Assembly (NCBI RefSeq): GCF_013167955.1
Contig: NZ_BLWF01000002.1
Location: 221,185-285,184, forward strand
Length of the DNA stretch: 64,000 nucleotides
Source of the DNA: Thermanaeromonas sp. C210
GTDB lineage: Bacteria > Bacillota > DSM-521 > Neomoorellales > Neomoorellaceae
Direction: 5' to 3'
A program made the translations under genes and the position numbers. Each line of letters starts with the position of its first letter. The stretch's first letter is position 1. A model generated the notes under the pieces. The model was not told where the DNA came from. It worked only from the letters and a program-made list of their open reading frames with translations, and searched no databases. Below are positions 1-64,000 of this stretch, in pieces.

Positions 1-279
1 CTGCCCCCCGTTTGCCGGATGAATAATTAAGCTTGTTTTAGCCCCTACCCCTTAGATGATTCGGTAGGGGTTCTTTTATGCTTACTACCGCAACCCAACA
101 AGGTGGGTAGTATTTGACGCTTACCTTTGATGCTTTTGGTGTAGCTTTCTTTTTACTGGCCCTGCTGGACTTCTCTACTTCGCCAATCTCCCGCTTCGAA
201 TTACCCGTTTCATCGCTGGCTTCTGCATTAACTCCAGAACTGGCTTCGTTGGCTTCTTCAGCTTTATCTACGTGAGCGT
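1..279. other. DNA downstream of the intron (3' exon side), no confident gene
   Basis: No convincing gene is seen here. On the minus strand an open frame runs from the intron boundary at about 277 to a TAA at 38-40, about 79 codons, rich in Ala, Glu, Ser and Lys (it contains SKKKATPKASK). It has no ATG, GTG or TTG start in frame, and a TAG inside intron domain VI closes it upstream. It could be the tail of a gene destroyed before or by the intron insertion, or a chance frame, because its last codons overlap a plus-strand hairpin. The base composition is more AT-rich than in the neighbouring genes. Confidence 0.4.
42..77 (+). terminator. Rho-independent terminator-like hairpin
   Basis: CCCCTACC (42-49) pairs with GGTAGGGG (63-70) around a 13-nt loop and is followed by TTCTTTT. 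The orientation suits a plus-strand transcript coming from left of the window. The gene it would serve is not visible. Confidence 0.45.
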
Positions 280-1096
280 ATCGGGTAGGAGGGGGCGACT
301 AACCCCCGTCACCCCCCCACACACACACCACCGTACGTACCGTTCGGTATACGGCTTCATAAGGCACTACGAAGTGCTAAGTACCGCTCAACTAAACTCG
401 TCAGCCCTTGGTCTCTCCAGAACTTAAGGCCAAGGGCTTTATTCACCTGGGGAGTATTGACCAACCGCCAGTACCCTTTCCGTGACCCGCTTATAAGTGC
501 TGCCCAGTCCTCAGGTATTCCTAACGCTACTAAGTTGCGTCTCCTGGTGCAGGGTTTTCTCCACTGCCGCAGCATACACATCCTGAGCCGTCGCCTTATC
601 CACTCATCTAGGGCTTCAAGGGTGCTGCGCGTATCTATTAGCCGAAAGTACCCTATCCATCTGTCTTCGCCCTCCCCTCGAACTAATAGAAAGCCTCCCT
701 GTCCTTATGTTCGGTCCTTCCCCCTCTTTGACGCCTAAAAGGGGGTACTATGACCTCTGCTGACTCCTGCCAGTTCATTCGCACCTTCCAGTGCGGGTTA
801 CCAGATTACCTGGCGCGCCTGGCAGGCCTCGCCGGGTAAGGACGTTGACTTTCCCTCCTTCCACCCACCGCATATACTCTCAGCAGTCTTCCGTAGCAAG
901 GACTTCGCTTTGTTTCGCAAGCTCATCCAACTGCTGCTAGCCTCCTATGCGGTTCCTGTTCGTCGGACCGGAGGTTTGCCGCCGGCTTCCTTCGGATTCC
1001 GCCTCACGACGGACACCCTTGCCTTAAGCTAACGTCTACTGCTACCTTCGTCGTTCAGGACTTACACCATATAGCCAACGCCCATGCCGGGCGCAC
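280..1096 (-). mobile_element. Group IIC (bacterial class C) intron, internally deleted
   Basis: Read on the minus strand, the element starts at 1096 with GTGCGCCCGGCATGGGCG and ends at 280 with CCTACCCGAT, the usual 5' and 3' intron ends. Domain I segments typical of the Oceanobacillus-type IIC ribozyme follow the 5' end, such as GGTGTAAGTCC and the GGTCATAGTACCCCC block. Domain V lies at about 326-359 (GCCGTATACCGAACGGTACG) and domain VI at about 280-318. The maturase gene normally in domain IV is cut to its last 100 or so codons. The 5' exon ends in the rnr terminator and its T-run, the target that class C introns prefer. It should be unable to move alone, but the ribozyme core looks intact and could be served in trans. 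Confidence 0.86.
357..665 (-). pseudogene. ltrA: Group II intron reverse transcriptase/maturase, C-terminal remnant
   Basis: The frame reads WIGYFRLIDTRSTLEALDEW, then WIRRRLRMCMLRQWRKP, and later GSRKGYWRLVNTPQVNKALG and LVERYLALRSAL before the stop at 357. This is the X (maturase) domain and C-terminus of a class C intron-encoded protein. Everything before it, including all reverse transcriptase blocks with the YADD catalytic motif, is missing. The frame joins almost directly to the ribosome-binding-site region of the intron at about 700, so a single internal deletion of about 1 kb is the simplest explanation. No in-frame ATG precedes the recognisable sequence apart from internal methionines. 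Confidence 0.85.
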
Positions 1097-1100
1097 GAAG

Positions 1101-1131
1101 AAAAACCCGGGCCAGGAAAATATGGCCCGGG
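1101..1131 (-). terminator. rnr terminator (also the intron target)
   Basis: On the minus strand CCCGGGCCA pairs with TGGCCCGGG (1123-1131 with 1106-1114) around an 8-9 nt loop and is followed by TTTTTCTTC. It lies about 130 nt after the rnr stop codon. The group II intron begins directly after the T-run. Confidence 0.9.
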
Positions 1132-1258
1132 TATATTTACATCTCGAATAGCATGCTTAGCCTACTTAGATACATATTAGAGCTTGTCCCATCAGTTCGC
1201 AGCCCAATAGGATTTTCCCTTAGCCCTAGTCCACTGGGGGTCCCCCTAGACCCTTGCC

Positions 1259-3373
1259 TTACACCAGTTCCAAATCCACCTGCCGCGCCTCTACACTGAC
1301 GCGGATCACCTGGACCTGAACCCTCTGGCCGATCCTGAAGGATTTGCGGGTATGGACTCCCACCAGGGCCATCTGGTCCTCCTGGTAATAGTAATAGTCA
1401 TCTGTCAGGGTAGAGACGTGGACCAGCCCTTCTACGGTATTCTCCAGCTCCACAAAGAAACCGTAAGGTACTACTCCGCTGATGGTGCCGGGATGAACTT
1501 CCCCTATCCGCTCCTTCATATACTCCACCATTTTCAGAAGAAGGGACTCCCTCTCCGCCTCTTCAGCGATCCTTTCCTGTTCCGACGCCTGGGCTGCCGC
1601 CCTGGCCACCAGCTCCTTCATCTTTTCCAGGCGCCGAGGATGGATCTTCCCCTTGGCCAGAACTTCCCGCAGGATCCGGTGGACCACCAGGTCCGGATAG
1701 CGGCGTATCGGCGAAGTAAAATGGCAGTAGTACTGGGAGGCCAGACCGAAATGGCCTAAAGCCCCTGGAGCGTAACGCGCCCGCATAAGGGACCGCAAAA
1801 TAACGGTATTGATAACCCTTTCCTCCGGCCGGCCCCGCATTTCCGTTACGATGCGCTGCAATACTTTAGGATGGATGCGGCCCTCTGCGTCCCTGCGCAC
1901 CCGGTACCCCAGCGGCCCCAAAAAGCGGTTCAATTCATCGAGCTTATCCGGAGCCGGCTCCTCATGCACCCGATAGATGAGGGGTATCTCCAGGAAGTGG
2001 AGGTGCCGGGCGACCACTTCGTTGGCCAGGACCATGAATTCCTCGATAATCCTTTCGGCTATACTGCGCTCCACCCGGATAATCTCTACGGGCCTGCCGT
2101 TCTCATCTAGGACGACCTTAGCCTCAGGGAAATCAAAGTCGATGGCCCCCCTCTTCATTCTTTTCTCGTATAAAATTAAGCAGAGGGCCTCCATAAGGCG
2201 AAAGTCTTCCACCAGGTCCCGGTAGCGGGCCATGAGGTCAGGATCCCGGTCCACTAAGATACGCCGGACGGCATCGTAAGTCATGCGCTCCCGGACGCGG
2301 ATGACGGAAGGGAAGATTTCGTAGTCGACGACCTTCCCCTGGGGAGAAACTTCCATGACCACAGACATGGCCAGGCGGTCGGCACCGGCATTCAAGCTGC
2401 AGATGCCGTTGGATAGGCGGGGGGGCAGCATGGGAATAACCCGGTCGACCATGTAGACGCTTGTCCCCCGGCGGAAGGCCTCCTTGTCCAGGGCCCCGCC
2501 TTCCTTCACATAATAACTCACGTCCGCTATGTGTACTCCCAAGAGGAAATTACCGTCGGGCATCCGCTCGATGGAAACCGCATCATCCAGGTCTTTAGCA
2601 TCAGCCCCATCGATGGTGACCAGCCGCCAATCCCGCAGGTCTCGCCGGCCTTCCAGGTCGGCGGCTGCAATTTCTTCCCTGATCTTTTTCGCCTCGCGTT
2701 TGACGGCCGGGGGGAAATCCGGGTCCAGGTTGTACTTCTTGATGATGGAGAGGACGTCCACCCCCGGCGCGCCTGCCGGGCCCAAAACTTCGATAATCCT
2801 TCCCTCGGGATTCCGGCGCGCTGCCGGCCAGCGCGTGATCTCCACCACCACCTTATCCCGGTGTCTGGCCCCCTTGCTCTCTTCCAGGGGAATAAAGATG
2901 TCCTGCTGCAGGTGGGGATCGTCCGGTACCACAAAGGCCACCCGCCGGTTACGCTCGTAGGTGCCTACTACCCGGGAATTGGCCCGTTTGAGGACGCGGA
3001 TGACTTCCCCCTCCCGCCGCCGGGTCCCCTGGTCGGGCAGCAGCCGAGCCAAGACCAGATCCTGGTGCATGGCCCCGTTTAGGTTGCCCGGGCTGATGTA
3101 TATGTCCTCTTGCTCCCTTTCCAGAGGCAGCAGGAAGGCAAATCCCCTGGGAGACACTTGCAGTTTGCCTGCCGCCAGGCCCATCTTCTCCGGTACCCCG
3201 TATTTATTCTTCCGGGTGCGCACTACCCTCCCTTCGGTTTCCAGTTCGTGCAACAGTTCCTGCAGGGCATGGTACTCTATCCCTAGTGTTTCCCCCAGTT
3301 CTTCTAGGGTCATAGGACGGTACGATTTATGCCGCATAAAATCCAGAACCTTTTCTGCTTCCACATGAACCAC
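1259..3373 (-). CDS. rnr: Ribonuclease R
   Basis: RNase R is a 3'-5' exoribonuclease that degrades structured RNA and takes part in trans-translation-linked decay. The 704 residues show an N-terminal winged helix (about 1-65), cold-shock-like RNA-binding domains (about 80-240), the RNB catalytic domain with the metal-binding motif DGADAKDLDDAV near residue 260, and a C-terminal S1 domain (about 620-704). It lacks the long basic tail of the 813-residue E. coli enzyme, as is usual in Bacillota. The GTG at 3371-3373 has a weak ribosome-binding site; a second in-frame GTG at 3362-3364 is possible. It is last in a run with the CofE-like and amidase genes (12-nt gap) and ends in a strong terminator. 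Confidence 0.96.
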   Translation of the reverse strand: MVHVEAEKVLDFMRHKSYRPMTLEELGETLGIEYHALQELLHELETEGRVVRTRKNKYGVPEKMGLAAGKLQVSPRGFAFLLPLEREQEDIYISPGNLNGAMHQDLVLARLLPDQGTRRREGEVIRVLKRANSRVVGTYERNRRVAFVVPDDPHLQQDIFIPLEESKGARHRDKVVVEITRWPAARRNPEGRIIEVLGPAGAPGVDVLSIIKKYNLDPDFPPAVKREAKKIREEIAAADLEGRRDLRDWRLVTIDGADAKDLDDAVSIERMPDGNFLLGVHIADVSYYVKEGGALDKEAFRRGTSVYMVDRVIPMLPPRLSNGICSLNAGADRLAMSVVMEVSPQGKVVDYEIFPSVIRVRERMTYDAVRRILVDRDPDLMARYRDLVEDFRLMEALCLILYEKRMKRGAIDFDFPEAKVVLDENGRPVEIIRVERSIAERIIEEFMVLANEVVARHLHFLEIPLIYRVHEEPAPDKLDELNRFLGPLGYRVRRDAEGRIHPKVLQRIVTEMRGRPEERVINTVILRSLMRARYAPGALGHFGLASQYYCHFTSPIRRYPDLVVHRILREVLAKGKIHPRRLEKMKELVARAAAQASEQERIAEEAERESLLLKMVEYMKERIGEVHPGTISGVVPYGFFVELENTVEGLVHVSTLTDDYYYYQEDQMALVGVHTRKSFRIGQRVQVQVIRVSVEARQVDLELV

Positions 3374-3385
3374 TGTCCGCTCGGC

Positions 3386-4129
3386 CTAGGCTAGGCCTTC
3401 ACCTCCCTTGGTGGTAATTTTACCAGATCCCGGCCCGGGAAGACAGGTGGTAGAAGGGAGCCGTCCCCGCCCCGCCCGTTTAAGTACTACAATAGGGGTC
3501 TGTTCGTCTTCATTCCCGAAGGGATTGTCCCGCAGGGCGTCCTTTACGGCATCGGCATACAATTTATTGCTTATACCGATAATGTCGACGCAGCCCAGGT
3601 CGTTCACATCGGCTATGACTGCTTCTGCTCCCGTAGCCTTCTTGATGTCCTTCACCACCTTGGCCGGGTCCTTGGGCCCCAGCACCACATGGCGTTCGTA
3701 AGGATACATGGTGCCAGCCACATCGTCTATCAACGCCAGCTCCCTGCCCGCTACTATATAGAAAAGACCCTTCTTGCCCAGGATTTTCCCTACCGCCGCG
3801 GCAGCGCAACCGGCCAGAATGCGCGCCCGGCCTACTTCATCAATGGCCAGCTGCATGGCCACCGGAGTGGCCAAGCTCCCGCTCTTGGTGGGAAAGCGGC
3901 AGAGGAAGCGAGCCAGCCTTCCCGGTCGAACGGTTTCCGGCAAAACGGCCCGGCCCTGGGTAATGGCTACTGCGCTTTCCGCCAGGGCAATGACATCGCC
4001 CCGGTTGGCTATTCCCTCCGTGTAGCGCCTTGCCACCTCTACAATATCGTCCTTTTCCGTCAGGACATGGGTGCGGATGGGTATTTTGGCCGCAAACCTT
4101 ATGGCCGGCGCCCTCTTGGGTCCCCTCAT
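3386..4129 (-). CDS. CofE-like protein (F420-0:gamma-glutamyl ligase family)
   Basis: The 247-residue protein resembles the Bacillota branch of the F420-0:gamma-L-glutamyl ligase family (COG1478), which in F420-producing organisms adds glutamates to coenzyme F420-0. Supporting motifs are IPIRTHVLTEKDDIVEV near the N-terminus, RYTEGIANRGDVIALAES at about 36-53, and the C-terminal VIADVNDLGCVDIIGISN. No F420 biosynthesis gene lies nearby; YvcK at 17869 is only a CofD paralogue. The true substrate is therefore open, and a gamma-glutamyl or amide ligase for another acceptor is possible. The gene lies 3 nt after the amidase and 12 nt before rnr. The C-terminal 25 residues are low complexity. Confidence 0.72.
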   Translation of the reverse strand: MRGPKRAPAIRFAAKIPIRTHVLTEKDDIVEVARRYTEGIANRGDVIALAESAVAITQGRAVLPETVRPGRLARFLCRFPTKSGSLATPVAMQLAIDEVGRARILAGCAAAAVGKILGKKGLFYIVAGRELALIDDVAGTMYPYERHVVLGPKDPAKVVKDIKKATGAEAVIADVNDLGCVDIIGISNKLYADAVKDALRDNPFGNEDEQTPIVVLKRAGRGRLPSTTCLPGPGSGKITTKGGEGLA

Positions 4130-4132
4130 GGC

Positions 4133-5029
4133 CTAGCTTACCCCTTTTTTTACAAATTGAAAGAAACTGTGAATGGTAGCCAGGGCCAACTTGCGGTGAA
4201 AATAGGGATTACGCAAAATGCCTTCGTCCACCCAGTTGGTAATAGTGACCGTTTCCACCAGGAGGCCCTGCTTGCCGCCCAGGACGGCCAGGTCCGGGCA
4301 GGGCCTTACGCCGCGACCTGGGATCTTGGTCTTGGCCATGATCTCCTCCAGGACAAGCCGGGCCAGGCCCGCGCCGCCTTCGGCCTGGGGGTTATACAAG
4401 ACCGCGGCCCCCCTAACCCTGCGGTCTTCCGTACCGTGGGTATGCAGGCTGATAAAAAGAGCGGTATCGGCCGTTACTTTTCCACAGCGCTCCTGCCAGG
4501 AGGGGTTTTCCTCCGGGCCCCGGGTTATGACTACTTCTGCCCCCAGGCGCTCCAACGCCCGGGAAAACTCCTGGGACGTGGTCCAGACGACATCCTTCTC
4601 CCACAGGTCCACCGGCCCCCGGAAGCCGCCGTCCCCACCCCCGTGGCCGGGATCCACTACAATGCGCTTGCCCCGGTAAAATTTCTTCAGGGGCTCCCGG
4701 CTGAAGTGCAGGACGACCCGGGCCGGCGGTCCTTCCTCCAGGGTAGTGAACACCTCCGTCTCCGTTTCCAGCATCACCTTAAAGTTAACCTTCCCCGCCG
4801 CAGGTTCCTCCACCAGAACTTCCCTGATAATCCCGTCTCTTACAGCCAGAGGGCCCGTGTACATATTTACCGCCGCCTCGGCCTGAACCTGGCACAAGAA
4901 GGGTTCTGGTTGGGCCAGCCGGAAGGGGAAAGGTCCGGTGGCTTCGATTACAAGGAGACTCTCATCTTCTCCGTCCCTCCCGGGCTCCAGCCGGCTGAAG
5001 ATGTTGGTAAGACGAGGGGCTCCTACCAC
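4133..5029 (-). CDS. N-acetylmuramoyl-L-alanine amidase (CwlD-like, Amidase_3)
   Basis: This is a zinc-dependent amidase that cuts the bond between muramic acid and the peptide stem. The catalytic domain fills the C-terminal two thirds: VVDPGHGGGDGG with the first zinc His, LWEKDVVW with the Glu ligand, SLHTHG with the second His, and GLLVETVTITN near the end with the catalytic Glu. No signal peptide is visible. The longest frame opens at a TTG at 5053, but a TATAAT at 5061-5066 would make that leaderless. The GTG at 5027-5029 has AAGGTGG six nt upstream and is preferred, giving 298 residues. It is 3 nt upstream of the CofE-like gene. Confidence 0.85.
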   Translation of the reverse strand: MVGAPRLTNIFSRLEPGRDGEDESLLVIEATGPFPFRLAQPEPFLCQVQAEAAVNMYTGPLAVRDGIIREVLVEEPAAGKVNFKVMLETETEVFTTLEEGPPARVVLHFSREPLKKFYRGKRIVVDPGHGGGDGGFRGPVDLWEKDVVWTTSQEFSRALERLGAEVVITRGPEENPSWQERCGKVTADTALFISLHTHGTEDRRVRGAAVLYNPQAEGGAGLARLVLEEIMAKTKIPGRGVRPCPDLAVLGGKQGLLVETVTITNWVDEGILRNPYFHRKLALATIHSFFQFVKKGVS

Positions 5030-5060
5030 TCCGTCCCACCTTCTTTCAGGCAACTACTAA

Positions 5061-5089
5061 ATTATAGTATTACCGGCCGCCTTGTTCGA
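5061..5089 (-). promoter_or_regulatory. Possible sigma-A promoter for the amidase-cofE-rnr unit
   Basis: A perfect TATAAT (minus strand, 5066-5061) has a weak -35 (TCGAAC, 5089-5084) 17 nt upstream. Transcription would start near 5054, leaving a short leader before the GTG at 5029. The -10 is convincing and the -35 is not. Confidence 0.42.
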
Positions 5090-5204
5090 TTACCACTTTC
5101 CTACCCTGGGAGGTTTCTATTTATTTCCCGTTAACCCAGTCCCTGGCGCCAGCGTTACGGCGGGGGACAGCCGCCCGGCCCGTTAGCTTCCCCCGGGAAT
5201 CAGA

Positions 5205-5234
5205 AAGGCCCCAGGCATTTCTTCCTGGGGCCTT
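5205..5234 (-). terminator. Terminator after the HD-domain gene
   Basis: AAGGCCCCAGG (5234-5224 on the minus strand) pairs with CCTGGGGCCTT (5215-5205) around an 8-nt loop, then TTCTGATT. It lies 22 nt beyond the stop of the HD gene and separates it from the amidase operon. Confidence 0.8.
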
Positions 5235-5255
5235 CTCGTATTGGAGGAAAGGGCT

Positions 5256-5807
5256 TCATAGCCCTAATTCACCGGCTATGCCCTTCATGGCTTCCAGGCC
5301 TATGCGCAAGAACTCTTCCAGGGATAGTCCCAGCTCCCGGCAGGCGGCGATCTGTTCGCGTTTAGCCCCCCGGGCGAAGGATTTCTCCTGGTAGCGGTTC
5401 AGGAGAAAAGGTACATCCACGGGAGCCAGTTTTTTCTCCGGCCGGATGAGGGCCGCAGCCACAATCAGCCCGGTCAGGGGATCGGTGGCGTAAAGGGCTT
5501 GACTCAACCGGTCTTCCCGAGGCAGGCCGTGGATCTCGTTATGGGCCTTGACGGCGTAGACGATTTCCGGTTCCATCCCTTCCTGCTCCAGCATGTCTCC
5601 CCCCACCAGGCTGTGGCGGTGGGGATCGTCTTTAGTTGCCTCATAGTCGATATCGTGGAGAAGCCCGGCCAGACCCCATTTGTCTTCGTCTTCCCCCAGG
5701 TGCCGGGCCAAGGCCCTCATGACCGCCTCTACCGCCAGGCAGTGTTTGAGGAGATTGGGGGTACTGATGTGTTTCTGTAGAAGTTCGAGGGCTTGTTCTC
5801 GCTGCAA
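5256..5807 (-). CDS. HD-domain hydrolase
   Basis: This 183-residue soluble protein belongs to the HD/HDIG metal-dependent phosphohydrolase superfamily. The metal-binding pattern is visible as an early His in [10 protein letters not shown] (about 18-27), the HD pair in GLLHDIDYE (about 48-56), a further His in [11 protein letters not shown] (about 63-73) and a late region VKAHNE (about 85-90). The substrate cannot be told; relatives act on nucleotides or cyclic dinucleotides. It follows the pyrophosphatase gene by 28 nt and is the last gene before a strong terminator. Confidence 0.85.
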
Positions 5808-5835
5808 TTCCTATCACTCCGGCTGTTCCGGTATT

Positions 5836-7842
5836 TTACATAAAGAGGGGGGCAAATACCAAGGCAACGATGGTCATCAACTTAATCAAGATATTCATCG
5901 AGGGGCCCGAAGTATCCTTGAAGGGATCCCCCACGGTATCCCCATTCACGGCAGCCGCATGGGCGGGGGAACCCTTCCCGCCGAATTGGCCGCTTTCGAT
6001 AAATTTCTTAGCGTTATCCCAGGCACCGCCGGCATTGGCCATCATTACCGCCAGCAGAAAACCCGAGACAAGGGAGCCCGCCAACAGCCCCCCCAGGGCT
6101 TCCTTGCCCAGGCCGGGAAGGAGGCCTACGGCCAAGGGAACAACCACTGCCAGAAGACCGGGTACCAGCATTTCCCTCAAGGCCGCACCCGTACTGATGG
6201 CCACGCAGCGGGCGTAATCGGGCCGGGCCTGACCTTCCATAAGGCCGGGGATGGTCTTAAACTGGCGCCGCACTTCCTCTATCATGTCGAAGGCGGCCCG
6301 GCCCACGGCCTTCATGGTCAAAGCGGCAAAAAGGAAGGGCAGCATACCGCCGATGAAAAGACCGGCTATCACTTTAGGGCTGGTCAGATCTATAGAGGTG
6401 ATCTTAGCCGCTGTAGTGTAGGCGGAAAGCAGGGCCAGAGCCGTCAGTGCCGCGGAGCCGATGGCAAAGCCTTTACCGATGGCCGCGGTGGTATTACCTA
6501 CGGCATCCAAGGTATCGGTAATCCTGCGCACATTCGGTTCCAGCTCGGCCATTTCGGCTATACCGCCGGCGTTATCGGCAATAGGTCCGTAGGCATCTAC
6601 CGCCACAGTAGTGGCGGTGGTGGACAGCATGCCTACCGCTGTCATGGCTATGCCGTAAAGACCGGCAAATTTGAAAGCGGCCAGAATGGCTATCACGATG
6701 ACTATGATAGGCAAGGCGGTGCTAATCATGCCGACGCTTAGACCGGAAATTATGTTGGTGGCCGTACCCGTCTGAGAGGCTTTTGCAATTTCCTTTACCG
6801 GCTCATAGTCACCGGAAGTATAGTATTCGGTGATCCGCCCGATGAGCACCCCCGCCACCAGGCCCGCTACCGTGGCCAGAAACACCCCCATCCCTGTGCG
6901 GGGAGGTAAGAGACCGGTAGTTGCGAAATAAGTACCGACAACGGCCAGGACGCTGGCTACCATAGTTCCGGTGTTTAAGGCTTTTTGCGGGTTGCCGCCC
7001 TCTCCGGTGCGGACAAAGAAGGTGCCGACAATGGAAGACACGATTCCGACGGCCGCCACCATGAGGGGGACTATGGTCCCATTAGGGATACCCAGGGCGG
7101 CCCCCAGGGCGATACCGGAAATAACGGAGCCCACATAGGATTCAAATAAATCAGCTCCCATGCCGGCCACGTCACCTACGTTATCCCCCACGTTATCGGC
7201 AATTACCGCCGGGTTGCGGGGGTCATCTTCCGGAATTCCTGCCTCTACCTTGCCCACCAGGTCGGCGCCTACGTCGGCTGCTTTAGTATAAATGCCTCCA
7301 CCTACGCGGGCAAAGAGGGCGATGGAACTGGCCCCCAGGGCAAAGCCATTGACAATATTCGGGTTGTCAAAAAGGATGTTAACAATTCCTAAACCCAGTA
7401 AACCCAGGCCCACCACGCACATACCCATAACTGACCCGCCGGAAAAAGCGATACCTAAAGCCGCGTTCAGACTCTTGCGGGCCGCATTGGCCGTACGGAC
7501 GTTGGCCTTGGTAGCCACATTCATGCCCACGTAACCGGCACCGATGGAACATAGGGTGCCCAGAACATAGGCGACAGCGGTCGCCGGCTGCATGCTTTCG
7601 GCGCCCTCGGTCGTCACGCCGGTAATAACGATTAGAGCTGCCATGCCCAAAACAAAAAACACCAGGGTGTGGTATTCCCTCATCAAGAAGGCCATGGCTC
7701 CTTCATGGATGGCACCAGCTATTTCCTGCATCCGCGGTGTGCCGGGGTTAGCCTGGCCGATGCGACGGGTTAAGTAATAAGCGAAGGCCAAAGCCAAAAT
7801 TCCTGCCAGTGGTGCTGCTAAAACCAAGTCCAAAGCCCTCAC
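5836..7842 (-). CDS. hppA: Membrane-bound ion-pumping pyrophosphatase (K+-dependent type)
   Basis: The enzyme couples pyrophosphate hydrolysis to H+ (or Na+) export across the membrane. The 668 residues are highly hydrophobic, with about 15-16 expected membrane spans. Catalytic motifs are present: [11 protein letters not shown] (190-200), [20 protein letters not shown] (205-224) and the C-terminal [14 protein letters not shown]. Residues 449-454 read GNTTAA; an Ala here, in place of the Lys of K+-independent enzymes, marks the K+-stimulated class. H+ versus Na+ selectivity cannot be decided by eye. The GTG at 7842 abuts a GAGGGG site; a TTG at codon 4 is better spaced. It follows secG by 18 nt and may extend the glycolytic operon transcript. 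Confidence 0.95.
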
Positions 7843-7860
7843 CCCCTCAAGAATTGCAGC

Positions 7861-8085
7861 TTAAACCATAGATAGAAGTAAGGTAAACAGCATAAAGGCC
7901 GCCGCCAGACCGGCTGATATTTTGGCCAAAAATTCATCCAGTCCCTTTTTCTTGCCGAAGATGCTCTCCGCTCCGCCGGCAATGGCGCCCGAAACCCCGG
8001 CGCTGCGGCCCGATTGAAGCAAGACGGATGCAATTAAGGCCAGCGCAACCAGAATCTGAAGTACCAACACTATAGTCCGCAACAT
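7861..8085 (-). CDS. secG: Preprotein translocase subunit SecG
   Basis: SecG is the small accessory subunit of the SecYEG channel. The 74 residues carry two membrane helices (about 2-22 and 52-72) around a glycine- and alanine-rich loop with GRSAGVSGAIAGG followed by FGKKKGLDE, the family signature. The ATG at 8083-8085 lies six nt after GGGAGGTGA, so the longer frame starting at 8172 is not used. The position right after eno is the usual one in Gram-positive bacteria. A hairpin at 8172-8212 separates it from eno and may reduce readthrough. Confidence 0.93.
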   Translation of the reverse strand: MLRTIVLVLQILVALALIASVLLQSGRSAGVSGAIAGGAESIFGKKKGLDEFLAKISAGLAAAFMLFTLLLSMV

Positions 8086-8171
8086 CCTCTCACCTCCCGG
8101 TGGGCGGGAAATAGTATAGCACATTTCCGCCGGCAATGCCTTTATTTTAGCACATGGGGTGGAAGGAGACA

Positions 8172-8212
8172 AGGCTTAAAGAGGCTTTCGCCGCTGCCGC
8201 CCCTTTAAGCCT
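8172..8212. terminator. Hairpin between eno and secG
   Basis: AGGCTTAAAG (8172-8181) pairs perfectly with CTTTAAGCCT (8203-8212) around a GC-rich 21-nt loop. On the minus strand only a weak T-run (TTGTCTCC) follows, so it may be a partial terminator or an mRNA-stability element that lowers secG and hppA expression relative to glycolysis. Confidence 0.5.
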
Positions 8213-8247
8213 CGCTTTATTTCATTTAAAGCGTAGACCGCTATCCG

Positions 8248-11081
<2,834 letters not shown>

Positions 11082-11082
11082 C

Positions 11083-11841
11083 TCAGTCCTCCGCAGCGGT
11101 ATTCACAATGGCGGCAAAAGAGATCGGGTCCAGGCTGGCCCCTCCCACCAGGGCACCATCTATGTCTGGCCGGGCCATAAATTCCGCTATGTTTTCCGGT
11201 TTTACACTGCCCCCGTACTGGATGCGGCATTTGTCGGCCGCCTCCCGTCCGTACATGGCAGCCAACCGCTCCCGGATGTACCCTATGGCTTCCTGGGCAT
11301 CCTCGCCCGTGGCGTTCTTGCCCGTGCCTATAGCCCAGACCGGCTCGTAGGCCACTACCAGGCGGGCCACCTGCTCCGGGGTGAGGTCCCCCAGTCCTTC
11401 TTCCACCTGGCGCCGGCATACTTCCAAGGTCTGCCCCGCCTCCCGCTCGGCCAGGGTTTCGCCCACGCATACAATGGGTGTGAGTTCGGACCGAAAGGCC
11501 GCCTGCACCTTTTTCTTAACGGTGGCGTTGGTCTCGCCGAAATACTGCCGCCGCTCAGAATGACCGATAATACAATACCGACATCCCAGTTCCTTTAACA
11601 TGGGGCCCGAGATCTCGCCGGTATAGGCGCCCTCGTCTTCCCAAAAGATATCCTGGGCGCCAACGCTGATATTAGACCCTGCCGCAGCGGCCACGGCCGC
11701 GGCCAGGGCGGTGAAGGGCGGGCAGACCACCACTTCTACCTGGGCCCCGCCCACCAGCTGCTTCAGATCCGTTATCAGGCGCCGCGCTTCGGCGGAAGTC
11801 TTGTGCATTTTCCAGTTACCCGCAATAATGGGCCGGCGCAA
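11083..11841 (-). CDS. tpiA: Triosephosphate isomerase
   Basis: This TIM-barrel enzyme interconverts dihydroxyacetone phosphate and glyceraldehyde 3-phosphate. All signature parts are present: AGNWKMHK (catalytic Lys), IIGHSERR (catalytic His), [13 protein letters not shown] (catalytic Glu), the mobile loop, and YGGSVKPEN for phosphate binding. The longest frame begins with a GTG at 11850 that touches the AAGGGG site. The TTG at 11839-11841 gives [14 protein letters not shown], the family's usual N-terminus, with proper spacing, so I use it (252 residues). The gap to gpmI is one nt. Confidence 0.97.
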
Positions 11842-11934
11842 GGAAATCACCCCTTCTTTCTTGCGTATCCCTTCCCTTTCGTCGGCCTTCCGGCCGATCG
11901 GCGAAGGGCTGGTACCACGAAAATCGGGCCGACG

Positions 11935-13122
11935 TTAAGACCTGTCCTGCAGGGCCGCAACCCCAGGCAGTTGCCGGCCTTCCAGGAATTCCAGGGAAGC
12001 TCCTCCACCGGTGGATATATGGGTAATCTTATCCGCCACGCCCATCTTCTCTACCGCGGCCACGGAATCACCACCGCCCACAATGGTCGTGCCCCGGACC
12101 ACAGCTACGGCCCTGGCGACGGCCTCGGTGCCCGCCGCAAAGGGCTCCATCTCGAACACGCCCATGGGTCCATTCCACACCACCGTCCGGGCACCCTGTA
12201 AGGCTTCGGCAAAGGCGCGCCGGGTTTCCGGGCCGATATCCACGGCCGCCCACCCGTCGGGTACCCCTTCGTCGGCCTCAACCACCCGGTGGGCCGCTCC
12301 CGGCGCCACTTCTTGGGCCGCCACCAGGTCCTGGGGAAGGAGTACGTTGACTTTCCTTTTCTCCGCTTCGGCCAGGAGCTCTGCTGCCAGGGATACCTTA
12401 TCCTCTTCTACCAGGGACTTGCCCATCTTACAACCCCTGGCTTTGAGGAACGTGTTGGCCATACCGCCGCCGATGATCAGGGTGTCCACTTTGCCCAGCA
12501 AATTGCGGATCACGCCGATTTTATCCGAAACCTTGGCCCCCCCGATGACCGCCACAAAGGGCCGTTCGGGGTCGGCCAGGGCCTTGCCCATGATCTCGAT
12601 TTCCTTCTCCATAAGGAAGCCGGCCGCGGCGGGCAGATAACGGGCCACTCCTTCGGTGGAAGCATGGGCGCGGTGGGCGGCGCCGAAGGCGTCGTTAATA
12701 TAAATATCCGCCAGGGCCGCCAGTTTCCGGGCGAATTCCGGGTCGTTTTTCTCCTCCTCAGGATAAAACCGGATGTTCTCCAGCAGCAGGACTTCCCCCG
12801 GCTCCAAAGCCGCTACGGCCCTTTCTACCTCGGGGCCAATGCATTCATCCACCTTTTTTACCGGCCGGCCAAGGAGCTCCTCGAGGCGCCGGGCCACCGG
12901 GTCCATGCGCAGGGCCTCGTTCACCTTGCCCTTGGGCCGCCCCAAATGGGATACCAGGATGATTTTGGCCCCCTTATCAACAAGATACCGGATGGTAGGC
13001 AGGGCCGCCCGGATACGGGTGTCGTCCGCCACCTGACCGCCGTCCAGGGGGACATTGAAATCGACCCGCACCAATACCCGCTTGCCGGCCACGTCCAGGT
13101 CCTTAAGGGTGAGCTTGTTCAC
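11935..13122 (-). CDS. pgk: Phosphoglycerate kinase
   Basis: Pgk transfers phosphate from 1,3-bisphosphoglycerate to ADP. At 395 residues it is full length, with [15 protein letters not shown] at the N-terminus, [10 protein letters not shown] (substrate loop), [11 protein letters not shown], the hinge region GGAKVSDKI, and the C-terminal nucleotide loop [10 protein letters not shown] and [16 protein letters not shown]. The GTG at 13120-13122 follows AGGAGG by seven nt; the ten upstream codons of the longer frame are the leader. It lies downstream of gap, with a GC-rich hairpin between them. Confidence 0.97.
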
Positions 13123-13153
13123 ACTCTCCACCTCCTGTAACTGGTCAATCAAA

Positions 13154-13178
13154 GCGGCCGCCTTTCCCCGGCGACCGC
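13154..13178. other. GC-rich hairpin between gap and pgk
   Basis: GCGGCCGCC (13154-13162) faces GGCGACCGC (13170-13178), forming a nine-base stem with one mismatch and a seven-nt loop. No T-run follows in either direction, so it is more likely an mRNA processing or stability element of the glycolytic operon than a terminator. Confidence 0.4.
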
Positions 13179-13213
13179 CTCTTAAATGAGGATTATGGGT
13201 ATCCCTCGGGCTC

Positions 13214-14221
<1,008 letters not shown>

Positions 14222-14299
14222 TTATGTATCCCCCTTCTCCAATCTATTATGTCTTTGGTTATTCTAAAATATGATTGCGTCCCTGGGAACAATCTCCTT

Positions 14300-14318
14300 C
14301 TTGTATTCAACATACAAG
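14300..14318. promoter_or_regulatory. Inverted repeat upstream of gap, candidate operator
   Basis: CTTGTAT (14300-14306) and ATACAAG (14312-14318) form a perfect seven-base dyad with a five-base centre, about 80 nt upstream of the gap start codon. No good -35/-10 pair could be placed with confidence; TAGAAT-like sequence lies downstream. The protein that binds here is unknown. Confidence 0.4.
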
Positions 14319-14349
14319 CCGAGAATCCTTTTTGCCAGAACGAAATTTA

Positions 14350-14370
14350 GGGTGACCCCCCGGGTCACCC
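14350..14370 (-). terminator. Hairpin after rpoN, terminator-like
   Basis: GGGTGACCC (14350-14358) and GGGTCACCC (14362-14370) form a nine-base stem with a three-base loop. On the minus strand TAAATTT follows. It lies 33 nt after the rpoN stop and probably separates rpoN from the gap operon. Confidence 0.6.
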
Positions 14371-14402
14371 CCCCGACAAGACAACCCTCTAGTCATGACG
14401 CC

Positions 14403-15785
14403 TTAGTCGTAACGCCTGCGCTTGCCGGCCGCCGGAATACCCGCCTCGTCCCGGTACTTGGCCACCGTTCGTCGGGAGATCCGTATCCCCTGCTGCCGCA
14501 AGATATCGGTCAACTGCTGGTCCGTCAGGGGCGAGGAGGGATCTTCGCGTCCCACGGCTTCGGCAATCAGCTTTTTGATGCTTTCGGCCGCCGCCGAACC
14601 GTCCCTCTTGCCCACGCCGCTGGCGAAAAAGAATTTCAACTCGAAGAGGCCCTGGGGAGTCTGCACGTATTTGTTAGCCGTAGCCCGGCTCACCGTGGAT
14701 TCGTGCAGGCCCAGCTTGTCGGCCACCTGGCGCATGGTCAGGGGCTTAAGGTATTTTATCCCCTTTTCCATGAACTCCCGCTGCTCTTCTACAATGCAGC
14801 TTATCACCCGGTACAGGGTCAAGCGCCGCTGTTCTACGCTCCGGATGATCCAGGCCGCCGCATTTAGCCTATCCTCAATGAACTTGCGCGTCCGGGAATC
14901 ACAGCAATCCTGGTGCAGGAGGGCCTTGTAATGGGGATTTATCCTCAGGCGGGGAGCGGCCACGTCATTGATCAGCACTACGTACTCGCTGCCCACCCGT
15001 TCTACGATGGCATCGGGGATAATATAACGGACGTCCCTGTTGCTGCCGAAGGTGCGGCCAGGTTTGGGATCCAGCCGCCGGATAAAATCCACGGCCGCCT
15101 GTACCTGGGAGAGGCTTAAGCCCAGGCGCCGGGCGATTTTGGCCAACCTGCCCTCGGCCACGTCGGGCAAAAAATGGCGGATGATTTTTTCCGTGCCGGC
15201 GGGTACGTCCCGGTACTGGCGCAGTTGCAGCAGCAGGCACTCCACCAGATCCCGCGCCCCCACTCCCGGCGGGTCGAACCTGTGGATGACCTCCAGCACC
15301 CGCCATACTTCTCCCGGATGGACCTTAAGGCACTCGGCCGCCTCCTTAATGGAAATTTTCAAATACCCATTCTGATCAATATTGCCGATTAAGAAAAAGC
15401 CTATCTTTAGCTCGTTGCCGCACCTCACCGCCAGTTTCAGCTGTAACAGCAAGTAGTCGTGCAGGCTCTGGCCTTCGGCGGCCGGGTAGTTTTCCTGGCG
15501 GGCTTCCTCCCTATCTTCCCGGGGAAGGGGGACATAGCCCAGGTCGCTCCCGTCGGCAAAGTACTCTGTCCACTCAAAATCGAAATCGTCCGCCTCTTCC
15601 CTATCTTCTGCTACCAGGTGTTCTTCCTCCCGGAGCTCGAGGATGGGGTTCTCTTCTAGTTCCTGCTGAATATAGTCGATCAGCTCCAGGGTGGAAAGCT
15701 GCAAAATAACGATAGCCTGGCGCAGTTCGGGCGTCATTACCAGCTTTTGGGTCTGTTCCAGGTGAAGCCCCATACCGGCCCGCAT
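14403..15785 (-). CDS. rpoN: RNA polymerase sigma-54 factor
   Basis: Sigma-54 (SigL in Bacillota) directs RNA polymerase to -24/-12 promoters that need an AAA+ activator. The 460 residues show Gln/Leu-rich region I (TQKLVMTPELRQAIVILQLS), an acidic region II (about 55-110), the core-binding domain, a helix-turn-helix (MRQVADKLGLHESTVSRA at about 350) and the RpoN box SRRTVAKYRDEAGIP close to the C-terminus. Two nearby ATGs (codons 1 and 5) are possible. Its place directly before gap is where many Bacillota carry the glycolytic repressor gene cggR, and no cggR is present here. No enhancer-binding activator lies in the window. Confidence 0.96.
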   Translation of the reverse strand: MRAGMGLHLEQTQKLVMTPELRQAIVILQLSTLELIDYIQQELEENPILELREEEHLVAEDREEADDFDFEWTEYFADGSDLGYVPLPREDREEARQENYPAAEGQSLHDYLLLQLKLAVRCGNELKIGFFLIGNIDQNGYLKISIKEAAECLKVHPGEVWRVLEVIHRFDPPGVGARDLVECLLLQLRQYRDVPAGTEKIIRHFLPDVAEGRLAKIARRLGLSLSQVQAAVDFIRRLDPKPGRTFGSNRDVRYIIPDAIVERVGSEYVVLINDVAAPRLRINPHYKALLHQDCCDSRTRKFIEDRLNAAAWIIRSVEQRRLTLYRVISCIVEEQREFMEKGIKYLKPLTMRQVADKLGLHESTVSRATANKYVQTPQGLFELKFFFASGVGKRDGSAAAESIKKLIAEAVGREDPSSPLTDQQLTDILRQQGIRISRRTVAKYRDEAGIPAAGKRRRYD

Positions 15786-15849
15786 GCCTTTCCACGCCTT
15801 TCCTTCCGTGACTTTTCCCCGTGCTTTAACCCCTCTCCTTAATACAATA

Positions 15850-16458
15850 TTAATATTCTTGGTCGGCGGCCATTTTCCTGCATGAAAAACAAAGAATTAA
15901 TAGGCTGCTTAAGGCTACGGCGGTTACGGCCGCCAGCACCTCCTGGTCCGGCCGGAAGAGGTAGGGGTGCCACCCCAGGGCGTAGTCCACATAATCATTC
16001 AGACCCAACCAAATCCCGATCCCGAGGACCTGCCGGAAGCCGGCCGGCCAGTGGTGTACGAAAATAAATCCTTCCAGCGCCATGCCCAGGTGGCTCAGGA
16101 AAAGCATGGCCTCCAGGGGTTCCACCGGGCCGCCTTTTAACCAGTAATCGGTTATAACAACCGCCGCCCACAGGCCGTATTTGATCACTCCCGCAGCCGC
16201 CAATAGCCTCAAGAAGGGGTTTTCCTTCCCCTTCAGGGCCAGCGCCAGGGCCAGGGTAAAGAGGGAAGTCGAAAGGGGGCTGTCAGGGGTAAAGACCCAC
16301 CAGATCCGGGGAGTGGCGGCCAGCTGCTCCCGGTACCAGTAGTAACCGTATAAGGAGCCTAAAAAGTTGATGCCCAGGAGGGTCTTTAAGAACCACGGCT
16401 GGTGGGGATTCTCCCACAACAACTCGCGGCACCAGGCCAGGAGGCCTCTACCCTTCAT
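15850..16458 (-). CDS. DUF1405 membrane protein (YpjA-like)
   Basis: The 202-residue polytopic protein fits the DUF1405 family of Bacillota, with about six hydrophobic segments. Conserved features include [20 protein letters not shown] near the start, [14 protein letters not shown] at about 54-67, and the His-containing [17 protein letters not shown] at about 125-142. The function is unknown; the family often sits near envelope or cytochrome genes. Its start overlaps the acyltransferase stop by four bases (ATGA), so the two are probably translated together. Confidence 0.8.
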
Positions 16459-16940
16459 GCCGCATCCCCCCTGAGGGGCCGGGCGGGTACTCCGCCCACT
16501 ACGGCTCCCGGGGGCACATCCTGCGTTACTACCGCACCCGCACCTACCAGGGCGCCGTCGCCTATGCGCACGCCGGGCAGTATCGTCGCGTTAGCTCCGA
16601 TCAGCACCCAGGAGCCTATTTCCACCTTCCCCAAGCGGTACTCTTGGGGCAGGAATTCATGGCACAGGATGGTCGCATTGTAGCCGATAATGGTGTTCTC
16701 CCCTATGCTGATCAGGTCGGGCCTTAACACGTCGAACATGGCCATCAACCCTACCGAGGCGGAGGAAGCCACTCTAACCCCTGCCAGCCGGAGGAGGAAA
16801 TTCTTAAGCCGCAGAAAGGGCAGGTAGCGGCTGAACTGGATTAGGGCGAAGTTCCAGGCCACCCTCCACAAGGGTGCCACCCGGCGCCAGCAGGCCATGG
16901 AATTAGTATTTTCTACTGGGAAACTCTGGAGCCGACGCAT
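16455..16940 (-). CDS. Hexapeptide-repeat acyltransferase (LbetaH family)
   Basis: The 161-residue protein carries the left-handed beta-helix repeats of serine/maltose O-acetyltransferase relatives, such as [34 protein letters not shown] and [13 protein letters not shown], followed by the typical end [12 protein letters not shown]. It probably transfers an acetyl group to a sugar or other small acceptor, which cannot be specified. The ATG at 16938-16940 has GAGGGG nine nt upstream and overlaps the end of whiA by 38 nt. A shorter start at 16896-16898 has no clear ribosome-binding site. Confidence 0.82.
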
Positions 16941-17847
16941 CGGTATTCCCCTCGGCTTTAAGATTCTCGGCCAGGGCCTCCAGGCGGCGCAGGCGATGGT
17001 TAACTCCCGATTTGCCCACCCGGGGGCTCAACATTTCCCCCAGCTCCTTTAAAGTAGCTTCGGGGTAGCGCAGCCTCAGCTCGGCCACTTCCCGGAGGGC
17101 CTGGGGCAGGTTGGCCAGGCCTATCCTATCTTCCAAAAACCGGATGTTTTCCACCTGGCGCATCCCCGCCTCGATGGCCTTGCTCAAATTGGCCGTTTCG
17201 CAGTTCACCAGCCGGTTGACATGGTTGCGCATGTTTTTATACACCAGCACGTTTTCGTAGGTCAGGACGGCCGCATGGGCGCCCATGAGGCTTAAGATCT
17301 TTATGATCTGCTGGCTGTCCTTGAAGTACAGGGCCAGCCCCCGGTTACGCCGGTTCACGCCCGGCTGGAGGTCCATCGCCCGCAACAGCCCCCGGAGGAA
17401 ACGGAGGTCGCGGGCTTCTACCACCAGCTCCAGGTGGTGAGCCAGCTCCGGGTTGGCCACCGAGCCGGCGGCCAAAAAGGCCCCCCGCAGATAGGCCGCC
17501 CGGCAGCAGGGGTGCAGGGACCGCTCCCTTTCCTCCAGTATTTTTTCCCCTTCCGGTTCTAAGTTTACGAGATAATAGATGTGGGGCCGGCGCGAGCTTT
17601 TTTGCTTGTCCCTTGCTACGCGAACCTTAAGCCCCCCTTCTTTAGCCAGGGAGTAGGCCTTCCGCATGAGGGCAGCGCTCTCCGTGGTCAAAAGGACATC
17701 TTGACCACGGAGTGAAACATCCCGGGTCCCGCGCGAAAAGTGCCAGAGGGCGGCTAATTCCGCCATGCGACAGCAGTCCTGCCTGGACTGGACCCGGACC
17801 AGCTCCTCTTTAACGCGAGCCGAAAATGAAAGCTGGTTTTCCCGCAA
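16903..17847 (-). CDS. whiA: DNA-binding protein WhiA
   Basis: WhiA combines a LAGLIDADG homing-endonuclease-like N-terminal domain with a C-terminal helix-turn-helix. It controls sporulation in actinomycetes and affects division and chromosome segregation in Bacillus. The 314 residues match family length. [12 protein letters not shown] opens the protein, [21 protein letters not shown] (about 106-126) is the core signature, and [16 protein letters not shown] plus [17 protein letters not shown] form the C-terminal DNA-binding part. The TTG at 17845-17847 lies two nt after GGAAGGGAG, which is a tight fit. It follows yvcK by 21 nt in the conserved rapZ-yvcK-whiA order. Confidence 0.95.
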
Positions 17848-17868
17848 TTCTCCCTTCCACCTTTGCCT

Positions 17869-19230
17869 TTATTCCCGGGCATGGACGGAAGGCCCGTCCA
17901 GCTTCTTCCGCAGCATAAAGTAAAACCGCCCCGGCGACTTCCAGGCCCGCCGCTTATAGATCTCCTCCATGATCACCCGGGCCAGGCGGTCGGGATGGTG
18001 GCGCACCACATGGGTCTCGTCGATGAGCCAGGCCTTGCGCAATTCCACCCCCAGCTTCGCCACCGCGGCGGCATCCACGGCCACCGGTTGGGCGCCCTTT
18101 TCCCGGTAGCGGCGCCTGGCGGCCCAGGAAACTGGGCCGCTGTGGGCGATTACGCAGTCGATGATCCCGGGACCACAGTGGGCCTGGATGGCGCGGAGAT
18201 GGTCGGCCACCGTGTACCCCTCCGTCTCTCCCGGCTGGGTCATGACATTGCTTATATAAAATACCGGGGCTCGGGTGCGGCGCAAGGCTTCCGCCAGGCC
18301 TCGCACCAGGAGGTTGGGGAGGACACTGGTGTACAGGCTGCCGGGGCCGATGACGATGGCATCGGCGTGTTCAATAGCTTCCACGGCCTCCTCAGGCGGC
18401 CGGCAGTCGGCCGGATGTAAGAACACCCTCTTGATACGCTGGCCGGGGACGGGGATACGGCTTTCTCCCCAGACTAAAGTCCCATCCTCGCGCTCGGCCC
18501 CCAGGGTGACCCGGCTTAGGGTGGAGGGAAGCACCCTCCCCCCCACCGCCAGAACCCTGCCCAGCTCGCTCACTGCTTTGACAAAATCCCCCGCCATGTC
18601 CGTCATGGCGGCCAGGAGGAGGTTGCCCAGGCTGTGACCCGCCAGCCCCTCACCCTTGCGGAACCGGTAATTAAAAAGCTCTTCCATCAGCACTTCTGTG
18701 TCGGCCAGGGCCACCAGGCAGTTGCGCACGTCCCCGGGAGGCGGAATGTCCAATTCCGCCCGCAAGCGCCCCGAACTCCCCCCATCATCGGCCACTGTGA
18801 CCACCGCCGTCAGGTTGCGGGTATAATTTTTTAACCCCCGGAGCAGCACGCCGAGGCCCGTCCCCCCGCCGATGGCCACAATCCTGGGGCCTCCTTCCAA
18901 GAGGCGCCGACGGTAAAAAACTTCCCAGGGGCTCTTATCCCGGGGCCAGAGGACGTGGAGAACGGAGCGGGTGAGCTGCTCCAAGCCGAAGAGCATCATG
19001 ACCAGTCCGGCCGCAGCCACCAGCATACCGCTTAAGATCGGCGGACCCCAAAACCCCAGGGTATGGTCGATGAGCCAGCGGACGCTGCGCTCGGCCGACC
19101 CCAAAAGGGTGACCCCCAGGGCTACCGCCAGCCCCGAAACCAGTAAAAAAAAGCCCAGGACCGCCAGCAGCAGCCAGCGTTTGACTTTTAAACCCGGGTA
19201 CAGCCATTTAAGGCTTCCCAAGGGCCTCAC
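17869..19230 (-). CDS. yvcK: YvcK/CofD-family protein with N-terminal membrane segments
   Basis: YvcK-type proteins bind UDP-sugars and help balance carbon between glycolysis or gluconeogenesis and cell-wall synthesis. The catalytic-type domain starts near residue 110 with [19 protein letters not shown] and [13 protein letters not shown], and [15 protein letters not shown] and [15 protein letters not shown] follow. At 453 residues it is about 120 longer than B. subtilis YvcK; the extra N-terminus has two hydrophobic segments (about 18-42 and 62-84), so it is probably membrane-anchored. The GTG at 19228-19230 overlaps the rapZ stop; a TTG three codons in is better spaced from AGGAGG. Confidence 0.95.
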
Positions 19231-20123
19231 CTCCTGCGGTGGCCGGCTGAATGGTGCATGACGTCCCGGTGCTTAACAATAACTTTCCTGTTGGGTCCTT
19301 TAAGCAACTCCCCGATTGTGTTGGCCAAAGTCACGGAGCGGTGCTGTCCGCCGGTACAGCCGATGGCGATGACCAGGTGGGATTTACCTTCCTTGACGTA
19401 ATGGGGAATAAGGAAATGCATTAAGTCCATGAACCTGGCTATGAACTCCGAGGTAACGGGGGAATCCAGGACGAAATCCGCCACACAGCGGTCGTGACCG
19501 GTGAAGGGCCGCAGGGCCGGAACATAGTAGGGATTGGGCAGGAACCGCACATCCAGCACCAGATCAGCGTCCAGGGGTATGCCGTATTTGTAGCCGAAGG
19601 ATTCGACAGTGATGGTGAGCTGCTCCCGTTCCCCGCCAAAGAGTTCCATGATCTGTTCCTTTAACTGGCGGGGGGTTAGCTCAGAGGTATCGATGATTTT
19701 GCTAGCCCGGCCCTTGATCTCCTGCAGCCGGCGGCGCTCCTCCAGGATCCCCTCCAGTATGCTCTCTCCCGCCAGGGGATGGCGTCGCCGGGTTTCCTTG
19801 TACCGCCGCACCAGGATATCATCCGAAGCTTCTAAAAATAAGATCTCGTAGGGGAAGCCTTGACTGTCCAGGTAGCCCAAGGCCTCCTCCAATCCCTCGA
19901 AGAAAGCGCCGCCCCGGATGTCCATGACCAGGGCTACCTTCTTGTTTTCCCCTGAAGGCGGACTCTGCTTATTCAGCAGCTCCACCAGGCCCGGTATCAG
20001 GGAAGGGGGAAGATTATCAATGCAGAAAAACCCCAGATCCTCCAAGAAGCGAATAGCCTGCGTCTTGCCCGCCCCCGACAGGCCGGTAACGATGACCAGG
20101 CGCAAATTTCGTTTTCCCTGCAT
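19227..20123 (-). CDS. rapZ: RNase adapter/nucleotide-binding protein RapZ
   Basis: RapZ (YvcJ in Bacillus) is a P-loop protein. In enterobacteria it senses glucosamine-6-phosphate and guides RNase E to a small RNA; in Bacillus it affects competence. The 298-residue protein has Walker A GLSGAGKT (about 14-21), [10 protein letters not shown], and a C-terminal domain with [35 protein letters not shown] and [11 protein letters not shown]. The ATG at 20121-20123 lies six nt after GGAGAG. It overlaps yvcK by four bases and follows the Cof-type phosphatase by two. Confidence 0.96.
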
Positions 20124-20125
20124 GG

Positions 20126-20929
20126 TTATCTCTCCAGTATAAACCGAGTGAGAGCTTCGGCCACGCCGCCTTCGTCGTTGGTGCCCGTAACGTAGTCGGC
20201 ATGCGCCCGGACGCCAGGCGGGGCGTTGCCCATGGCCACCGCCAGGCCGGCAAAGCGAAACATATCCACATCGTTGAAGCTGTCGCCGATTACCATGACT
20301 TCCCGGGGGGATATCCCCCGGCTCGCCGCCAGGAGGGCCAGCCCCTTGGCCTTGCTGGCCTCGGGGTTGATGATCTCCAGGTAGTGGGGAAAAGAGCGCG
20401 TTATATATACCCTGTCTCCCAGATCCCGCCTCACCTCCTCCTCCAGCCGGTCTAATTCGGGCCCGTGGTGCACGGCGACAAATTTAATGGGCTCCGTCTT
20501 AAGAACCTTCAACATATCGTCTACTCTATTAAGGGGCACCCGGGCCTGCTGGGAATACAAGATGTTTTCCGACCGCACATCCTCTACCAGGAGCTCGTCG
20601 TCTATATAAATATTAAAGGCCAGATTATAAGCCCGGGCCTTCAGGACCAGGCTTCTGGCTACCTCGAGGGGCAGCAGCCTCTGCCAGAATACTTTCCCCG
20701 ACAGGGGATCCTTTATGAGGGCGCCGTTATATACGATCAAGGGCAGGGAGAGGCCCAGCTCCTGAGCAAAGGGCAGGGCGGAACGGAACATGCGGCCGGT
20801 GGCCAGGGTAACGCCCACCCCTTTTTCCTGCACCCGGCGAACAGCTTCTTTCGCCCGGGGTTCCAGGTCAGACCGGCTGTCCAGGAGGGTGCCGTCAAGG
20901 TCCAGGGCAACTAGGCGAATCTCAGGCAA
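20126..20929 (-). CDS. Cof-type HAD-superfamily phosphatase
   Basis: The 267-residue protein is a class IIB HAD hydrolase. Motif I is [13 protein letters not shown], motif II VTLATGR, motif III lies near [11 protein letters not shown], and motif IV is [18 protein letters not shown]. Such enzymes dephosphorylate sugar phosphates or cofactor precursors, and the substrate cannot be read from sequence. The TTG at 20927-20929 has AAGGAG nine nt upstream and starts three residues before the conserved strand, so the 21 extra N-terminal codons of the longer frame are dropped. It is two nt upstream of rapZ. Confidence 0.88.
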
Positions 20930-21044
20930 CGGTTCTTCTCCTTCCCTTCGAGCAAAAGAGCAAAGACGGTGACCCCGCGCAGGGTACCGCATCTGGTGGG
21001 CCGGACGCCCCGGCCGCCCTCGTCGGGGTTCCTGGGGGAACAGG

Positions 21045-22850
21045 TCAATCCAGGGCTTCCTTGATTTTCAGCGCCACCGCCCGGTTCATCCCTTCTACCC
21101 TCGCCAGTTCCTCTACACTCGCCCGCCGGATGTTCTCCAGGGAACCGAAATGGCGCAAGAGGTTCCGCTTGCGCTTGGGACCCACGCCCGGGATGTCGTC
21201 CAGGGCCGAGGCCGTGGCCCCCTTTAAGCGCCGCTGGCGGTGGAAGGTAATGGCGAAGCGGTGGGCTTCATCCCGGAGGCGCTGCAGGAGGCGTAAGGCT
21301 GCGCTATCCCGCGGCAGTTCCAGGGGGGGGGCTTCTTCCTCCCGGTAGAGGAGCTCCTCACCCTTGGCCAGGCTGAAGGTGGGAATGTCCCCTACCCCCA
21401 GGCGCCGCATTACCTCCCGGGCTGCGTTGAGCTGACCCCGGCCCCCGTCGATGAGGACGAGGTCGGGCCGTACGGAAAATTTGGGATCTCCTTCCTTCAG
21501 CCGCCGGAACCGCCGCTCCAGCACCTCCTGGAGAGAGGCAAAATCGTTGGGCCCCTTGACGTTTTTGATGCGGAAGCGGCGGTAGGCAGCAGGCTGCGGC
21601 TGTCCCTTTTCAAAGACCACCATGGACCCCACCACTTCGCTGCCCTGTAGATTAGAAATGTCGTAAGCCTCCATCCGGTGGGGCAGCGCAGGCAGGGCCA
21701 GGAATCCTTTAAGCTCCTCCAGGGCTGCTGCGGCGCCGGCTTCCCTCCTTTCCCGGGCCAGGAGGTGCTCCTGCAGGACGGTCCGGGCATTCTCATAGAC
21801 CATGGCCAGGAGTTTAGCCTTCTCGCCGCGGCGAGGCACCTTGAGCCTTACCTTGCGGCCGCGCTGGCGGGAAAGCCAGGCTTCAATGGTTTCCTGGTCC
21901 TCCACGGGATCGTGCAGGAGAATCTCCGGCGGGATTTCTCCTCCCCGGCTGTAGTATTGTTTTACCAGGGCGGCCATGACTTCTTCCGTTTTCAGCCCTT
22001 CCTGGCCCTCCAGGAAAAAGTGCTCCCGTCCGATGATCTTTCCCTGCCGGATGAAGAAGAGCATCCCCACGGCTTCCCCCTGTTCCCGGGCCAGGGCGAT
22101 GGCGTCGCGGTCGTCGAAATCGTGGCTTACCACCTTTTGCTGCTCTAGGACCTCTTGCACCGCCTTGAGCCTATCCCGCAGCCGGGCCGCCCTTTCGAAT
22201 TCCAGCCTGGCGGCCGCCTCCTCCATTTCCGAACGCAGGGCCCGGACCACGTCTTCCTGTTTTCCTTCTAGAAACAGGACCATGTTGGTGACGGCCTGTC
22301 GGTACTCTTCCGCACTGACCCGGCCGGTACACGGGGCCAGGCACCGTCCGATGTGGGCGTTCAGGCAGGGACGGCCCTTGGATTTCAAGGGGGTATCGCG
22401 GCAGGTCCGGACGGGAAAGAGATGCCCCAGGAGCTTCAAGGTCTCTTTCAAGGCCCCTACCCGGGTATAGGGGCCGAAGTAGCGGGAACCGTCCCGCACC
22501 ACCCGTCTGGTTACCTGGAGGCGGGGGAACTCTTCCTGCACGGTAATTTTAAGATAGGGATAGGTCTTGTCGTCCTTGAGATTAACGTTATAGCGCGGCC
22601 GGTGCTCTTTAATTAAGTTGCATTCTAGAATAAGGGCCTCTACTTCGTTGTCAGTAAGGATGTACTCCAGGTCGGCAATCTGGCGCACCAGGGCCTCCAC
22701 CCGCGGCGGCCGCTGACCGTGAAAATAGGAACGGACCCGGCTCTTGAGGGAAGCCGCTTTGCCCACATAGATGATTTTGCCGCTGGCATCCCTCATGAGG
22801 TAGACGCCCGGGTGGTCCGGCAGACAGGCCAGCTTCTCCTCCAGCTGCAT
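21045..22850 (-). CDS. uvrC: Excinuclease ABC subunit C
   Basis: UvrC makes the two incisions in nucleotide excision repair. The 601-residue protein has the GIY-YIG nuclease domain (GVYLMRDASGKIIYVGKA at about 15-32) for the 3' cut and a cysteine patch around CLNAHIGRCLAPCTG (about 162-176). It also has a UVR motif for UvrB contact (about 200-235), the RNase H-like domain for the 5' cut (DLVLIDGGRGQLNAA at about 463-477) and two helix-hairpin-helix motifs at the end (DDIPGVGPKRKRNLLRHFGS). The PykC-like gene ends six nt upstream. Confidence 0.97.
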   Translation of the reverse strand: MQLEEKLACLPDHPGVYLMRDASGKIIYVGKAASLKSRVRSYFHGQRPPRVEALVRQIADLEYILTDNEVEALILECNLIKEHRPRYNVNLKDDKTYPYLKITVQEEFPRLQVTRRVVRDGSRYFGPYTRVGALKETLKLLGHLFPVRTCRDTPLKSKGRPCLNAHIGRCLAPCTGRVSAEEYRQAVTNMVLFLEGKQEDVVRALRSEMEEAAARLEFERAARLRDRLKAVQEVLEQQKVVSHDFDDRDAIALAREQGEAVGMLFFIRQGKIIGREHFFLEGQEGLKTEEVMAALVKQYYSRGGEIPPEILLHDPVEDQETIEAWLSRQRGRKVRLKVPRRGEKAKLLAMVYENARTVLQEHLLARERREAGAAAALEELKGFLALPALPHRMEAYDISNLQGSEVVGSMVVFEKGQPQPAAYRRFRIKNVKGPNDFASLQEVLERRFRRLKEGDPKFSVRPDLVLIDGGRGQLNAAREVMRRLGVGDIPTFSLAKGEELLYREEEAPPLELPRDSAALRLLQRLRDEAHRFAITFHRQRRLKGATASALDDIPGVGPKRKRNLLRHFGSLENIRRASVEELARVEGMNRAVALKIKEALD

Positions 22851-22856
22851 GGCACC

Positions 22857-23411
22857 CTAGAACTCCCGTGGCTTGCAGATGATCTCCTTGACCTTGGTTT
22901 CCCAGAAATGCTGGGAATGGGCCGGACGCACCACCAGGGCAGTGTCCAGGCCCTCGCTGCTCCCGCCGAGGGAGACCACATCCACGCCGTAGGGTATAAG
23001 GCCGGCATCCAGGGCCATACCGGCAACCTCCACTGCCACCTTCGTTCCCTGTCCGAAAAGGCGCAGAGTGTTGGCCACGATTTCTGAGGGGTACAACCCC
23101 TGGAATTTCAGCCGCAAGGCCCGGTCCAGACCGGCCATGAGGTGGGTGGTAGTGAGGACCTTCATACCGCCCTCCTCCAGCCGTCGCCGCACCTCCGCGG
23201 GCATCTCCATCTCGCCGGGCCGGCTGAAGCCCGCCTGGTGGGTAACGCATATCCTCTCCAGATCGGGATACTTCAATAGCATCTCCGCGGCATAGCCCGT
23301 AACCGAGGCCACCACTATATGTTTGATCCCCAGCTCCCGCGCCCTCTCTACGGCCAGTTTAACCGTGGCCGCGGTATGAGCTTTACCCGCGCTGTTCCAG
23401 TACGTTGTCAT
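22857..23411 (-). CDS. Stand-alone pyruvate kinase alpha/beta (C-terminal) domain protein
   Basis: The 184-residue protein matches the C-terminal allosteric domain of pyruvate kinase (PF02887), with no catalytic barrel. It opens with TTYWNSAGKAHTAATVKLAVERA and contains HIVVASVTGYAAE, then VTHQAGFSRPGEMEMPAEVR and VVRPAHSQHFWETKVKE near the end. The domain in full-length kinases binds effectors; here it may be a small-molecule sensor or an unknown enzyme. The ATG at 23409-23411 lies ten nt after GGGAGG. It sits between uvrA and uvrC with its own promoter, so its link to DNA repair may only be shared transcription. Confidence 0.8.
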   Translation of the reverse strand: MTTYWNSAGKAHTAATVKLAVERARELGIKHIVVASVTGYAAEMLLKYPDLERICVTHQAGFSRPGEMEMPAEVRRRLEEGGMKVLTTTHLMAGLDRALRLKFQGLYPSEIVANTLRLFGQGTKVAVEVAGMALDAGLIPYGVDVVSLGGSSEGLDTALVVRPAHSQHFWETKVKEIICKPREF

Positions 23412-23497
23412 GGGGCGACAACCTCCCACTCTAAATCCGAACTGAAGGGTAGGCATCCAACCCCCGCCCTTTAGAGGCCCCCGCACACCTTGGGAAC

Positions 23498-23526
23498 ATT
23501 ATAGCAGAGAAGAAAAGGGGGGGCAA
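23498..23526 (-). promoter_or_regulatory. Sigma-A promoter for the PykC-like gene and uvrC
   Basis: TTGCCC (minus strand, 23526-23521), a 17-nt spacer and a perfect TATAAT (23503-23498) lie about 87 nt upstream of the ATG. No LexA-type dyad is seen around it. Confidence 0.7.
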
Positions 23527-23548
23527 TAAAGCAGGCCTCCCCCGCGGT

Positions 23549-26404
23549 TTAGCCCGCATGGCGTATTTCGTTGTTGAAGGGCCGGTCCCGCTCCAGCACA
23601 GGTTGGAGAAACTGGCCCGTGTAGGAAGCAGGGACCTGGCAGATCTCCTCCGGCGTTCCGGCCGCCACCACCCAGCCGCCGCGGTCCCCGCCTTCCGGTC
23701 CCAGGTCGATGACGTAGTCGGCGGACTTGATCACATCCAGATTGTGCTCAATCACCACCACGGTGTTGCCCGCATCCACCAGCCGCTGCAGCACCGTGAG
23801 CAGGCGGTGGACATCGGCCATGTGGAGGCCCGTGGTGGGCTCATCCAGTATGTACAGGGTCCGGCCATTGCTCCGCCGGGCGAGTTCCGTGGCCAGCTTA
23901 ACCCGCTGGGCCTCTCCCCCGGACAAAGTAGTGGCCGGCTGGCCCAGTTTAATATAGCCCAGCCCCACGTCCTGGAGGGTGCTGAGGCGCCGGTGCAGGC
24001 GGGGAATGGCGGAAAAGAATTCGACGGCCTCGTCCACGGTCATATCCAGGACATCGGCAATGGACTTGCCTTTGTATTTGACTTCAAGGGTTTCCCGGCT
24101 ATAGCGCTTACCCTTGCACACCTCACAGGGTACGTACACGTCGGGTAAGAAGTGCATCTCAATCTTGATGATACCGTCGCCGCGGCAGGCCTCACAGCGG
24201 CCGCCTTTAAGGTTAAAGCTGAAGCGACCCGGCTTGTAGCCCCGGGCTCGGGCCTCGGGGGTGGCGGCAAATAAACTGCGGATATCGTCCATGGCGCCGG
24301 TGTAGGTAGCCGGGTTTGAACGGGGCGTACGGCCGATGGGCGCCTGGTCCACGGCAATAACTTTGTCCAGGTGCTCGATTCCCCTGATCTCCCTGAACCG
24401 TCCGGGCGCCGTCCGGGCGCCGTTGAGCTTTTGGGCCAGGGCGGCATACAAAATTTCGTTCACCAAGGTGCTCTTCCCCGACCCGGACACCCCGGTCACA
24501 CAGATAAAGGTCCCCAGGGGAAAACGGACATCGATGTCCTTGAGGTTGTGTTCCCTCGCCCCCAAAATTTCCAGCCACTTCTCCGTCGGCTTCCTCCTGA
24601 CGGCCGGGACGGGGATGCGGCGCTGGCCGCTCAAGTACTGGCCGGTCAAAGAATGGGGACAGGCCATGACCTCGTTTAAGGGCCCGGCCACCACCACCTG
24701 GCCTCCGTGGGCGCCGGCGCCGGGCCCGATATCGATGATAAAGTCGGCTTCCCGCATGGTTTCCTCATCGTGCTCCACGACAATAACCGTGTTGCCCAGG
24801 TCGCGCAGGTGTTTCAGGGTGGCTATGAGGCGCGCGTTGTCCCGCTGGTGCAGCCCTATGCTGGGCTCGTCCAAAATGTACAGCACGCCCACCAGCTGGG
24901 ACCCGATCTGGGTGGCCAAGCGAATACGCTGGGCCTCCCCTCCCGAGAGGGTGGAGGTCGGCCGGTCCAGGGTGAGGTAGTCGAGGCCCACATCTATCAA
25001 GAACTGCAGGCGGGACCGGATCTCCTTTAGAATCTGCCGGGCGATTATCCGCTCCCGCTCGGTGAGGTCCAGCCCGTCGAAGAACTCCCGGGCCTCGGCC
25101 ACCGAAAGCCGGGTTACCTCATAAATATTCTTACCCCCCACGCGTACCGCCAGGGCCTCGGGCTTCAGCCGGGCTCCCTGGCAGGCGGGACAGGGTTTCT
25201 TGCTCATGAACTCCTCGATCTCCGCTCGCGACCATTCGGACTCGGTCTCCTGGTACCTCCTCTCCAGGTTGGGTATAACGCCCTCGAAGGAGGCCTCGTA
25301 GCTGCGGTGCTCACCGAAGCGGTTCGTGTAGCGAAAGCGGATCCTCTCCCGCCCGCTGCCGTAAAGGAGGACCTGGACATGTTCCGGCTTCAGGTTGCGC
25401 ACCGGCTCATCCAGACTGAAGCCGTAATGCTCGGCTACGCACTCCAGCATCTGGAGGTAGCCGTTGGCCCCGCGGCCCCAGGGAGCAATGGCCCCCTCCC
25501 TCAACGTGAGGGTAGGGTCGGGTATAACCAGGGCCGGGTCCACTTCCATGCTGGTGCCCAGGCCCGTGCATACAGGGCAGGCCCCGTAGGGGCTGTTGAA
25601 GGAAAACAGCCGCGGCGCCACTTCCGGCAGGCTGAAACCGCAGTCGGGACAGGCAAACTTGGCGCTGAAGAGGAGGTCTTCGCCGCCCTCCACCTCCACC
25701 AGGGCTACGTCATCCGCCAGTTTAAGGGCGGTTTCCAGGGAGTCGGCCAAACGCCTTTCAATGCCCGGCCGGATCTTAAGGCGGTCCACCACAACCTCTA
25801 TGGTATGCTTTTTGTTCTTGTCCAGCCTGATCTCTTCCGAGGTCTCCCGCAGCTCACCGTCGACCCGCACCCGGACGTAGCCGTTCCGGCGGATCTCCTC
25901 TAGAAGGGAGCGGTACTCTCCCTTGCGGCCCCGGACCACCGGCGCCAGGATCTGCAGCCGGGTGTCCTGGGGATAAGCCAGCAGGCGGTCTACCATCTGG
26001 GATACCGTCTGGGGAGCGATGGCCCGTCCGCACCGGGGGCAGTGGACCCGGCCCACCCGCGCAAAAAGGAGGCGCAGGTAATCGTAGATTTCCGTTACCG
26101 TGGCCACGGTAGAGCGGGGGTTATGGCTGGCCGTCTTCTGATCGATGGCAATAGCCGGCGACAGGCCCTCGATGTAGTCCACATCCGGCTTATCCAGCTG
26201 CCCCAAAAACTGGCGGGCATAGGCCGATAGGGATTCCACGTAGCGGCGCTGTCCCTCGGCGTAAATGGTATCAAAGGCCAGGGAGGACTTCCCTGACCCG
26301 GATAACCCCGTAATGACCACCAGCTTATCCCGGGGAATTTCTATATCGATATTCTTTAAATTGTGGGCTCGTGCACCTTTGACTACGATCTTTTCTTTAG
26401 GCAT
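23549..26404 (-). CDS. uvrA: Excinuclease ABC subunit A
   Basis: UvrA is the damage-scanning ATPase of nucleotide excision repair. At 951 residues it is full length: Walker [20 protein letters not shown] near residue 33, two ABC signature sequences ([20 protein letters not shown] and [19 protein letters not shown]), a second Walker [11 protein letters not shown], and zinc clusters around [11 protein letters not shown]...CPVC and [16 protein letters not shown]...CEVC. The zinc region that loads UvrB is therefore intact. The start is an ATG at 26402-26404 with GGGA nine nt upstream. It lies 89 nt after uvrB, in the common uvrB-uvrA order. Confidence 0.98.
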
Positions 26405-26493
26405 ATACCAGATCCCTACCCTATGCCCTCCCTCAAAGACCTTACCGGTTCCCGGTCCCCTTGCGGACGGGCGGCCCCGGCCCGCCCCCGGTG

Positions 26494-28473
26494 CTAGCCT
26501 GCCTGCTCCTTTAGCTCCAGGATGGCGTCCCGCAGTTCAGCCGCCCGCTCGAATTCGAGGCGCCGGGCCGCTTCCCGCATTTCCTTCTCCAGGCGCTTTA
26601 TGAGGGAGCGCAGCTCTCTACGGTTCATCTTCTTTTGAGGCGGTTTGGCCCGGTAGGTGGCCGGCTCTTCGGCCGCCCGGGTGGCCTCGATGACATCCCG
26701 CACAGGTTTGACCACCGTCCGGGGGGTGATGCCGTGCTTCCGATTGTACTCCATCTGGATCTTGCGGCGCCGGTTGGTCTCATCAATGGCCCGGCGCATG
26801 GATTCCGTAATGGTATCGGCATACATTATGACTTGACCCTCGGCATTGCGGGCGGCCCGCCCGATGGTCTGGATGAGGGAGCGTTCCGAGCGCAGGAACC
26901 CTTCCTTGTCGGCGTCCAGGATGGCCACCAGGGACACCTCCGGCAGGTCCAACCCTTCCCGCAGCAGGTTGATGCCCACCAGGACGTCGAAGACCCCCAG
27001 GCGCAGGTCCCGGACGATTTCCATGCGCTCAATGGCGTTGATATCCGAATGGAGGTAGCGCACCTTGATGCCCATTTCCTGCAGGTAGTCGGTCAGGGCC
27101 TCGGCCATCCTCTTGGTAAGGGTGGTTATCAGCACCCGCTGGTTCTTGGCCACCCTCTTCCTGATCTCTCCCAGGAGGTCGTCCATCTGACCCGCCACCG
27201 GCCGGACGATGACTTCCGGGTCCACCAGCCCGGTGGGCCGGATGATCTGCTCCACGACCTGCTGGGAGTGCTCCAGCTCAAAGGGCCCCGGCGTGGCCGA
27301 TACGTAGATAACCTGGTTCACGCGGTCCATGAATTCGGCAAAGGTCAAGGGCCGGTTGTCCAGGGCCGAGGGCAGGCGGAAGCCGTATTCTACTAACGTT
27401 TTCTTGCGGGAATAGTCGCCCTCGTACATGCCCCCGATCTGGGGCACGGCGATATGGGATTCGTCAATGAAAAGCAGGAAATCGGGCGGAAAGTAATCCA
27501 GCAGGGTGTAAGGCGGTTCTCCCGGAGCCCGGCCGGTGAGGTGGCGCGAGTAGTTCTCGATCCCTTTACAGAACCCGACTTCCCGCATCATCTCCAGATC
27601 AAAGCGGGTGCGCTGTTCCAGGCGCTGGGCCTCCAGGAGCTTCCCGGCGTCCCTCAGCTCCTTAAGGCGCTCTTCCAGCTCGGCCTCAATACTGGCCAGG
27701 GCCCGCTCCATCTTGGCCTCTTCCACCACATAGTGGCTGGCGGGGAAGATGGCCACGTGGTAACGCCGCCCGAGGATTTCGCCCGTCAGGGTGTCTATCT
27801 CCAGCAGGCGTTCCACTTCGTCTCCGAAGAACTCGACGCGAATGGCCTTGGCATCAAAGGAAGCCGGGAATATTTCCAGGACGTCGCCGTGGACGCGGAA
27901 GGTACCCCGCCGCAGTTCGTAATCATTGCGGGTGTACTGGATATCCACCAGTTTGCGGATAATGGCATCCCGATCGTATTCCTGGCCCTCCCGCAGGGAT
28001 ACCATGAGCTTGCTGTAGTCCTCGGGAGAACCCAGGCCGTAAATACAGGACACGCTGGCCACGATAATAACGTCTCTCCGCTCGAACAGGGCGGCAGTGG
28101 CCGAGTGGCGCAGCTTATCTATCTCGTCATTGATGGAGCTATCCTTCTCAATATAAGTATCGGTTTCCGGTACATAGGCCTCCGGCTGGTAGTAATCGTA
28201 ATAGCTCACAAAATACTCTACCGCGTTATGGGGGAAGAACTCCTTGAATTCCCCGCACAGCTGGGCCGCCAGGGTCTTATTAGGAGCCAGCACCAGGGTG
28301 GGACGCTGTACCGCCTGGATAACCTGGGCCATGGTATAGGTTTTCCCCGTGCCCGTAGCTCCCAACAGGGTTTGGTGGCGATAACCCTTTTTAAGCCCCT
28401 CCACCAGGGCCGCAATGGCCTTGGGCTGGTCTCCCTTAGGCTCAAAATCAGCCTTCAGGACGAAACGAGCCAT
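26494..28473 (-). CDS. uvrB: Excinuclease ABC subunit B
   Basis: UvrB is the helicase-like core of excision repair. The 659-residue protein has Walker [17 protein letters not shown] (about 36-51) and the beta-hairpin aromatic stretch [16 protein letters not shown] (about 90-105). The DESH box ([17 protein letters not shown]), motif [14 protein letters not shown] and a C-terminal UVR motif ([14 protein letters not shown]) that binds UvrC are also present. The ATG at 28471-28473 follows GGGGAAGGA; the eleven extra N-terminal codons of the longer frame lie across the promoter. It heads the uvrB-uvrA unit. Confidence 0.98.
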
Positions 28474-28494
28474 TCCTTCCCCCCCTTGCCCTGT

Positions 28495-28522
28495 ATTATA
28501 CCACAAAGAGTAGTGGCGGCAA
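28495..28522 (-). promoter_or_regulatory. Sigma-A promoter of uvrB-uvrA
   Basis: TTGCCG (28522-28517 on the minus strand), a 16-nt spacer and TATAAT (28500-28495) lie just upstream of the uvrB ATG. The leader is short, about 15-20 nt. No Gram-positive SOS box (CGAAC-N4-GTTCG) is visible. Confidence 0.68.
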
Positions 28523-28534
28523 CTTTCCGGGTAG

Positions 28535-29815
28535 TTAACCCTTGTGTTGCCGCCACCACCGATAGAGCCAGCCGCGGGTGGAGAGTTCTACCTGGGGCTT
28601 ATCCCCGGGCTCCGGTACCAAAATAGTCCCTAGAGGTTCATCGGGCCCTTTATAAGTTAGGGCCACCCGTTCCTGCCCGCTTTCCCTTTGGTAGAACCGC
28701 ACCTCCAACCTGCCTCCCCCTGCGCTCACGGCCTCGGCCAGGCTCGCACGGCCCGTCACCGGAAAACCGTTGACCTCTAGAATAATGTCGCCGCTCCTGA
28801 GCCCGAGCCGGGCGGCGGCGCTGTTCTTGGTAACATCGAGTATTCTGGCACCGCTCTCGGTAAAAACGTAAAAGGCCTGCCCTTTTGCTTCCGCCCGGCG
28901 CCCCAACCATATGGTGCACTCGTGGCCCAGAGGGGCAAAGAGGGCCGCCAGCCAGGCCAGGGGGCGGACATAAGAAGCCAGGATGGCCAAGCCCAGCAGT
29001 ATGAGACTGTAGAAGGCCAGGTGGCGGGCCGACACCCTGCTCTTTTGTTCCGGGGAAGTGGTAATGGCCACGTCGCCGTATCCCAACCCCGCCGCTACCG
29101 GCAGCACTACAAACAGGGCCTCTTCAGGATCGGGCATGGCCGCCGGCCGGATCAGGGGCCACCAATCAGGCATGGGTACTACCCCGCCCGCCTGCAGCCA
29201 CGGCGGCAGGGATACCAGAGCCAGGGCGGCAATGGGGATAGGCCAGAACTTCTGCATGTTGAAGGCTCCCACCACCTGCCCCCGGTGCTCGGTGTATACG
29301 GGAACAGCGCCCAAGTGCCCGCTTATACGGATGAGGACCGCCTCCACCATGTGTAACACGGCTATCAGGCCCATGAGGTGAGGAACATCTACCTGGGGCC
29401 AACCAAAAATCAGGCTGACCAGGGAGACAATGCCCCCCGCATAGGAAAAACAGAGGAAGCGGGGGCTCAAAAGCATGAGGATTAGGGCCAGGCCCCATAA
29501 ATAACTAATTCCTATGTTACTCAGCGAAACACCCACCAGCACCATAACGAAGCTACCTCCCAGGCCCCCCAGGAGGCCGTGAAAGGTAGCCAGAAGGGTG
29601 TACTGCCAGACGGGTTCCCCGCCCACGCCAAAGAGCTCCTGTTTCAGCCGCGTCACCCGCCGATACTGGTAGCCCACCAGGAGCACCAGCAGCCAGAAAA
29701 GAGGATTTAACAGCAGACTCAGCTGCGCATGAAGGATAAAGGGAATAATGTCCTGTAAAGGTATCAACGCTTCATCCTGCTCCCTACTAAAATACCTCGT
29801 TGGCGGCCAAGCCAC
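28535..29815 (-). CDS. Polytopic membrane protein with C-terminal PDZ domain (MinJ-like)
   Basis: The 426-residue protein has about eight membrane segments over residues 20-300 and then a PDZ domain ([29 protein letters not shown] at about 320-348) with no protease domain. This architecture and its place between uvrBA and the ctp-ftsEX cluster match B. subtilis MinJ, which links DivIVA to MinD at the division site. Sequence identity to MinJ cannot be judged here, so the name is positional inference. The GTG at 29813-29815 has a poor ribosome-binding site; a TTG at codon 17 behind AGGAT is an alternative. Confidence 0.75.
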
Positions 29816-29896
29816 CTAAAAACTCGCCCCCCTGCCGCTCGCCCGGGGCCTTTTCGCATGTCCGCCGGCCCTTAATAACCCGAAAAAAGGTCTCCC

Positions 29897-31093
29897 TCAA
29901 GCCGCCGGGCGCTCGGCCAGCTTTGCCTGCAGAATTTCCACCGCCTTCTTTAACTGGGCATCCCGCTCCAGGTCGGGAGGGTTGGCCAGGACTTCTTGCT
30001 CCACCTGGGGATCAAGGGGCACCTGGTAGTCGGGTGTTATCCCGGTTTTATCTATATCCCTTTTTGCCGGCGTCAAGTATTTATGGGTGGTGAGCTTAAC
30101 CGCCGCACCTCCCTTCAACTCGAAAAGGGTCTGCACTACCCCTTTGCCGAAGCTAGTCTCCCCTACCAGAACTCCCGACCCGGTGTCTTTTATGGCCCCG
30201 GCTATTATTTCCGCCGCGCTGGCACTGCCCTTGTTTATCAGCACCACCAGGGGCACCTGAATATTGTGTCCCGTGGCCTCCAGGGCCTCGGTCCTTTTCT
30301 GGTCCACAATGTAGACCACCGGCCCCCGGGGCACAAAGTAGGACGCCACTTCCACCGCGCCGTGCAGGGATCCCCCGGGGTTGTTGCGCAGGTCCAGCAC
30401 CAGGCCCCGCAAGCCCTGCCCCCGCAGCTCTCCCAGTAGCTGTCCCAGGTCTCTCCCCGTCTGTTCGTTGATCATGCTGAGGCTGATGTAACCGATTCCA
30501 GGGTAGGCCGGAAGCATCCGACCATCCACGGTAGGTATTTTAATGTTTTCCCGTACCAGGGTAATCTTGCGCGGCTCCGCCGCCCCCGGAGTGAGGACCG
30601 TGAGTTGGACGCGGGTTCCAGGTTCGCCCTGCATAAGGCTGGCGGCGGTATCCAGGTCCATACCCGCCGTGTCGCGGTCGTCGATGGCCAGGATATAATC
30701 CCCGCTCTTTATACCCGCCCGCCAGGCAGGACTGCCTTTGAAAGGGGAAACCACCACTAAGCGCCTGTCTTCCTCCTCCAGGGTAATAAGTAAGCCCACT
30801 CCGCCGTAGGTACCCTGTACATGTTCTTCTAACCGCCGGTACACGTCAGGGGGCAAATAAGAAGAATAAGGGTCATCAAGGGCTTCCACCATACCCTTGA
30901 TGGCCCCCTCCAGCAATTTGTCCACCGGAACGGGGTTTAAAGACTGCCACCGTACCAGACTGTAAACCCGTACTGCCTCCTGGACCCTCTGGTAGTGGGC
31001 CGCCACCGCCACGACCAATCCTGCGGTCACCAATACGCAAAGGGCCAGGAGGCCATAAACAACTCGACGCCAGGTTTTCCGCAAGCCTGCCAC
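29897..31093 (-). CDS. S41 carboxyl-terminal processing protease (Ctp family)
   Basis: A membrane-anchored serine protease. The 398 residues have one N-terminal membrane segment (about 11-31), a PDZ domain (about 90-170, with GTYGGVGLLITL and SPAWRAGIKSGDYILAIDD), the S41 catalytic domain with nucleophile Ser290 in INKGSASAAEI and general-base Lys317 in SFGKGVVQ, and a short helical tail. Relatives such as CtpB cleave envelope proteins, including sporulation signalling factors; the target here is unknown. It is part of the ftsE-ftsX-envC-ctp-minJ block. Confidence 0.92.
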   Translation of the reverse strand: MAGLRKTWRRVVYGLLALCVLVTAGLVVAVAAHYQRVQEAVRVYSLVRWQSLNPVPVDKLLEGAIKGMVEALDDPYSSYLPPDVYRRLEEHVQGTYGGVGLLITLEEEDRRLVVVSPFKGSPAWRAGIKSGDYILAIDDRDTAGMDLDTAASLMQGEPGTRVQLTVLTPGAAEPRKITLVRENIKIPTVDGRMLPAYPGIGYISLSMINEQTGRDLGQLLGELRGQGLRGLVLDLRNNPGGSLHGAVEVASYFVPRGPVVYIVDQKRTEALEATGHNIQVPLVVLINKGSASAAEIIAGAIKDTGSGVLVGETSFGKGVVQTLFELKGGAAVKLTTHKYLTPAKRDIDKTGITPDYQVPLDPQVEQEVLANPPDLERDAQLKKAVEILQAKLAERPAA

Positions 31094-31158
31094 CGCCTAC
31101 CTGATAACTTAGTTTGCACCTGCTAGTCCATCATATGTGAGCGCCTCGTCTTTTAGTA

Positions 31159-32298
31159 TCAATAATACTGGAGCGGATTGGTAGGCTCCCCTCGCAACTG
31201 GGTTTCGAAGTGCAGGTGGGGTCCCGTGCTCCACCCGGTGGAACCCACTCGCCCGATTACCTGCCCCCGCTTTACCTCCTGTCCCTCCCTCACTAGGATG
31301 GCAGAGAGGTGGGCATACATGGTGGAGAACCCGCCCCCGTGATCAATGATTATGTGATTCCCGTAAGCTCCCAAGAAACCGGTGGAAATGACCTGCCCGT
31401 CTTCAGCGGCCAGCACCTCGGTTCCCATGGGAGCCGGTATATCAATGCCGCTGTGGAACCGCTGGGTCTTCAGCAGGGGGTGAATGCGCCAGCCGAAGGG
31501 TGAAGAGATGCTGGTATATCCGCGCAGCGGCCATAAGAGATCGCTGGTGCCCCGGGGACCTAGCTGCCGCCTGTTCTGTGCCTGGATGGCCCGGATCTTG
31601 GCCGCAATCTGACGGGACAAAGCCTCCAATTCGTCCAGGGCCTGGGCTACCCTCTTCTTCTCCTCTTCCACCCGGGCCAGGAGCCGCTGTTTTTCGGCCT
31701 GGCGCGAGGCCAGCACGGCCCGCTCCCCGTCGGCCTGGCGCTTCAGCTTGGCCAGGGCGTCCCGCTCCGCTTCCAGGGCCGCCTTCTGGGCGGCAATCCG
31801 CTCCATCTCCGCCTTGATCTCTTCTACAAGGCGCATATCGTTCTCGGCAATTTTACCCAGCAACTCCATGCGCACCACGAAATCATTAAAGCTCGTGGAC
31901 TGGAGCAGGACTTCCAGATAGCTTACCTGACCGTTCTGATAGATTTCCTTGAGCCGCCGGCAGAAAAGATCGATGCGCTCCTGCTGCATGGCCTCTGCCC
32001 GCGCCAGTTCTTCCGCAGCTCGATCCACACGCGCCTGGGCTGCCTCTAGTTCCGCCTCCAGCCTCTGGATTTCCTGTTCCTTGGCCTTTATCTCGGCCTC
32101 CAGCTCCTCAAGCTGTTGCAGGAGCTCCTCTCCTTCGCTTTTCTTGTTCTCCAGAAGCCGGTTCTGTTGTTTGATCTTGGATTCCAGTTCCTTCTGCTGC
32201 TGCCGCAGGTCATCTAAATCAGAACCGCTGCCGGCCGCAGGAGATACGCCGAGGAGAAAAAACAGGGCTATAATGCCGGCCAACGTTCGCGAACGCAA
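31159..32298 (-). CDS. EnvC-like murein hydrolase activator / M23 peptidase
   Basis: The 379-residue secreted protein has a signal peptide (TLAGIIALFFLLGVSPAAGS) and a long coiled coil (about 30-240, rich in Glu, Lys, Gln and Leu). A C-terminal LytM/M23 domain follows: SSPFGWRIHPLLKTQRFHSGID, AEDGQVISTGFLGAYGNHIII and GSTGWSTGPHLHFET. The metal-binding residues (H in RFHSGID, D, and the HLH pair) are present, so it may be an active endopeptidase rather than only an activator. A TTG at 32296-32298 lies seven nt after GGGAGGG and is preferred over the ATG nine codons upstream. It sits beside ftsX, and FtsEX controls such proteins. Confidence 0.9.
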   Translation of the reverse strand: MRSRTLAGIIALFFLLGVSPAAGSGSDLDDLRQQQKELESKIKQQNRLLENKKSEGEELLQQLEELEAEIKAKEQEIQRLEAELEAAQARVDRAAEELARAEAMQQERIDLFCRRLKEIYQNGQVSYLEVLLQSTSFNDFVVRMELLGKIAENDMRLVEEIKAEMERIAAQKAALEAERDALAKLKRQADGERAVLASRQAEKQRLLARVEEEKKRVAQALDELEALSRQIAAKIRAIQAQNRRQLGPRGTSDLLWPLRGYTSISSPFGWRIHPLLKTQRFHSGIDIPAPMGTEVLAAEDGQVISTGFLGAYGNHIIIDHGGGFSTMYAHLSAILVREGQEVKRGQVIGRVGSTGWSTGPHLHFETQLRGEPTNPLQYY

Positions 32299-32334
32299 GG
32301 CATACCCTCCCTTATTATACTGCAACCCAGACCG

Positions 32335-33222
32335 CTAAACCTTCAAGAAGCGGTGGACGGCCAAAAGGCTTCCCGCCGCCCCTATAGCCGCCCCACCGGC
32401 TGTCAAGCCCAAACCGCTATACCACAAGATCCACCCCTCCCGCAGAAGGGGGACAAACACCAGGCTTAGACTAATTTTGTTCACGAGGGACGAATACCCG
32501 GCCGCCACGGCAGCCGCTGCCAGAGCTCCCCCTGTGAGGCCCAAAAAGAAGCCCTCCAGCAGAAAAGGCCAACGGATAAACCAGTCGGTAGCCCCCACGT
32601 ATTTCATGATGTTGATCTCCCGGCGCCGGGCGTAAACCGCCAAGCGAATGGTGATCATGAGAAGCAGGAGGCTACCGACACCGAGGAGAACCACTATGCC
32701 GGCCCCCAGGTAGCGCACCCAGCGCACCACCGCCAGCAGCCTTTCCACCACCGCCTGACCGTAGTTGACCTCTTCTACCCCCGGCATGCTGTGGATGGCT
32801 TGGGCGATTTCGCCGATCTGGGCCGGGTCCTGCACCTTGACGCGCAGATAATCGGGCAGGGGGTTCACTCCCCCTGTGGCCTTCAGGAGTTCTTCTTCGC
32901 TCCCGAACTGCTGGGCCAGGGTCTTAAGGCCTTCCTCTTTGGTCACCAACACTACATCGGTTACTCCTGGGAAATTCTTAAGGCGCTCCTGTAAAGCCAG
33001 GGCCTCTGAGCGCGGAACATCTACTTCTAAAAAGGCGGCAATTTCCACGTTAGACTGCAAAGTAGTGGCGATAAAGTTAATGTTGAGGATGAGGAGGATG
33101 AAGGTACCTAAGATAAAAAGGGTCACCGCCACGCTGATGGCTGCCGCCAAGCTCATCCAGGCATTGCGCCACAGGGAAAGGGCGGCCTGCCGCAGGAACA
33201 GCCCGAAGGTCCTAAGCTTCAT
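32335..33222 (-). CDS. ftsX: Cell division ABC-like protein FtsX
   Basis: FtsX is the four-span membrane partner of FtsE. The 295 residues show one N-terminal span (about 22-46), a large external domain (about 50-160) and three C-terminal spans (about 170-200, 220-245, 262-285). Family features include AALSLWRNAWMSLAAAISVAV near the start and RREINIMKYVGATDWFIRWPF before the last spans. FtsEX transmits ATP hydrolysis to peptidoglycan hydrolases, and the EnvC-like gene next door is the obvious partner. The ATG at 33220-33222 overlaps the ftsE end by 11 nt. Confidence 0.95.
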   Translation of the reverse strand: MKLRTFGLFLRQAALSLWRNAWMSLAAAISVAVTLFILGTFILLILNINFIATTLQSNVEIAAFLEVDVPRSEALALQERLKNFPGVTDVVLVTKEEGLKTLAQQFGSEEELLKATGGVNPLPDYLRVKVQDPAQIGEIAQAIHSMPGVEEVNYGQAVVERLLAVVRWVRYLGAGIVVLLGVGSLLLLMITIRLAVYARRREINIMKYVGATDWFIRWPFLLEGFFLGLTGGALAAAAVAAGYSSLVNKISLSLVFVPLLREGWILWYSGLGLTAGGAAIGAAGSLLAVHRFLKV

Positions 33223-33898
33223 AACCGTAAACCCCTTCCCTGTCGTCGCGCACCAGCCGGCCCTTGTCCAGGGCGATGACCCGCCGTTTTAGCGTGTTGA
33301 CTATATCCCAGGCATGGGTGGCCATGATGACGGTGGTGCCCAGGCGGTTGATTTCCAGGAGTAAAGCCATGATCTCCCGGGAGGTGGCGGGATCCAGGTT
33401 CCCGGTGGGCTCGTCCGCCATGAGGATGCGGGGACGGTTGACAATGGCCCGAGCAATGGCCGTCCGCTGCTGTTCACCGCCCGAAAGCTGGTGGGGAAAA
33501 AGATGGGCCTTGCCCAGCAACCCTACCTGGGCCAGGACCTCCTCCACCCTGGCCTTGATCTCCCGGGGAGGCGCTTCGACCACCTGCAAGGCAAAGGCCA
33601 CATTCTCGAAGACGGTACGGTCCGGCAGAAGGCGAAAATCCTGAAAGATAACGCCAATATTACGGCGAAGCATGGGTATTTCGCGGGGGCGGAGGCGCGT
33701 TATGCTGCGGCCCGCCACAATGATTTGACCCTTGGTAGGCAGCTCCTCGCGGAACAGCAAACGAATAAAAGTTGTTTTTCCTGCCCCGCTGGGCCCCACC
33801 AGAAACACAAACTCACCTTTATCGATTTTTACGCTGACATCCTTCAGGGCATATATGTTCTGGTTGTAGACTTTGGTTACGTTGAAAAACTGGACCAA
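33212..33898 (-). CDS. ftsE: Cell division ATP-binding protein FtsE
   Basis: This is the ABC ATPase of the FtsEX complex. The 228-residue protein has Walker A GPSGAGKTTF, the Q-loop region IGVIFQDFRLLPDRTVFENVAF, signature HQLSGGEQQRTAIARA and Walker B ILMADEPTGNLDP, then the His switch MATHAWD. The TTG at 33896-33898 gives the standard family length and N-terminus (VQFFNVTKVY) with GGTGAAGGG just upstream. The 23 further codons of the longer frame run into the upstream terminator. Confidence 0.96.
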   Translation of the reverse strand: MVQFFNVTKVYNQNIYALKDVSVKIDKGEFVFLVGPSGAGKTTFIRLLFREELPTKGQIIVAGRSITRLRPREIPMLRRNIGVIFQDFRLLPDRTVFENVAFALQVVEAPPREIKARVEEVLAQVGLLGKAHLFPHQLSGGEQQRTAIARAIVNRPRILMADEPTGNLDPATSREIMALLLEINRLGTTVIMATHAWDIVNTLKRRVIALDKGRLVRDDREGVYGYEA

Positions 33899-33915
33899 CC
33901 CTTCACCTACCCCCA

Positions 33916-33950
33916 AAGAAGACAGAAAGAAACAACCCCGTAGGGTTGTT
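33916..33950 (-). terminator. Terminator after the transketolase genes
   Basis: AACAACCC (33950-33943 on the minus strand) pairs with GGGTTGTT (33938-33931) around a four-base loop, followed by TCTTTCTGTCTTC. It separates the transketolase pair from ftsE. Confidence 0.75.
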
Positions 33951-33984
33951 TTCGACATTACCAGCAAAATTCCTCTTCGGAGGT

Positions 33985-34920
33985 CTACTTTTGTAACAGA
34001 ACTTCCCTGACATTTTTTTCTATGTCTGGCACCGACAGGCCATATCGACGTAAAAGATCTTCCGGGGAACCGGACTCCCCGAAGGTATCCCGCAGGCCAA
34101 CCCTCCGCAGGGGAACCGGGTATTCTTCCGCCAGGACCTCGGCCACGGCGCTGCCCAAACCGCCTATAATGCTGTGCTCCTCGGCCGTAACCAGGGCACC
34201 GGTCTCCCGGGCCGCCTCTACCACGGCCTCCCGATCCAGGGGTTTAATAGTGCTCACGTTCAAGACTCCCACCGAGAGGCCTTCGGCCTCCAGACGCCGG
34301 GCGGCTTCCAGGGCCAGGGCTACCATATAGCCGCAGGCCAGGATGGTGGCATCCCTGCCGCGGCGCAGGCGGTGGGCCTTCCCCACCTGGAACCGGTAGT
34401 CCTCATCGTAGATGATCGGAACGCTCATACGGCCCAGGCGAATATACACCGGCCCCTCATGCCGGGCGGCGGCGAAAACGGCCTGACGGGTTTCCACCCC
34501 GTCGGCCGGCACGATCACCGTCATGTTGGGAAGGGCCCGCATAAGGGCGATGTCCTCCACCGACTGGTGGGAGGCGCCGTCCTCCCCCACGGTGATCCCG
34601 GCATGGCTGGCGGCAATTTTTACATTTAGCCGGGGGTAGGCTATGGAATTGCGCACCTGCTCGAAGGCCCGCCCCGTAGCAAAGATGGCAAAACTGCTGG
34701 CAAAAGGAATCTTGCCGCAGAGGGCCAATCCCGCGGCGGTGCCCATTAAGTTCTGCTCGGCAATGCCCATATTAAAGAACCGGTGGGGAAATTCGCGGGC
34801 AAAGTATTCGGTCTTGGTGGATTTGGAAAGATCGGCGTCCAGAACCACCACCCGCTCGTCTTGCCGGCCCAGCTCCACCAGGGCCCGGCCGTAGGCTTCC
34901 CTGGTAGCCAATTTAGCCAC
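33985..34920 (-). CDS. Transketolase, C-terminal subunit
   Basis: The 311-residue protein holds the pyrimidine-binding and C-terminal domains of a split transketolase. It shows [50 protein letters not shown] with the catalytic Glu that activates thiamine diphosphate, [20 protein letters not shown], and a transketolase C-terminal fold. Together with the gene upstream it forms an active heterodimer for the non-oxidative pentose phosphate pathway. The GTG at 34918-34920 overlaps the N-subunit gene by eight nt; its ribosome-binding site GGGGGGAGG lies in that gene. Confidence 0.94.
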
Positions 34921-35743
34921 GGCCCTCCCCCCTTTCCAGTTCATTGAGGGCCCGTTCGACTTCCTCCGGCTTGGGAGCCACACCGTGCCAACCCACCTGA
35001 TGCTCCATGAAGCCCACTCCTTTGCCCTTCACAGTTTCGGCCACAATGGCCGTGGGCCGGCCTTTAATCCCTTTAGCTTCTTCCACGGCCCGGATTATCT
35101 GGCCGAAATCGTGACCGTCAATGGTTAAAACTTCCCACCCGAAGGCCTGGAACTTGGCGGCAATGGGTTCCGGCGACAAAACTTCCCTTATAGGACCGTC
35201 GATTTGGAGCCCGTTGTGGTCGACGAAGGCGGTAACCCGGTCCAGCTTATAGTGGGCTGCCGCCATAGCCGCTTCCCAGACCATACCTTCCTCCAGCTCC
35301 CCATCCCCCAACAACACATAAACCCGATAGGAGCGCCCGTCTAGACGGCCCGCCAGGGCGATGCCGTTGGCTACGGACAACCCCTGGCCCAGGGAGCCGG
35401 TGGACATTTCCACCCCCGGCAGGGACTTGCGGTCGGGATGCCCCTGTAGCCGGCTGCCCAGCTTCCTTAAGGTAAAAAGCTCTTCCCGGGGGAAATAGCC
35501 CCTGTGGGCGAGGACTGCATAAAGGAGGGGGGCCGCATGTCCCTTGGACAGGATGAAGCGGTCCCGGTCCGGCCAGTCGGGGTTCTGGGGATCTAGCCGC
35601 ATGATGTGGAAGTAAAGGGCGGTCACGATTTCCACCGCCGATAGGGAGCCGCCGGGATGGCCCGAACCGGCCACCCCTATCATGGTAACAATATCCCTCC
35701 GGATGAGGCGGGCTTTTTCTTCTAAGTCGTGCAGCCAGTCCAA
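34913..35743 (-). CDS. Transketolase, N-terminal subunit
   Basis: The 276-residue thiamine-diphosphate-binding half of a split transketolase. Key parts are [19 protein letters not shown] (about 27-45), [39 protein letters not shown], and the diphosphate-binding motif [20 protein letters not shown] ending with [10 protein letters not shown]. The split form is common in anaerobic Bacillota and archaea. The TTG at 35741-35743 overlaps the stop of the YitT gene and has GGAGG eleven nt upstream, so the three genes are probably one transcript. Confidence 0.94.
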
Positions 35744-35744
35744 T

Positions 35745-36599
35745 TCAATTGTCCCTCCATTCGCGAAAGCCTTCCCCTAGAACTTCATGTACATTGCTCA
35801 CGATTACAAAGGCCCGGGGGTCTACTTCGGCCACCAGGTTCTTCAGCCTGGTCACTTCGGCCCGCTGGACGACTACCAGAAGCAGTTCGCGCCCCCGGTT
35901 GGTATAGACTCCACGCCCGCAGATCCCCGTGGCTCCCCGGTCCAGGTCGGTCAAAATCCGGCGGGCGATTTCCGCACTGTGATCCGAAATAATGACGGCT
36001 GCCTTGGCAAATCCACCACCTTCCTGCACGGTATCGATGGCCCGGCTGGCAAGAAAAAGGGCCAGAAGGGCATAAAGGGCGAGTTCCATGCCGAACACTA
36101 TTCCCGCCAGGGCGATAACCAGGGCATCCACCACCAACAAACCCATCCCGGCGCTCAAGGAGGTAAACCGCCGGAAAAGAAGGGCCGCCAGATCGGTGCC
36201 CCCGGTACTACCCCCGGAACGAAAAACGACCCCCAACCCTACCCCGGTAAGGATACCACCGTAAATGGCGGCCAAAAGAGAGTCAAAGGTAGCTGGACGC
36301 AACACGAGGCTTAAAGCGTCGGTAAGGAGGGAAAGGGCCACGGTGCCGTAAAGGGTTTTGACCCCGAAACGCAGGCCCAGGACTTTGAGCCCGGCCATAA
36401 AAAGGGGTACGTTGAGGACCAGCATGGTCAGCCCTACGGGGACCCCGATAATATGATAGAGGACCGTGGCCAGGCCGCTAACTCCGCCGGCGGCTATTTT
36501 ATTGGGCACCAAAAAAAGAACGAGGCCCAACCCCGTCAAAAAACAGCCCGCCGTTATCCCTATATATGAACGTATTTCCCGTTCCAGTTTCTTCGACAT
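35745..36599 (-). CDS. YitT-family membrane protein with DUF2179 domain
   Basis: The 284-residue protein has five or six membrane segments over residues 10-190 and a soluble C-terminal DUF2179 domain (about 205-280, with [23 protein letters not shown]). [22 protein letters not shown] (about 124-145) is a family hallmark. YitT proteins are widespread in Bacillota and their role is unknown; transport has been suggested. The ATG at 36597-36599 has GGAG eleven nt upstream. It overlaps the start of the transketolase pair, which may be accidental. Confidence 0.88.
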
Positions 36600-36679
36600 C
36601 GGGCGTCAAACTCCTGCCTATTTAGTTTACGGCACACCCTGGGTTTATAATAGTCAACTACCGGCCTTTGCCGGAAACT

Positions 36680-36712
36680 CCAACAAAACAGCCTGGGGTG
36701 TGGATCCCAGGC
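36680..36712 (-). terminator. Terminator after the winged-helix regulator gene
   Basis: GCCTGGG (36712-36706 on the minus strand) pairs with CCCAGGC (36697-36691) around an eight-nt loop, followed by TGTTTTGTTGG. It lies 16 nt past the regulator's stop codon. Confidence 0.75.
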
Positions 36713-36728
36713 CGCTAAAATCACCTTC

Positions 36729-37421
36729 TTAATTCTGTTTCAGGGCCTCCCGCATAAAATCGGCCAAAAGCTTTTTTTCCCGCAGGGTGAAGTGTTCCAT
36801 CTCCTCCTGGAGGTGGTGTATATAACGCGTCACCTGGGTGACAAAGGGCACCTGGGGTGGGTCTTTGGCCGCCATGCCCAGGACGGTCCCGGTAACCAGG
36901 GCCAGACCCCATTCGGGCCGGGCTACCTTCTCCAGGGCGGCTCGTATGTAAGCCAGCCCCTTCTCTCCCAGGGATCTCAGGTAAATGAGCAGCACGGTCA
37001 AAGTATACGCTCCTGCAATCAAGCGGTGTTCCTTACCCTGGAGCTCCTGGATCAGCTCCGGAAGTGCCCCTTTTACCTCCCGAGGCGACCAGCTCCTGAA
37101 GATGTTGAGGAGCCGCTCCCTCACTTCCTGCCACTCGCCGCACGGGGTACCCCCCCCGCCAGCTTCTCCGTCCGTCACCTTGTAGGCCTTCTCCGTAGGC
37201 ACAAACATGATCATAGAGCGACCCCGCAGCTTATCCCCGCTGCTCACCACGTATTCCCGCTCCAGAAAACCTTCCTTTTCCAGCTCGCGCAGCAAGTCAT
37301 AGGCCGTCCACTTGCTGACCCGGAGATTTTCCGCCACGGTGACGTAGTGGACGGGAGCCAGGGTTTCCTGATAGAGCTTCTTTATCCGGTTCAGGAACTC
37401 TAGTCGCCGCCGGGTAAGCAT
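36729..37421 (-). CDS. Winged-helix DNA-binding protein, putative regulator
   Basis: The 230-residue protein starts with a winged helix-turn-helix (RIKKLYQETLAPVHYVTVAE, then NLRVSKWTAYDLLRELEKEG at about 32-51) followed by a wing with YVVSSGDKLRGRS. Residues 95-230 are helical without a recognised ligand domain. I do not recognise the family; the arrangement suits a small-molecule or redox-responsive regulator. It is encoded 57 nt downstream of the radical SAM gene, in the same direction, so a natural guess is that it binds the tandem repeats at 38907-38954 in front of that gene. Confidence 0.65.
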   Translation of the reverse strand: MLTRRRLEFLNRIKKLYQETLAPVHYVTVAENLRVSKWTAYDLLRELEKEGFLEREYVVSSGDKLRGRSMIMFVPTEKAYKVTDGEAGGGGTPCGEWQEVRERLLNIFRSWSPREVKGALPELIQELQGKEHRLIAGAYTLTVLLIYLRSLGEKGLAYIRAALEKVARPEWGLALVTGTVLGMAAKDPPQVPFVTQVTRYIHHLQEEMEHFTLREKKLLADFMREALKQN

Positions 37422-37478
37422 GGTGGTGTCCTCTCCCCTAGTGACGTCGGAATCCTTCCCCCGACCAGGATACCATTC

Positions 37479-38870
37479 CTATTTGCCGGCTGTCAATTCT
37501 TTACTCCCTAATTCGGGGTGTCTCTCCTGCCAGATGCCGTCGGCCACCTGGGCCCACCTGGCCGAGTGGGCATCCAGAAAAGAGGCTATGCTGCCGCTCA
37601 AAACCGCTTCGGCCCCCTCATGGGTAGGTTTGGCTCCGGTTTCCGCCACAATCTGGCGCAGGGCCACAGGCACATCGATGATGGGGCAGGGCCGCAAAAG
37701 GTTGTCGCTAAAGGGTTGGCGTTTCTGGTAAGCCTTAAACAGGGGAGAGGCCAGGATTTCCTTCAGGCTCTTTTCCTTGATATTGTCCACGGCAAAGTGG
37801 ACAAAGGCGCAGGGTTCCACCGCTCCGCTGGCGGTAATGTGGAAGTAACGGCGGCCGCCGGCAATGCAGCCCAGGGTTAACTCACCGTCGTTCCAGAAGT
37901 CGGCGATCTGGATGGGCTTGTGGGTGCGTATATAAGGGATGCGCTCCGCCAGATACGCGCGCTGCTCGGGGGTGATTACCAGGGAAAGATCCGGGTCCCT
38001 CCCGATAGGTATATAATGGAACGTCCAGCCGTAGGCCACACCGCGCTCGATCAAAAAGTCGATGAACTCGTCGCTGGTAATCTCTTCTACGTTTTGTCTC
38101 GTTATGGTGATGGAGACGCCGAAGACCGCTCCCCTCTCCCGCAGCCGGTCCATGGCGGCCACTATGCGGTCGAAGACTCCCCGTCCCCGGCGCCCGTCGG
38201 TTCGTTCTCGCCAGCCCTCCATGCTGATGGCGGGGGAGATGTTGCCCACCTCCACAATCCGGTCGGCCACTCGGTCATCGATGAGGGTTCCGTTGGTGTA
38301 AATCATGAAGGCCATATCCGGGTGGCGTTCGGCCAGCTCGAATAAGTGAGGCCACAGGAAGGGTTCCCCGCCCGACATGGCCAGCCAGTAAATACCCACC
38401 TCTTTAGCTTCCCGGCAGAGGCGGTCCATCAAGGGCAGGTCCAGGGTATCGTGCTGGGCATACTTACCCGCCCAGCACCCGTAACAGCGCAGGTTGCAGG
38501 CGCTGGTAGGGTCTACCAAGAAGAAGTTGGGGATATGTATCCCCGTCTCCTCTTCCACCTGCTGCTGGCGGGGAATGCCCAAAAGCATGGCATTAACAAA
38601 CCAGTTGTAGACCATGCGCTTTTTCACATTGGGATGCAGTTGCGTAAAGAGCCTGTTAACGTAAGTACTGACGGCTTCGTTTTCCCGGTAGGCCTGCAAG
38701 AGCCTGTCGATCTGGTCCTTGTGCTCCTTCTTCCGGGCTATGAGGCGGGCGAAGTTCAGCAGCCGGGGGAAATTTTCTTCCGGATTGCGCTCGATGTACT
38801 TGAAGGCTTCCTGGAGGGCCTTTTCCGTCACCAGCTTCTTGGCCCCCTCCCAGTTACTGGGCAGATTCAC
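37479..38870 (-). CDS. Radical SAM protein
   Basis: The 463-residue protein has the radical SAM cluster motif CX3CX2C in SACNLRCYGCWAGKYAQH (about 128-145) and the SAM-binding GGE in LAMSGGEPFLWP. The C-terminal section has cysteines in LGCIAGGRR, EPCAFVH and RPCPIID that could bind a second iron-sulfur cluster (SPASM/twitch-like). About 110 helical residues precede the barrel. The overall layout recalls HpnH-like and heme- or peptide-modifying enzymes, but the substrate is unknown. The GTG at 38868-38870 follows AGGGGAGG. It has a near-consensus promoter and a repeat-rich leader, so regulation seems important. Confidence 0.88.
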   Translation of the reverse strand: MNLPSNWEGAKKLVTEKALQEAFKYIERNPEENFPRLLNFARLIARKKEHKDQIDRLLQAYRENEAVSTYVNRLFTQLHPNVKKRMVYNWFVNAMLLGIPRQQQVEEETGIHIPNFFLVDPTSACNLRCYGCWAGKYAQHDTLDLPLMDRLCREAKEVGIYWLAMSGGEPFLWPHLFELAERHPDMAFMIYTNGTLIDDRVADRIVEVGNISPAISMEGWRERTDGRRGRGVFDRIVAAMDRLRERGAVFGVSITITRQNVEEITSDEFIDFLIERGVAYGWTFHYIPIGRDPDLSLVITPEQRAYLAERIPYIRTHKPIQIADFWNDGELTLGCIAGGRRYFHITASGAVEPCAFVHFAVDNIKEKSLKEILASPLFKAYQKRQPFSDNLLRPCPIIDVPVALRQIVAETGAKPTHEGAEAVLSGSIASFLDAHSARWAQVADGIWQERHPELGSKELTAGK

Positions 38871-38906
38871 GGCTATCCTCCCCTTCCTGCAGGATGGAAT
38901 CTTGAT

Positions 38907-38954
38907 CCCAAAATACCCAAAAGGTAAATAAAATATTCCCCAAAAAACCCAAAA
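38907..38954. repeat. Paired CCCAAAA tandem repeats in the radical SAM leader
   Basis: CCCAAAA occurs four times, at 38907, 38916, 38939 and 38948. The copies form two identical pairs, CCCAAAA-N2-CCCAAAA, with starts 32 bp apart, about three helical turns. On the minus strand they read TTTTGGG and lie between the predicted transcription start (near 38959) and the ribosome-binding site. They look like binding sites for a dimeric repressor or for an RNA-binding protein acting on the leader. Confidence 0.7.
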
Positions 38955-38965
38955 ATACTAATTCC

Positions 38966-38994
38966 ATATTAATCCACGGGAGGGAAGCTGTCAA
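38966..38994 (-). promoter_or_regulatory. Near-consensus sigma-A promoter for the radical SAM gene
   Basis: TTGACA (38994-38989 on the minus strand), a 17-nt spacer and TAATAT (38971-38966). Only one base of the twelve departs from consensus. The leader is about 90 nt. Confidence 0.85.
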
Positions 38995-39019
38995 GGATTT
39001 AGTACCTGACGCATCCCCG

Positions 39020-39291
39020 CTTTTTAGCCTAGGCCTGCCTGGCTTTCGCTCGCTCCAGAAACCCTCGCGGGCCAAACTGTCACTCAACCTCAAGCTCCGG
39101 CGGGGTTCCCGGCAAATTCGACATCCTGTCTCAGTTGCCGGCCTCGGCCGTTCATGGCCTCGGCCCCGCCTCCGCTTTCGGCTTCGTGAAGTTTGGCAGC
39201 CGCGAAGGCTTGTTCGCTCGCTTGCGAGCCAGGGCAGGCCTTTGCCCCAGAAAGGGGAGGTAACTCAGATTTAACCCACTTTTTAGCCTAG
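39020..39291. repeat. Possible non-autonomous element with inverted repeats and flanking direct repeat
   Basis: The 475-nt gap between prfB and the radical SAM gene holds no gene I can support. It contains an exact 13-bp direct repeat, CTTTTTAGCCTAG, at 39020-39032 and 39279-39291. Just inside, AGGCCTGCCTGGCTTTCGCT (39031-39050) matches the reverse complement of 39215-39241 imperfectly over about 25 bases. The interior is GC-rich with several short palindromes (CGGCCTCGGCCG, GGCCTCGGCC) and only tiny frames, such as a 21-codon one starting near 39154. It may be a MITE-like unit or a structured RNA; neither is proven. Confidence 0.45.
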
Positions 39292-39321
39292 CGCGATTTA
39301 GCCAGAGGAAGGGAACAAAAA

Positions 39322-39349
39322 AGGAGCCGGTTCTCTTTTTCCGGCCCCT
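39322..39349 (-). terminator. prfB terminator
   Basis: AGGGGCCGG (39349-39341 on the minus strand) pairs with CCGGCTCCT (39330-39322) with one G-T pair and a ten-nt loop, followed by TTTTTGTTCCC. The stem begins inside the prfB stop codon. Confidence 0.85.
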
Positions 39350-40455
39350 AAGCCCTTGGGCTTGCATATTTCCGCAGGTAGGCCTGGATAAAGGGATCCA
39401 GCCACCCGTCCATGACGGCCTGCACATTGCCCACCTCCACCCCTGTCCGGTGGTCCTTTACCAGGCTATAGGGGTGGAAGACGTAAGAGCGGATCTGGTT
39501 GCCCCAGGCTATTTCCCTCTGCTCGCCCCGGAGGCGGGCCAGCTCTTCCTCCTGCTCCTTCATCTTCCTTTCCAACAGCTTGGCTTTTAGAATTTTCATG
39601 GCCGCTAGGCGGTTAGCATGTTGGGAACGCTCATTCTGACACGTAACTACAATCCCCGTGGGGAGGTGGGTAATCCGCACGGCCGAGTCCGTCTTATTTA
39701 CGTACTGTCCGCCGGCTCCCTGGGACCGAAAGGTATCGATCTTAAGGTCTTCCGGTTTTATCTCGATGTCGTCCTCAAACTCTACTTCGGGGATTACGTC
39801 TACGGAGGCAAAGGAGGTGTGCCTCCGGCCGGCAGCATCGAAGGGGGAAATGCGCACCAGGCGGTGGATCCCCTTTTCCGCTTTAAGGTAGCCGTAGGCA
39901 TTCTCCCCTTTTACCAGTAGGGTGGCGCTCTTAATCCCCGCCTCTTCGCCCTCCAGGTAATCGAGGAGTTCCACGTTAAAACCTTGTTCCTCGGCCCAGC
40001 GCGTATACATCCGGAGGAGCATGGCCGCCCAATCCTGGGATTCGGTGCCCCCGGCCCCTGGGTGAAGGGATAAAATGGCATTATTGCGGTCGTACGGGCC
40101 GGACAGGAGGGTCCCTACGGCCACTTCCTCCACTTTGCCTTCCATCTCTGCCAGTTCTTTACTTATTTCTTCTTCTAGGGAATCATCCTTTTCGGCCAGG
40201 GCCAGCTCCCAGAGCTCATGGATCTGCCCCAGCTTGGCCGCCAGGTTCTCGACCCGGTCCACCTTTTCCCTTAAAGCCGTAACCCGCCTGGTCACCGCTT
40301 CGGCCCGCTCGCGGTCTTCCCAAAAGACAGGGCTGCCCATTTCTTCTTCCAGCCGCTCTATCTCTTCCTGGGCCGCCGCCAGGTCAAAGAGAAACCCTCA
40401 ATTCTTCTAAACGTTCCTTTAGGCTCTCAAAGCGGGGTTTTAAATCTTCCAGCAC
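39348..40455 (-). CDS. prfB: Peptide chain release factor 2, with programmed +1 frameshift
   Basis: RF2 releases peptides at UGA and UAA codons. The coding sequence is split: frame one runs from GTG at 40455 ([20 protein letters not shown]) to CTT at 40387-40389, followed by an in-frame TGA (40386-40384). A +1 shift (CTT-T-GAC) continues in the main frame to the stop at 39348, giving 368 residues in all. An AGGG-containing site precedes the slip as in E. coli prfB. The main frame has the recognition motif region [18 protein letters not shown] and the catalytic GGQ in [20 protein letters not shown]2 thus controls its own synthesis. It lies 50 nt after secA. Confidence 0.95.
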
Positions 40456-40504
40456 GCCTTTCCCATCCTTTCCCTAATAAAATGCTTTCAGTCGCCTTGC
40501 GGCC

Positions 40505-43180
40505 TCAAGCCGAAAGGCCGCAGCACTTCTTATATTTTTTCCCGCTGCCGCACGGGCAGGGGTCGTTACGGCCGATTTTCTGTTCGCGCCTCACAGGTTG
40601 CCGCGGCCCTTCTTCCCGGTAACGGTTCTCGACAACCCGCCGCGGCCGCCTCTCCTCCGGAAGGGCAACCCGCACGTGGTACAGGTAGCGCACCACTTCT
40701 TCCTGGATAGAGGCGACCATCTCTTGGAACATCTGGTAGGCTTCAAATTTATACTCGATCAAGGGATCCCGCTGGCCGTAAGCGCGCAGGCCGATACCAT
40801 GCCGAAGCTGGTCCATGGCATCCAGGTGGTCCATCCATTTGGCATCCACCACCTTCAGGAGAACCAGCCTTTCCAGCTCCCGGAGCGTCTCCTTGCCCAG
40901 CTCCTTTTCCCGCCGGCGGTACAGCTCCAGGGCCTTATCCCGCAAAAAGGCATATACCTCATCTTTTTCCATTTTCCTGAGTTCGTCCGCCAGGGCGGGC
41001 TCCACACCCGGCAGGAAAAGTCTTCCGGCGTACTCCAGGAAGCCTTCCCAGTCCCACTCCTCCGGGTATTTACTGTCCCCGGCAAAGCGCTCGATGGTAC
41101 GGTCCACTACCGTGGTTATCATGTCCTCGATGATGGAGGATAGGTCGTCGCCCGTAAGGACCTGCCGCCGCTGGCGGTAAATGATCTCCCGCTGCTGGTT
41201 CAATACATCGTCGTATTCCAGGACGTGCTTGCGCAGGTCGAAGTTATGGGCCTCCACCTTTTTCTGGGCCGTCTCAATGGAGCGGGAAACCAGGGGGTGG
41301 TCGATGGGCGTACTGTCGTCCATCCCCAGCCGGTCCAGCAGGCCGGTAATGTTTTCCGCCCCGAAGAGGCGCATGAGATCATCCTCTAGGGAAATATAGA
41401 AACGGCTGGAGCCCGGATCTCCCTGACGGCCGGCCCGGCCGCGCAGCTGATTGTCTATCCGCCGGGACTCATGACGCTCGGTGCCGATAATGTGCAGGCC
41501 TCCCAGGGCCACCACCTTCTGGTGCTCCGCCTCGGTTTCTTCCCTGGCTTCGGCCAGAAACTGCCGGTACACCTGCCGCGCCTCCTCCACTTCAGGGGAG
41601 GAAACCGGCCCGAAACCTGTGGCCTCGGCAATAATCTCCGGGGGATAACCGGCCTTGCGCATCCTCTCCTTGGCCAGAAACTCCGGGTTGCCCCCCAGCA
41701 TGATATCCGTACCACGGCCCGCCATGTTGGTGGCAATGGTCACCGCCCCCAGGCGGCCGGCCTGGGCTATAATTTCGGCTTCCTTTTCGTGATACTTGGC
41801 ATTAAGGACCTGGTGGGGTATCCCCCGTTTCTTCAACATTTCGCTCAGGCGCTCCGACTTTTCAATGGAGATGGTGCCCACCAGGACCGGCTGCCCCTTA
41901 GCATGCCGTTCGACGATCTCCTCTACTACCGCCTGAAACTTGCCCTTCTCCGTGCGGTAAATAACGTCGGGATAATCTACACGGATCATGGGCTTGTGGG
42001 TGGGAATGACCACCACGTCCAGGCCGTAGATCTTGCGGAACTCTTCTTCCTCCGTAGCTGCGGTGCCCGTCATGCCGGCCAGCTTCTCGTACATGCGGAA
42101 ATAGTTTTGGAAAGTGATGGTGGCCAGGGTCTGGGTTTCTCGCTCGATCTTAACCCCTTCCTTGGCCTCAATGGCCTGGTGAAGTCCTTCGCTGTAGCGC
42201 CGACCGAACATAAGACGGCCTGTAAATTCATCCACAATAATGACCTGTCCATCTTTAACCACGTAATCCCGGTCCCTCTTCATGAGGGTATGGGCTTTGA
42301 GGGCCTGCTGCACATGATGGGCCAGCTCTATATTGGCGTCATCGTAAAGATTATCAATGCCCAGCATTTTCTCAACCTTGGCCACCCCCGCTTCCGTCAA
42401 GGTGGCCACTTTAGCCTTCTCATCCACCCGGTAATCCTCTTCCGGCTTCAGGCGGGGTATAATCCGGGCCACCGTGTAATACATTTCCGTCGGCTTTTCC
42501 GCCTCGCCGGAAATAATGAGGGGCGTCCGCGCCTCATCGATAAGGATGCTGTCCACTTCGTCCACTATAGCATAGTAAAGGTCCCGTTGGACCACATGCT
42601 CCGGATGCAAGGCCATATTATCCCGCAGATAGTCAAAACCGAACTCGTTGTTAGTCCCATAGGTGATGTCCGCCGCATAGGCCCGGCGTCGTTCTGCCGG
42701 ATCCAGGCCATGCACAATGAGCCCCACAGTCAAGCCTAAGAAGCGATAGATTTTGCCCATCCACTCGCTGTCCCGGCGGGCCAGGTAATCGTTTACCGTA
42801 ACAATGTGCACACCCCTGCCGGCCAGGGCGTTTAAATAAGCCGGCAGGGTGGCCACCAGGGTTTTGCCCTCACCGGTCTTCATCTCCGCAATGCGACCCT
42901 GATGGAGCACAATGCCCCCCATGAGCTGGACATCGAAGTGGCGCAAACCCAGGACCCTTTTGGAAGCCTCCCGCACTACGGCAAAAGCCTCGGACAGGAG
43001 CTCATCCAGGGTTGCACCCCTGTCTAGGCGACGGCGAAACTCCCCTGTTTTGGCCTGCAGTTCGGCGTCGCTTAACGCGCTTACTTCCGGCTCCAGAGCG
43101 TTGATGGCCTGTACCTGGCGAGTAAGCTTCTTCAGTTCCCGGGCATTATCGTCCAGTATATTGCGCAAAAACCCAAACAT
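40505..43180 (-). CDS. secA: Preprotein translocase ATPase SecA
   Basis: SecA is the motor that drives proteins through SecYEG. At 891 residues it is full length, with Walker A region [20 protein letters not shown] at about 100-119, the [19 protein letters not shown] box, [14 protein letters not shown], helicase motif [24 protein letters not shown], and the C-terminal zinc-binding [16 protein letters not shown] that contacts SecB-like partners or ribosomes. The ATG at 43178-43180 follows GGGGGGAT; the longer frame's 17 codons lie in the leader hairpin. Upstream are a probable promoter and a perfect ten-base hairpin. Confidence 0.98.
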
Positions 43181-43201
43181 GGGAAATATCCCCCCTAATA
43201 A

Positions 43202-43229
43202 GTCGAGGGGGATGTACCACCCCCTCGAC
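43202..43229 (-). promoter_or_regulatory. Strong hairpin in the secA leader
   Basis: GTCGAGGGGG (43202-43211) and CCCCCTCGAC (43220-43229) form a perfect ten-base stem with an eight-nt loop. The stem ends about 22 nt before the secA ATG and close to its GGGGGG ribosome-binding site. No T-run follows, so it is more likely a translational or RNA-processing control than a terminator. Confidence 0.6.
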
Positions 43230-43252
43230 AACCCCCACTGCTTTCCCTTCCT

Positions 43253-43281
43253 ATTTTAGCACGACGGTACCGGCAGCGCAA
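43253..43281 (-). promoter_or_regulatory. Possible sigma-A promoter of secA
   Basis: TTGCGC (43281-43276), 17-nt spacer, TAAAAT (43258-43253) on the minus strand. The -35 is weak. The start would give a leader of about 65 nt containing the hairpin. Confidence 0.5.
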
Positions 43282-43303
43282 TCACACCCCCTAGGCGCGG
43301 AAA

Positions 43304-44011
43304 TCAGCTCCTGTACAAGCAGAAACGGCACGCCAGGGCCCGGAAAACCGCTTTGGCCGTGGCTTGAAACTCATCCGGAGCCTCGTCCAGAAAGGCTACC
43401 CCGGCCAGGCGTTCCCGGCAGGCGGTACTCATTAGGCCAACAACCACCAATATGGCCTGGGAACCGGCCGCCTCTAGTTGGCGCAGATCTTCCAGAATTA
43501 GAGCATGGTTTTGCCCCAGGTGTTTCCCCACCGCTTCCAAAGTAGCATGGGCAACCAGAAAACATCCACGGCCCGGCCAGTTGGTTCCCGAAGCATGGCC
43601 TTCGTAAAGACGGGCTTCTCCTCCCTTTTCTATCTCCACCTCTATCTTTACTCGGGCATGTAAACCTCGAAAAGAAAAGTCTAAACTACGTAACCTTAAG
43701 CGTCCGCAGGACACTACGTGGGGGCCGGATGGTTCCTTGAGGACATCTGGCCACTGGCTCCCTTGCTCTTCTAGCTGTGCCACGCTGATCTTTTTATGAT
43801 CCAGGGGGGTGCCCAGTTGGACCAGGACGGCTGTTTCAATATCCCGCACCACCTGTTTGGGGTTGCGCTCAGGCGAAGCCAGGACGTGGATTTCTTCTAT
43901 CGAGCCCTCGGGGCCGGTTACCAGGCGAGCCGAAAGGACACCTTTTACTTGACATATGACTCGTTCGTACTCTGCCGCGTCGACTGCATCTTTGCCTTTC
44001 TTGTCTGTCAA
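43304..44011 (-). CDS. Conserved hypothetical protein between hpf and secA
   Basis: The 235-residue soluble protein has two halves. Residues 14-85 (VKGVLSARLVTGPEGSIEEI, then HVLASPERNPKQVVRDIETA and DHKKISVAQL) resemble an N-terminal module I have seen only in uncharacterised proteins of Bacillota, Thermus and actinobacteria. Residues 95-200 hold a mixed alpha/beta region with RLRLRSLDFSFRGLHARVKIE and ASGTNWPGRGCFLVAHATLEA. No catalytic signature stands out. The end has CRFCLYRS. It lies between the hibernation factor gene and secA and probably has its own transcription start. I cannot assign a function. Confidence 0.75.
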   Translation of the reverse strand: MTDKKGKDAVDAAEYERVICQVKGVLSARLVTGPEGSIEEIHVLASPERNPKQVVRDIETAVLVQLGTPLDHKKISVAQLEEQGSQWPDVLKEPSGPHVVSCGRLRLRSLDFSFRGLHARVKIEVEIEKGGEARLYEGHASGTNWPGRGCFLVAHATLEAVGKHLGQNHALILEDLRQLEAAGSQAILVVVGLMSTACRERLAGVAFLDEAPDEFQATAKAVFRALACRFCLYRS

Positions 44012-44104
44012 TTCGGCTGCTCACCCTTTTCGCATGTATTGGAAGAATCTCTAGTACTAATTCGCTTTTCAGGAATATTTCCCTTCCGGCCAAAGGAATC
44101 CCCA

Positions 44105-44144
44105 TAAAAAATAGAGAAACCGGCCATAACGGTACCAGTTTCTC
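44105..44144 (-). terminator. hpf terminator
   Basis: GAGAAAC (44144-44138 on the minus strand) pairs with GTTTCTC (44120-44114), with GG/CC possible extending inward, and is followed by TATTTTTTATGG. It lies 28 nt after the hpf stop codon. Confidence 0.8.
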
Positions 44145-44171
44145 CTTAGTTAACCAAAAAGCTACTTTACT

Positions 44172-44711
44172 TTATAATTCTGGTTCAATTAGCCCATAAT
44201 TGCCGTCTTTGCGGCGGTAGAGGACATTAACCTGTTCGGTTTCCGCATTGGCAAAGACAAAAAAGTTGTGTCCCAGGAGGTTCATCTGCAAAATGGCCTC
44301 TTCCACGGGCATGGGCTTTACCGGAAAGCGCTTGGTGCGCACAATTTTGGGCTCGTCGTCCGCCTCATGAACCTCCTCCCGCGCTGGATTGGCCTCCGCC
44401 CATTCCTTGAAGGTGTTGTTTTTTACTCTGCGGGCTAATTTCGTTTTATATTTTTCCATCTGCTTTTCCAGTTTTTCCAGGACCAGGTCTATGGAACTGT
44501 ACATATCGCCGGTGGCCTCTTCACCACGCAGTAAGTACCCGTCCAGGGCGGCCGTCACTTCTACAATATGTCTATCTCTGGCCACCGACATGTTGACCTG
44601 AACCTCAACATTCTCCCCCAGAAATTTTTCTAGCTTATTCAACCGTTTTTCCGCATAACGGCGCAAGGCATCTGTAACTTGTAAATTCTTTCCCCGAACG
44701 ATAATCCGCAC
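44172..44711 (-). CDS. hpf: Ribosome hibernation promoting factor, long form
   Basis: Long HPF joins two 70S ribosomes into inactive 100S dimers in slow or stressed growth. The 179 residues have an S30AE domain (MRIIVRGKNLQVTDALRRYA to about 100), a flexible acidic linker, and a C-terminal dimerisation domain (IVRTKRFPVKPMPVEEAILQ, then MNLLGHNFFVFANAETEQV). The GTG at 44709-44711 lies behind AAGGGGTG. The upstream 45 nt hold several AT-rich boxes (TATAAC, TAGAAT, TAATAT), and I cannot choose among them. It has its own terminator and no close partner. Confidence 0.96.
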   Translation of the reverse strand: MRIIVRGKNLQVTDALRRYAEKRLNKLEKFLGENVEVQVNMSVARDRHIVEVTAALDGYLLRGEEATGDMYSSIDLVLEKLEKQMEKYKTKLARRVKNNTFKEWAEANPAREEVHEADDEPKIVRTKRFPVKPMPVEEAILQMNLLGHNFFVFANAETEQVNVLYRRKDGNYGLIEPEL

Positions 44712-44790
44712 CGACGGAACACCCCTTGCCTTGCATATTATTCTAGTTATATTATTTCCCTGCGCCTCTTCTATCTCCTGCCACAGGACT

Positions 44791-44816
44791 AAAAAGCCCC
44801 GACCTAAAGCCGGGGC
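44791..44816 (-). terminator. Terminator of the cold-shock gene
   Basis: GCCCCG (44816-44811 on the minus strand) pairs with CGGGGC (44801-44796), followed by TTTTTAG. It lies just after the csp stop codon. Confidence 0.85.
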
Positions 44817-44823
44817 CTGTCGC

Positions 44824-45027
44824 CTAGAGTTTTACCACATTGGCTGCCTGGGGACCGCGGGGTCCTTCTACTATATCAAACTCCACTTCCTCGCCTGCCG
44901 TTAGGCTTTTGAAACCCTCTTCCTGGATGGCCGAATAGTGGACGAACACGTCCGTGCCATCCTCCCTTTCGATGAAACCGTACCCCTTCTGGGCGCTAAA
45001 CCATTTGACCTTGCCGATCATCTTCAT
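44824..45027 (-). CDS. csp: Cold-shock protein (CspA family)
   Basis: The 67-residue single-stranded nucleic acid-binding protein has RNP1 KGYGFIERE and RNP2 DVFVHYSAI, with the ending [10 protein letters not shown] that is standard for the family. Such proteins melt RNA structure and help transcription and translation, and in thermophiles they are often constitutive. The ATG at 45025-45027 lies nine nt after AGGAAGG; a second ATG two codons later is possible. A clear promoter lies at 45095-45123, so the leader is about 60 nt, and a terminator follows directly. Confidence 0.96.
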
Positions 45028-45094
45028 TCTGTAAAACCTTCCTCCTAACAATTTCTTGCACCCCAAGGTCCCTTAACAACCCTGAAGTGGTTTT

Positions 45095-45123
45095 ATTCTA
45101 TCACACGGATCGCCCAAAGTCAA
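45095..45123 (-). promoter_or_regulatory. Sigma-A promoter of the cold-shock gene
   Basis: TTGACT (45123-45118 on the minus strand), 17-nt spacer, TAGAAT (45100-45095). Both hexamers are one base from consensus. Confidence 0.8.
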
Positions 45124-45385
45124 ACGGTAGCGCAAAGAGGTCTCCACCTTTGGCCGGAAAGGCCTTCGCGAACCGAAGTGGGATCAGTATTCTTCAGGGC
45201 CGGTTGCCCTGCCCCGCAAAAAGAAAGGTGGAAGGTAGAAGGTACGGCACTAGATCCAAAATTAACCTGAGCCCCAACGCACGGAGCTCCGGCCGGCGCT
45301 TCCTCCCTGGGGGACAGGTCCAGAAGGAATTGCCCCAACAAGAAAGGGGGCGGGGCCGAAGACTCCTTTATCCCCTCCGGGCCGC
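45124..45385. other. Intergenic region, nothing convincing
   Basis: 262 nt between the csp promoter and the small membrane protein gene. A short hairpin CAGGGC/GCCCTG lies at 45195-45211, without a T-run. No ORF with a ribosome-binding site and no RNA gene is recognised. The transcript of the 45386-47866 unit must end somewhere here, but no standard terminator is visible. Confidence 0.5.
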
Positions 45386-45658
45386 CTAGTCGGTTTCGCT
45401 TTCCCGCTCATTGCTCAGGGTTAATTCATGGGTTCCCCCTGTATAAAAGCTAAACAAACCGAATAACACGCCCACGGCGGCTATCTTTATGGCGTAGTCT
45501 AGCAGCTTTTTACCCGTCACCGCCATCCAGGCACCCGTCTGGCCGCCCGCCACGAAACCCGCCACGAACATAAAGGCTACCACCGCGCCGATGAGGACGG
45601 CGACCAGAACCAACCCGCCAAAAAGGTTGTTAAACAGATTTATTATGGCTTTTTTCAT
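45386..45658 (-). CDS. Small two-span membrane protein downstream of the DctM-like permease
   Basis: The 90-residue protein has two hydrophobic helices (about 14-38 and 54-72) joined by a short loop with GGQTGAWMAVTGKK, and an acidic hydrophilic tail (NERESETD). I do not recognise the family. Its gene follows the permease by 28 nt in the same direction. A DctM-type permease normally needs a small DctQ subunit with four spans, and none is encoded here. This protein may play a comparable part, though it is shorter than DctQ. It is the last gene of the unit. Confidence 0.7.
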   Translation of the reverse strand: MKKAIINLFNNLFGGLVLVAVLIGAVVAFMFVAGFVAGGQTGAWMAVTGKKLLDYAIKIAAVGVLFGLFSFYTGGTHELTLSNERESETD

Positions 45659-45686
45659 CAGCAGCAGGCACCTCCCCAGAGGGCAA

Positions 45687-47066
45687 CTAATTGATAAAGA
45701 TGGGTAACAAGCCTACGAGGAGTAAGAACGTAACTACACCATGGGCTAAAACCCATACATAAGTTAACTTTGCTGTTTCCCAGAATTTCGACCGGGCAAT
45801 ACCCATTGCCGTATACATGGCCAGGGCCAGGGGCGGCGTCACACCTTCCATTACACCAGTTATGGCCGGCATAACGACGGCCACCAGGAAAGGATCTATG
45901 CCCACCGCCGCGCCGGTGGAGATAATGGCCGAGCCCAGGATGGCCACCTGGGAGGAGCCGGGCAAGACCATGCCTAAGAAACAGGTAAAGAGCACTATCC
46001 AGAAGGCCCAACCTACTTTGCCCAGACCCAAACCGAGGAACCACGTCTGAATTGCTTCGCTCATTTCTACTTTCTGGAACACCAGGGCAATGGCGTAGGC
46101 CAGGTAAATAGTAGCTGAAACCGGCACTACCCCTTTCAGGCTGTCCCGGAACATGGCGAAAACACCTCTAAAATTGAATCCCCCCGGTATCTCCTTGCGG
46201 CCTATCAAGAGGGCGTAAAAGGTGCAAAAACCCGCCGCCATGAGCAACACCGAAGCGGAAAAGGCCTTGGCACCATCCGGGCCGTAGCGGGCCACCAGAG
46301 CGTCCTTGAACAGGGAATCGATAATAATCGGCCCCAAGATAAAAACAGGAATCAGAAGGGCACTCCAGCCTTCCTTGATGGCCGTACGGAGGTCGGGCCT
46401 CTCCTCTTTAGGGACAGGCTGCACCTTGTAATACTTGCAAAAAGCCAGCAGGGTGAGCCAGCGCTGGAGGAGTAGCCAGCCGAAAACGATATATAGACCC
46501 AGCCAGAAGGTGGATAGGGAGTACTTGTCCGGGTACAGAGTTGAAAGTATGGCAAAGGCCACCAAATTAAGCCCGGGGCCCACCTGGTTGCCCAGCATAC
46601 TGGCAGCCATTTCTACCGTTGCTGCCAGGTGGCGGGGAAAGCCGCTCCGGATCATGGCGGGGATGGTGAAAACGCCGGTGGCCGCCACGTTGCCCGGTCC
46701 CGTCCCTGTCATGGTGGCCAGGGCACAGCTGCCGAAAAGGGCTACATAACCGGCACCCCCGGGCAGACCGCCGATAACCGCCAAGATTATATTAATTAAT
46801 TTCTCCACCACTCTTGTTTTGCCCAATATATGGGCAAACACCAGGAAGCCTACAATGATGTAGAAGAGGCCGCTTGTGGTAGGGCCCAGAAGGCCCGACC
46901 AGAACAAATCGTAGCGGCCGGTCATTACGATCGTGAAGGCAAAGGCAATAGCCATAGCCTCGTAAATCGGCCTTTTAAACCCTATGAAAACCAGGGCAAT
47001 AACAAGGAGCAGCTCAATTAGCCAGAAGACCTCAAGGGGAAAAGGCCCCACCATTTGGACCGGCAT
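45687..47066 (-). CDS. DctM-like (TRAP large subunit family) permease
   Basis: The 459-residue protein has 11-12 hydrophobic segments and fits the TRAP/DctM ion-transporter superfamily. It contains LINIILAVIGGLPGGAGYVA, GSCALATMTGTGPGNVAATG (about 112-131), MAASMLGNQVGPGLNLVAF, and a second repeat VLPGSSQVAILGSAIISTG near 370. The gene set has no DctP solute-binding protein, so it may act alone like related DASS/DctM-type carriers, or with the small protein next door. The substrate is probably a carboxylate. The ATG at 47064-47066 lies behind GGGAGGG. It is 47 nt after the PuuD-like gene. Confidence 0.82.
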   Translation of the reverse strand: MPVQMVGPFPLEVFWLIELLLVIALVFIGFKRPIYEAMAIAFAFTIVMTGRYDLFWSGLLGPTTSGLFYIIVGFLVFAHILGKTRVVEKLINIILAVIGGLPGGAGYVALFGSCALATMTGTGPGNVAATGVFTIPAMIRSGFPRHLAATVEMAASMLGNQVGPGLNLVAFAILSTLYPDKYSLSTFWLGLYIVFGWLLLQRWLTLLAFCKYYKVQPVPKEERPDLRTAIKEGWSALLIPVFILGPIIIDSLFKDALVARYGPDGAKAFSASVLLMAAGFCTFYALLIGRKEIPGGFNFRGVFAMFRDSLKGVVPVSATIYLAYAIALVFQKVEMSEAIQTWFLGLGLGKVGWAFWIVLFTCFLGMVLPGSSQVAILGSAIISTGAAVGIDPFLVAVVMPAITGVMEGVTPPLALAMYTAMGIARSKFWETAKLTYVWVLAHGVVTFLLLVGLLPIFIN

Positions 47067-47113
47067 TTATCATAACCCTCCCTTTGCAGAGTGCAAAATT
47101 CATTCCCCGTTCT

Positions 47114-47866
47114 TTAAGCCCTTTCTCGCCTTTGTCTGTACCTTGCTCCTGCATTTATCAATCCTTTAAACAATTCTAACCATAAAGACTCCGGCAAAAC
47201 CTCGGGGTGAAATTGCACCCCCACCACAAAGTCATGCTCCAGGCTGGCCATGGCTTCAATGACGCCGTCCGGCGCCCAGGCAACGGCTGTAAACCCCGGG
47301 GGTGGCTCCTTAACCGCCTGACGGTGAAAACTATTGACCATAGCCTCCTTTTCACCGGTAAGCCTGGCCAGGATGCCGTCCATTGCTATCCTGTGAGCAG
47401 TCTCTCCCGGCGGCCTGCTTCCCTGGTGATGTACCACACCCTTATTTTCCGGCCGGAGGTGAATGTCGTCCAGGTACATGGTGCCCCCGCAAAGGACGTT
47501 CAAAACCTGGTGCCCGCGGCAAATACCCAGCACGGGCATATTTCGCTCCAAAGCGCCCAGCAGATAATCCCTCTCGTTGGCAAAACGCAGGGGATTCTGG
47601 CTTTCCAAATCTTTGGCAGGCCCTTGCAAAACATTGCGCTTAACACTTAAAACCTCACCTGCAGCAATCAGTGCGTCAATATTCTCTAACATCTTGCGGC
47701 GAATTGCAACATCGCCCACCACCGGCAGAAGGAGGGGAATGCCGCCGGCCCTTTCCACTACTTCTACGCAGGCCTTTACCGTATAGATCAGGGACCAGCC
47801 GGGGACCACATTGCCCTCCTCCCATCCGGTAGTAATACCTATGCGGACGCTTTCCATAAAGGTCAT
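47114..47866 (-). CDS. PuuD-like class I glutamine amidotransferase (gamma-glutamyl hydrolase family)
   Basis: The 250-residue protein belongs to the peptidase C26 family, whose best-known member hydrolyses gamma-glutamyl-gamma-aminobutyrate. The nucleophile is Cys116 in VLGICRGHQVLN, and the His-Glu pair lies in VGVQFHPEVLP near 220. The usual GGGD loop after the first strand is changed to AAGEVLSVKRN, which could alter the oxyanion hole or substrate choice. Two ATGs (codons 1 and 4) fit the ribosome-binding site. An 18-bp dyad shared with the divergent operon lies at 47884-47901. It probably heads the unit with the permease. Confidence 0.85.
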   Translation of the reverse strand: MTFMESVRIGITTGWEEGNVVPGWSLIYTVKACVEVVERAGGIPLLLPVVGDVAIRRKMLENIDALIAAGEVLSVKRNVLQGPAKDLESQNPLRFANERDYLLGALERNMPVLGICRGHQVLNVLCGGTMYLDDIHLRPENKGVVHHQGSRPPGETAHRIAMDGILARLTGEKEAMVNSFHRQAVKEPPPGFTAVAWAPDGVIEAMASLEHDFVVGVQFHPEVLPESLWLELFKGLINAGARYRQRRERA

Positions 47867-47883
47867 ACCCCCTTTCTAATTTG

Positions 47884-47901
47884 GTTATAACCTGATATAA
47901 C
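47884..47901. promoter_or_regulatory. Candidate GntR operator, leftward unit
   Basis: GTTATAACCTGATATAAC is an imperfect dyad (GTTAT ... ATAAC). On the minus strand it overlaps a TTATAA -10-like box with TCGACA 18 nt upstream. It closely matches the site at 49061-49078, and sits 18 nt upstream of the PuuD-like gene. Confidence 0.65.
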
Positions 47902-47997
47902 TATTCTATGTCGATGGAGTTTTTCCTGCTGGTTTCAAACGATTTTATTAATTGTCAAATCCACAGTACGGGTAGGCCCCTATATAAATAATGAAGA

Positions 47998-48028
47998 AGC
48001 CTCCGCATGAAAGGATTCACCGGAGGCT
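47998..48028 (-). terminator. Terminator of the gntR gene
   Basis: AGCCTCCG (48028-48021 on the minus strand) pairs with CGGAGGCT (48005-47998) around a 15-nt loop, followed by TCTTCATTATT. It separates gntR from the PuuD-like gene, so the leftward unit needs its own promoter. Confidence 0.75.
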
Positions 48029-48075
48029 CCTAGCAACGCCTTTCAAAAACAGCTGTCGTTCTTTTCGCCAAGTTG

Positions 48076-48882
48076 TTAGTACCCGTCATAACCCTCTCCG
48101 CCGTTGACCGGCCGGGTTATATAGAAGCTATACTTATCCCCCCGATAGGCGGCCCGCTTGTATTCCACCGGGCGCCCTGCGGCCGTGTAAACCAGGGAAG
48201 TTACCAGGAGGAGGGGCTCTCCCTGTTTAACCCCCAGTATTCGGGCCTGTTCCCTCCCGGCGGCCACGGCCTCAAAGGACTGGGTGAGCATGGACGGTGA
48301 GGGTAGCCCTGCCTTTTTATATAGGTCAAGGGTAGAAAAGGCAACCCTCTGCCGGGAAAGCTCGCGGGCTAAATCGGATAATTTCTCCCCAAGCTCGCCG
48401 GCAAAGTAAGAAACGTAATAAACCATGGGTTCATTATTGCCTAACCCCAAAAGTTCCAGCCGCGTCACCTGGGTGGCAATGGGAATAGCCAGTACCGTAG
48501 CCAGGTGATAATCCGCCGCTATAAGGCTGCTGCCCAGATATTCGGTGGAAGGCTCCAAACCCTTGCTACGCAGGGTTTCCTCAAAGGGCGTCACCCTCAC
48601 CAGCTCCTGGTGAATGCGGGGCCGGGCCACAAAGGTGCCCTTGCCGTGGCTGCGATAGATCAGCCCTTCCCTTGCCAGTTCCGCCAGGGCCTGGCGCACC
48701 GTAATCCGGCTGACGTTATACATGGCGCACAGTTCCTTTTCCGAAGGCAGGCGCTGCTCCGGCTTGAGTATACCGTTCTTAATCTGTTCCGCGAGTACTT
48801 CTTTCAATTGTTGATAAAGGGGTTTGGACTTTTCGGGCGATAGCTGCCCCTCTCCCGTTGCCAGGGGTACATTCCGCGACAC
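48076..48882 (-). CDS. GntR-family (HutC/UTRA subfamily) transcriptional regulator
   Basis: The 268-residue protein has an N-terminal GntR winged helix (PLYQQLKEVLAEQIKNGILK, then RLPSEKELCAMYNVSRITVRQ and GKGTFVARP) and a C-terminal UTRA effector domain ending in PVEYKRAAYRGDKYSFYI. UTRA domains bind sugars, amino acids or other catabolites and release DNA on binding. The GTG at 48880-48882 lies eight nt after GGAGG and is preferred over an ATG eight codons upstream. It lies between two oppositely oriented units that carry matching 18-bp dyads, so it is probably their common repressor. Confidence 0.9.
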   Translation of the reverse strand: MSRNVPLATGEGQLSPEKSKPLYQQLKEVLAEQIKNGILKPEQRLPSEKELCAMYNVSRITVRQALAELAREGLIYRSHGKGTFVARPRIHQELVRVTPFEETLRSKGLEPSTEYLGSSLIAADYHLATVLAIPIATQVTRLELLGLGNNEPMVYYVSYFAGELGEKLSDLARELSRQRVAFSTLDLYKKAGLPSPSMLTQSFEAVAAGREQARILGVKQGEPLLLVTSLVYTAAGRPVEYKRAAYRGDKYSFYITRPVNGGEGYDGY

Positions 48883-49060
48883 AAACACAACCTCCAAACC
48901 TCGCATCTTCTATGTCATAACAAGATTAACACAGGGCAGGGGTCGAAATCAACACAGGTCTTGTCAGCCGCCGGCCGGCAAACGCCCGGAGAAAAAAACT
49001 ATTTTTTATTTCTCAAGCAGAAGGAAAACCGGAACTCATGTAGAATATTTATTTCATGAG

Positions 49061-49078
49061 GTTATAACACGTGATAAC
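49061..49078. promoter_or_regulatory. Candidate GntR operator, rightward unit
   Basis: GTTATAACACGTGATAAC, with GTTAT and ATAAC arms around an eight-base centre containing CACGTG. It ends 18 nt before the AtuA-family ATG. Twelve or more of its bases agree with the site at 47884-47901 when both are read in the same direction. Confidence 0.65.
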
Positions 49079-49096
49079 ATCCTGGAGGGAGTAGGC

Positions 49097-50464
49097 ATGG
49101 TAAAAAAACCGCTTCGCTTCCTGTGCCCCAACGGCCACCTGGGGTTTGCCCCCATCAAGACAGAGAGTTTTTATCTGGGTGTGGAGACCAAGCCCGATTT
49201 CATCCTGGCGGACTCGGGGAGCGACGACATAGGCCCCGGTCCCCTGGGCTCGGACACTTCCACCAGTCCCCTGGAATGGCAAAGACATGACCTGGAGCAC
49301 ATGCTGCTGGCGGCCCGCAGGCTGGGGGTACCCATGATCATCGGCTCGGCGGGCGACACCGGCACCAACAGCCGCGTGGACCTCTATGTCAATATTATCA
49401 AGGAGCTGGCCGACAAACACAACCTTCCCAAGTTTAAGATTGGCTATTTCTATTCCGAGGTGAGCAAGGACTACCTGGCCCGAAAAATGGATAAGGGCGA
49501 GGTCATTAAGGGCCTCGACGGCCGTCCCAACCTCACCAGGGCGGATCTGGAGAAAACCGACCGCATCGTCGCCATGGCCGGAGTACACCCCTATATTAAG
49601 CTCCTGGACATGGGGGCCGACGTCATTATCGGCGGACGCTCCAGCGACTGCGTCATTTTTGCCGCCCCGGCCATCCGCGCGGGCTTCCCCGAGGATCTGG
49701 CCTACTACCTGGGCAAGGTGTTGGAGTGCGCTTCCTTCTGCGCCGAGCCCTACGGCGGCAAGGAGACGGTCATCGGTACCATTACCGAAAAGGAAGTCCT
49801 GGTCACGGCCATGCACCCGCAGCAGCGGTGCACCGTAGCTTCGGTGGCCGGTCACGCCATGTACGAAAGATCCAACCCCTACTATGAATACGTCCTGGGC
49901 GGCATGCTGGATATGAGTAACTGCCGGTATGAGCAATACGATGAGAAAACCTGCCGGATTACCGGGCCGAAGTTCGTCCCTTCCCCGGAATGGTGGGTAA
50001 AGCTGGAGGGTTCCGGAAAGGTGGGCGAGCGCTACGTCGGTATTGCCGGCATCCGCGATCCTTACACCATCAAGAACATCGACAAAGTTATCGAGTGGGC
50101 GCGGGCCCAGGTGCGAGAACGCTTCGGCGACGAAGGTTATGAGCTGCATTATCATGTTTTCGGCCGCAACGGCGTCATGGGAGAGCTGGAACCGGTGAAA
50201 GAAATCCGTTCCCACGAACTCTGCGTCGTAGTCCAGGGCATCGCCCCCACCAAGGCCATGGCCGAAGAGGTGACCATGATCGGAACCCGGCAAATGTTCT
50301 ACGCCCGCCTGCCGGAAGTCAAGGGAACGGCCGGTGGCGTGGCCTTTGTGCTCGATGAGGTGCTGCCCGCATCCCCGGCCTATATGTGGACCATGAACCA
50401 CATTGTTCGCCTGGATGATCCGCTAGAATTATTCCCCACTTATCTCACCGAAGCGGGAAAGTAA
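49097..50464 (+). CDS. AtuA-family (DUF1446) protein
   Basis: The 455-residue soluble protein matches the acyclic terpene utilisation AtuA/DUF1446 family. The function is unknown even in the terpene pathway where it was named. Notable stretches are DFILADSGSDDIGPGPLGSD at about 36-55, MIIGSAGDTGTNSRVDLYVN, GADVIIGGRSSDCVIFAAPA at about 174-193, and GPKFVPSPEWWVKLEGSGKVG. No organic-acid CoA transferase or carboxylase lies nearby, so terpene use is unlikely. The ATG at 49097-49099 follows GGAGGGAG. It is the first gene of the plus-strand block and is followed after 13 nt by the DUF4387 gene, its usual partner. Confidence 0.86.
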   Translation: MVKKPLRFLCPNGHLGFAPIKTESFYLGVETKPDFILADSGSDDIGPGPLGSDTSTSPLEWQRHDLEHMLLAARRLGVPMIIGSAGDTGTNSRVDLYVNIIKELADKHNLPKFKIGYFYSEVSKDYLARKMDKGEVIKGLDGRPNLTRADLEKTDRIVAMAGVHPYIKLLDMGADVIIGGRSSDCVIFAAPAIRAGFPEDLAYYLGKVLECASFCAEPYGGKETVIGTITEKEVLVTAMHPQQRCTVASVAGHAMYERSNPYYEYVLGGMLDMSNCRYEQYDEKTCRITGPKFVPSPEWWVKLEGSGKVGERYVGIAGIRDPYTIKNIDKVIEWARAQVRERFGDEGYELHYHVFGRNGVMGELEPVKEIRSHELCVVVQGIAPTKAMAEEVTMIGTRQMFYARLPEVKGTAGGVAFVLDEVLPASPAYMWTMNHIVRLDDPLELFPTYLTEAGK

Positions 50465-50477
50465 GGAGGTACTGCTA

Positions 50478-50801
50478 ATGCCTACTGCAAAACTGGCCGA
50501 CCTGGCCAAGACCATCCGCAGTAAAAATGCCGGTACCGATAAGATTACCTTTGACATTATTTTCCGGGAAAAGGAAAAGTACGAGCTGGTGAAAAAGAGC
50601 GGGGTCCTGACCCCGGAAACTATCTGCAAGCTTTACGGCATCGAACGGGAAAGAATTGCCGACTTCGTCGAATTCGACCCTGCCTACGCCATTAAGTTTA
50701 CCATCTACCGCCGGCGTCCTAGCGGAAGCCCCGGAGACTCCGATGTCTTCGGCTGCCAGCAGTACGCCCCCCTACTGGATATAGAAGTGCCGGTCGAATA
50801 A
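50478..50801 (+). CDS. DUF4387 protein
   Basis: The 107-residue protein matches DUF4387, found next to or fused with AtuA-family proteins. Markers are AKTIRSKNAGTDKITFDIIF, then VEFDPAYAIKFTIYRRRPSG and GSPGDSDVFGCQQYAPLLDI at the end. The constant pairing suggests the two form one complex or enzyme. The ATG lies eight nt after a perfect AAGGAGG. A 14-bp perfect hairpin at 50818-50849 separates it from the symporter gene and may lower symporter expression. Confidence 0.88.
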   Translation: MPTAKLADLAKTIRSKNAGTDKITFDIIFREKEKYELVKKSGVLTPETICKLYGIERERIADFVEFDPAYAIKFTIYRRRPSGSPGDSDVFGCQQYAPLLDIEVPVE

Positions 50802-50817
50802 AATGCCTACCGTCCTG

Positions 50818-50849
50818 GTAACGGGAGGCCTCTTCAGGCCTCCCGTTAC
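50818..50849 (+). terminator. Strong hairpin after the DUF4387 gene
   Basis: GTAACGGGAGGCCT (50818-50831) and AGGCCTCCCGTTAC (50836-50849) form a perfect 14-base stem with a four-nt loop. Only TCCTT follows, so termination may be partial and the symporter could be transcribed by readthrough. Confidence 0.65.
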
Positions 50850-50892
50850 TCCTTAATCCGCCTATTTTCAACAGCAGGAGGGCAACGATCTT

Positions 50893-52311
50893 ATGTCCTT
50901 ACAATTATTGATTATCCTGGCTTATTTCGCCATAACCCTAGCCGTCGGTTTCTTAGCCAAGACAAAAACCCGCAGTGCCACTTCCTTTCACGGGGCCGGG
51001 CTGGGTGTCTTGATGGTGGTGGTCGTGGGGGTCGGCGAATGGCTGGGCGGTACTTCCACCACGGGCATTGCAGAGTATGGGTTTATCGCCGGGCTTTCCG
51101 GGGCCTGGTATACCATAGCCAACGGCATCGGGGTCATGGTCCTGGCCCTGTTCTTCGCCAAATTTTACCGCAGCCTCGATACCGTAACGGTACCCGGAAT
51201 CGTAGAAAAGTTCCTGGGCCTCCGGGCCCGTACCGTAGCCAGCGTATTGCTCATTTTCGTCATGATCGCCGTGGGAACCGCCCAAGTCATCGCCGCCGGG
51301 ACTTTAGGCGTCTCCGTCCTCGGCCTTAGCTATCACGCGTCGGTCATCATCCTCGGCCTCGGGTTTATCGTCTATACCCTGGCCGGGGGCATGACGGCCG
51401 TCGGGTACACCAATCTACTGCACCTCATCGCCATGTATGGGGGAGCCGTCCTGGCCGTAGCCTTCGTCCTGGGCGACATAGGCGGTCTGGCCTCCCTCAA
51501 GAGCCATTTACCCGCCCATCCTTACTTCAGCTGGACCGGCATCGGCTGGTCTGCCATCTCATCCTGGATTATTGCTTCTATTTTGGGAGCCTGTACGGCC
51601 CAGGCCGGCATCCAACCGATACTGGCGGCCAAGGACGTCCGGGTCGCACAACAGGGGGCTTTGATTACGGCCCTTCTCGTAGCGCCCTTCGGTATTCTTA
51701 CCGCTCTGTTAGGAATGGCCGCCAAAGTACGTTTCCCGGAATTGGCCAACGCCAAGCTGGCCCTGCCCACCTTGATGATGCATTTGCACCCAGTAGTCGG
51801 CGGCATTGTCCTGGCCTCCATAATGGCCGCCATCCTTTCCACAGTGGCCCCCATTATCCTCGCTGCCGGTACCATGTTTACTAAAGACCTCTACCAGCGC
51901 CTGTGGCGCCCGGCAGCAGGCGACCAACAATTACTATTGGTGTCGCGGCTGAGCACCGGCGCGGCCGGCCTCCTTTGCCTCCTTCTGGCCCTTTTAATGT
52001 ACGGCAGCACCCGTATCCTGGATATGGTCTATTTTGCCTATACCATCCGCGGTTCCCTCTTCGTCATCCTTCTGTTTGCCATTTACTGGCGCAGGACTTC
52101 GCCCCAAGGAGCCGTCTATGGGATGATCGTCACCGCCCTTGCCGGCTTCTTCTGGGTGTTCTATAAGTCCCAGTTCGGCCGCTATCCCCTGCACCCCGAT
52201 TTTACGGAAACCTATGCCGCCCTTGTAGTCGCGGTACTCAGCACCGTCCTCCTGAGCTTTGTCGATAAACGACCCGAGAGACAGCACGCCTCGCAAACGC
52301 CGAACCCGTGA
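50893..52311 (+). CDS. Sodium:solute symporter (SSS family)
   Basis: The 472-residue polytopic protein has about 13 membrane spans and the SSS core pattern: LAVGFLAKTKTRSATSFHGAG, GEWLGGTSTTGIAEYGFIAG (about 55-74), VIAAGTLGVSVLG, YTLAGGMTAVGYTNLLHLIA (about 162-181) and ILSTVAPIILAAGTMFTKDL with the conserved Na+-binding Ser/Thr region. It probably imports a small organic acid, amino acid or sugar with Na+. The ATG at 50893-50895 has GGAGG eleven nt upstream. It ends the plus-strand block and faces comF tail to tail. Confidence 0.93.
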   Translation: MSLQLLIILAYFAITLAVGFLAKTKTRSATSFHGAGLGVLMVVVVGVGEWLGGTSTTGIAEYGFIAGLSGAWYTIANGIGVMVLALFFAKFYRSLDTVTVPGIVEKFLGLRARTVASVLLIFVMIAVGTAQVIAAGTLGVSVLGLSYHASVIILGLGFIVYTLAGGMTAVGYTNLLHLIAMYGGAVLAVAFVLGDIGGLASLKSHLPAHPYFSWTGIGWSAISSWIIASILGACTAQAGIQPILAAKDVRVAQQGALITALLVAPFGILTALLGMAAKVRFPELANAKLALPTLMMHLHPVVGGIVLASIMAAILSTVAPIILAAGTMFTKDLYQRLWRPAAGDQQLLLVSRLSTGAAGLLCLLLALLMYGSTRILDMVYFAYTIRGSLFVILLFAIYWRRTSPQGAVYGMIVTALAGFFWVFYKSQFGRYPLHPDFTETYAALVVAVLSTVLLSFVDKRPERQHASQTPNP

Positions 52312-52421
52312 TTCTACCGCACGCTCTTTTCGCCTTTTCCGTTACCTCCCATTAGTGCCCTGGCTGGGTTCTCCACCCGGGCCCGGCCACAGGCTTATAC
52401 AGGTTGGAAGGCCCCCTTTAA

Positions 52422-52445
52422 GGGCCCCGCTAATAAGCGGGGCCC
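52422..52445 (+). terminator. Hairpin after the symporter gene, terminator-like
   Basis: GGGCCCCGCT (52422-52431) and AGCGGGGCCC (52436-52445) form a perfect ten-base stem with an AATA loop, 110 nt after the symporter stop. No T-run follows. Confidence 0.55.
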
Positions 52446-52603
52446 CATTACCTCCCTCACCCGGGCCTGGCTATCGACACCGGGTGGCCAGCGACCCCGG
52501 GAAGATAAGAACCGTCGAAGGCCATCCCCTCACCGCGGGCCCCTTGTCAGACGCTGTCTTGTCGAAAACACCTTCTTCCACACTCGGACTGCACCCCTTT
52601 CCC

Positions 52604-52676
52604 TGTGGATAAAGTGGATAAGTCTGTTAATAACCTGCCGATATTGCCTTTCTGCTGTGGACTTCGGTGTGGATTA
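52604..52676. other. Cluster of DnaA boxes
   Basis: Within 73 nt four copies of the DnaA-box core stand in the same orientation: TGTGGATAA (52604-52612, perfect complement of TTATCCACA), AGTGGATAA (52613-52621), TGTGGACTT (52656-52664) and TGTGGATTA (52668-52676). AT-rich sequence follows (52680-52712). The cluster lies in the 420-nt gap between the convergent symporter and comF genes, which otherwise holds only the hairpin at 52422. It could titrate DnaA or act in replication control. It is not next to dnaA or any other origin gene. Confidence 0.6.
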
Positions 52677-52731
52677 GGAAGAAATATGTCGGATAAGGCC
52701 AAAATATATACCCTGACTTGTCGAACGGCCC

Positions 52732-53442
52732 CTAAAAAAGGCTGGTAGCCACCGTCACCACCGCCACGGAACGGGCCCCACCCTCCAGGAGGGCGACCGT
52801 ACAGGCGGCCGCCGTAATTCCGGTGGTCAAGACATCGTCCACCAACAGCACATCGAGTCCTACTATCCTGGAGGATTCGACTACCTCAAAACTCCTCTGT
52901 AGATTCTGGAGACGGGCAAGGCGATCTAAGCCGGCCTGGGGCGGCGTATGGCGCACCTTTACCAATACCTCCTCGAGGAGTTTGATCCCCAAAAGGCGGC
53001 TCAATTCCCGGGCAAGAAGGGCGGACTGGTTAAAGGCGCGCTCCTTAAGGCGCTGGGAGCTTAAGGGTACGGGTATAACCGCCCGTGGGCGGCCGTAAAG
53101 GGGCTCTTCCGCCACTACCCGGCTTAAAAGATATCCCAGGGGCAAAGCCAGGGAACGCCGGCCCCGGTATTTGAACTCCAGGATGGCCCGCCGCAGTTCT
53201 CCCCGGTAGGGGCCGACGGCCCGCGCCAGGCGAAAGGGAGGTAGCTTTTCCCCACATTGGGGGCAAAGTTCCCCCGCGTACTCCTTGCAAAGAAGCCGGC
53301 CGCAACGCCGGCAGGGCCGAAATTCCTGCTCCCACGTTTTAAGGGTCCGGCTGCAAGACGGGCAGAGGTATCCTAAGGCTCCGGGCCTCCGGCAGATAAA
53401 ACACTCCTTGTCCCGGACAAAGAGCCAATCCTTCCATCCCAC
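52732..53442 (-). CDS. comF: ComF-family phosphoribosyltransferase-like protein
   Basis: The 236-residue protein has an N-terminal zinc region with four CXXC pairs (CFICRRPG, CPSCSRT, CRRCGRLL, CPQCGEKL) and a C-terminal phosphoribosyltransferase fold with the PRPP loop DVLLVDDVLTTGITAAAC near 205. ComF/ComFC is needed for single-stranded DNA import or processing in natural transformation and works with the ComFA helicase. The gene follows the helicase by nine nt, keeping the comFA-comFC order without comFB. Confidence 0.93.
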   Translation of the reverse strand: MGWKDWLFVRDKECFICRRPGALGYLCPSCSRTLKTWEQEFRPCRRCGRLLCKEYAGELCPQCGEKLPPFRLARAVGPYRGELRRAILEFKYRGRRSLALPLGYLLSRVVAEEPLYGRPRAVIPVPLSSQRLKERAFNQSALLARELSRLLGIKLLEEVLVKVRHTPPQAGLDRLARLQNLQRSFEVVESSRIVGLDVLLVDDVLTTGITAAACTVALLEGGARSVAVVTVATSLF

Positions 53443-53451
53443 CGTACCCGT

Positions 53452-55227
53452 TTACTGCCTCCTTTCCACCGCCCGCAGGTAACCCCTCTGGAAGGCCAGG
53501 CGGTTGAAAGAGCGGATAATGCGGCAGGCCTCGGCCATTTCGGGAGTGATCCTGTCGGCCACAAGCCACACTTTCCCCTGGGGAAAGGAAGACGTCCTTC
53601 CCGCCCGGCCCGCAATCTGCACCAGGGTATTCTGGTCGAAAATCCGCCGGTGGTGGGCGAAGAGGACCATGACGTTCAGGCGGGGAAGGGTAATACCCCT
53701 CTCCAGAAGGGTGGTGGTAACCATGACGGGAAATTCCCCCCGGCGAAAGGCCGCCAGCACCGTTTCCCGCTCCGGCAGGGCGGCATGGCAACCCCTCACC
53801 CAATCCCCCAGGCCCTCGAATTCCCGGCACTCCAGCAGCCAGTCCACAACCTGGGCCACCAGGTCTACCGCGGGTACAAAGATCAAAAGGGAGGCCCCAT
53901 CCCCGTTAAGGCTCAAACGAAGACATTCTACTACCGGCCGCGGCAATCTGCCCATGGGCCGCCTGAGGCCCCTGGCCAAAATAATTTGGGGCTCGGGCAG
54001 GGGGTATCCGTGGGGGCGGGCCGGCAGATAGATGACGGGTAGCCGCCTCCGCCTGGCCTGGGCGGCCAGCTCCGGTGGGGGCGTGGCCGTCATATAAAGA
54101 ATCTGACCGCCGGGCCTGAGGCTGCGCTCCAATCCGTAATAAAGTCGCCCATCTCCGGCCAGGGGGAAGGCATCCACTTCGTCCAAAATGATGAGATCAA
54201 AGCGCCGGTAGCACCGCAACACCTGGTGAGTGGTGGCCGCCACCAGCTGGGCCGGCGCATACTTGGAGCCGCTTTCACCGTGAAGGATGGTCATCTCTAC
54301 CCCCGGGAAGGCCTGCTGGAGCCTCCGGTATATCTCTTTAGTGGTTTCCCGGCGGGGGCAGGTGTAAAGCACTTCCTTACCGCGGCTGAGGGCCGCGGCC
54401 AGGGCCCCGTAGGCCACCTCCGTCTTGCCGGCGCCGCAGGCGGCCCAGATGAGGCATCGAGGGCACTTCCCTTCTTCAACAAAGGTCCTCGCCTGAAGGG
54501 CTGCCTCCTCCTGGGCCCGTGTCAACGAAAAAGGAAGGACGGGGCTCACCGTACGGCAGGGAAACATGCCGGCCCTTTCCGCCCCCGGTCGGGCATAGAG
54601 GGCGCGGCAGGTGCGGGCCTCCCCCAGTTCCAGACAGCCCTCGCACACGTAGCAGTGGGTGCTGCCGCAGGCTCCGCAACTCGACCGGTACAGCTTGTCC
54701 CCCTGGCCGCAGCGGTTACATTTGGGGACGCCCTGGGCATCGAATCCTACCGCCGGCCGCAGTTCGCATTCCCCTTGGAGATAAAGATAATGGAGGAGGT
54801 CGGCCAGCTCTGCGGTCACCCGTACACCGTTCTCCGCCAGGGCGCGGCCCACTTCCTCCAGCAGGAGGATGCGCCCGGACAAGATCCGGCCTGCGAGGCG
54901 GGCCTCTTCCTCCGGCGGCAGGGGTTGGCCCGCGGGAGCGGGGCGCCGGGCCAGGGTAACCTTACATCGCCGGGACACTTCCTTCAGCACCGCATCCACC
55001 CTGGAAAGGCTGTACCCGACCGCCGCCCAGCGCTCCTCCAGGTGCTTCAGCACAAAGAAAGCCGTGCCCAAATTGAGACACGGCGAGACAAGGTCCATAA
55101 AATGGTAGCCCTTAAGCTCCCAAAAGCGCCGGTCTAAAGGGGGACGGTGGGTCAAGCCCAACCGCCCTCTCCCTCCATCGTGGACAATGTACAAATACCC
55201 CTGCCAGCAAAAAACACCCTGTGCCAT
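53452..55227 (-). CDS. comFA: ComFA-like DNA helicase
   Basis: The 591-residue DEAD-family ATPase has Walker A WAACGAGKTEVA, DEVD box FDLIILDEVDAFPL, motif III TATPPPELA and motif VI QIAGRAGRTSSFPQGKVWLV. A four-cysteine zinc cluster (CNRCGQGDKLYRSSCGACG, CYVCEGC) precedes the motor, as in ComFA, which pulls transforming DNA across the membrane. The first 170 residues are longer than in B. subtilis ComFA and match nothing I know. The ATG at 55225-55227 has AAGG upstream. It heads a two-gene unit with comF. Confidence 0.9.
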   Translation of the reverse strand: MAQGVFCWQGYLYIVHDGGRGRLGLTHRPPLDRRFWELKGYHFMDLVSPCLNLGTAFFVLKHLEERWAAVGYSLSRVDAVLKEVSRRCKVTLARRPAPAGQPLPPEEEARLAGRILSGRILLLEEVGRALAENGVRVTAELADLLHYLYLQGECELRPAVGFDAQGVPKCNRCGQGDKLYRSSCGACGSTHCYVCEGCLELGEARTCRALYARPGAERAGMFPCRTVSPVLPFSLTRAQEEAALQARTFVEEGKCPRCLIWAACGAGKTEVAYGALAAALSRGKEVLYTCPRRETTKEIYRRLQQAFPGVEMTILHGESGSKYAPAQLVAATTHQVLRCYRRFDLIILDEVDAFPLAGDGRLYYGLERSLRPGGQILYMTATPPPELAAQARRRRLPVIYLPARPHGYPLPEPQIILARGLRRPMGRLPRPVVECLRLSLNGDGASLLIFVPAVDLVAQVVDWLLECREFEGLGDWVRGCHAALPERETVLAAFRRGEFPVMVTTTLLERGITLPRLNVMVLFAHHRRIFDQNTLVQIAGRAGRTSSFPQGKVWLVADRITPEMAEACRIIRSFNRLAFQRGYLRAVERRQ

Positions 55228-55265
55228 GGGGCCTTAATCAGAACACCCCTGTTTTTTAACTCGCG

Positions 55266-56351
55266 TTATAAACTTCCGTTAAAGCTTAATCCTTGGGCCA
55301 GGGTATAGGCGCAAATGCTATTGCGGCCTGCCCTTTTGGCCATATAGAGGGCCGCGTCGGCCCGGCTCAAAAGCTCTGTTTTGTCCCGGGCATCATGGGG
55401 CCAGGAAGCTATACCAATGCTCACCGTCAGGCGGACTTCTACACCCTTATCCCGGGCAAAAACGTGCTCCTCTATGGCCTTGCGAATGCGCTCCGCCACC
55501 TGCTGGGCGTGGCCGCAGTCCGCGCCGGGGAGGATCAAGGCGAACTCTTCTCCTCCGTAACGGGCCACCACATCCTTTGCCCGGACCTGGTGCTTGAGTA
55601 ACTCGCTTACTTCCCTTAAGACCTGATTGCCTACCATATGTCCGTATTTGTCGTTTACCTCTTTGAAATGGTCGAGGTCGACCATAAGGACGGACAGAGA
55701 AGATAATTTATGGGGTTCCTGGGTCAGCTTTTCTAACATGTGGTCAAAATACCGCTGGTTGAACAGCCGCGTAAGATGATCGGTCACGGCCAAATATTCC
55801 GCCTCGGCGAGCCTAGCCCGGGTTTCATCGTACTCCTGCCTTAGGCGTCGCAGCAATTCTTCTTGCCGGACGGCCAGCCTGTGCCTTTCCCAGAGGTGGC
55901 CCACGATAAACCACCAGGCCAAACTTAAGATGGTCCAGCCCGCCAGTTCCGGCCAGAACCGGTGGATATCGTGGGGTTCCGCCGCCGGTCCCAAAAAAAT
56001 TCCGGTAATGAGCGCAGCCCCGATCAAGAACAGGCCCTCTCGACGCTGGTCACCCAAAACGGCCACCATAGGCGCTAAAAAAAGCGCCTCGGGATAAGCG
56101 ACCGTCCGGGCACCCTCACTGTAAATCCACCATGCCGCCAGCACTATACCGGCGCCGTAAACGGCCCAACGGCCCCAGCGGCATTGCTGCCAGCAAGACG
56201 GGGACCAGAAAGCCAGCTGGACTTGAAGGGCTGCCAGGGCTAAACCCCAAGGGGAGGCAGGAGGCTTAGAGGTAGAAAGGGCAAAAAAAAGACAAGCCGT
56301 CCCCATCATGGCCCAAACGATACGAAACGGTCCGTTGGGAAGATTGCTCAT
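55266..56351 (-). CDS. Membrane-bound GGDEF protein, probable diguanylate cyclase
   Basis: The 361-residue protein has about six membrane helices in residues 8-165, a short coiled linker (about 165-195) and a GGDEF domain (about 195-350) with active-site GGEEF in RYGGEEFALILPGAD. DHLTRLFNQRYFDHMLEKL and VDLDHFKEVNDKYGHMVGN give the substrate and metal-binding parts, so it should make cyclic di-GMP. No EAL or PilZ partner lies nearby. The signal sensed by the membrane part is unknown. The gene ends 38 nt upstream of comFA. Confidence 0.92.
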   Translation of the reverse strand: MSNLPNGPFRIVWAMMGTACLFFALSTSKPPASPWGLALAALQVQLAFWSPSCWQQCRWGRWAVYGAGIVLAAWWIYSEGARTVAYPEALFLAPMVAVLGDQRREGLFLIGAALITGIFLGPAAEPHDIHRFWPELAGWTILSLAWWFIVGHLWERHRLAVRQEELLRRLRQEYDETRARLAEAEYLAVTDHLTRLFNQRYFDHMLEKLTQEPHKLSSLSVLMVDLDHFKEVNDKYGHMVGNQVLREVSELLKHQVRAKDVVARYGGEEFALILPGADCGHAQQVAERIRKAIEEHVFARDKGVEVRLTVSIGIASWPHDARDKTELLSRADAALYMAKRAGRNSICAYTLAQGLSFNGSL

Positions 56352-56409
56352 TGTTCGGCTTACCTACTTCCCTACAGGTCACATACATGAACACATAAAA
56401 AATTCGCTG

Positions 56410-56868
56410 TCAGCCACCCGTTTCCCTGCTGGCAGAACTAATATTTTTATCCAACAATTGCCTAAAATGATATCCCACTTCCTTGCCATGGCAGCAAGGC
56501 TGCCCCGTCAGGTCCCACAGTACTACCCTGCCCCCGCCGCCTACCACCTCTGGTGGTTCCCAGTCCGGCCTCCCGTCGGGAGACAAAATCACCGTGCAGG
56601 CGGGGTAGGGATGGGCGAACCGGCTCAGAATGGCCCTGGTGTCGTCCGTAGAGCCCCTGTCTATTACCAGCAGTTCTAACCGCTGCCCCATAAGGGAGCT
56701 CCGCCACAGTATCTCCCGCATAATTCCTTCAATACATTCCTCTAAGTTCTGCACTATAAGCAGTAGGCAGATCCCTTTTCCTTTTTCCGGGGAACCTCTC
56801 CCTAACAAGGGGTAGACTAACATAATGAAGGCGGCCACGGCAATGCCAAAAAGTAGAACAAAGGCCAC
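56410..56868 (-). CDS. Small membrane-anchored protein resembling the start of a family 2 glycosyltransferase
   Basis: The 152-residue protein begins with one membrane helix (FVLLFGIAVAAFIMLVYPLL) and then a GT-A-like strand-helix-strand with the nucleotide-sugar signature LVIDRGSTDDTRAILSRFA at about 67-85. The rest (about 90-152) lacks a DXD motif and the acceptor half, so catalysis is unlikely by normal rules. It could be a degenerate glycosyltransferase or a regulatory nucleotide-binding protein. Its neighbours are the GGDEF gene downstream and, divergently, the zinc-ribbon gene. Confidence 0.6.
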   Translation of the reverse strand: MAFVLLFGIAVAAFIMLVYPLLGRGSPEKGKGICLLLIVQNLEECIEGIMREILWRSSLMGQRLELLVIDRGSTDDTRAILSRFAHPYPACTVILSPDGRPDWEPPEVVGGGGRVVLWDLTGQPCCHGKEVGYHFRQLLDKNISSASRETGG

Positions 56869-56993
56869 GGGGCATCCCTCCTGGTTTATCTTATGAGGAA
56901 ACGGGCCCTGCTGCTCCAGGAGTTCCCACTACCGCGGAGGTATGCCCCTGCCCAAGCTACACATACTTTAGGTGAGAGAGGTGGTGAACGAGG

Positions 56994-57158
56994 GTGGAAC
57001 CGGCCCCTGATGCCTGCCTGCGCTGTGGAGCCTCCACTAGTTTAATAAGCCGCATTTTAGGGGAAACCCCCGTCGAGGTCCCCTCCAAGGGCGTCCTCTG
57101 CCCCACCTGCTACCAGGAACTGGCGCCCGAGGAATACGCCCGATATTTTAGAACCTAA
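56994..57158 (+). CDS. 54-residue zinc-ribbon protein
   Basis: A short plus-strand gene in an otherwise minus-strand region. It starts at a GTG (56994-56996) behind GAGAGAGGTGG and encodes 54 residues with two CXXC pairs, ACLRCGAS at 7-14 and LCPTCYQE at 35-42, about 24 residues apart, enough for one zinc site. The tail is EEYARYFRT. The codon pattern looks coding and a TGA three codons upstream fixes the start. The layout recalls the sporulation sigma-G inhibitor Gin/CsfB, which has the same size and cysteine pairs, but similarity is too thin to name it. It converges on the phosphoglucomutase gene, ending six nt from its stop. Confidence 0.68.
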   Translation: MEPAPDACLRCGASTSLISRILGETPVEVPSKGVLCPTCYQELAPEEYARYFRT

Positions 57159-57164
57159 GATATT

Positions 57165-58568
57165 TCAAATCCTAAAAGTTCGCCGGATTTCCTCTTGGAG
57201 GCGGTGGAGGCTCTCATTACTCGGGGCCTCCACATACAGCCTAAAAAGCGGTTCCGTGCCCGAAGGCCGTAGCAAGGCCCAGCTGCCGTCGGCCATTACG
57301 ACCTTAAGGCCATCCATAGTTGAGCGGCTCACAACGGGGTGGCCGCCGAGCTCCTTCGGCTCAAAAGAGCCGAGCTCCTTCAGCACCCGCTCTTTAGTTG
57401 CCGGCGTCACGGGGAGGTCCAGGCGTTCGCTGAAAAGGGGGCCGTGTTTATCCATCAATGCCGCCAGCACTTCCTTCAAGGGGCGGCCGTACCGGGCCCT
57501 CGCTTCCGTCACCAGGGCTGCGGCCAGGATGCCGTCCTTCTCCGGGATGTGCCCCCGGATGCTAAGGCCCCCGCTTTCCTCACCTCCCAGGATACACCCT
57601 TTATGTAATAAAGCCTGGCCGATATATTTAAAGCCTACCGGGGTTTCCTCTACTTCCAGCCCATGGGCCCCGGCCAGACGGTCTAGGAGATGGGTAGTAG
57701 CTACCGTACGGGCCACCGGCCCCTTCAACCCCTTCCCTTCCACCAGGTGGGCCAAAACCAGAAACAGCACCTGGTTGGCGGTAATATAAGTGCCGTCGGC
57801 ATCAACCACCCCGAAGCGGTCGGCATCCCCGTCGAGGGCCAAACCCAAGTGGGCGCCTTCCTCCTTTACCCGGGCCGCCAATTCCTCCAGTACCCGCGCA
57901 CTGGGATCGGGCAGTTTACCGCCGAAGAGGGGGTCCCGCCAATTGTGGATCACCTTAACCTCACACCCCAGGGAGCCCAGCAGGGTTTCCAGGTAGCCTA
58001 TCCCCGCACCATAGAGGGGGTCGACTATCACCTTCACCCGGGCCTGCCGTATGGCCCGGACGTCCACCAGGGATAGGAGGTGGTTAAAATAGCTCTCCTG
58101 AGGGTCCAAGCTGCGCACCAGATCCTCTCGCCGGGCCGCCGCCAGTTCCTTCCGCCGGATGGTAGATGGCGCCCCAAGCCTCTTTTCGATGGCCCCGGTA
58201 ATATCGGGTGTGGCAGGGCCGGCGTAGGCGGGAATGAACTTAACACCGTTATACTCCGGCGGATTGTGGCTGGCGGTAAACATCAGGGCTCCGGCTGCGC
58301 CGTGGGCCTTAATGGCATAAGCAGTGACCGGCGTAGGCAAGGCCTTTTCGGGCAAGAGGACGGTAAAGCCGTTGCCGGCCAGAACTTCTGCGGCGACAGA
58401 CGCAAAATGCTCGGCCAAAAAACGGTGGTCGTAGCCGATGATCACCTGGCGGTTAGCAGTGGTTTCCAGAAGGTAGTCCGCCACGGCCTGGGCTACCCGT
58501 CGGACATTGGCAAAGGTAAATTCGTCCGCCGTAATGGCCCGCCAGCCATCGGTGCCGAACTTAATCAT
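57165..58568 (-). CDS. Phosphoglucomutase/phosphomannomutase family protein
   Basis: The 467-residue alpha-D-phosphohexomutase has the phosphoserine loop TASHNPPEYNG (about 97-107), metal-binding loop DGDADRFGVVD (about 241-251), sugar-binding GGEESGGLSIRGHI (about 325-338) and phosphate loop RPSGTEPLFRLYVE near the C-terminus. It interconverts hexose 1- and 6-phosphates; the glucose, mannose or glucosamine preference cannot be read with certainty. It follows the DUF421 gene and may supply sugar-1-phosphate for the envelope genes upstream. The ATG at 58566-58568 follows AGGAGGGA. Confidence 0.92.
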   Translation of the reverse strand: MIKFGTDGWRAITADEFTFANVRRVAQAVADYLLETTANRQVIIGYDHRFLAEHFASVAAEVLAGNGFTVLLPEKALPTPVTAYAIKAHGAAGALMFTASHNPPEYNGVKFIPAYAGPATPDITGAIEKRLGAPSTIRRKELAAARREDLVRSLDPQESYFNHLLSLVDVRAIRQARVKVIVDPLYGAGIGYLETLLGSLGCEVKVIHNWRDPLFGGKLPDPSARVLEELAARVKEEGAHLGLALDGDADRFGVVDADGTYITANQVLFLVLAHLVEGKGLKGPVARTVATTHLLDRLAGAHGLEVEETPVGFKYIGQALLHKGCILGGEESGGLSIRGHIPEKDGILAAALVTEARARYGRPLKEVLAALMDKHGPLFSERLDLPVTPATKERVLKELGSFEPKELGGHPVVSRSTMDGLKVVMADGSWALLRPSGTEPLFRLYVEAPSNESLHRLQEEIRRTFRI

Positions 58569-58583
58569 CGTGCAGTTCCCTCC

Positions 58584-59336
58584 TCACTTATCAACTTCTA
58601 CAGGACTTTCGGGTGCATCGGTGATGTCCACCGGATTGGTCAGATTGTCTTGCTTGAGGTTGACATAGAGGGAGCCGTTGCTGCGCAGAACGGCATAGTC
58701 TACTTGACTTACATCTCGAACTCCTTGGGCTTGCAGCTGCTCCAGCAGCCACTTTTCATCGAGGTGATTCTGCTTGAGGTTTTCAAAGAGGATCTCCCCG
58801 TCCACGATGATTTCCGTAGGCACACCTTCGTAGGCCGTAGGAAGGGAAAGGTCGGCCGGAGTGAGGGGCCTCTTCTGGGACTTCAAAAGGACGCTCAAAT
58901 TACCGTCGGGTTCCAAAATGGCATACTCTACATCCGCAATATCAAAGACATTTTTCTCCCGCAGCTGCATGGACAATTCATCAACATTATAGCGCATCTT
59001 GCGCATATTTTGTTCAAGTATCTTCCCGTTGTGAATGACCACCGTGGGTTCACCCGAAATGATTTTGCGGGCGGGCCTGCTCACTAGGGATATATAACCT
59101 GCTGCCCAGGTCAGGGCGGCAAATAGGGTGAGGCCCAGGAAATGCACCCATGTACTGTTAGGACTTAAATCCGTGGCCAGAACGGCCGCAATGCTTCCGA
59201 AGGTGATGCCGTTTACATATTCGAAAAAGGTAAGCTGGCCCACCTGTTGCTTGCCTAAAATGCGGGTATAGATTAGAATGGCTACGAAGGCCAAAAAGGT
59301 CTGCAACACAACCTCGATGGTCGCCACCACCATCAT
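58584..59336 (-). CDS. DUF421 (YetF-type) membrane protein
   Basis: The 250-residue protein has three membrane spans (about 10-30, 45-55, 65-85) followed by two copies of a small alpha/beta module. Its DUF421 signature is ISGEPTVVIHNGKILEQNMRK, and a second similar block is VPTEIIVDGEILFENLKQNH. Members occur widely in spore formers (YetF, YrbG, YkjA in B. subtilis). YetF is implicated in spore germination membrane function, but most roles are unknown. The first ATG follows GGGAGG. A 31-codon membrane-peptide gene ends 24 nt upstream. Confidence 0.9.
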   Translation of the reverse strand: MMVVATIEVVLQTFLAFVAILIYTRILGKQQVGQLTFFEYVNGITFGSIAAVLATDLSPNSTWVHFLGLTLFAALTWAAGYISLVSRPARKIISGEPTVVIHNGKILEQNMRKMRYNVDELSMQLREKNVFDIADVEYAILEPDGNLSVLLKSQKRPLTPADLSLPTAYEGVPTEIIVDGEILFENLKQNHLDEKWLLEQLQAQGVRDVSQVDYAVLRSNGSLYVNLKQDNLTNPVDITDAPESPVEVDK

Positions 59337-59360
59337 GTTACTTGCCTCCCGTATTAAGAC

Positions 59361-59456
59361 TTACAACAACTCGCGATTACTCAAGTATATTAAGACTCCG
59401 ATGCCCGCCCCTACAAAAACAAGAATGGCCAAGCCCTCGATTAAGAGGTCCCGCAA
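59361..59456 (-). CDS. 31-residue single-span membrane peptide
   Basis: A TTG at 59454-59456 lies eight nt after a perfect AGGAGG and opens a 31-codon frame. The peptide is MRDLLIEGL, one hydrophobic helix (about 9-25, AILVFVGAGIGVLIYL) and the short tail SNRELL. The ribosome-binding site, the clean amphipathic ends and the 24-nt gap to the DUF421 gene support a real small protein. It may assist the DUF421 protein in the membrane. No homologue is known to me, and a chance frame cannot be excluded. Confidence 0.55.
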   Translation of the reverse strand: MRDLLIEGLAILVFVGAGIGVLIYLSNRELL

Positions 59457-59520
59457 TTCTATCTCCTCCTGTGCTCCCAAACTCAAGTGTAGTATCCCCG
59501 CCTGGAGGTAAGAAATGCGA

Positions 59521-59549
59521 CAAAAAAGCACCGACCGTAAAGTCGGTGC
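59521..59549 (-). terminator. Terminator of the csaB-murJ-fabZ-wecA operon
   Basis: GCACCGAC (59549-59542 on the minus strand) pairs with GTCGGTGC (59535-59528) around a six-nt loop, followed by TTTTTTG. It lies 38 nt after the WecA-like stop codon. Confidence 0.9.
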
Positions 59550-59586
59550 CCCGATCCTCCATCAGGAGTTCCCTTATGAAAATGCC

Positions 59587-60651
59587 TTAAGAGTGAAAGG
59601 CATTATGTTCTTCTCCTTTACCAGGCTTCAGGCGATAACTCGTTACTCCCAGGCGGTTGCTGGCCCACACCACGGCGACGGACAGGAGGATTAAAATGAT
59701 CACCCCTTGATCGGTCGTCAAGCGAGTCAGCAGCACCGCACTGGCACCCAAGCATAAATTGACCAAATAAATGGCCAGCACGGCCTGTTTTTGCGTAAGA
59801 CCGTAGGCCATCAAACAGTGATGGAGATGGCCTTTATCGGGCTGAAAAATGGGGCGGCGGTTTAGGAACCGGCGGACAATGGCAAAGAAGGTATCCAGAA
59901 TAGGTATTCCCAAAATAAGCACCGGGATAAACAGGGAAATAACCGTGGCGCTCTTGGTCAGGCCCAGCACGGCCAGGGTGGCCAGGGTAAGGCCTAGAAA
60001 CATGGAACCGCTATCCCCCATAAAGATGCTGGCCGGGTAGAAGTTATAGGGCAAGAAGCCCAGGATGGAGGCCGCCAGGGCCAGGGCTAAAAAGGCCACC
60101 CGGGTTTCGCCCTCCAACCAGGCCACCACCGCCATGGTCACCGAGGCGATCAGGGCCGTGCCGGCGGCCAGGCCGTCCAGGCCGTCCACCAAATTGAGGG
60201 CATTGGTGACGCTTACCAGCCAGAATACCGTCACCGGAATGGCCAGCTTCCCTAAGAAAAGAAACCCGTCGAAGGGATTGGTTAAGAATTCCACCCTGGC
60301 CCCAAAAAGGGCCACCACCAGGGCGGCTGCCACCTGGCCAGCCAGTTTCCACCGGGGACTCAATCCCCGTATATCATCCACCAGCCCCACCACCAGAATG
60401 AGGCTTGCTCCCCATAGTAATCCCTGAAAGGAGGGGTAATACATACCCCCTGCCAGATACGCCGCCACGAAACCCGCGAAGATGGCCACTCCTCCCAACC
60501 GAGGCATTACTTTGTTGTGGACTTTACGCGGATCAGGACGGTCAAGAGCCCCGATCCGGGGCGCGACTCCTCTAAGGATGGGCGTTAACAGCACACTAAG
60601 ACTAAAGGCCAGCGCAATGGCCCAGACACTCACTTCCCAAGCCTCCCTCAA
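59587..60651 (-). CDS. WecA/MraY-family undecaprenyl-phosphate sugar-1-phosphate transferase
   Basis: The 354-residue protein has about 11 membrane spans. The conserved cytoplasmic motifs are [12 protein letters not shown] (about 47-58), the Asp pair in [26 protein letters not shown] (about 150-164), [13 protein letters not shown] (about 212-224) and the WecA-type His motif [15 protein letters not shown] near 275. The last motif favours UDP-GlcNAc over UDP-MurNAc-pentapeptide as donor, so it probably starts a secondary wall polymer or teichoic-acid linkage. The TTG at 60649-60651 overlaps the fabZ stop codon (TTGA). Confidence 0.93.
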
Positions 60652-61079
60652 ACACCTATGGCAAAGATGAGCTCGCCTTCCGCCGCCAGCTCTTCTCCTA
60701 CCCAGGCCCGTCCCCGAGCTTTGCCTATCTTGCCTTTGACTTTGATAACTTCCGCTTCCAGCCGCAGAACATCCCCCGGTACGACCTGGCGGCGGAAGCG
60801 GACCTTATCCATGCCCCCGAAAAACACAATTTTCCCCCGCCACTCGGGCTGGCTTAAGATGGCTGCCGCTCCCACCTGGGCCAGGGCTTCTATGATGAGC
60901 ACCCCGGGCATGACCGGGTACCCGGGGAAGTGCCCGCTAAAAAACCATTCGTTGGCGCTGACATTTTTCAGACCCACCGCCCGCCGGCCAGCCTCGATCT
61001 CCTCCAACCGGTCCACCAGCAGAAAAGGATAGCGGTGAGGTAAAATCTCCTGGATGGCCGTAATATCCAGCCAAGACAT
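60648..61079 (-). CDS. fabZ: 3-hydroxyacyl-[acyl-carrier-protein] dehydratase FabZ
   Basis: FabZ removes water from 3-hydroxyacyl-ACP in fatty-acid elongation. The 143-residue hot-dog-fold protein has [13 protein letters not shown] with the catalytic His, [35 protein letters not shown] with the catalytic Glu, and [15 protein letters not shown]. The ATG at 61077-61079 lies six nt after AGGAG, and the ten extra codons of the longer frame are dropped. It lies between murJ and the WecA-like gene, unusual company for fatty-acid synthesis but seen in related Bacillota. Confidence 0.96.
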
Positions 61080-61169
61080 CCTCCTCAGCTCCTGAGTACA
61101 AGCCGCCAAAGGGGCTAATAGATTCTATATTCGCTAATTCTGCTCCACTTCCTGCCCTTCAACGATTTT

Positions 61170-62744
61170 TTACTCCTGCCTGCGGCCCTTAAGCAACATA
61201 GCCTTGACCCATGTGACTTCCTCTACCCCTAAAAACCAGGCCAGGACCAGGAAGATGCCGGCCGACCCTGCGGTGACGGCAAGGACTCTCCCCGCCAACT
61301 CCCAGAGGCCCTGGAGGGGATTAAACAGGCCCAGCCAGCGGCCGCCCTGCCAGGTGGCCAAGCCCATGCCCCCCGCCGCCAACAAGGTGAGCCCTATGCT
61401 CCGCAGGAGGAACGATGGGTTGAGCTCCGGCAGGCGGCCCTTTAGAAAATAATAGAGGGTCAAAGCGTAAAAGGTGGCCGCCAGGGAGTTGGACAGGGCC
61501 AGGCCTCCATGCCCCAGGTGGCGGACCAGGACCGCGCTGAAACCCGCATTGAGCCCCACCGAGATTACGCCGGCCAGGGCCGGGGTCCGGACGTCCTCCA
61601 GGGCATAAAAGGAACGCATCAGGATGGGCTGTGCCGCCTGGGCCAGGAGGCCCCATGAGGCATAGTACACAACTTCGGCCGTCATGAGGGTAGCAGCCGA
61701 ACCGAAGGCCCCGCGCTCAAAGACGACGCGCACCAGGGGCTCCCGCAGGATAATTAACCCCGCCGCGGCGGGCACCACGGCGAGGGTCACCAGGGACAGC
61801 CCCTTCTGGGTGAGATGGGCCATAGCCTCCCGCCTTCCCCGCGCCGCCTCCTCCGATAGGGCGGGGAACACCGCCGTAGAGACGGCGGACACAAATACAC
61901 CCAGAGGAAGATTCACCAGGCGGATACCTACATCCAGGGCCGTAATGCTGCCCGGAGCCAGGTGCGAGGCGAAAAAGCGGTTGGTAGCCAGGTAAAGCTG
62001 GTTAACGGCGAGGCTGAAAATTACGGGAAGCAGGTATAAGCTCACTTTCCGTACTATCGGATGATGGTAGTCCAGCCTCCAGGTGTAGCGAAATCCCATG
62101 CGGTGAAGGTCGGGGAGTTGAACGGCCAAGAAGGCGACAAAACTTACCACCGTTCCCACGGCCAGGCCCTCGATGCCGTAGCGCGAACCGAAAAACAGGG
62201 CCGTTGCTATGATAATCAGGTTACTCAGGGCCGGCGCCAGGGCGGGGGACGTAAAGTAATTGCCCGCGTTGAGAATACCGCTTATCATCATACCCGTGCC
62301 CATAAAGGGAAGGGAGAGAAACATTATCCGGGTTAGCCGGGCCGCCAGCCCCTCTACCTCAGGTGGAAAGCCCGGGGCCAGCACCGGCACCAGCAGCGAA
62401 GCGGCGGCCATCCCCAAAAGGGCCAGGGTAGTTAAGGATAAAGCCGTCCAGCTCCCCAGGGCGCTGGCTACCCGCCAGCCCTCTTCCCTTTCGCCCCGCA
62501 CCAGGTAGGCCGTCAAGGTGGGAACCATAACGGTGAGAAAAGCCATGCCCAGGATAGTCTGCAGGAAATAAGGAATGGTGTAGGCCACCATGTAGGCGTC
62601 GGTGGCCGGGCCCGCACCGAATTGGGCGGCAATGGCCGCATCCCGCACAAAACCCAGAACCCGGCTCAGGAGGTTCAGCACCAGAACGATACCTGCGGCC
62701 CGCGCGAGGCGGGCTACAGCTCCTACCCTCACCTCACCGGCCAC
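61170..62744 (-). CDS. murJ: Lipid II flippase MurJ
   Basis: The 524-residue protein has 13-14 membrane spans and the MurJ/MviN pattern, which moves lipid II outward for peptidoglycan synthesis. Visible signatures include RVLGFVRDAAIAAQFGAGPATDAY near the start, FLSLPFMGTGMMISGILNA, LDVGIRLVNLPLGVFVSAVS, ALSEEAARGRRE and RSFYALEDVRTPALAGVISV, which is typical. The GTG at 62742-62744 starts right after the csaB stop codon. In this operon it may also serve a secondary polymer. Confidence 0.95.
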   Translation of the reverse strand: MAGEVRVGAVARLARAAGIVLVLNLLSRVLGFVRDAAIAAQFGAGPATDAYMVAYTIPYFLQTILGMAFLTVMVPTLTAYLVRGEREEGWRVASALGSWTALSLTTLALLGMAAASLLVPVLAPGFPPEVEGLAARLTRIMFLSLPFMGTGMMISGILNAGNYFTSPALAPALSNLIIIATALFFGSRYGIEGLAVGTVVSFVAFLAVQLPDLHRMGFRYTWRLDYHHPIVRKVSLYLLPVIFSLAVNQLYLATNRFFASHLAPGSITALDVGIRLVNLPLGVFVSAVSTAVFPALSEEAARGRREAMAHLTQKGLSLVTLAVVPAAAGLIILREPLVRVVFERGAFGSAATLMTAEVVYYASWGLLAQAAQPILMRSFYALEDVRTPALAGVISVGLNAGFSAVLVRHLGHGGLALSNSLAATFYALTLYYFLKGRLPELNPSFLLRSIGLTLLAAGGMGLATWQGGRWLGLFNPLQGLWELAGRVLAVTAGSAGIFLVLAWFLGVEEVTWVKAMLLKGRRQE

Positions 62745-63848
62745 CTATATTTCACCGCCCAAGGCGAGTCTCAGGGCCAGCTCTGCGTTGCAGCGGGCCA
62801 GGGGCCGCAGTTCGGCCACCGCCCGCTCCAGGCTCTCCTTGAGGTAACGTCCTTCGTAGAGAATCCTTTTCACCCTGCTTCCCAACTCTTCATATTCCAG
62901 CAGGGGAAGCTTTAAGTAGGGCTGTTCCACCTGCCGGCAGAAGGCCTCCACTTTGGGATCATAAGAGAGGCCGAGGAAGGGTATCCCCAACACGGCAGCC
63001 AAAATGAGGGCGTGCAGCCGCATTCCCACCAGCAAATCCAGGCAGCTTACGGCGCCGACTAGCTCTTCTAGGGTCAAGCGCTCCTTGACAACAACGGCCC
63101 GTCCCTGCATGAGCCGCTGGACCTGGCGTCCGGCCTCGACATCCCGGGGAAAATGAAAAGGAAGGAATACCACGTCCCACCCCTGGGCGATCAGGTCGTC
63201 GCCCAATCGCGCCAGCGCCTCCAGGGTTACCCCCAGCCCCTCCCACGGGCGTACCGCTATTCCTGCCAGGGGCCTCCGCCCTTCTTCCAGGCCGAGCTGG
63301 ACGAGTTTATGGCGTCCGGATTTTAGGTCCAAAGAACTCGGGTCCAAGCCAAGCACGGGGTCGGCCGTCACCCTGACGGAAGGGCGGCGCACTCCCATAC
63401 TCTGCAGGAGGGCCCTGGATTCGCTGTCGCGCAGGGTAATAAGCTGAACCTTATCCAGAACCCTCGCCGTCAGGCGGCGGGACCAGTTATGCCGTAAGGG
63501 TCCCAACCCCTGGGCATAAATCATGCGGGGCCGCCGAAGGAAGCGGGCCATTTCCAGGACTCCCAAATAATAAAGGAGGCTTTTAGCCCCGGTCACATCC
63601 TGCAAAAGGCTGCCTCCCCCGCTGATAAACAAGTTCACCCCGGACAGAGCACGGGCGATTTCCCCCGGCCGCCAGCGGTTAACGGCCTTTACGGGCAACC
63701 ATTTCTCTGTAGCAGGGGGATTAGAGGACAGGACAACGATCTCTACGTCGGGGTGTAGCCCGCGGAGGGCCTGGACCATACTGTAGAGAATGGCCTCGTC
63801 CCCGGCGTTACCGAAACCATAATAGCCGGAAACCATCACGCGCACCAC
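62745..63848 (-). CDS. csaB: Polysaccharide pyruvyl transferase CsaB
   Basis: CsaB adds pyruvate ketals to the secondary cell-wall polymer that SLH-domain S-layer proteins bind. The 367-residue protein has a GT-B-like fold with VSGYYGFGNAGDEAILYSMV at the start, FISGGGSLLQDVTGAKSLLYYLG (about 96-118), ADPVLGLDP, and MRLHALILAAVLGIPFLGLSY in the C-terminal half. The GTG at 63846-63848 lies ten nt after GGAGG, and the 22 extra codons overlap the gene upstream. A second GTG follows immediately. Its presence predicts an S-layer anchored by pyruvylated polymer. Confidence 0.92.
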   Translation of the reverse strand: MVRVMVSGYYGFGNAGDEAILYSMVQALRGLHPDVEIVVLSSNPPATEKWLPVKAVNRWRPGEIARALSGVNLFISGGGSLLQDVTGAKSLLYYLGVLEMARFLRRPRMIYAQGLGPLRHNWSRRLTARVLDKVQLITLRDSESRALLQSMGVRRPSVRVTADPVLGLDPSSLDLKSGRHKLVQLGLEEGRRPLAGIAVRPWEGLGVTLEALARLGDDLIAQGWDVVFLPFHFPRDVEAGRQVQRLMQGRAVVVKERLTLEELVGAVSCLDLLVGMRLHALILAAVLGIPFLGLSYDPKVEAFCRQVEQPYLKLPLLEYEELGSRVKRILYEGRYLKESLERAVAELRPLARCNAELALRLALGGEI

Positions 63849-63855
63849 TGCTTCC

Positions 63856-64000
63856 TTACCTCCCCGAACCGCCCGACAGCCTGGATGAGAAGGCCTTAAA
63901 GCTGTAAGCAACAACTAAGGTCGCCGCCCCCACCAGCAGGCCGAGCCACAAACCGTTAACAATGCGCACCAGGGATACTATCAGGGGGGTGTGGATATGG
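63856..64000 (-). CDS. C-terminal end of a membrane protein (partial)
   Basis: The frame enters from the right edge and ends at a TAA at 63856-63858, seven nt before csaB. The 47 visible residues hold one membrane helix (RIVNGLWLGLLVGAATLVVA) and a Ser/Gly-rich tail (FSSRLSGGSGR). The close spacing indicates it belongs to the csaB operon. In related genomes csaB is often preceded by a multi-span DUF5693 protein, which would fit, but too little is seen to identify it. Confidence 0.7.
   Translation of the reverse strand, partial: HIHTPLIVSLVRIVNGLWLGLLVGAATLVVAYSFKAFSSRLSGGSGR

Follow-up and report, generated by a model that had tools for sequence, protein, structure and literature searches.

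Group II introns of class C are described as having the habit of inserting just behind rho-independent terminators (PMC8919778). In vitro these introns splice hydrolytically in the absence of their protein (PMC7161350), so that a copy which has lost nothing but its maturase need not be dead. Bacterial group II introns that were inactivated and fragmented have also been described before (PMC4496777; PMC3522654). The window analysed here, a stretch of 64,000 nucleotides from Thermanaeromonas sp. C210 (genome G000), carries an 817-nt intron of the group IIC type at positions 280-1096 on the minus strand. This copy is new as a member of its family and ordinary as a kind, and very probably it is an inactivated and decayed group IIC intron relic with a deletion in its reverse transcriptase (RT) gene, not a working mini-ribozyme.

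The two ends of the intron were found where the preliminary description had placed them, the 5' end (GTGCGCCCGGCATGGGCG) beginning at 1096 and the 3' end (CCTACCCGAT) finishing at 280, both on the minus strand. The 5' portion (661-1096, minus strand; intron nt 1-436) comprises the 5' splice-site sequence, domains I-III and the start of domain IV, and shows 91-93% identity to the copies of three other genomes (G017, G016 and G012). The domains I-III of a group II ribozyme are recognised in it by two Rfam models, RF02001 at 1013-841 (142.9 bits, E 1.3e-29) and RF01998 at 800-714 (64.1 bits, E 3.3e-9), both on the minus strand and far over the cut-off. Moreover, the non-standard pairs in these domains are in no clear excess when the window copy is compared with full-length relatives. 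That domains I-III are kept as well as in those relatives speaks against reading the copy as a relic.

The intrinsic terminator downstream of rnr and the 5' exon with its IBS1 occupy positions 1097-1132 (minus strand), as seen from a terminator scan and from the sequence. A 10-bp stem (ACCCGGGCCA..TGGCCCGGGT, 1132-1105) is followed by a T-run (TTTTTCTTC) abutting the intron 5' end, just as had been claimed, and this position directly behind an intrinsic terminator is the one expected of class C. Together with the Rfam matches to domains I-III it supports the group IIC identity. The last five bases of the 5' exon, the IBS1 TCTTC, form by eye four of five pairs with the EBS1 GAACA. The upstream gene rnr, encoding RNase R (704 aa; 1259-3373, minus strand), was assigned from its open reading frame and from relatives, and the intron lies about 160 nt downstream of it. 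An empty pre-insertion site behind rnr was not found in the relatives, whose rnr loci hold no homologue of the 5' exon; elsewhere short terminator matches only were obtained.

The 3' exon (125-279, minus strand) is a fragment of a coding sequence which had no match in a Pfam search and is 73% identical to a stretch of genome G005 (L184) that likewise lies beside a decayed intron. The idea that it is the C-terminal tail of RNase R, moved out of place, was rejected, as by eye it has no similarity to the tails of the relatives and matches the G005 gene fragment instead. It is cut short by the end of a multicopy insertion sequence (IS) at 1-124 (minus strand), which is repeated in the same genome and in relatives and which we take, by eye, to be IS66-like. 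An assembly gap (run of N) is situated directly outside the window, next to this IS end. The region beyond the 3' exon and the gap is rearranged, with a recombinase, the tmRNA and smpB opposite to rnr. In this region (L024, C2:216000-226000) smpB and the tmRNA are on the strand opposite rnr, and between them and rnr there are a serine recombinase and a nucleotidyltransferase-like pair (both by eye) and an IS.

The closest full-length copies belong to the same family and are present in G017 (two copies of 1885 nt, differing from each other at 2 positions) and in G016 (1884 nt), in addition to a 5' part in G012. The window copy is 91.5% identical to the G017 copies over nt 1-436 and 86% identical over the last 382 nt. 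The deletion, defined against both G017 copies and against G016, has its junction at 660-661 (minus strand), where 1075 nt of the 1885-nt parent (L142), nearly the whole reverse transcriptase, are missing with a microhomology of 0-1 nt. The parent encodes a class C intron protein of 468 aa, for which the GsI-IIC RT is the best match (PDB 6ar1, E 2.7e-192), and just 100 C-terminal codons of it are retained in the window copy. The internal RT deletion that had been proposed is thus borne out, both by the absence of the RT domains, none of which were found in the window copy, and by the 1075 nt missing in comparison with the parent.

The protein remnant (357-659, minus strand) consists of these last 100 codons and the stop, and its residues 1-43 correspond to the end of GIIM, the maturase profile (PF08388, profile positions 35-76 of 80, E 7.6e-13). 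Although the cutting of the RT to its last 100 or so codons had been correctly described, their fusion to the leader of the intron is not a usable one. The ATG of the parent has changed to ATT, the leader frame reaches a stop shortly past the deletion junction and the remnant and the leader are in different frames, which deprives the remnant of any usable start in the frame of the leader. The changes in the remnant that are specific to the window copy comprise 18 synonymous and 11 non-synonymous ones (expected synonymous share 28%, p = 1.5e-4 versus no selection). As synonymous changes dominate, selection was still acting on the protein when most of the divergence arose; the deletion came after that and looks recent by comparison with the divergence of the copy.

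Domain V (326-358, minus strand) is present, as had been claimed, but it is damaged. The alignment, the domain V survey and the fold show that CC is deleted in its 5' strand (GAA--GCCGTAT versus GAACCGCCGTAT) and that two basal C-G pairs are lost, while every other domain V in the loci collected, one from Ureibacillus among them, keeps this CC. The catalytic triad of IIC introns is CGC, and presumably the loss hits its first position, turning the first triad pair of the window copy into A opposite G. With the loss of CC the minimum free energy of the isolated domain V goes from -18.2 to -10.7 kcal/mol, and most of the hairpin still forms in the fold. In addition, the V-VI junction and domain VI (280-325, minus strand), which end in CCTACCCGAT, have a net insertion of 9 nt in the alignment with L142, L144 and L026, and among the relatives examined these extra nucleotides are exclusive to the window copy. 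It is because of the CC deletion and of this insertion that the match to RF00029, the domain V-VI model, falls short of the cut-off of 40 with a score of 30.6 bits; the same model gives 45-46 bits for the copies of G017 and G016, for the resident family and for two short derivatives. The low score is read as decay in a descendant of the IIC family, and the copy is filed as a IIC relic and not as a working intron. Judging by these changes, catalysis has probably been lost.

A functional ORF-less intron, with a ribozyme that has kept its splicing, either hydrolytic or helped by a IIC maturase in trans, is an unlikely explanation. It would agree with the persistence of domains I-III, of both ends and of most of domain V, with the protein-free hydrolysis by IIC ribozymes (PMC7161350) and with the fact that bacterial ORF-less introns are nearly always accompanied by related introns, which may lend them their protein in trans (PMC4424553). 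However, the intact catalytic domain V of such an intron is lacking here, CC and two basal pairs being lost at the triad-bearing base of domain V, and 9 nt are added in V-VI, unlike in all the relatives examined. Moreover, in RmInt1 a domain V triad mutant serves as the splicing-deficient control (PMC4496777).

The possible splicing with a maturase in trans, suggested in the preliminary description, is not supported. Against it stand these two lesions, the lost start codon and mismatched frames of the protein remnant, and the genome, whose assembly is 99.4% complete in 19 contigs and holds five RT genes. Four of them are in 1891-nt introns (L026, L027, L028 and L029) that are mutually identical and occupy four different sites. 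All four maturase genes carry the same insertion of 2 nt, by which the frame is broken in its N-terminal part, the open frames of the relatives being 483-507 aa long. That these were four intact resident maturases was rejected once the frameshift was seen in all four. The fifth RT gene is broken by an IS. An intact full-frame maturase gene was thus not found in the genome as assembled (four frameshifted and one IS-interrupted), and the related intact maturase that would accompany a functional ORF-less intron is absent from the assembly. In addition, the resident family has only about 72% identity to the window copy, and the genome search for related copies returned none more than 80% identical to it. 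The frameshifted copies have a 379-aa open frame from TTG, and its product might be a partly active protein; trans help for the window copy is made less likely by the broken resident maturases but is still conceivable. It is very improbable that the copy is a minimal class C intron whose domain V works with an A facing G in the first pair of the triad and with a lengthened V-VI linker, and which is helped by an N-terminally truncated maturase in trans.

Other observations were made on the introns of this genome. It seems that L026-L029 spread in their frameshifted form, unless a single sequence was duplicated in the assembly. One class C intron copy (L025, C3:243400-247800, at 1423-1493) lies within a CRISPR array, where it immediately follows a hairpin formed in a spacer, and an IS interrupts its RT gene; the titles and abstracts of the literature on CRISPR arrays that contain group II introns held nothing specific. 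Two scraps (L030, C1:769421-769554 and C1:781878-781971) contain the intron 3' end only, and the first is closest to the subfamily of the window copy.

It is likewise very improbable that the short form is a mobile non-autonomous element, already deleted when it inserted here. The clean 5' insertion behind the terminator would fit such an element, as would the other deletion derivatives in the family, of 791 nt (L146, G004 C1:2124307-2125097) and 1077 nt (L147, G009 C1:365219-366295), but the junction resembles that of an ordinary deletion, and no second copy was found of the 817-nt form among 22 genomes of the order, nor of the 791-nt one in a search of eight genomes. The 791-nt and 1077-nt derivatives have an intact domain V-VI (45-46 bits), and with such a domain V they would be more promising than the window copy as ORF-less introns that still work. 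In two species two class C introns were seen head to tail with zero bases between them (L148, G004 C1:1898402-1902181; L152, G005 C1, near 1496070), and the second intron may have as its target the hairpin of domain VI in the first. Errors of assembly in a contig rich in repeats are the least probable explanation of the lesions. A gap in the assembly and a copy of an IS do adjoin the intron, but there are several lesions of more than one kind, and a collapse with another copy is unlikely as the genome has no other one above 80% identity.

For the decayed relic, the history would start with a full-length group IIC intron (about 1.9 kb) that retrotransposed behind the rnr terminator. Afterwards one illegitimate deletion would have taken out 1075 nt of the maturase/RT gene, and small indels would have harmed domain V and the V-VI region, an order of events that we infer. 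At present the copy would be an immobile relic, probably splicing-dead or strongly impaired, and its position past a terminator would make it cheap for the host to carry. It offers one clear case of the death of a class C intron, by deletion in the protein gene and small lesions in domain V. The remaining copies also have broken maturase genes, which makes this genome a fair test of intron spread without an intact maturase.

The introns of G017 (C1:2072962-2074846 and C1:323159-325043) and G016 (C139) have the same ends as the window copy and are also behind hairpins, with about 91-92% identity from domain I to the start of domain IV and 86% at the 3' end. In contrast, they are 1884-1885 nt long with an intact domain V (46 bits), and the G017 copies have the full 468-aa maturase ORF. 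Geobacillus GsI-IIC and Thermoanaerobacter Ta.it.I1 have the class C insertion rule in common with the window copy, and the parent protein is like the GsI-IIC RT, but these two introns encode an active RT/maturase, of which no more than the C-terminal fifth is left in the window copy. The bacterial ORF-less group II introns (PMC4424553) likewise have no RT and have related introns in the same genome; they keep a functional ribozyme, whereas the window copy has damaged domains V and VI and no intact maturase was found in its genome as assembled. Finally, the RmInt1 copies of Sinorhizobium meliloti that are under inactivation (PMC4496777) resemble the window copy in having changes in both ribozyme and protein, although they are of a different class (not IIC) and full length.
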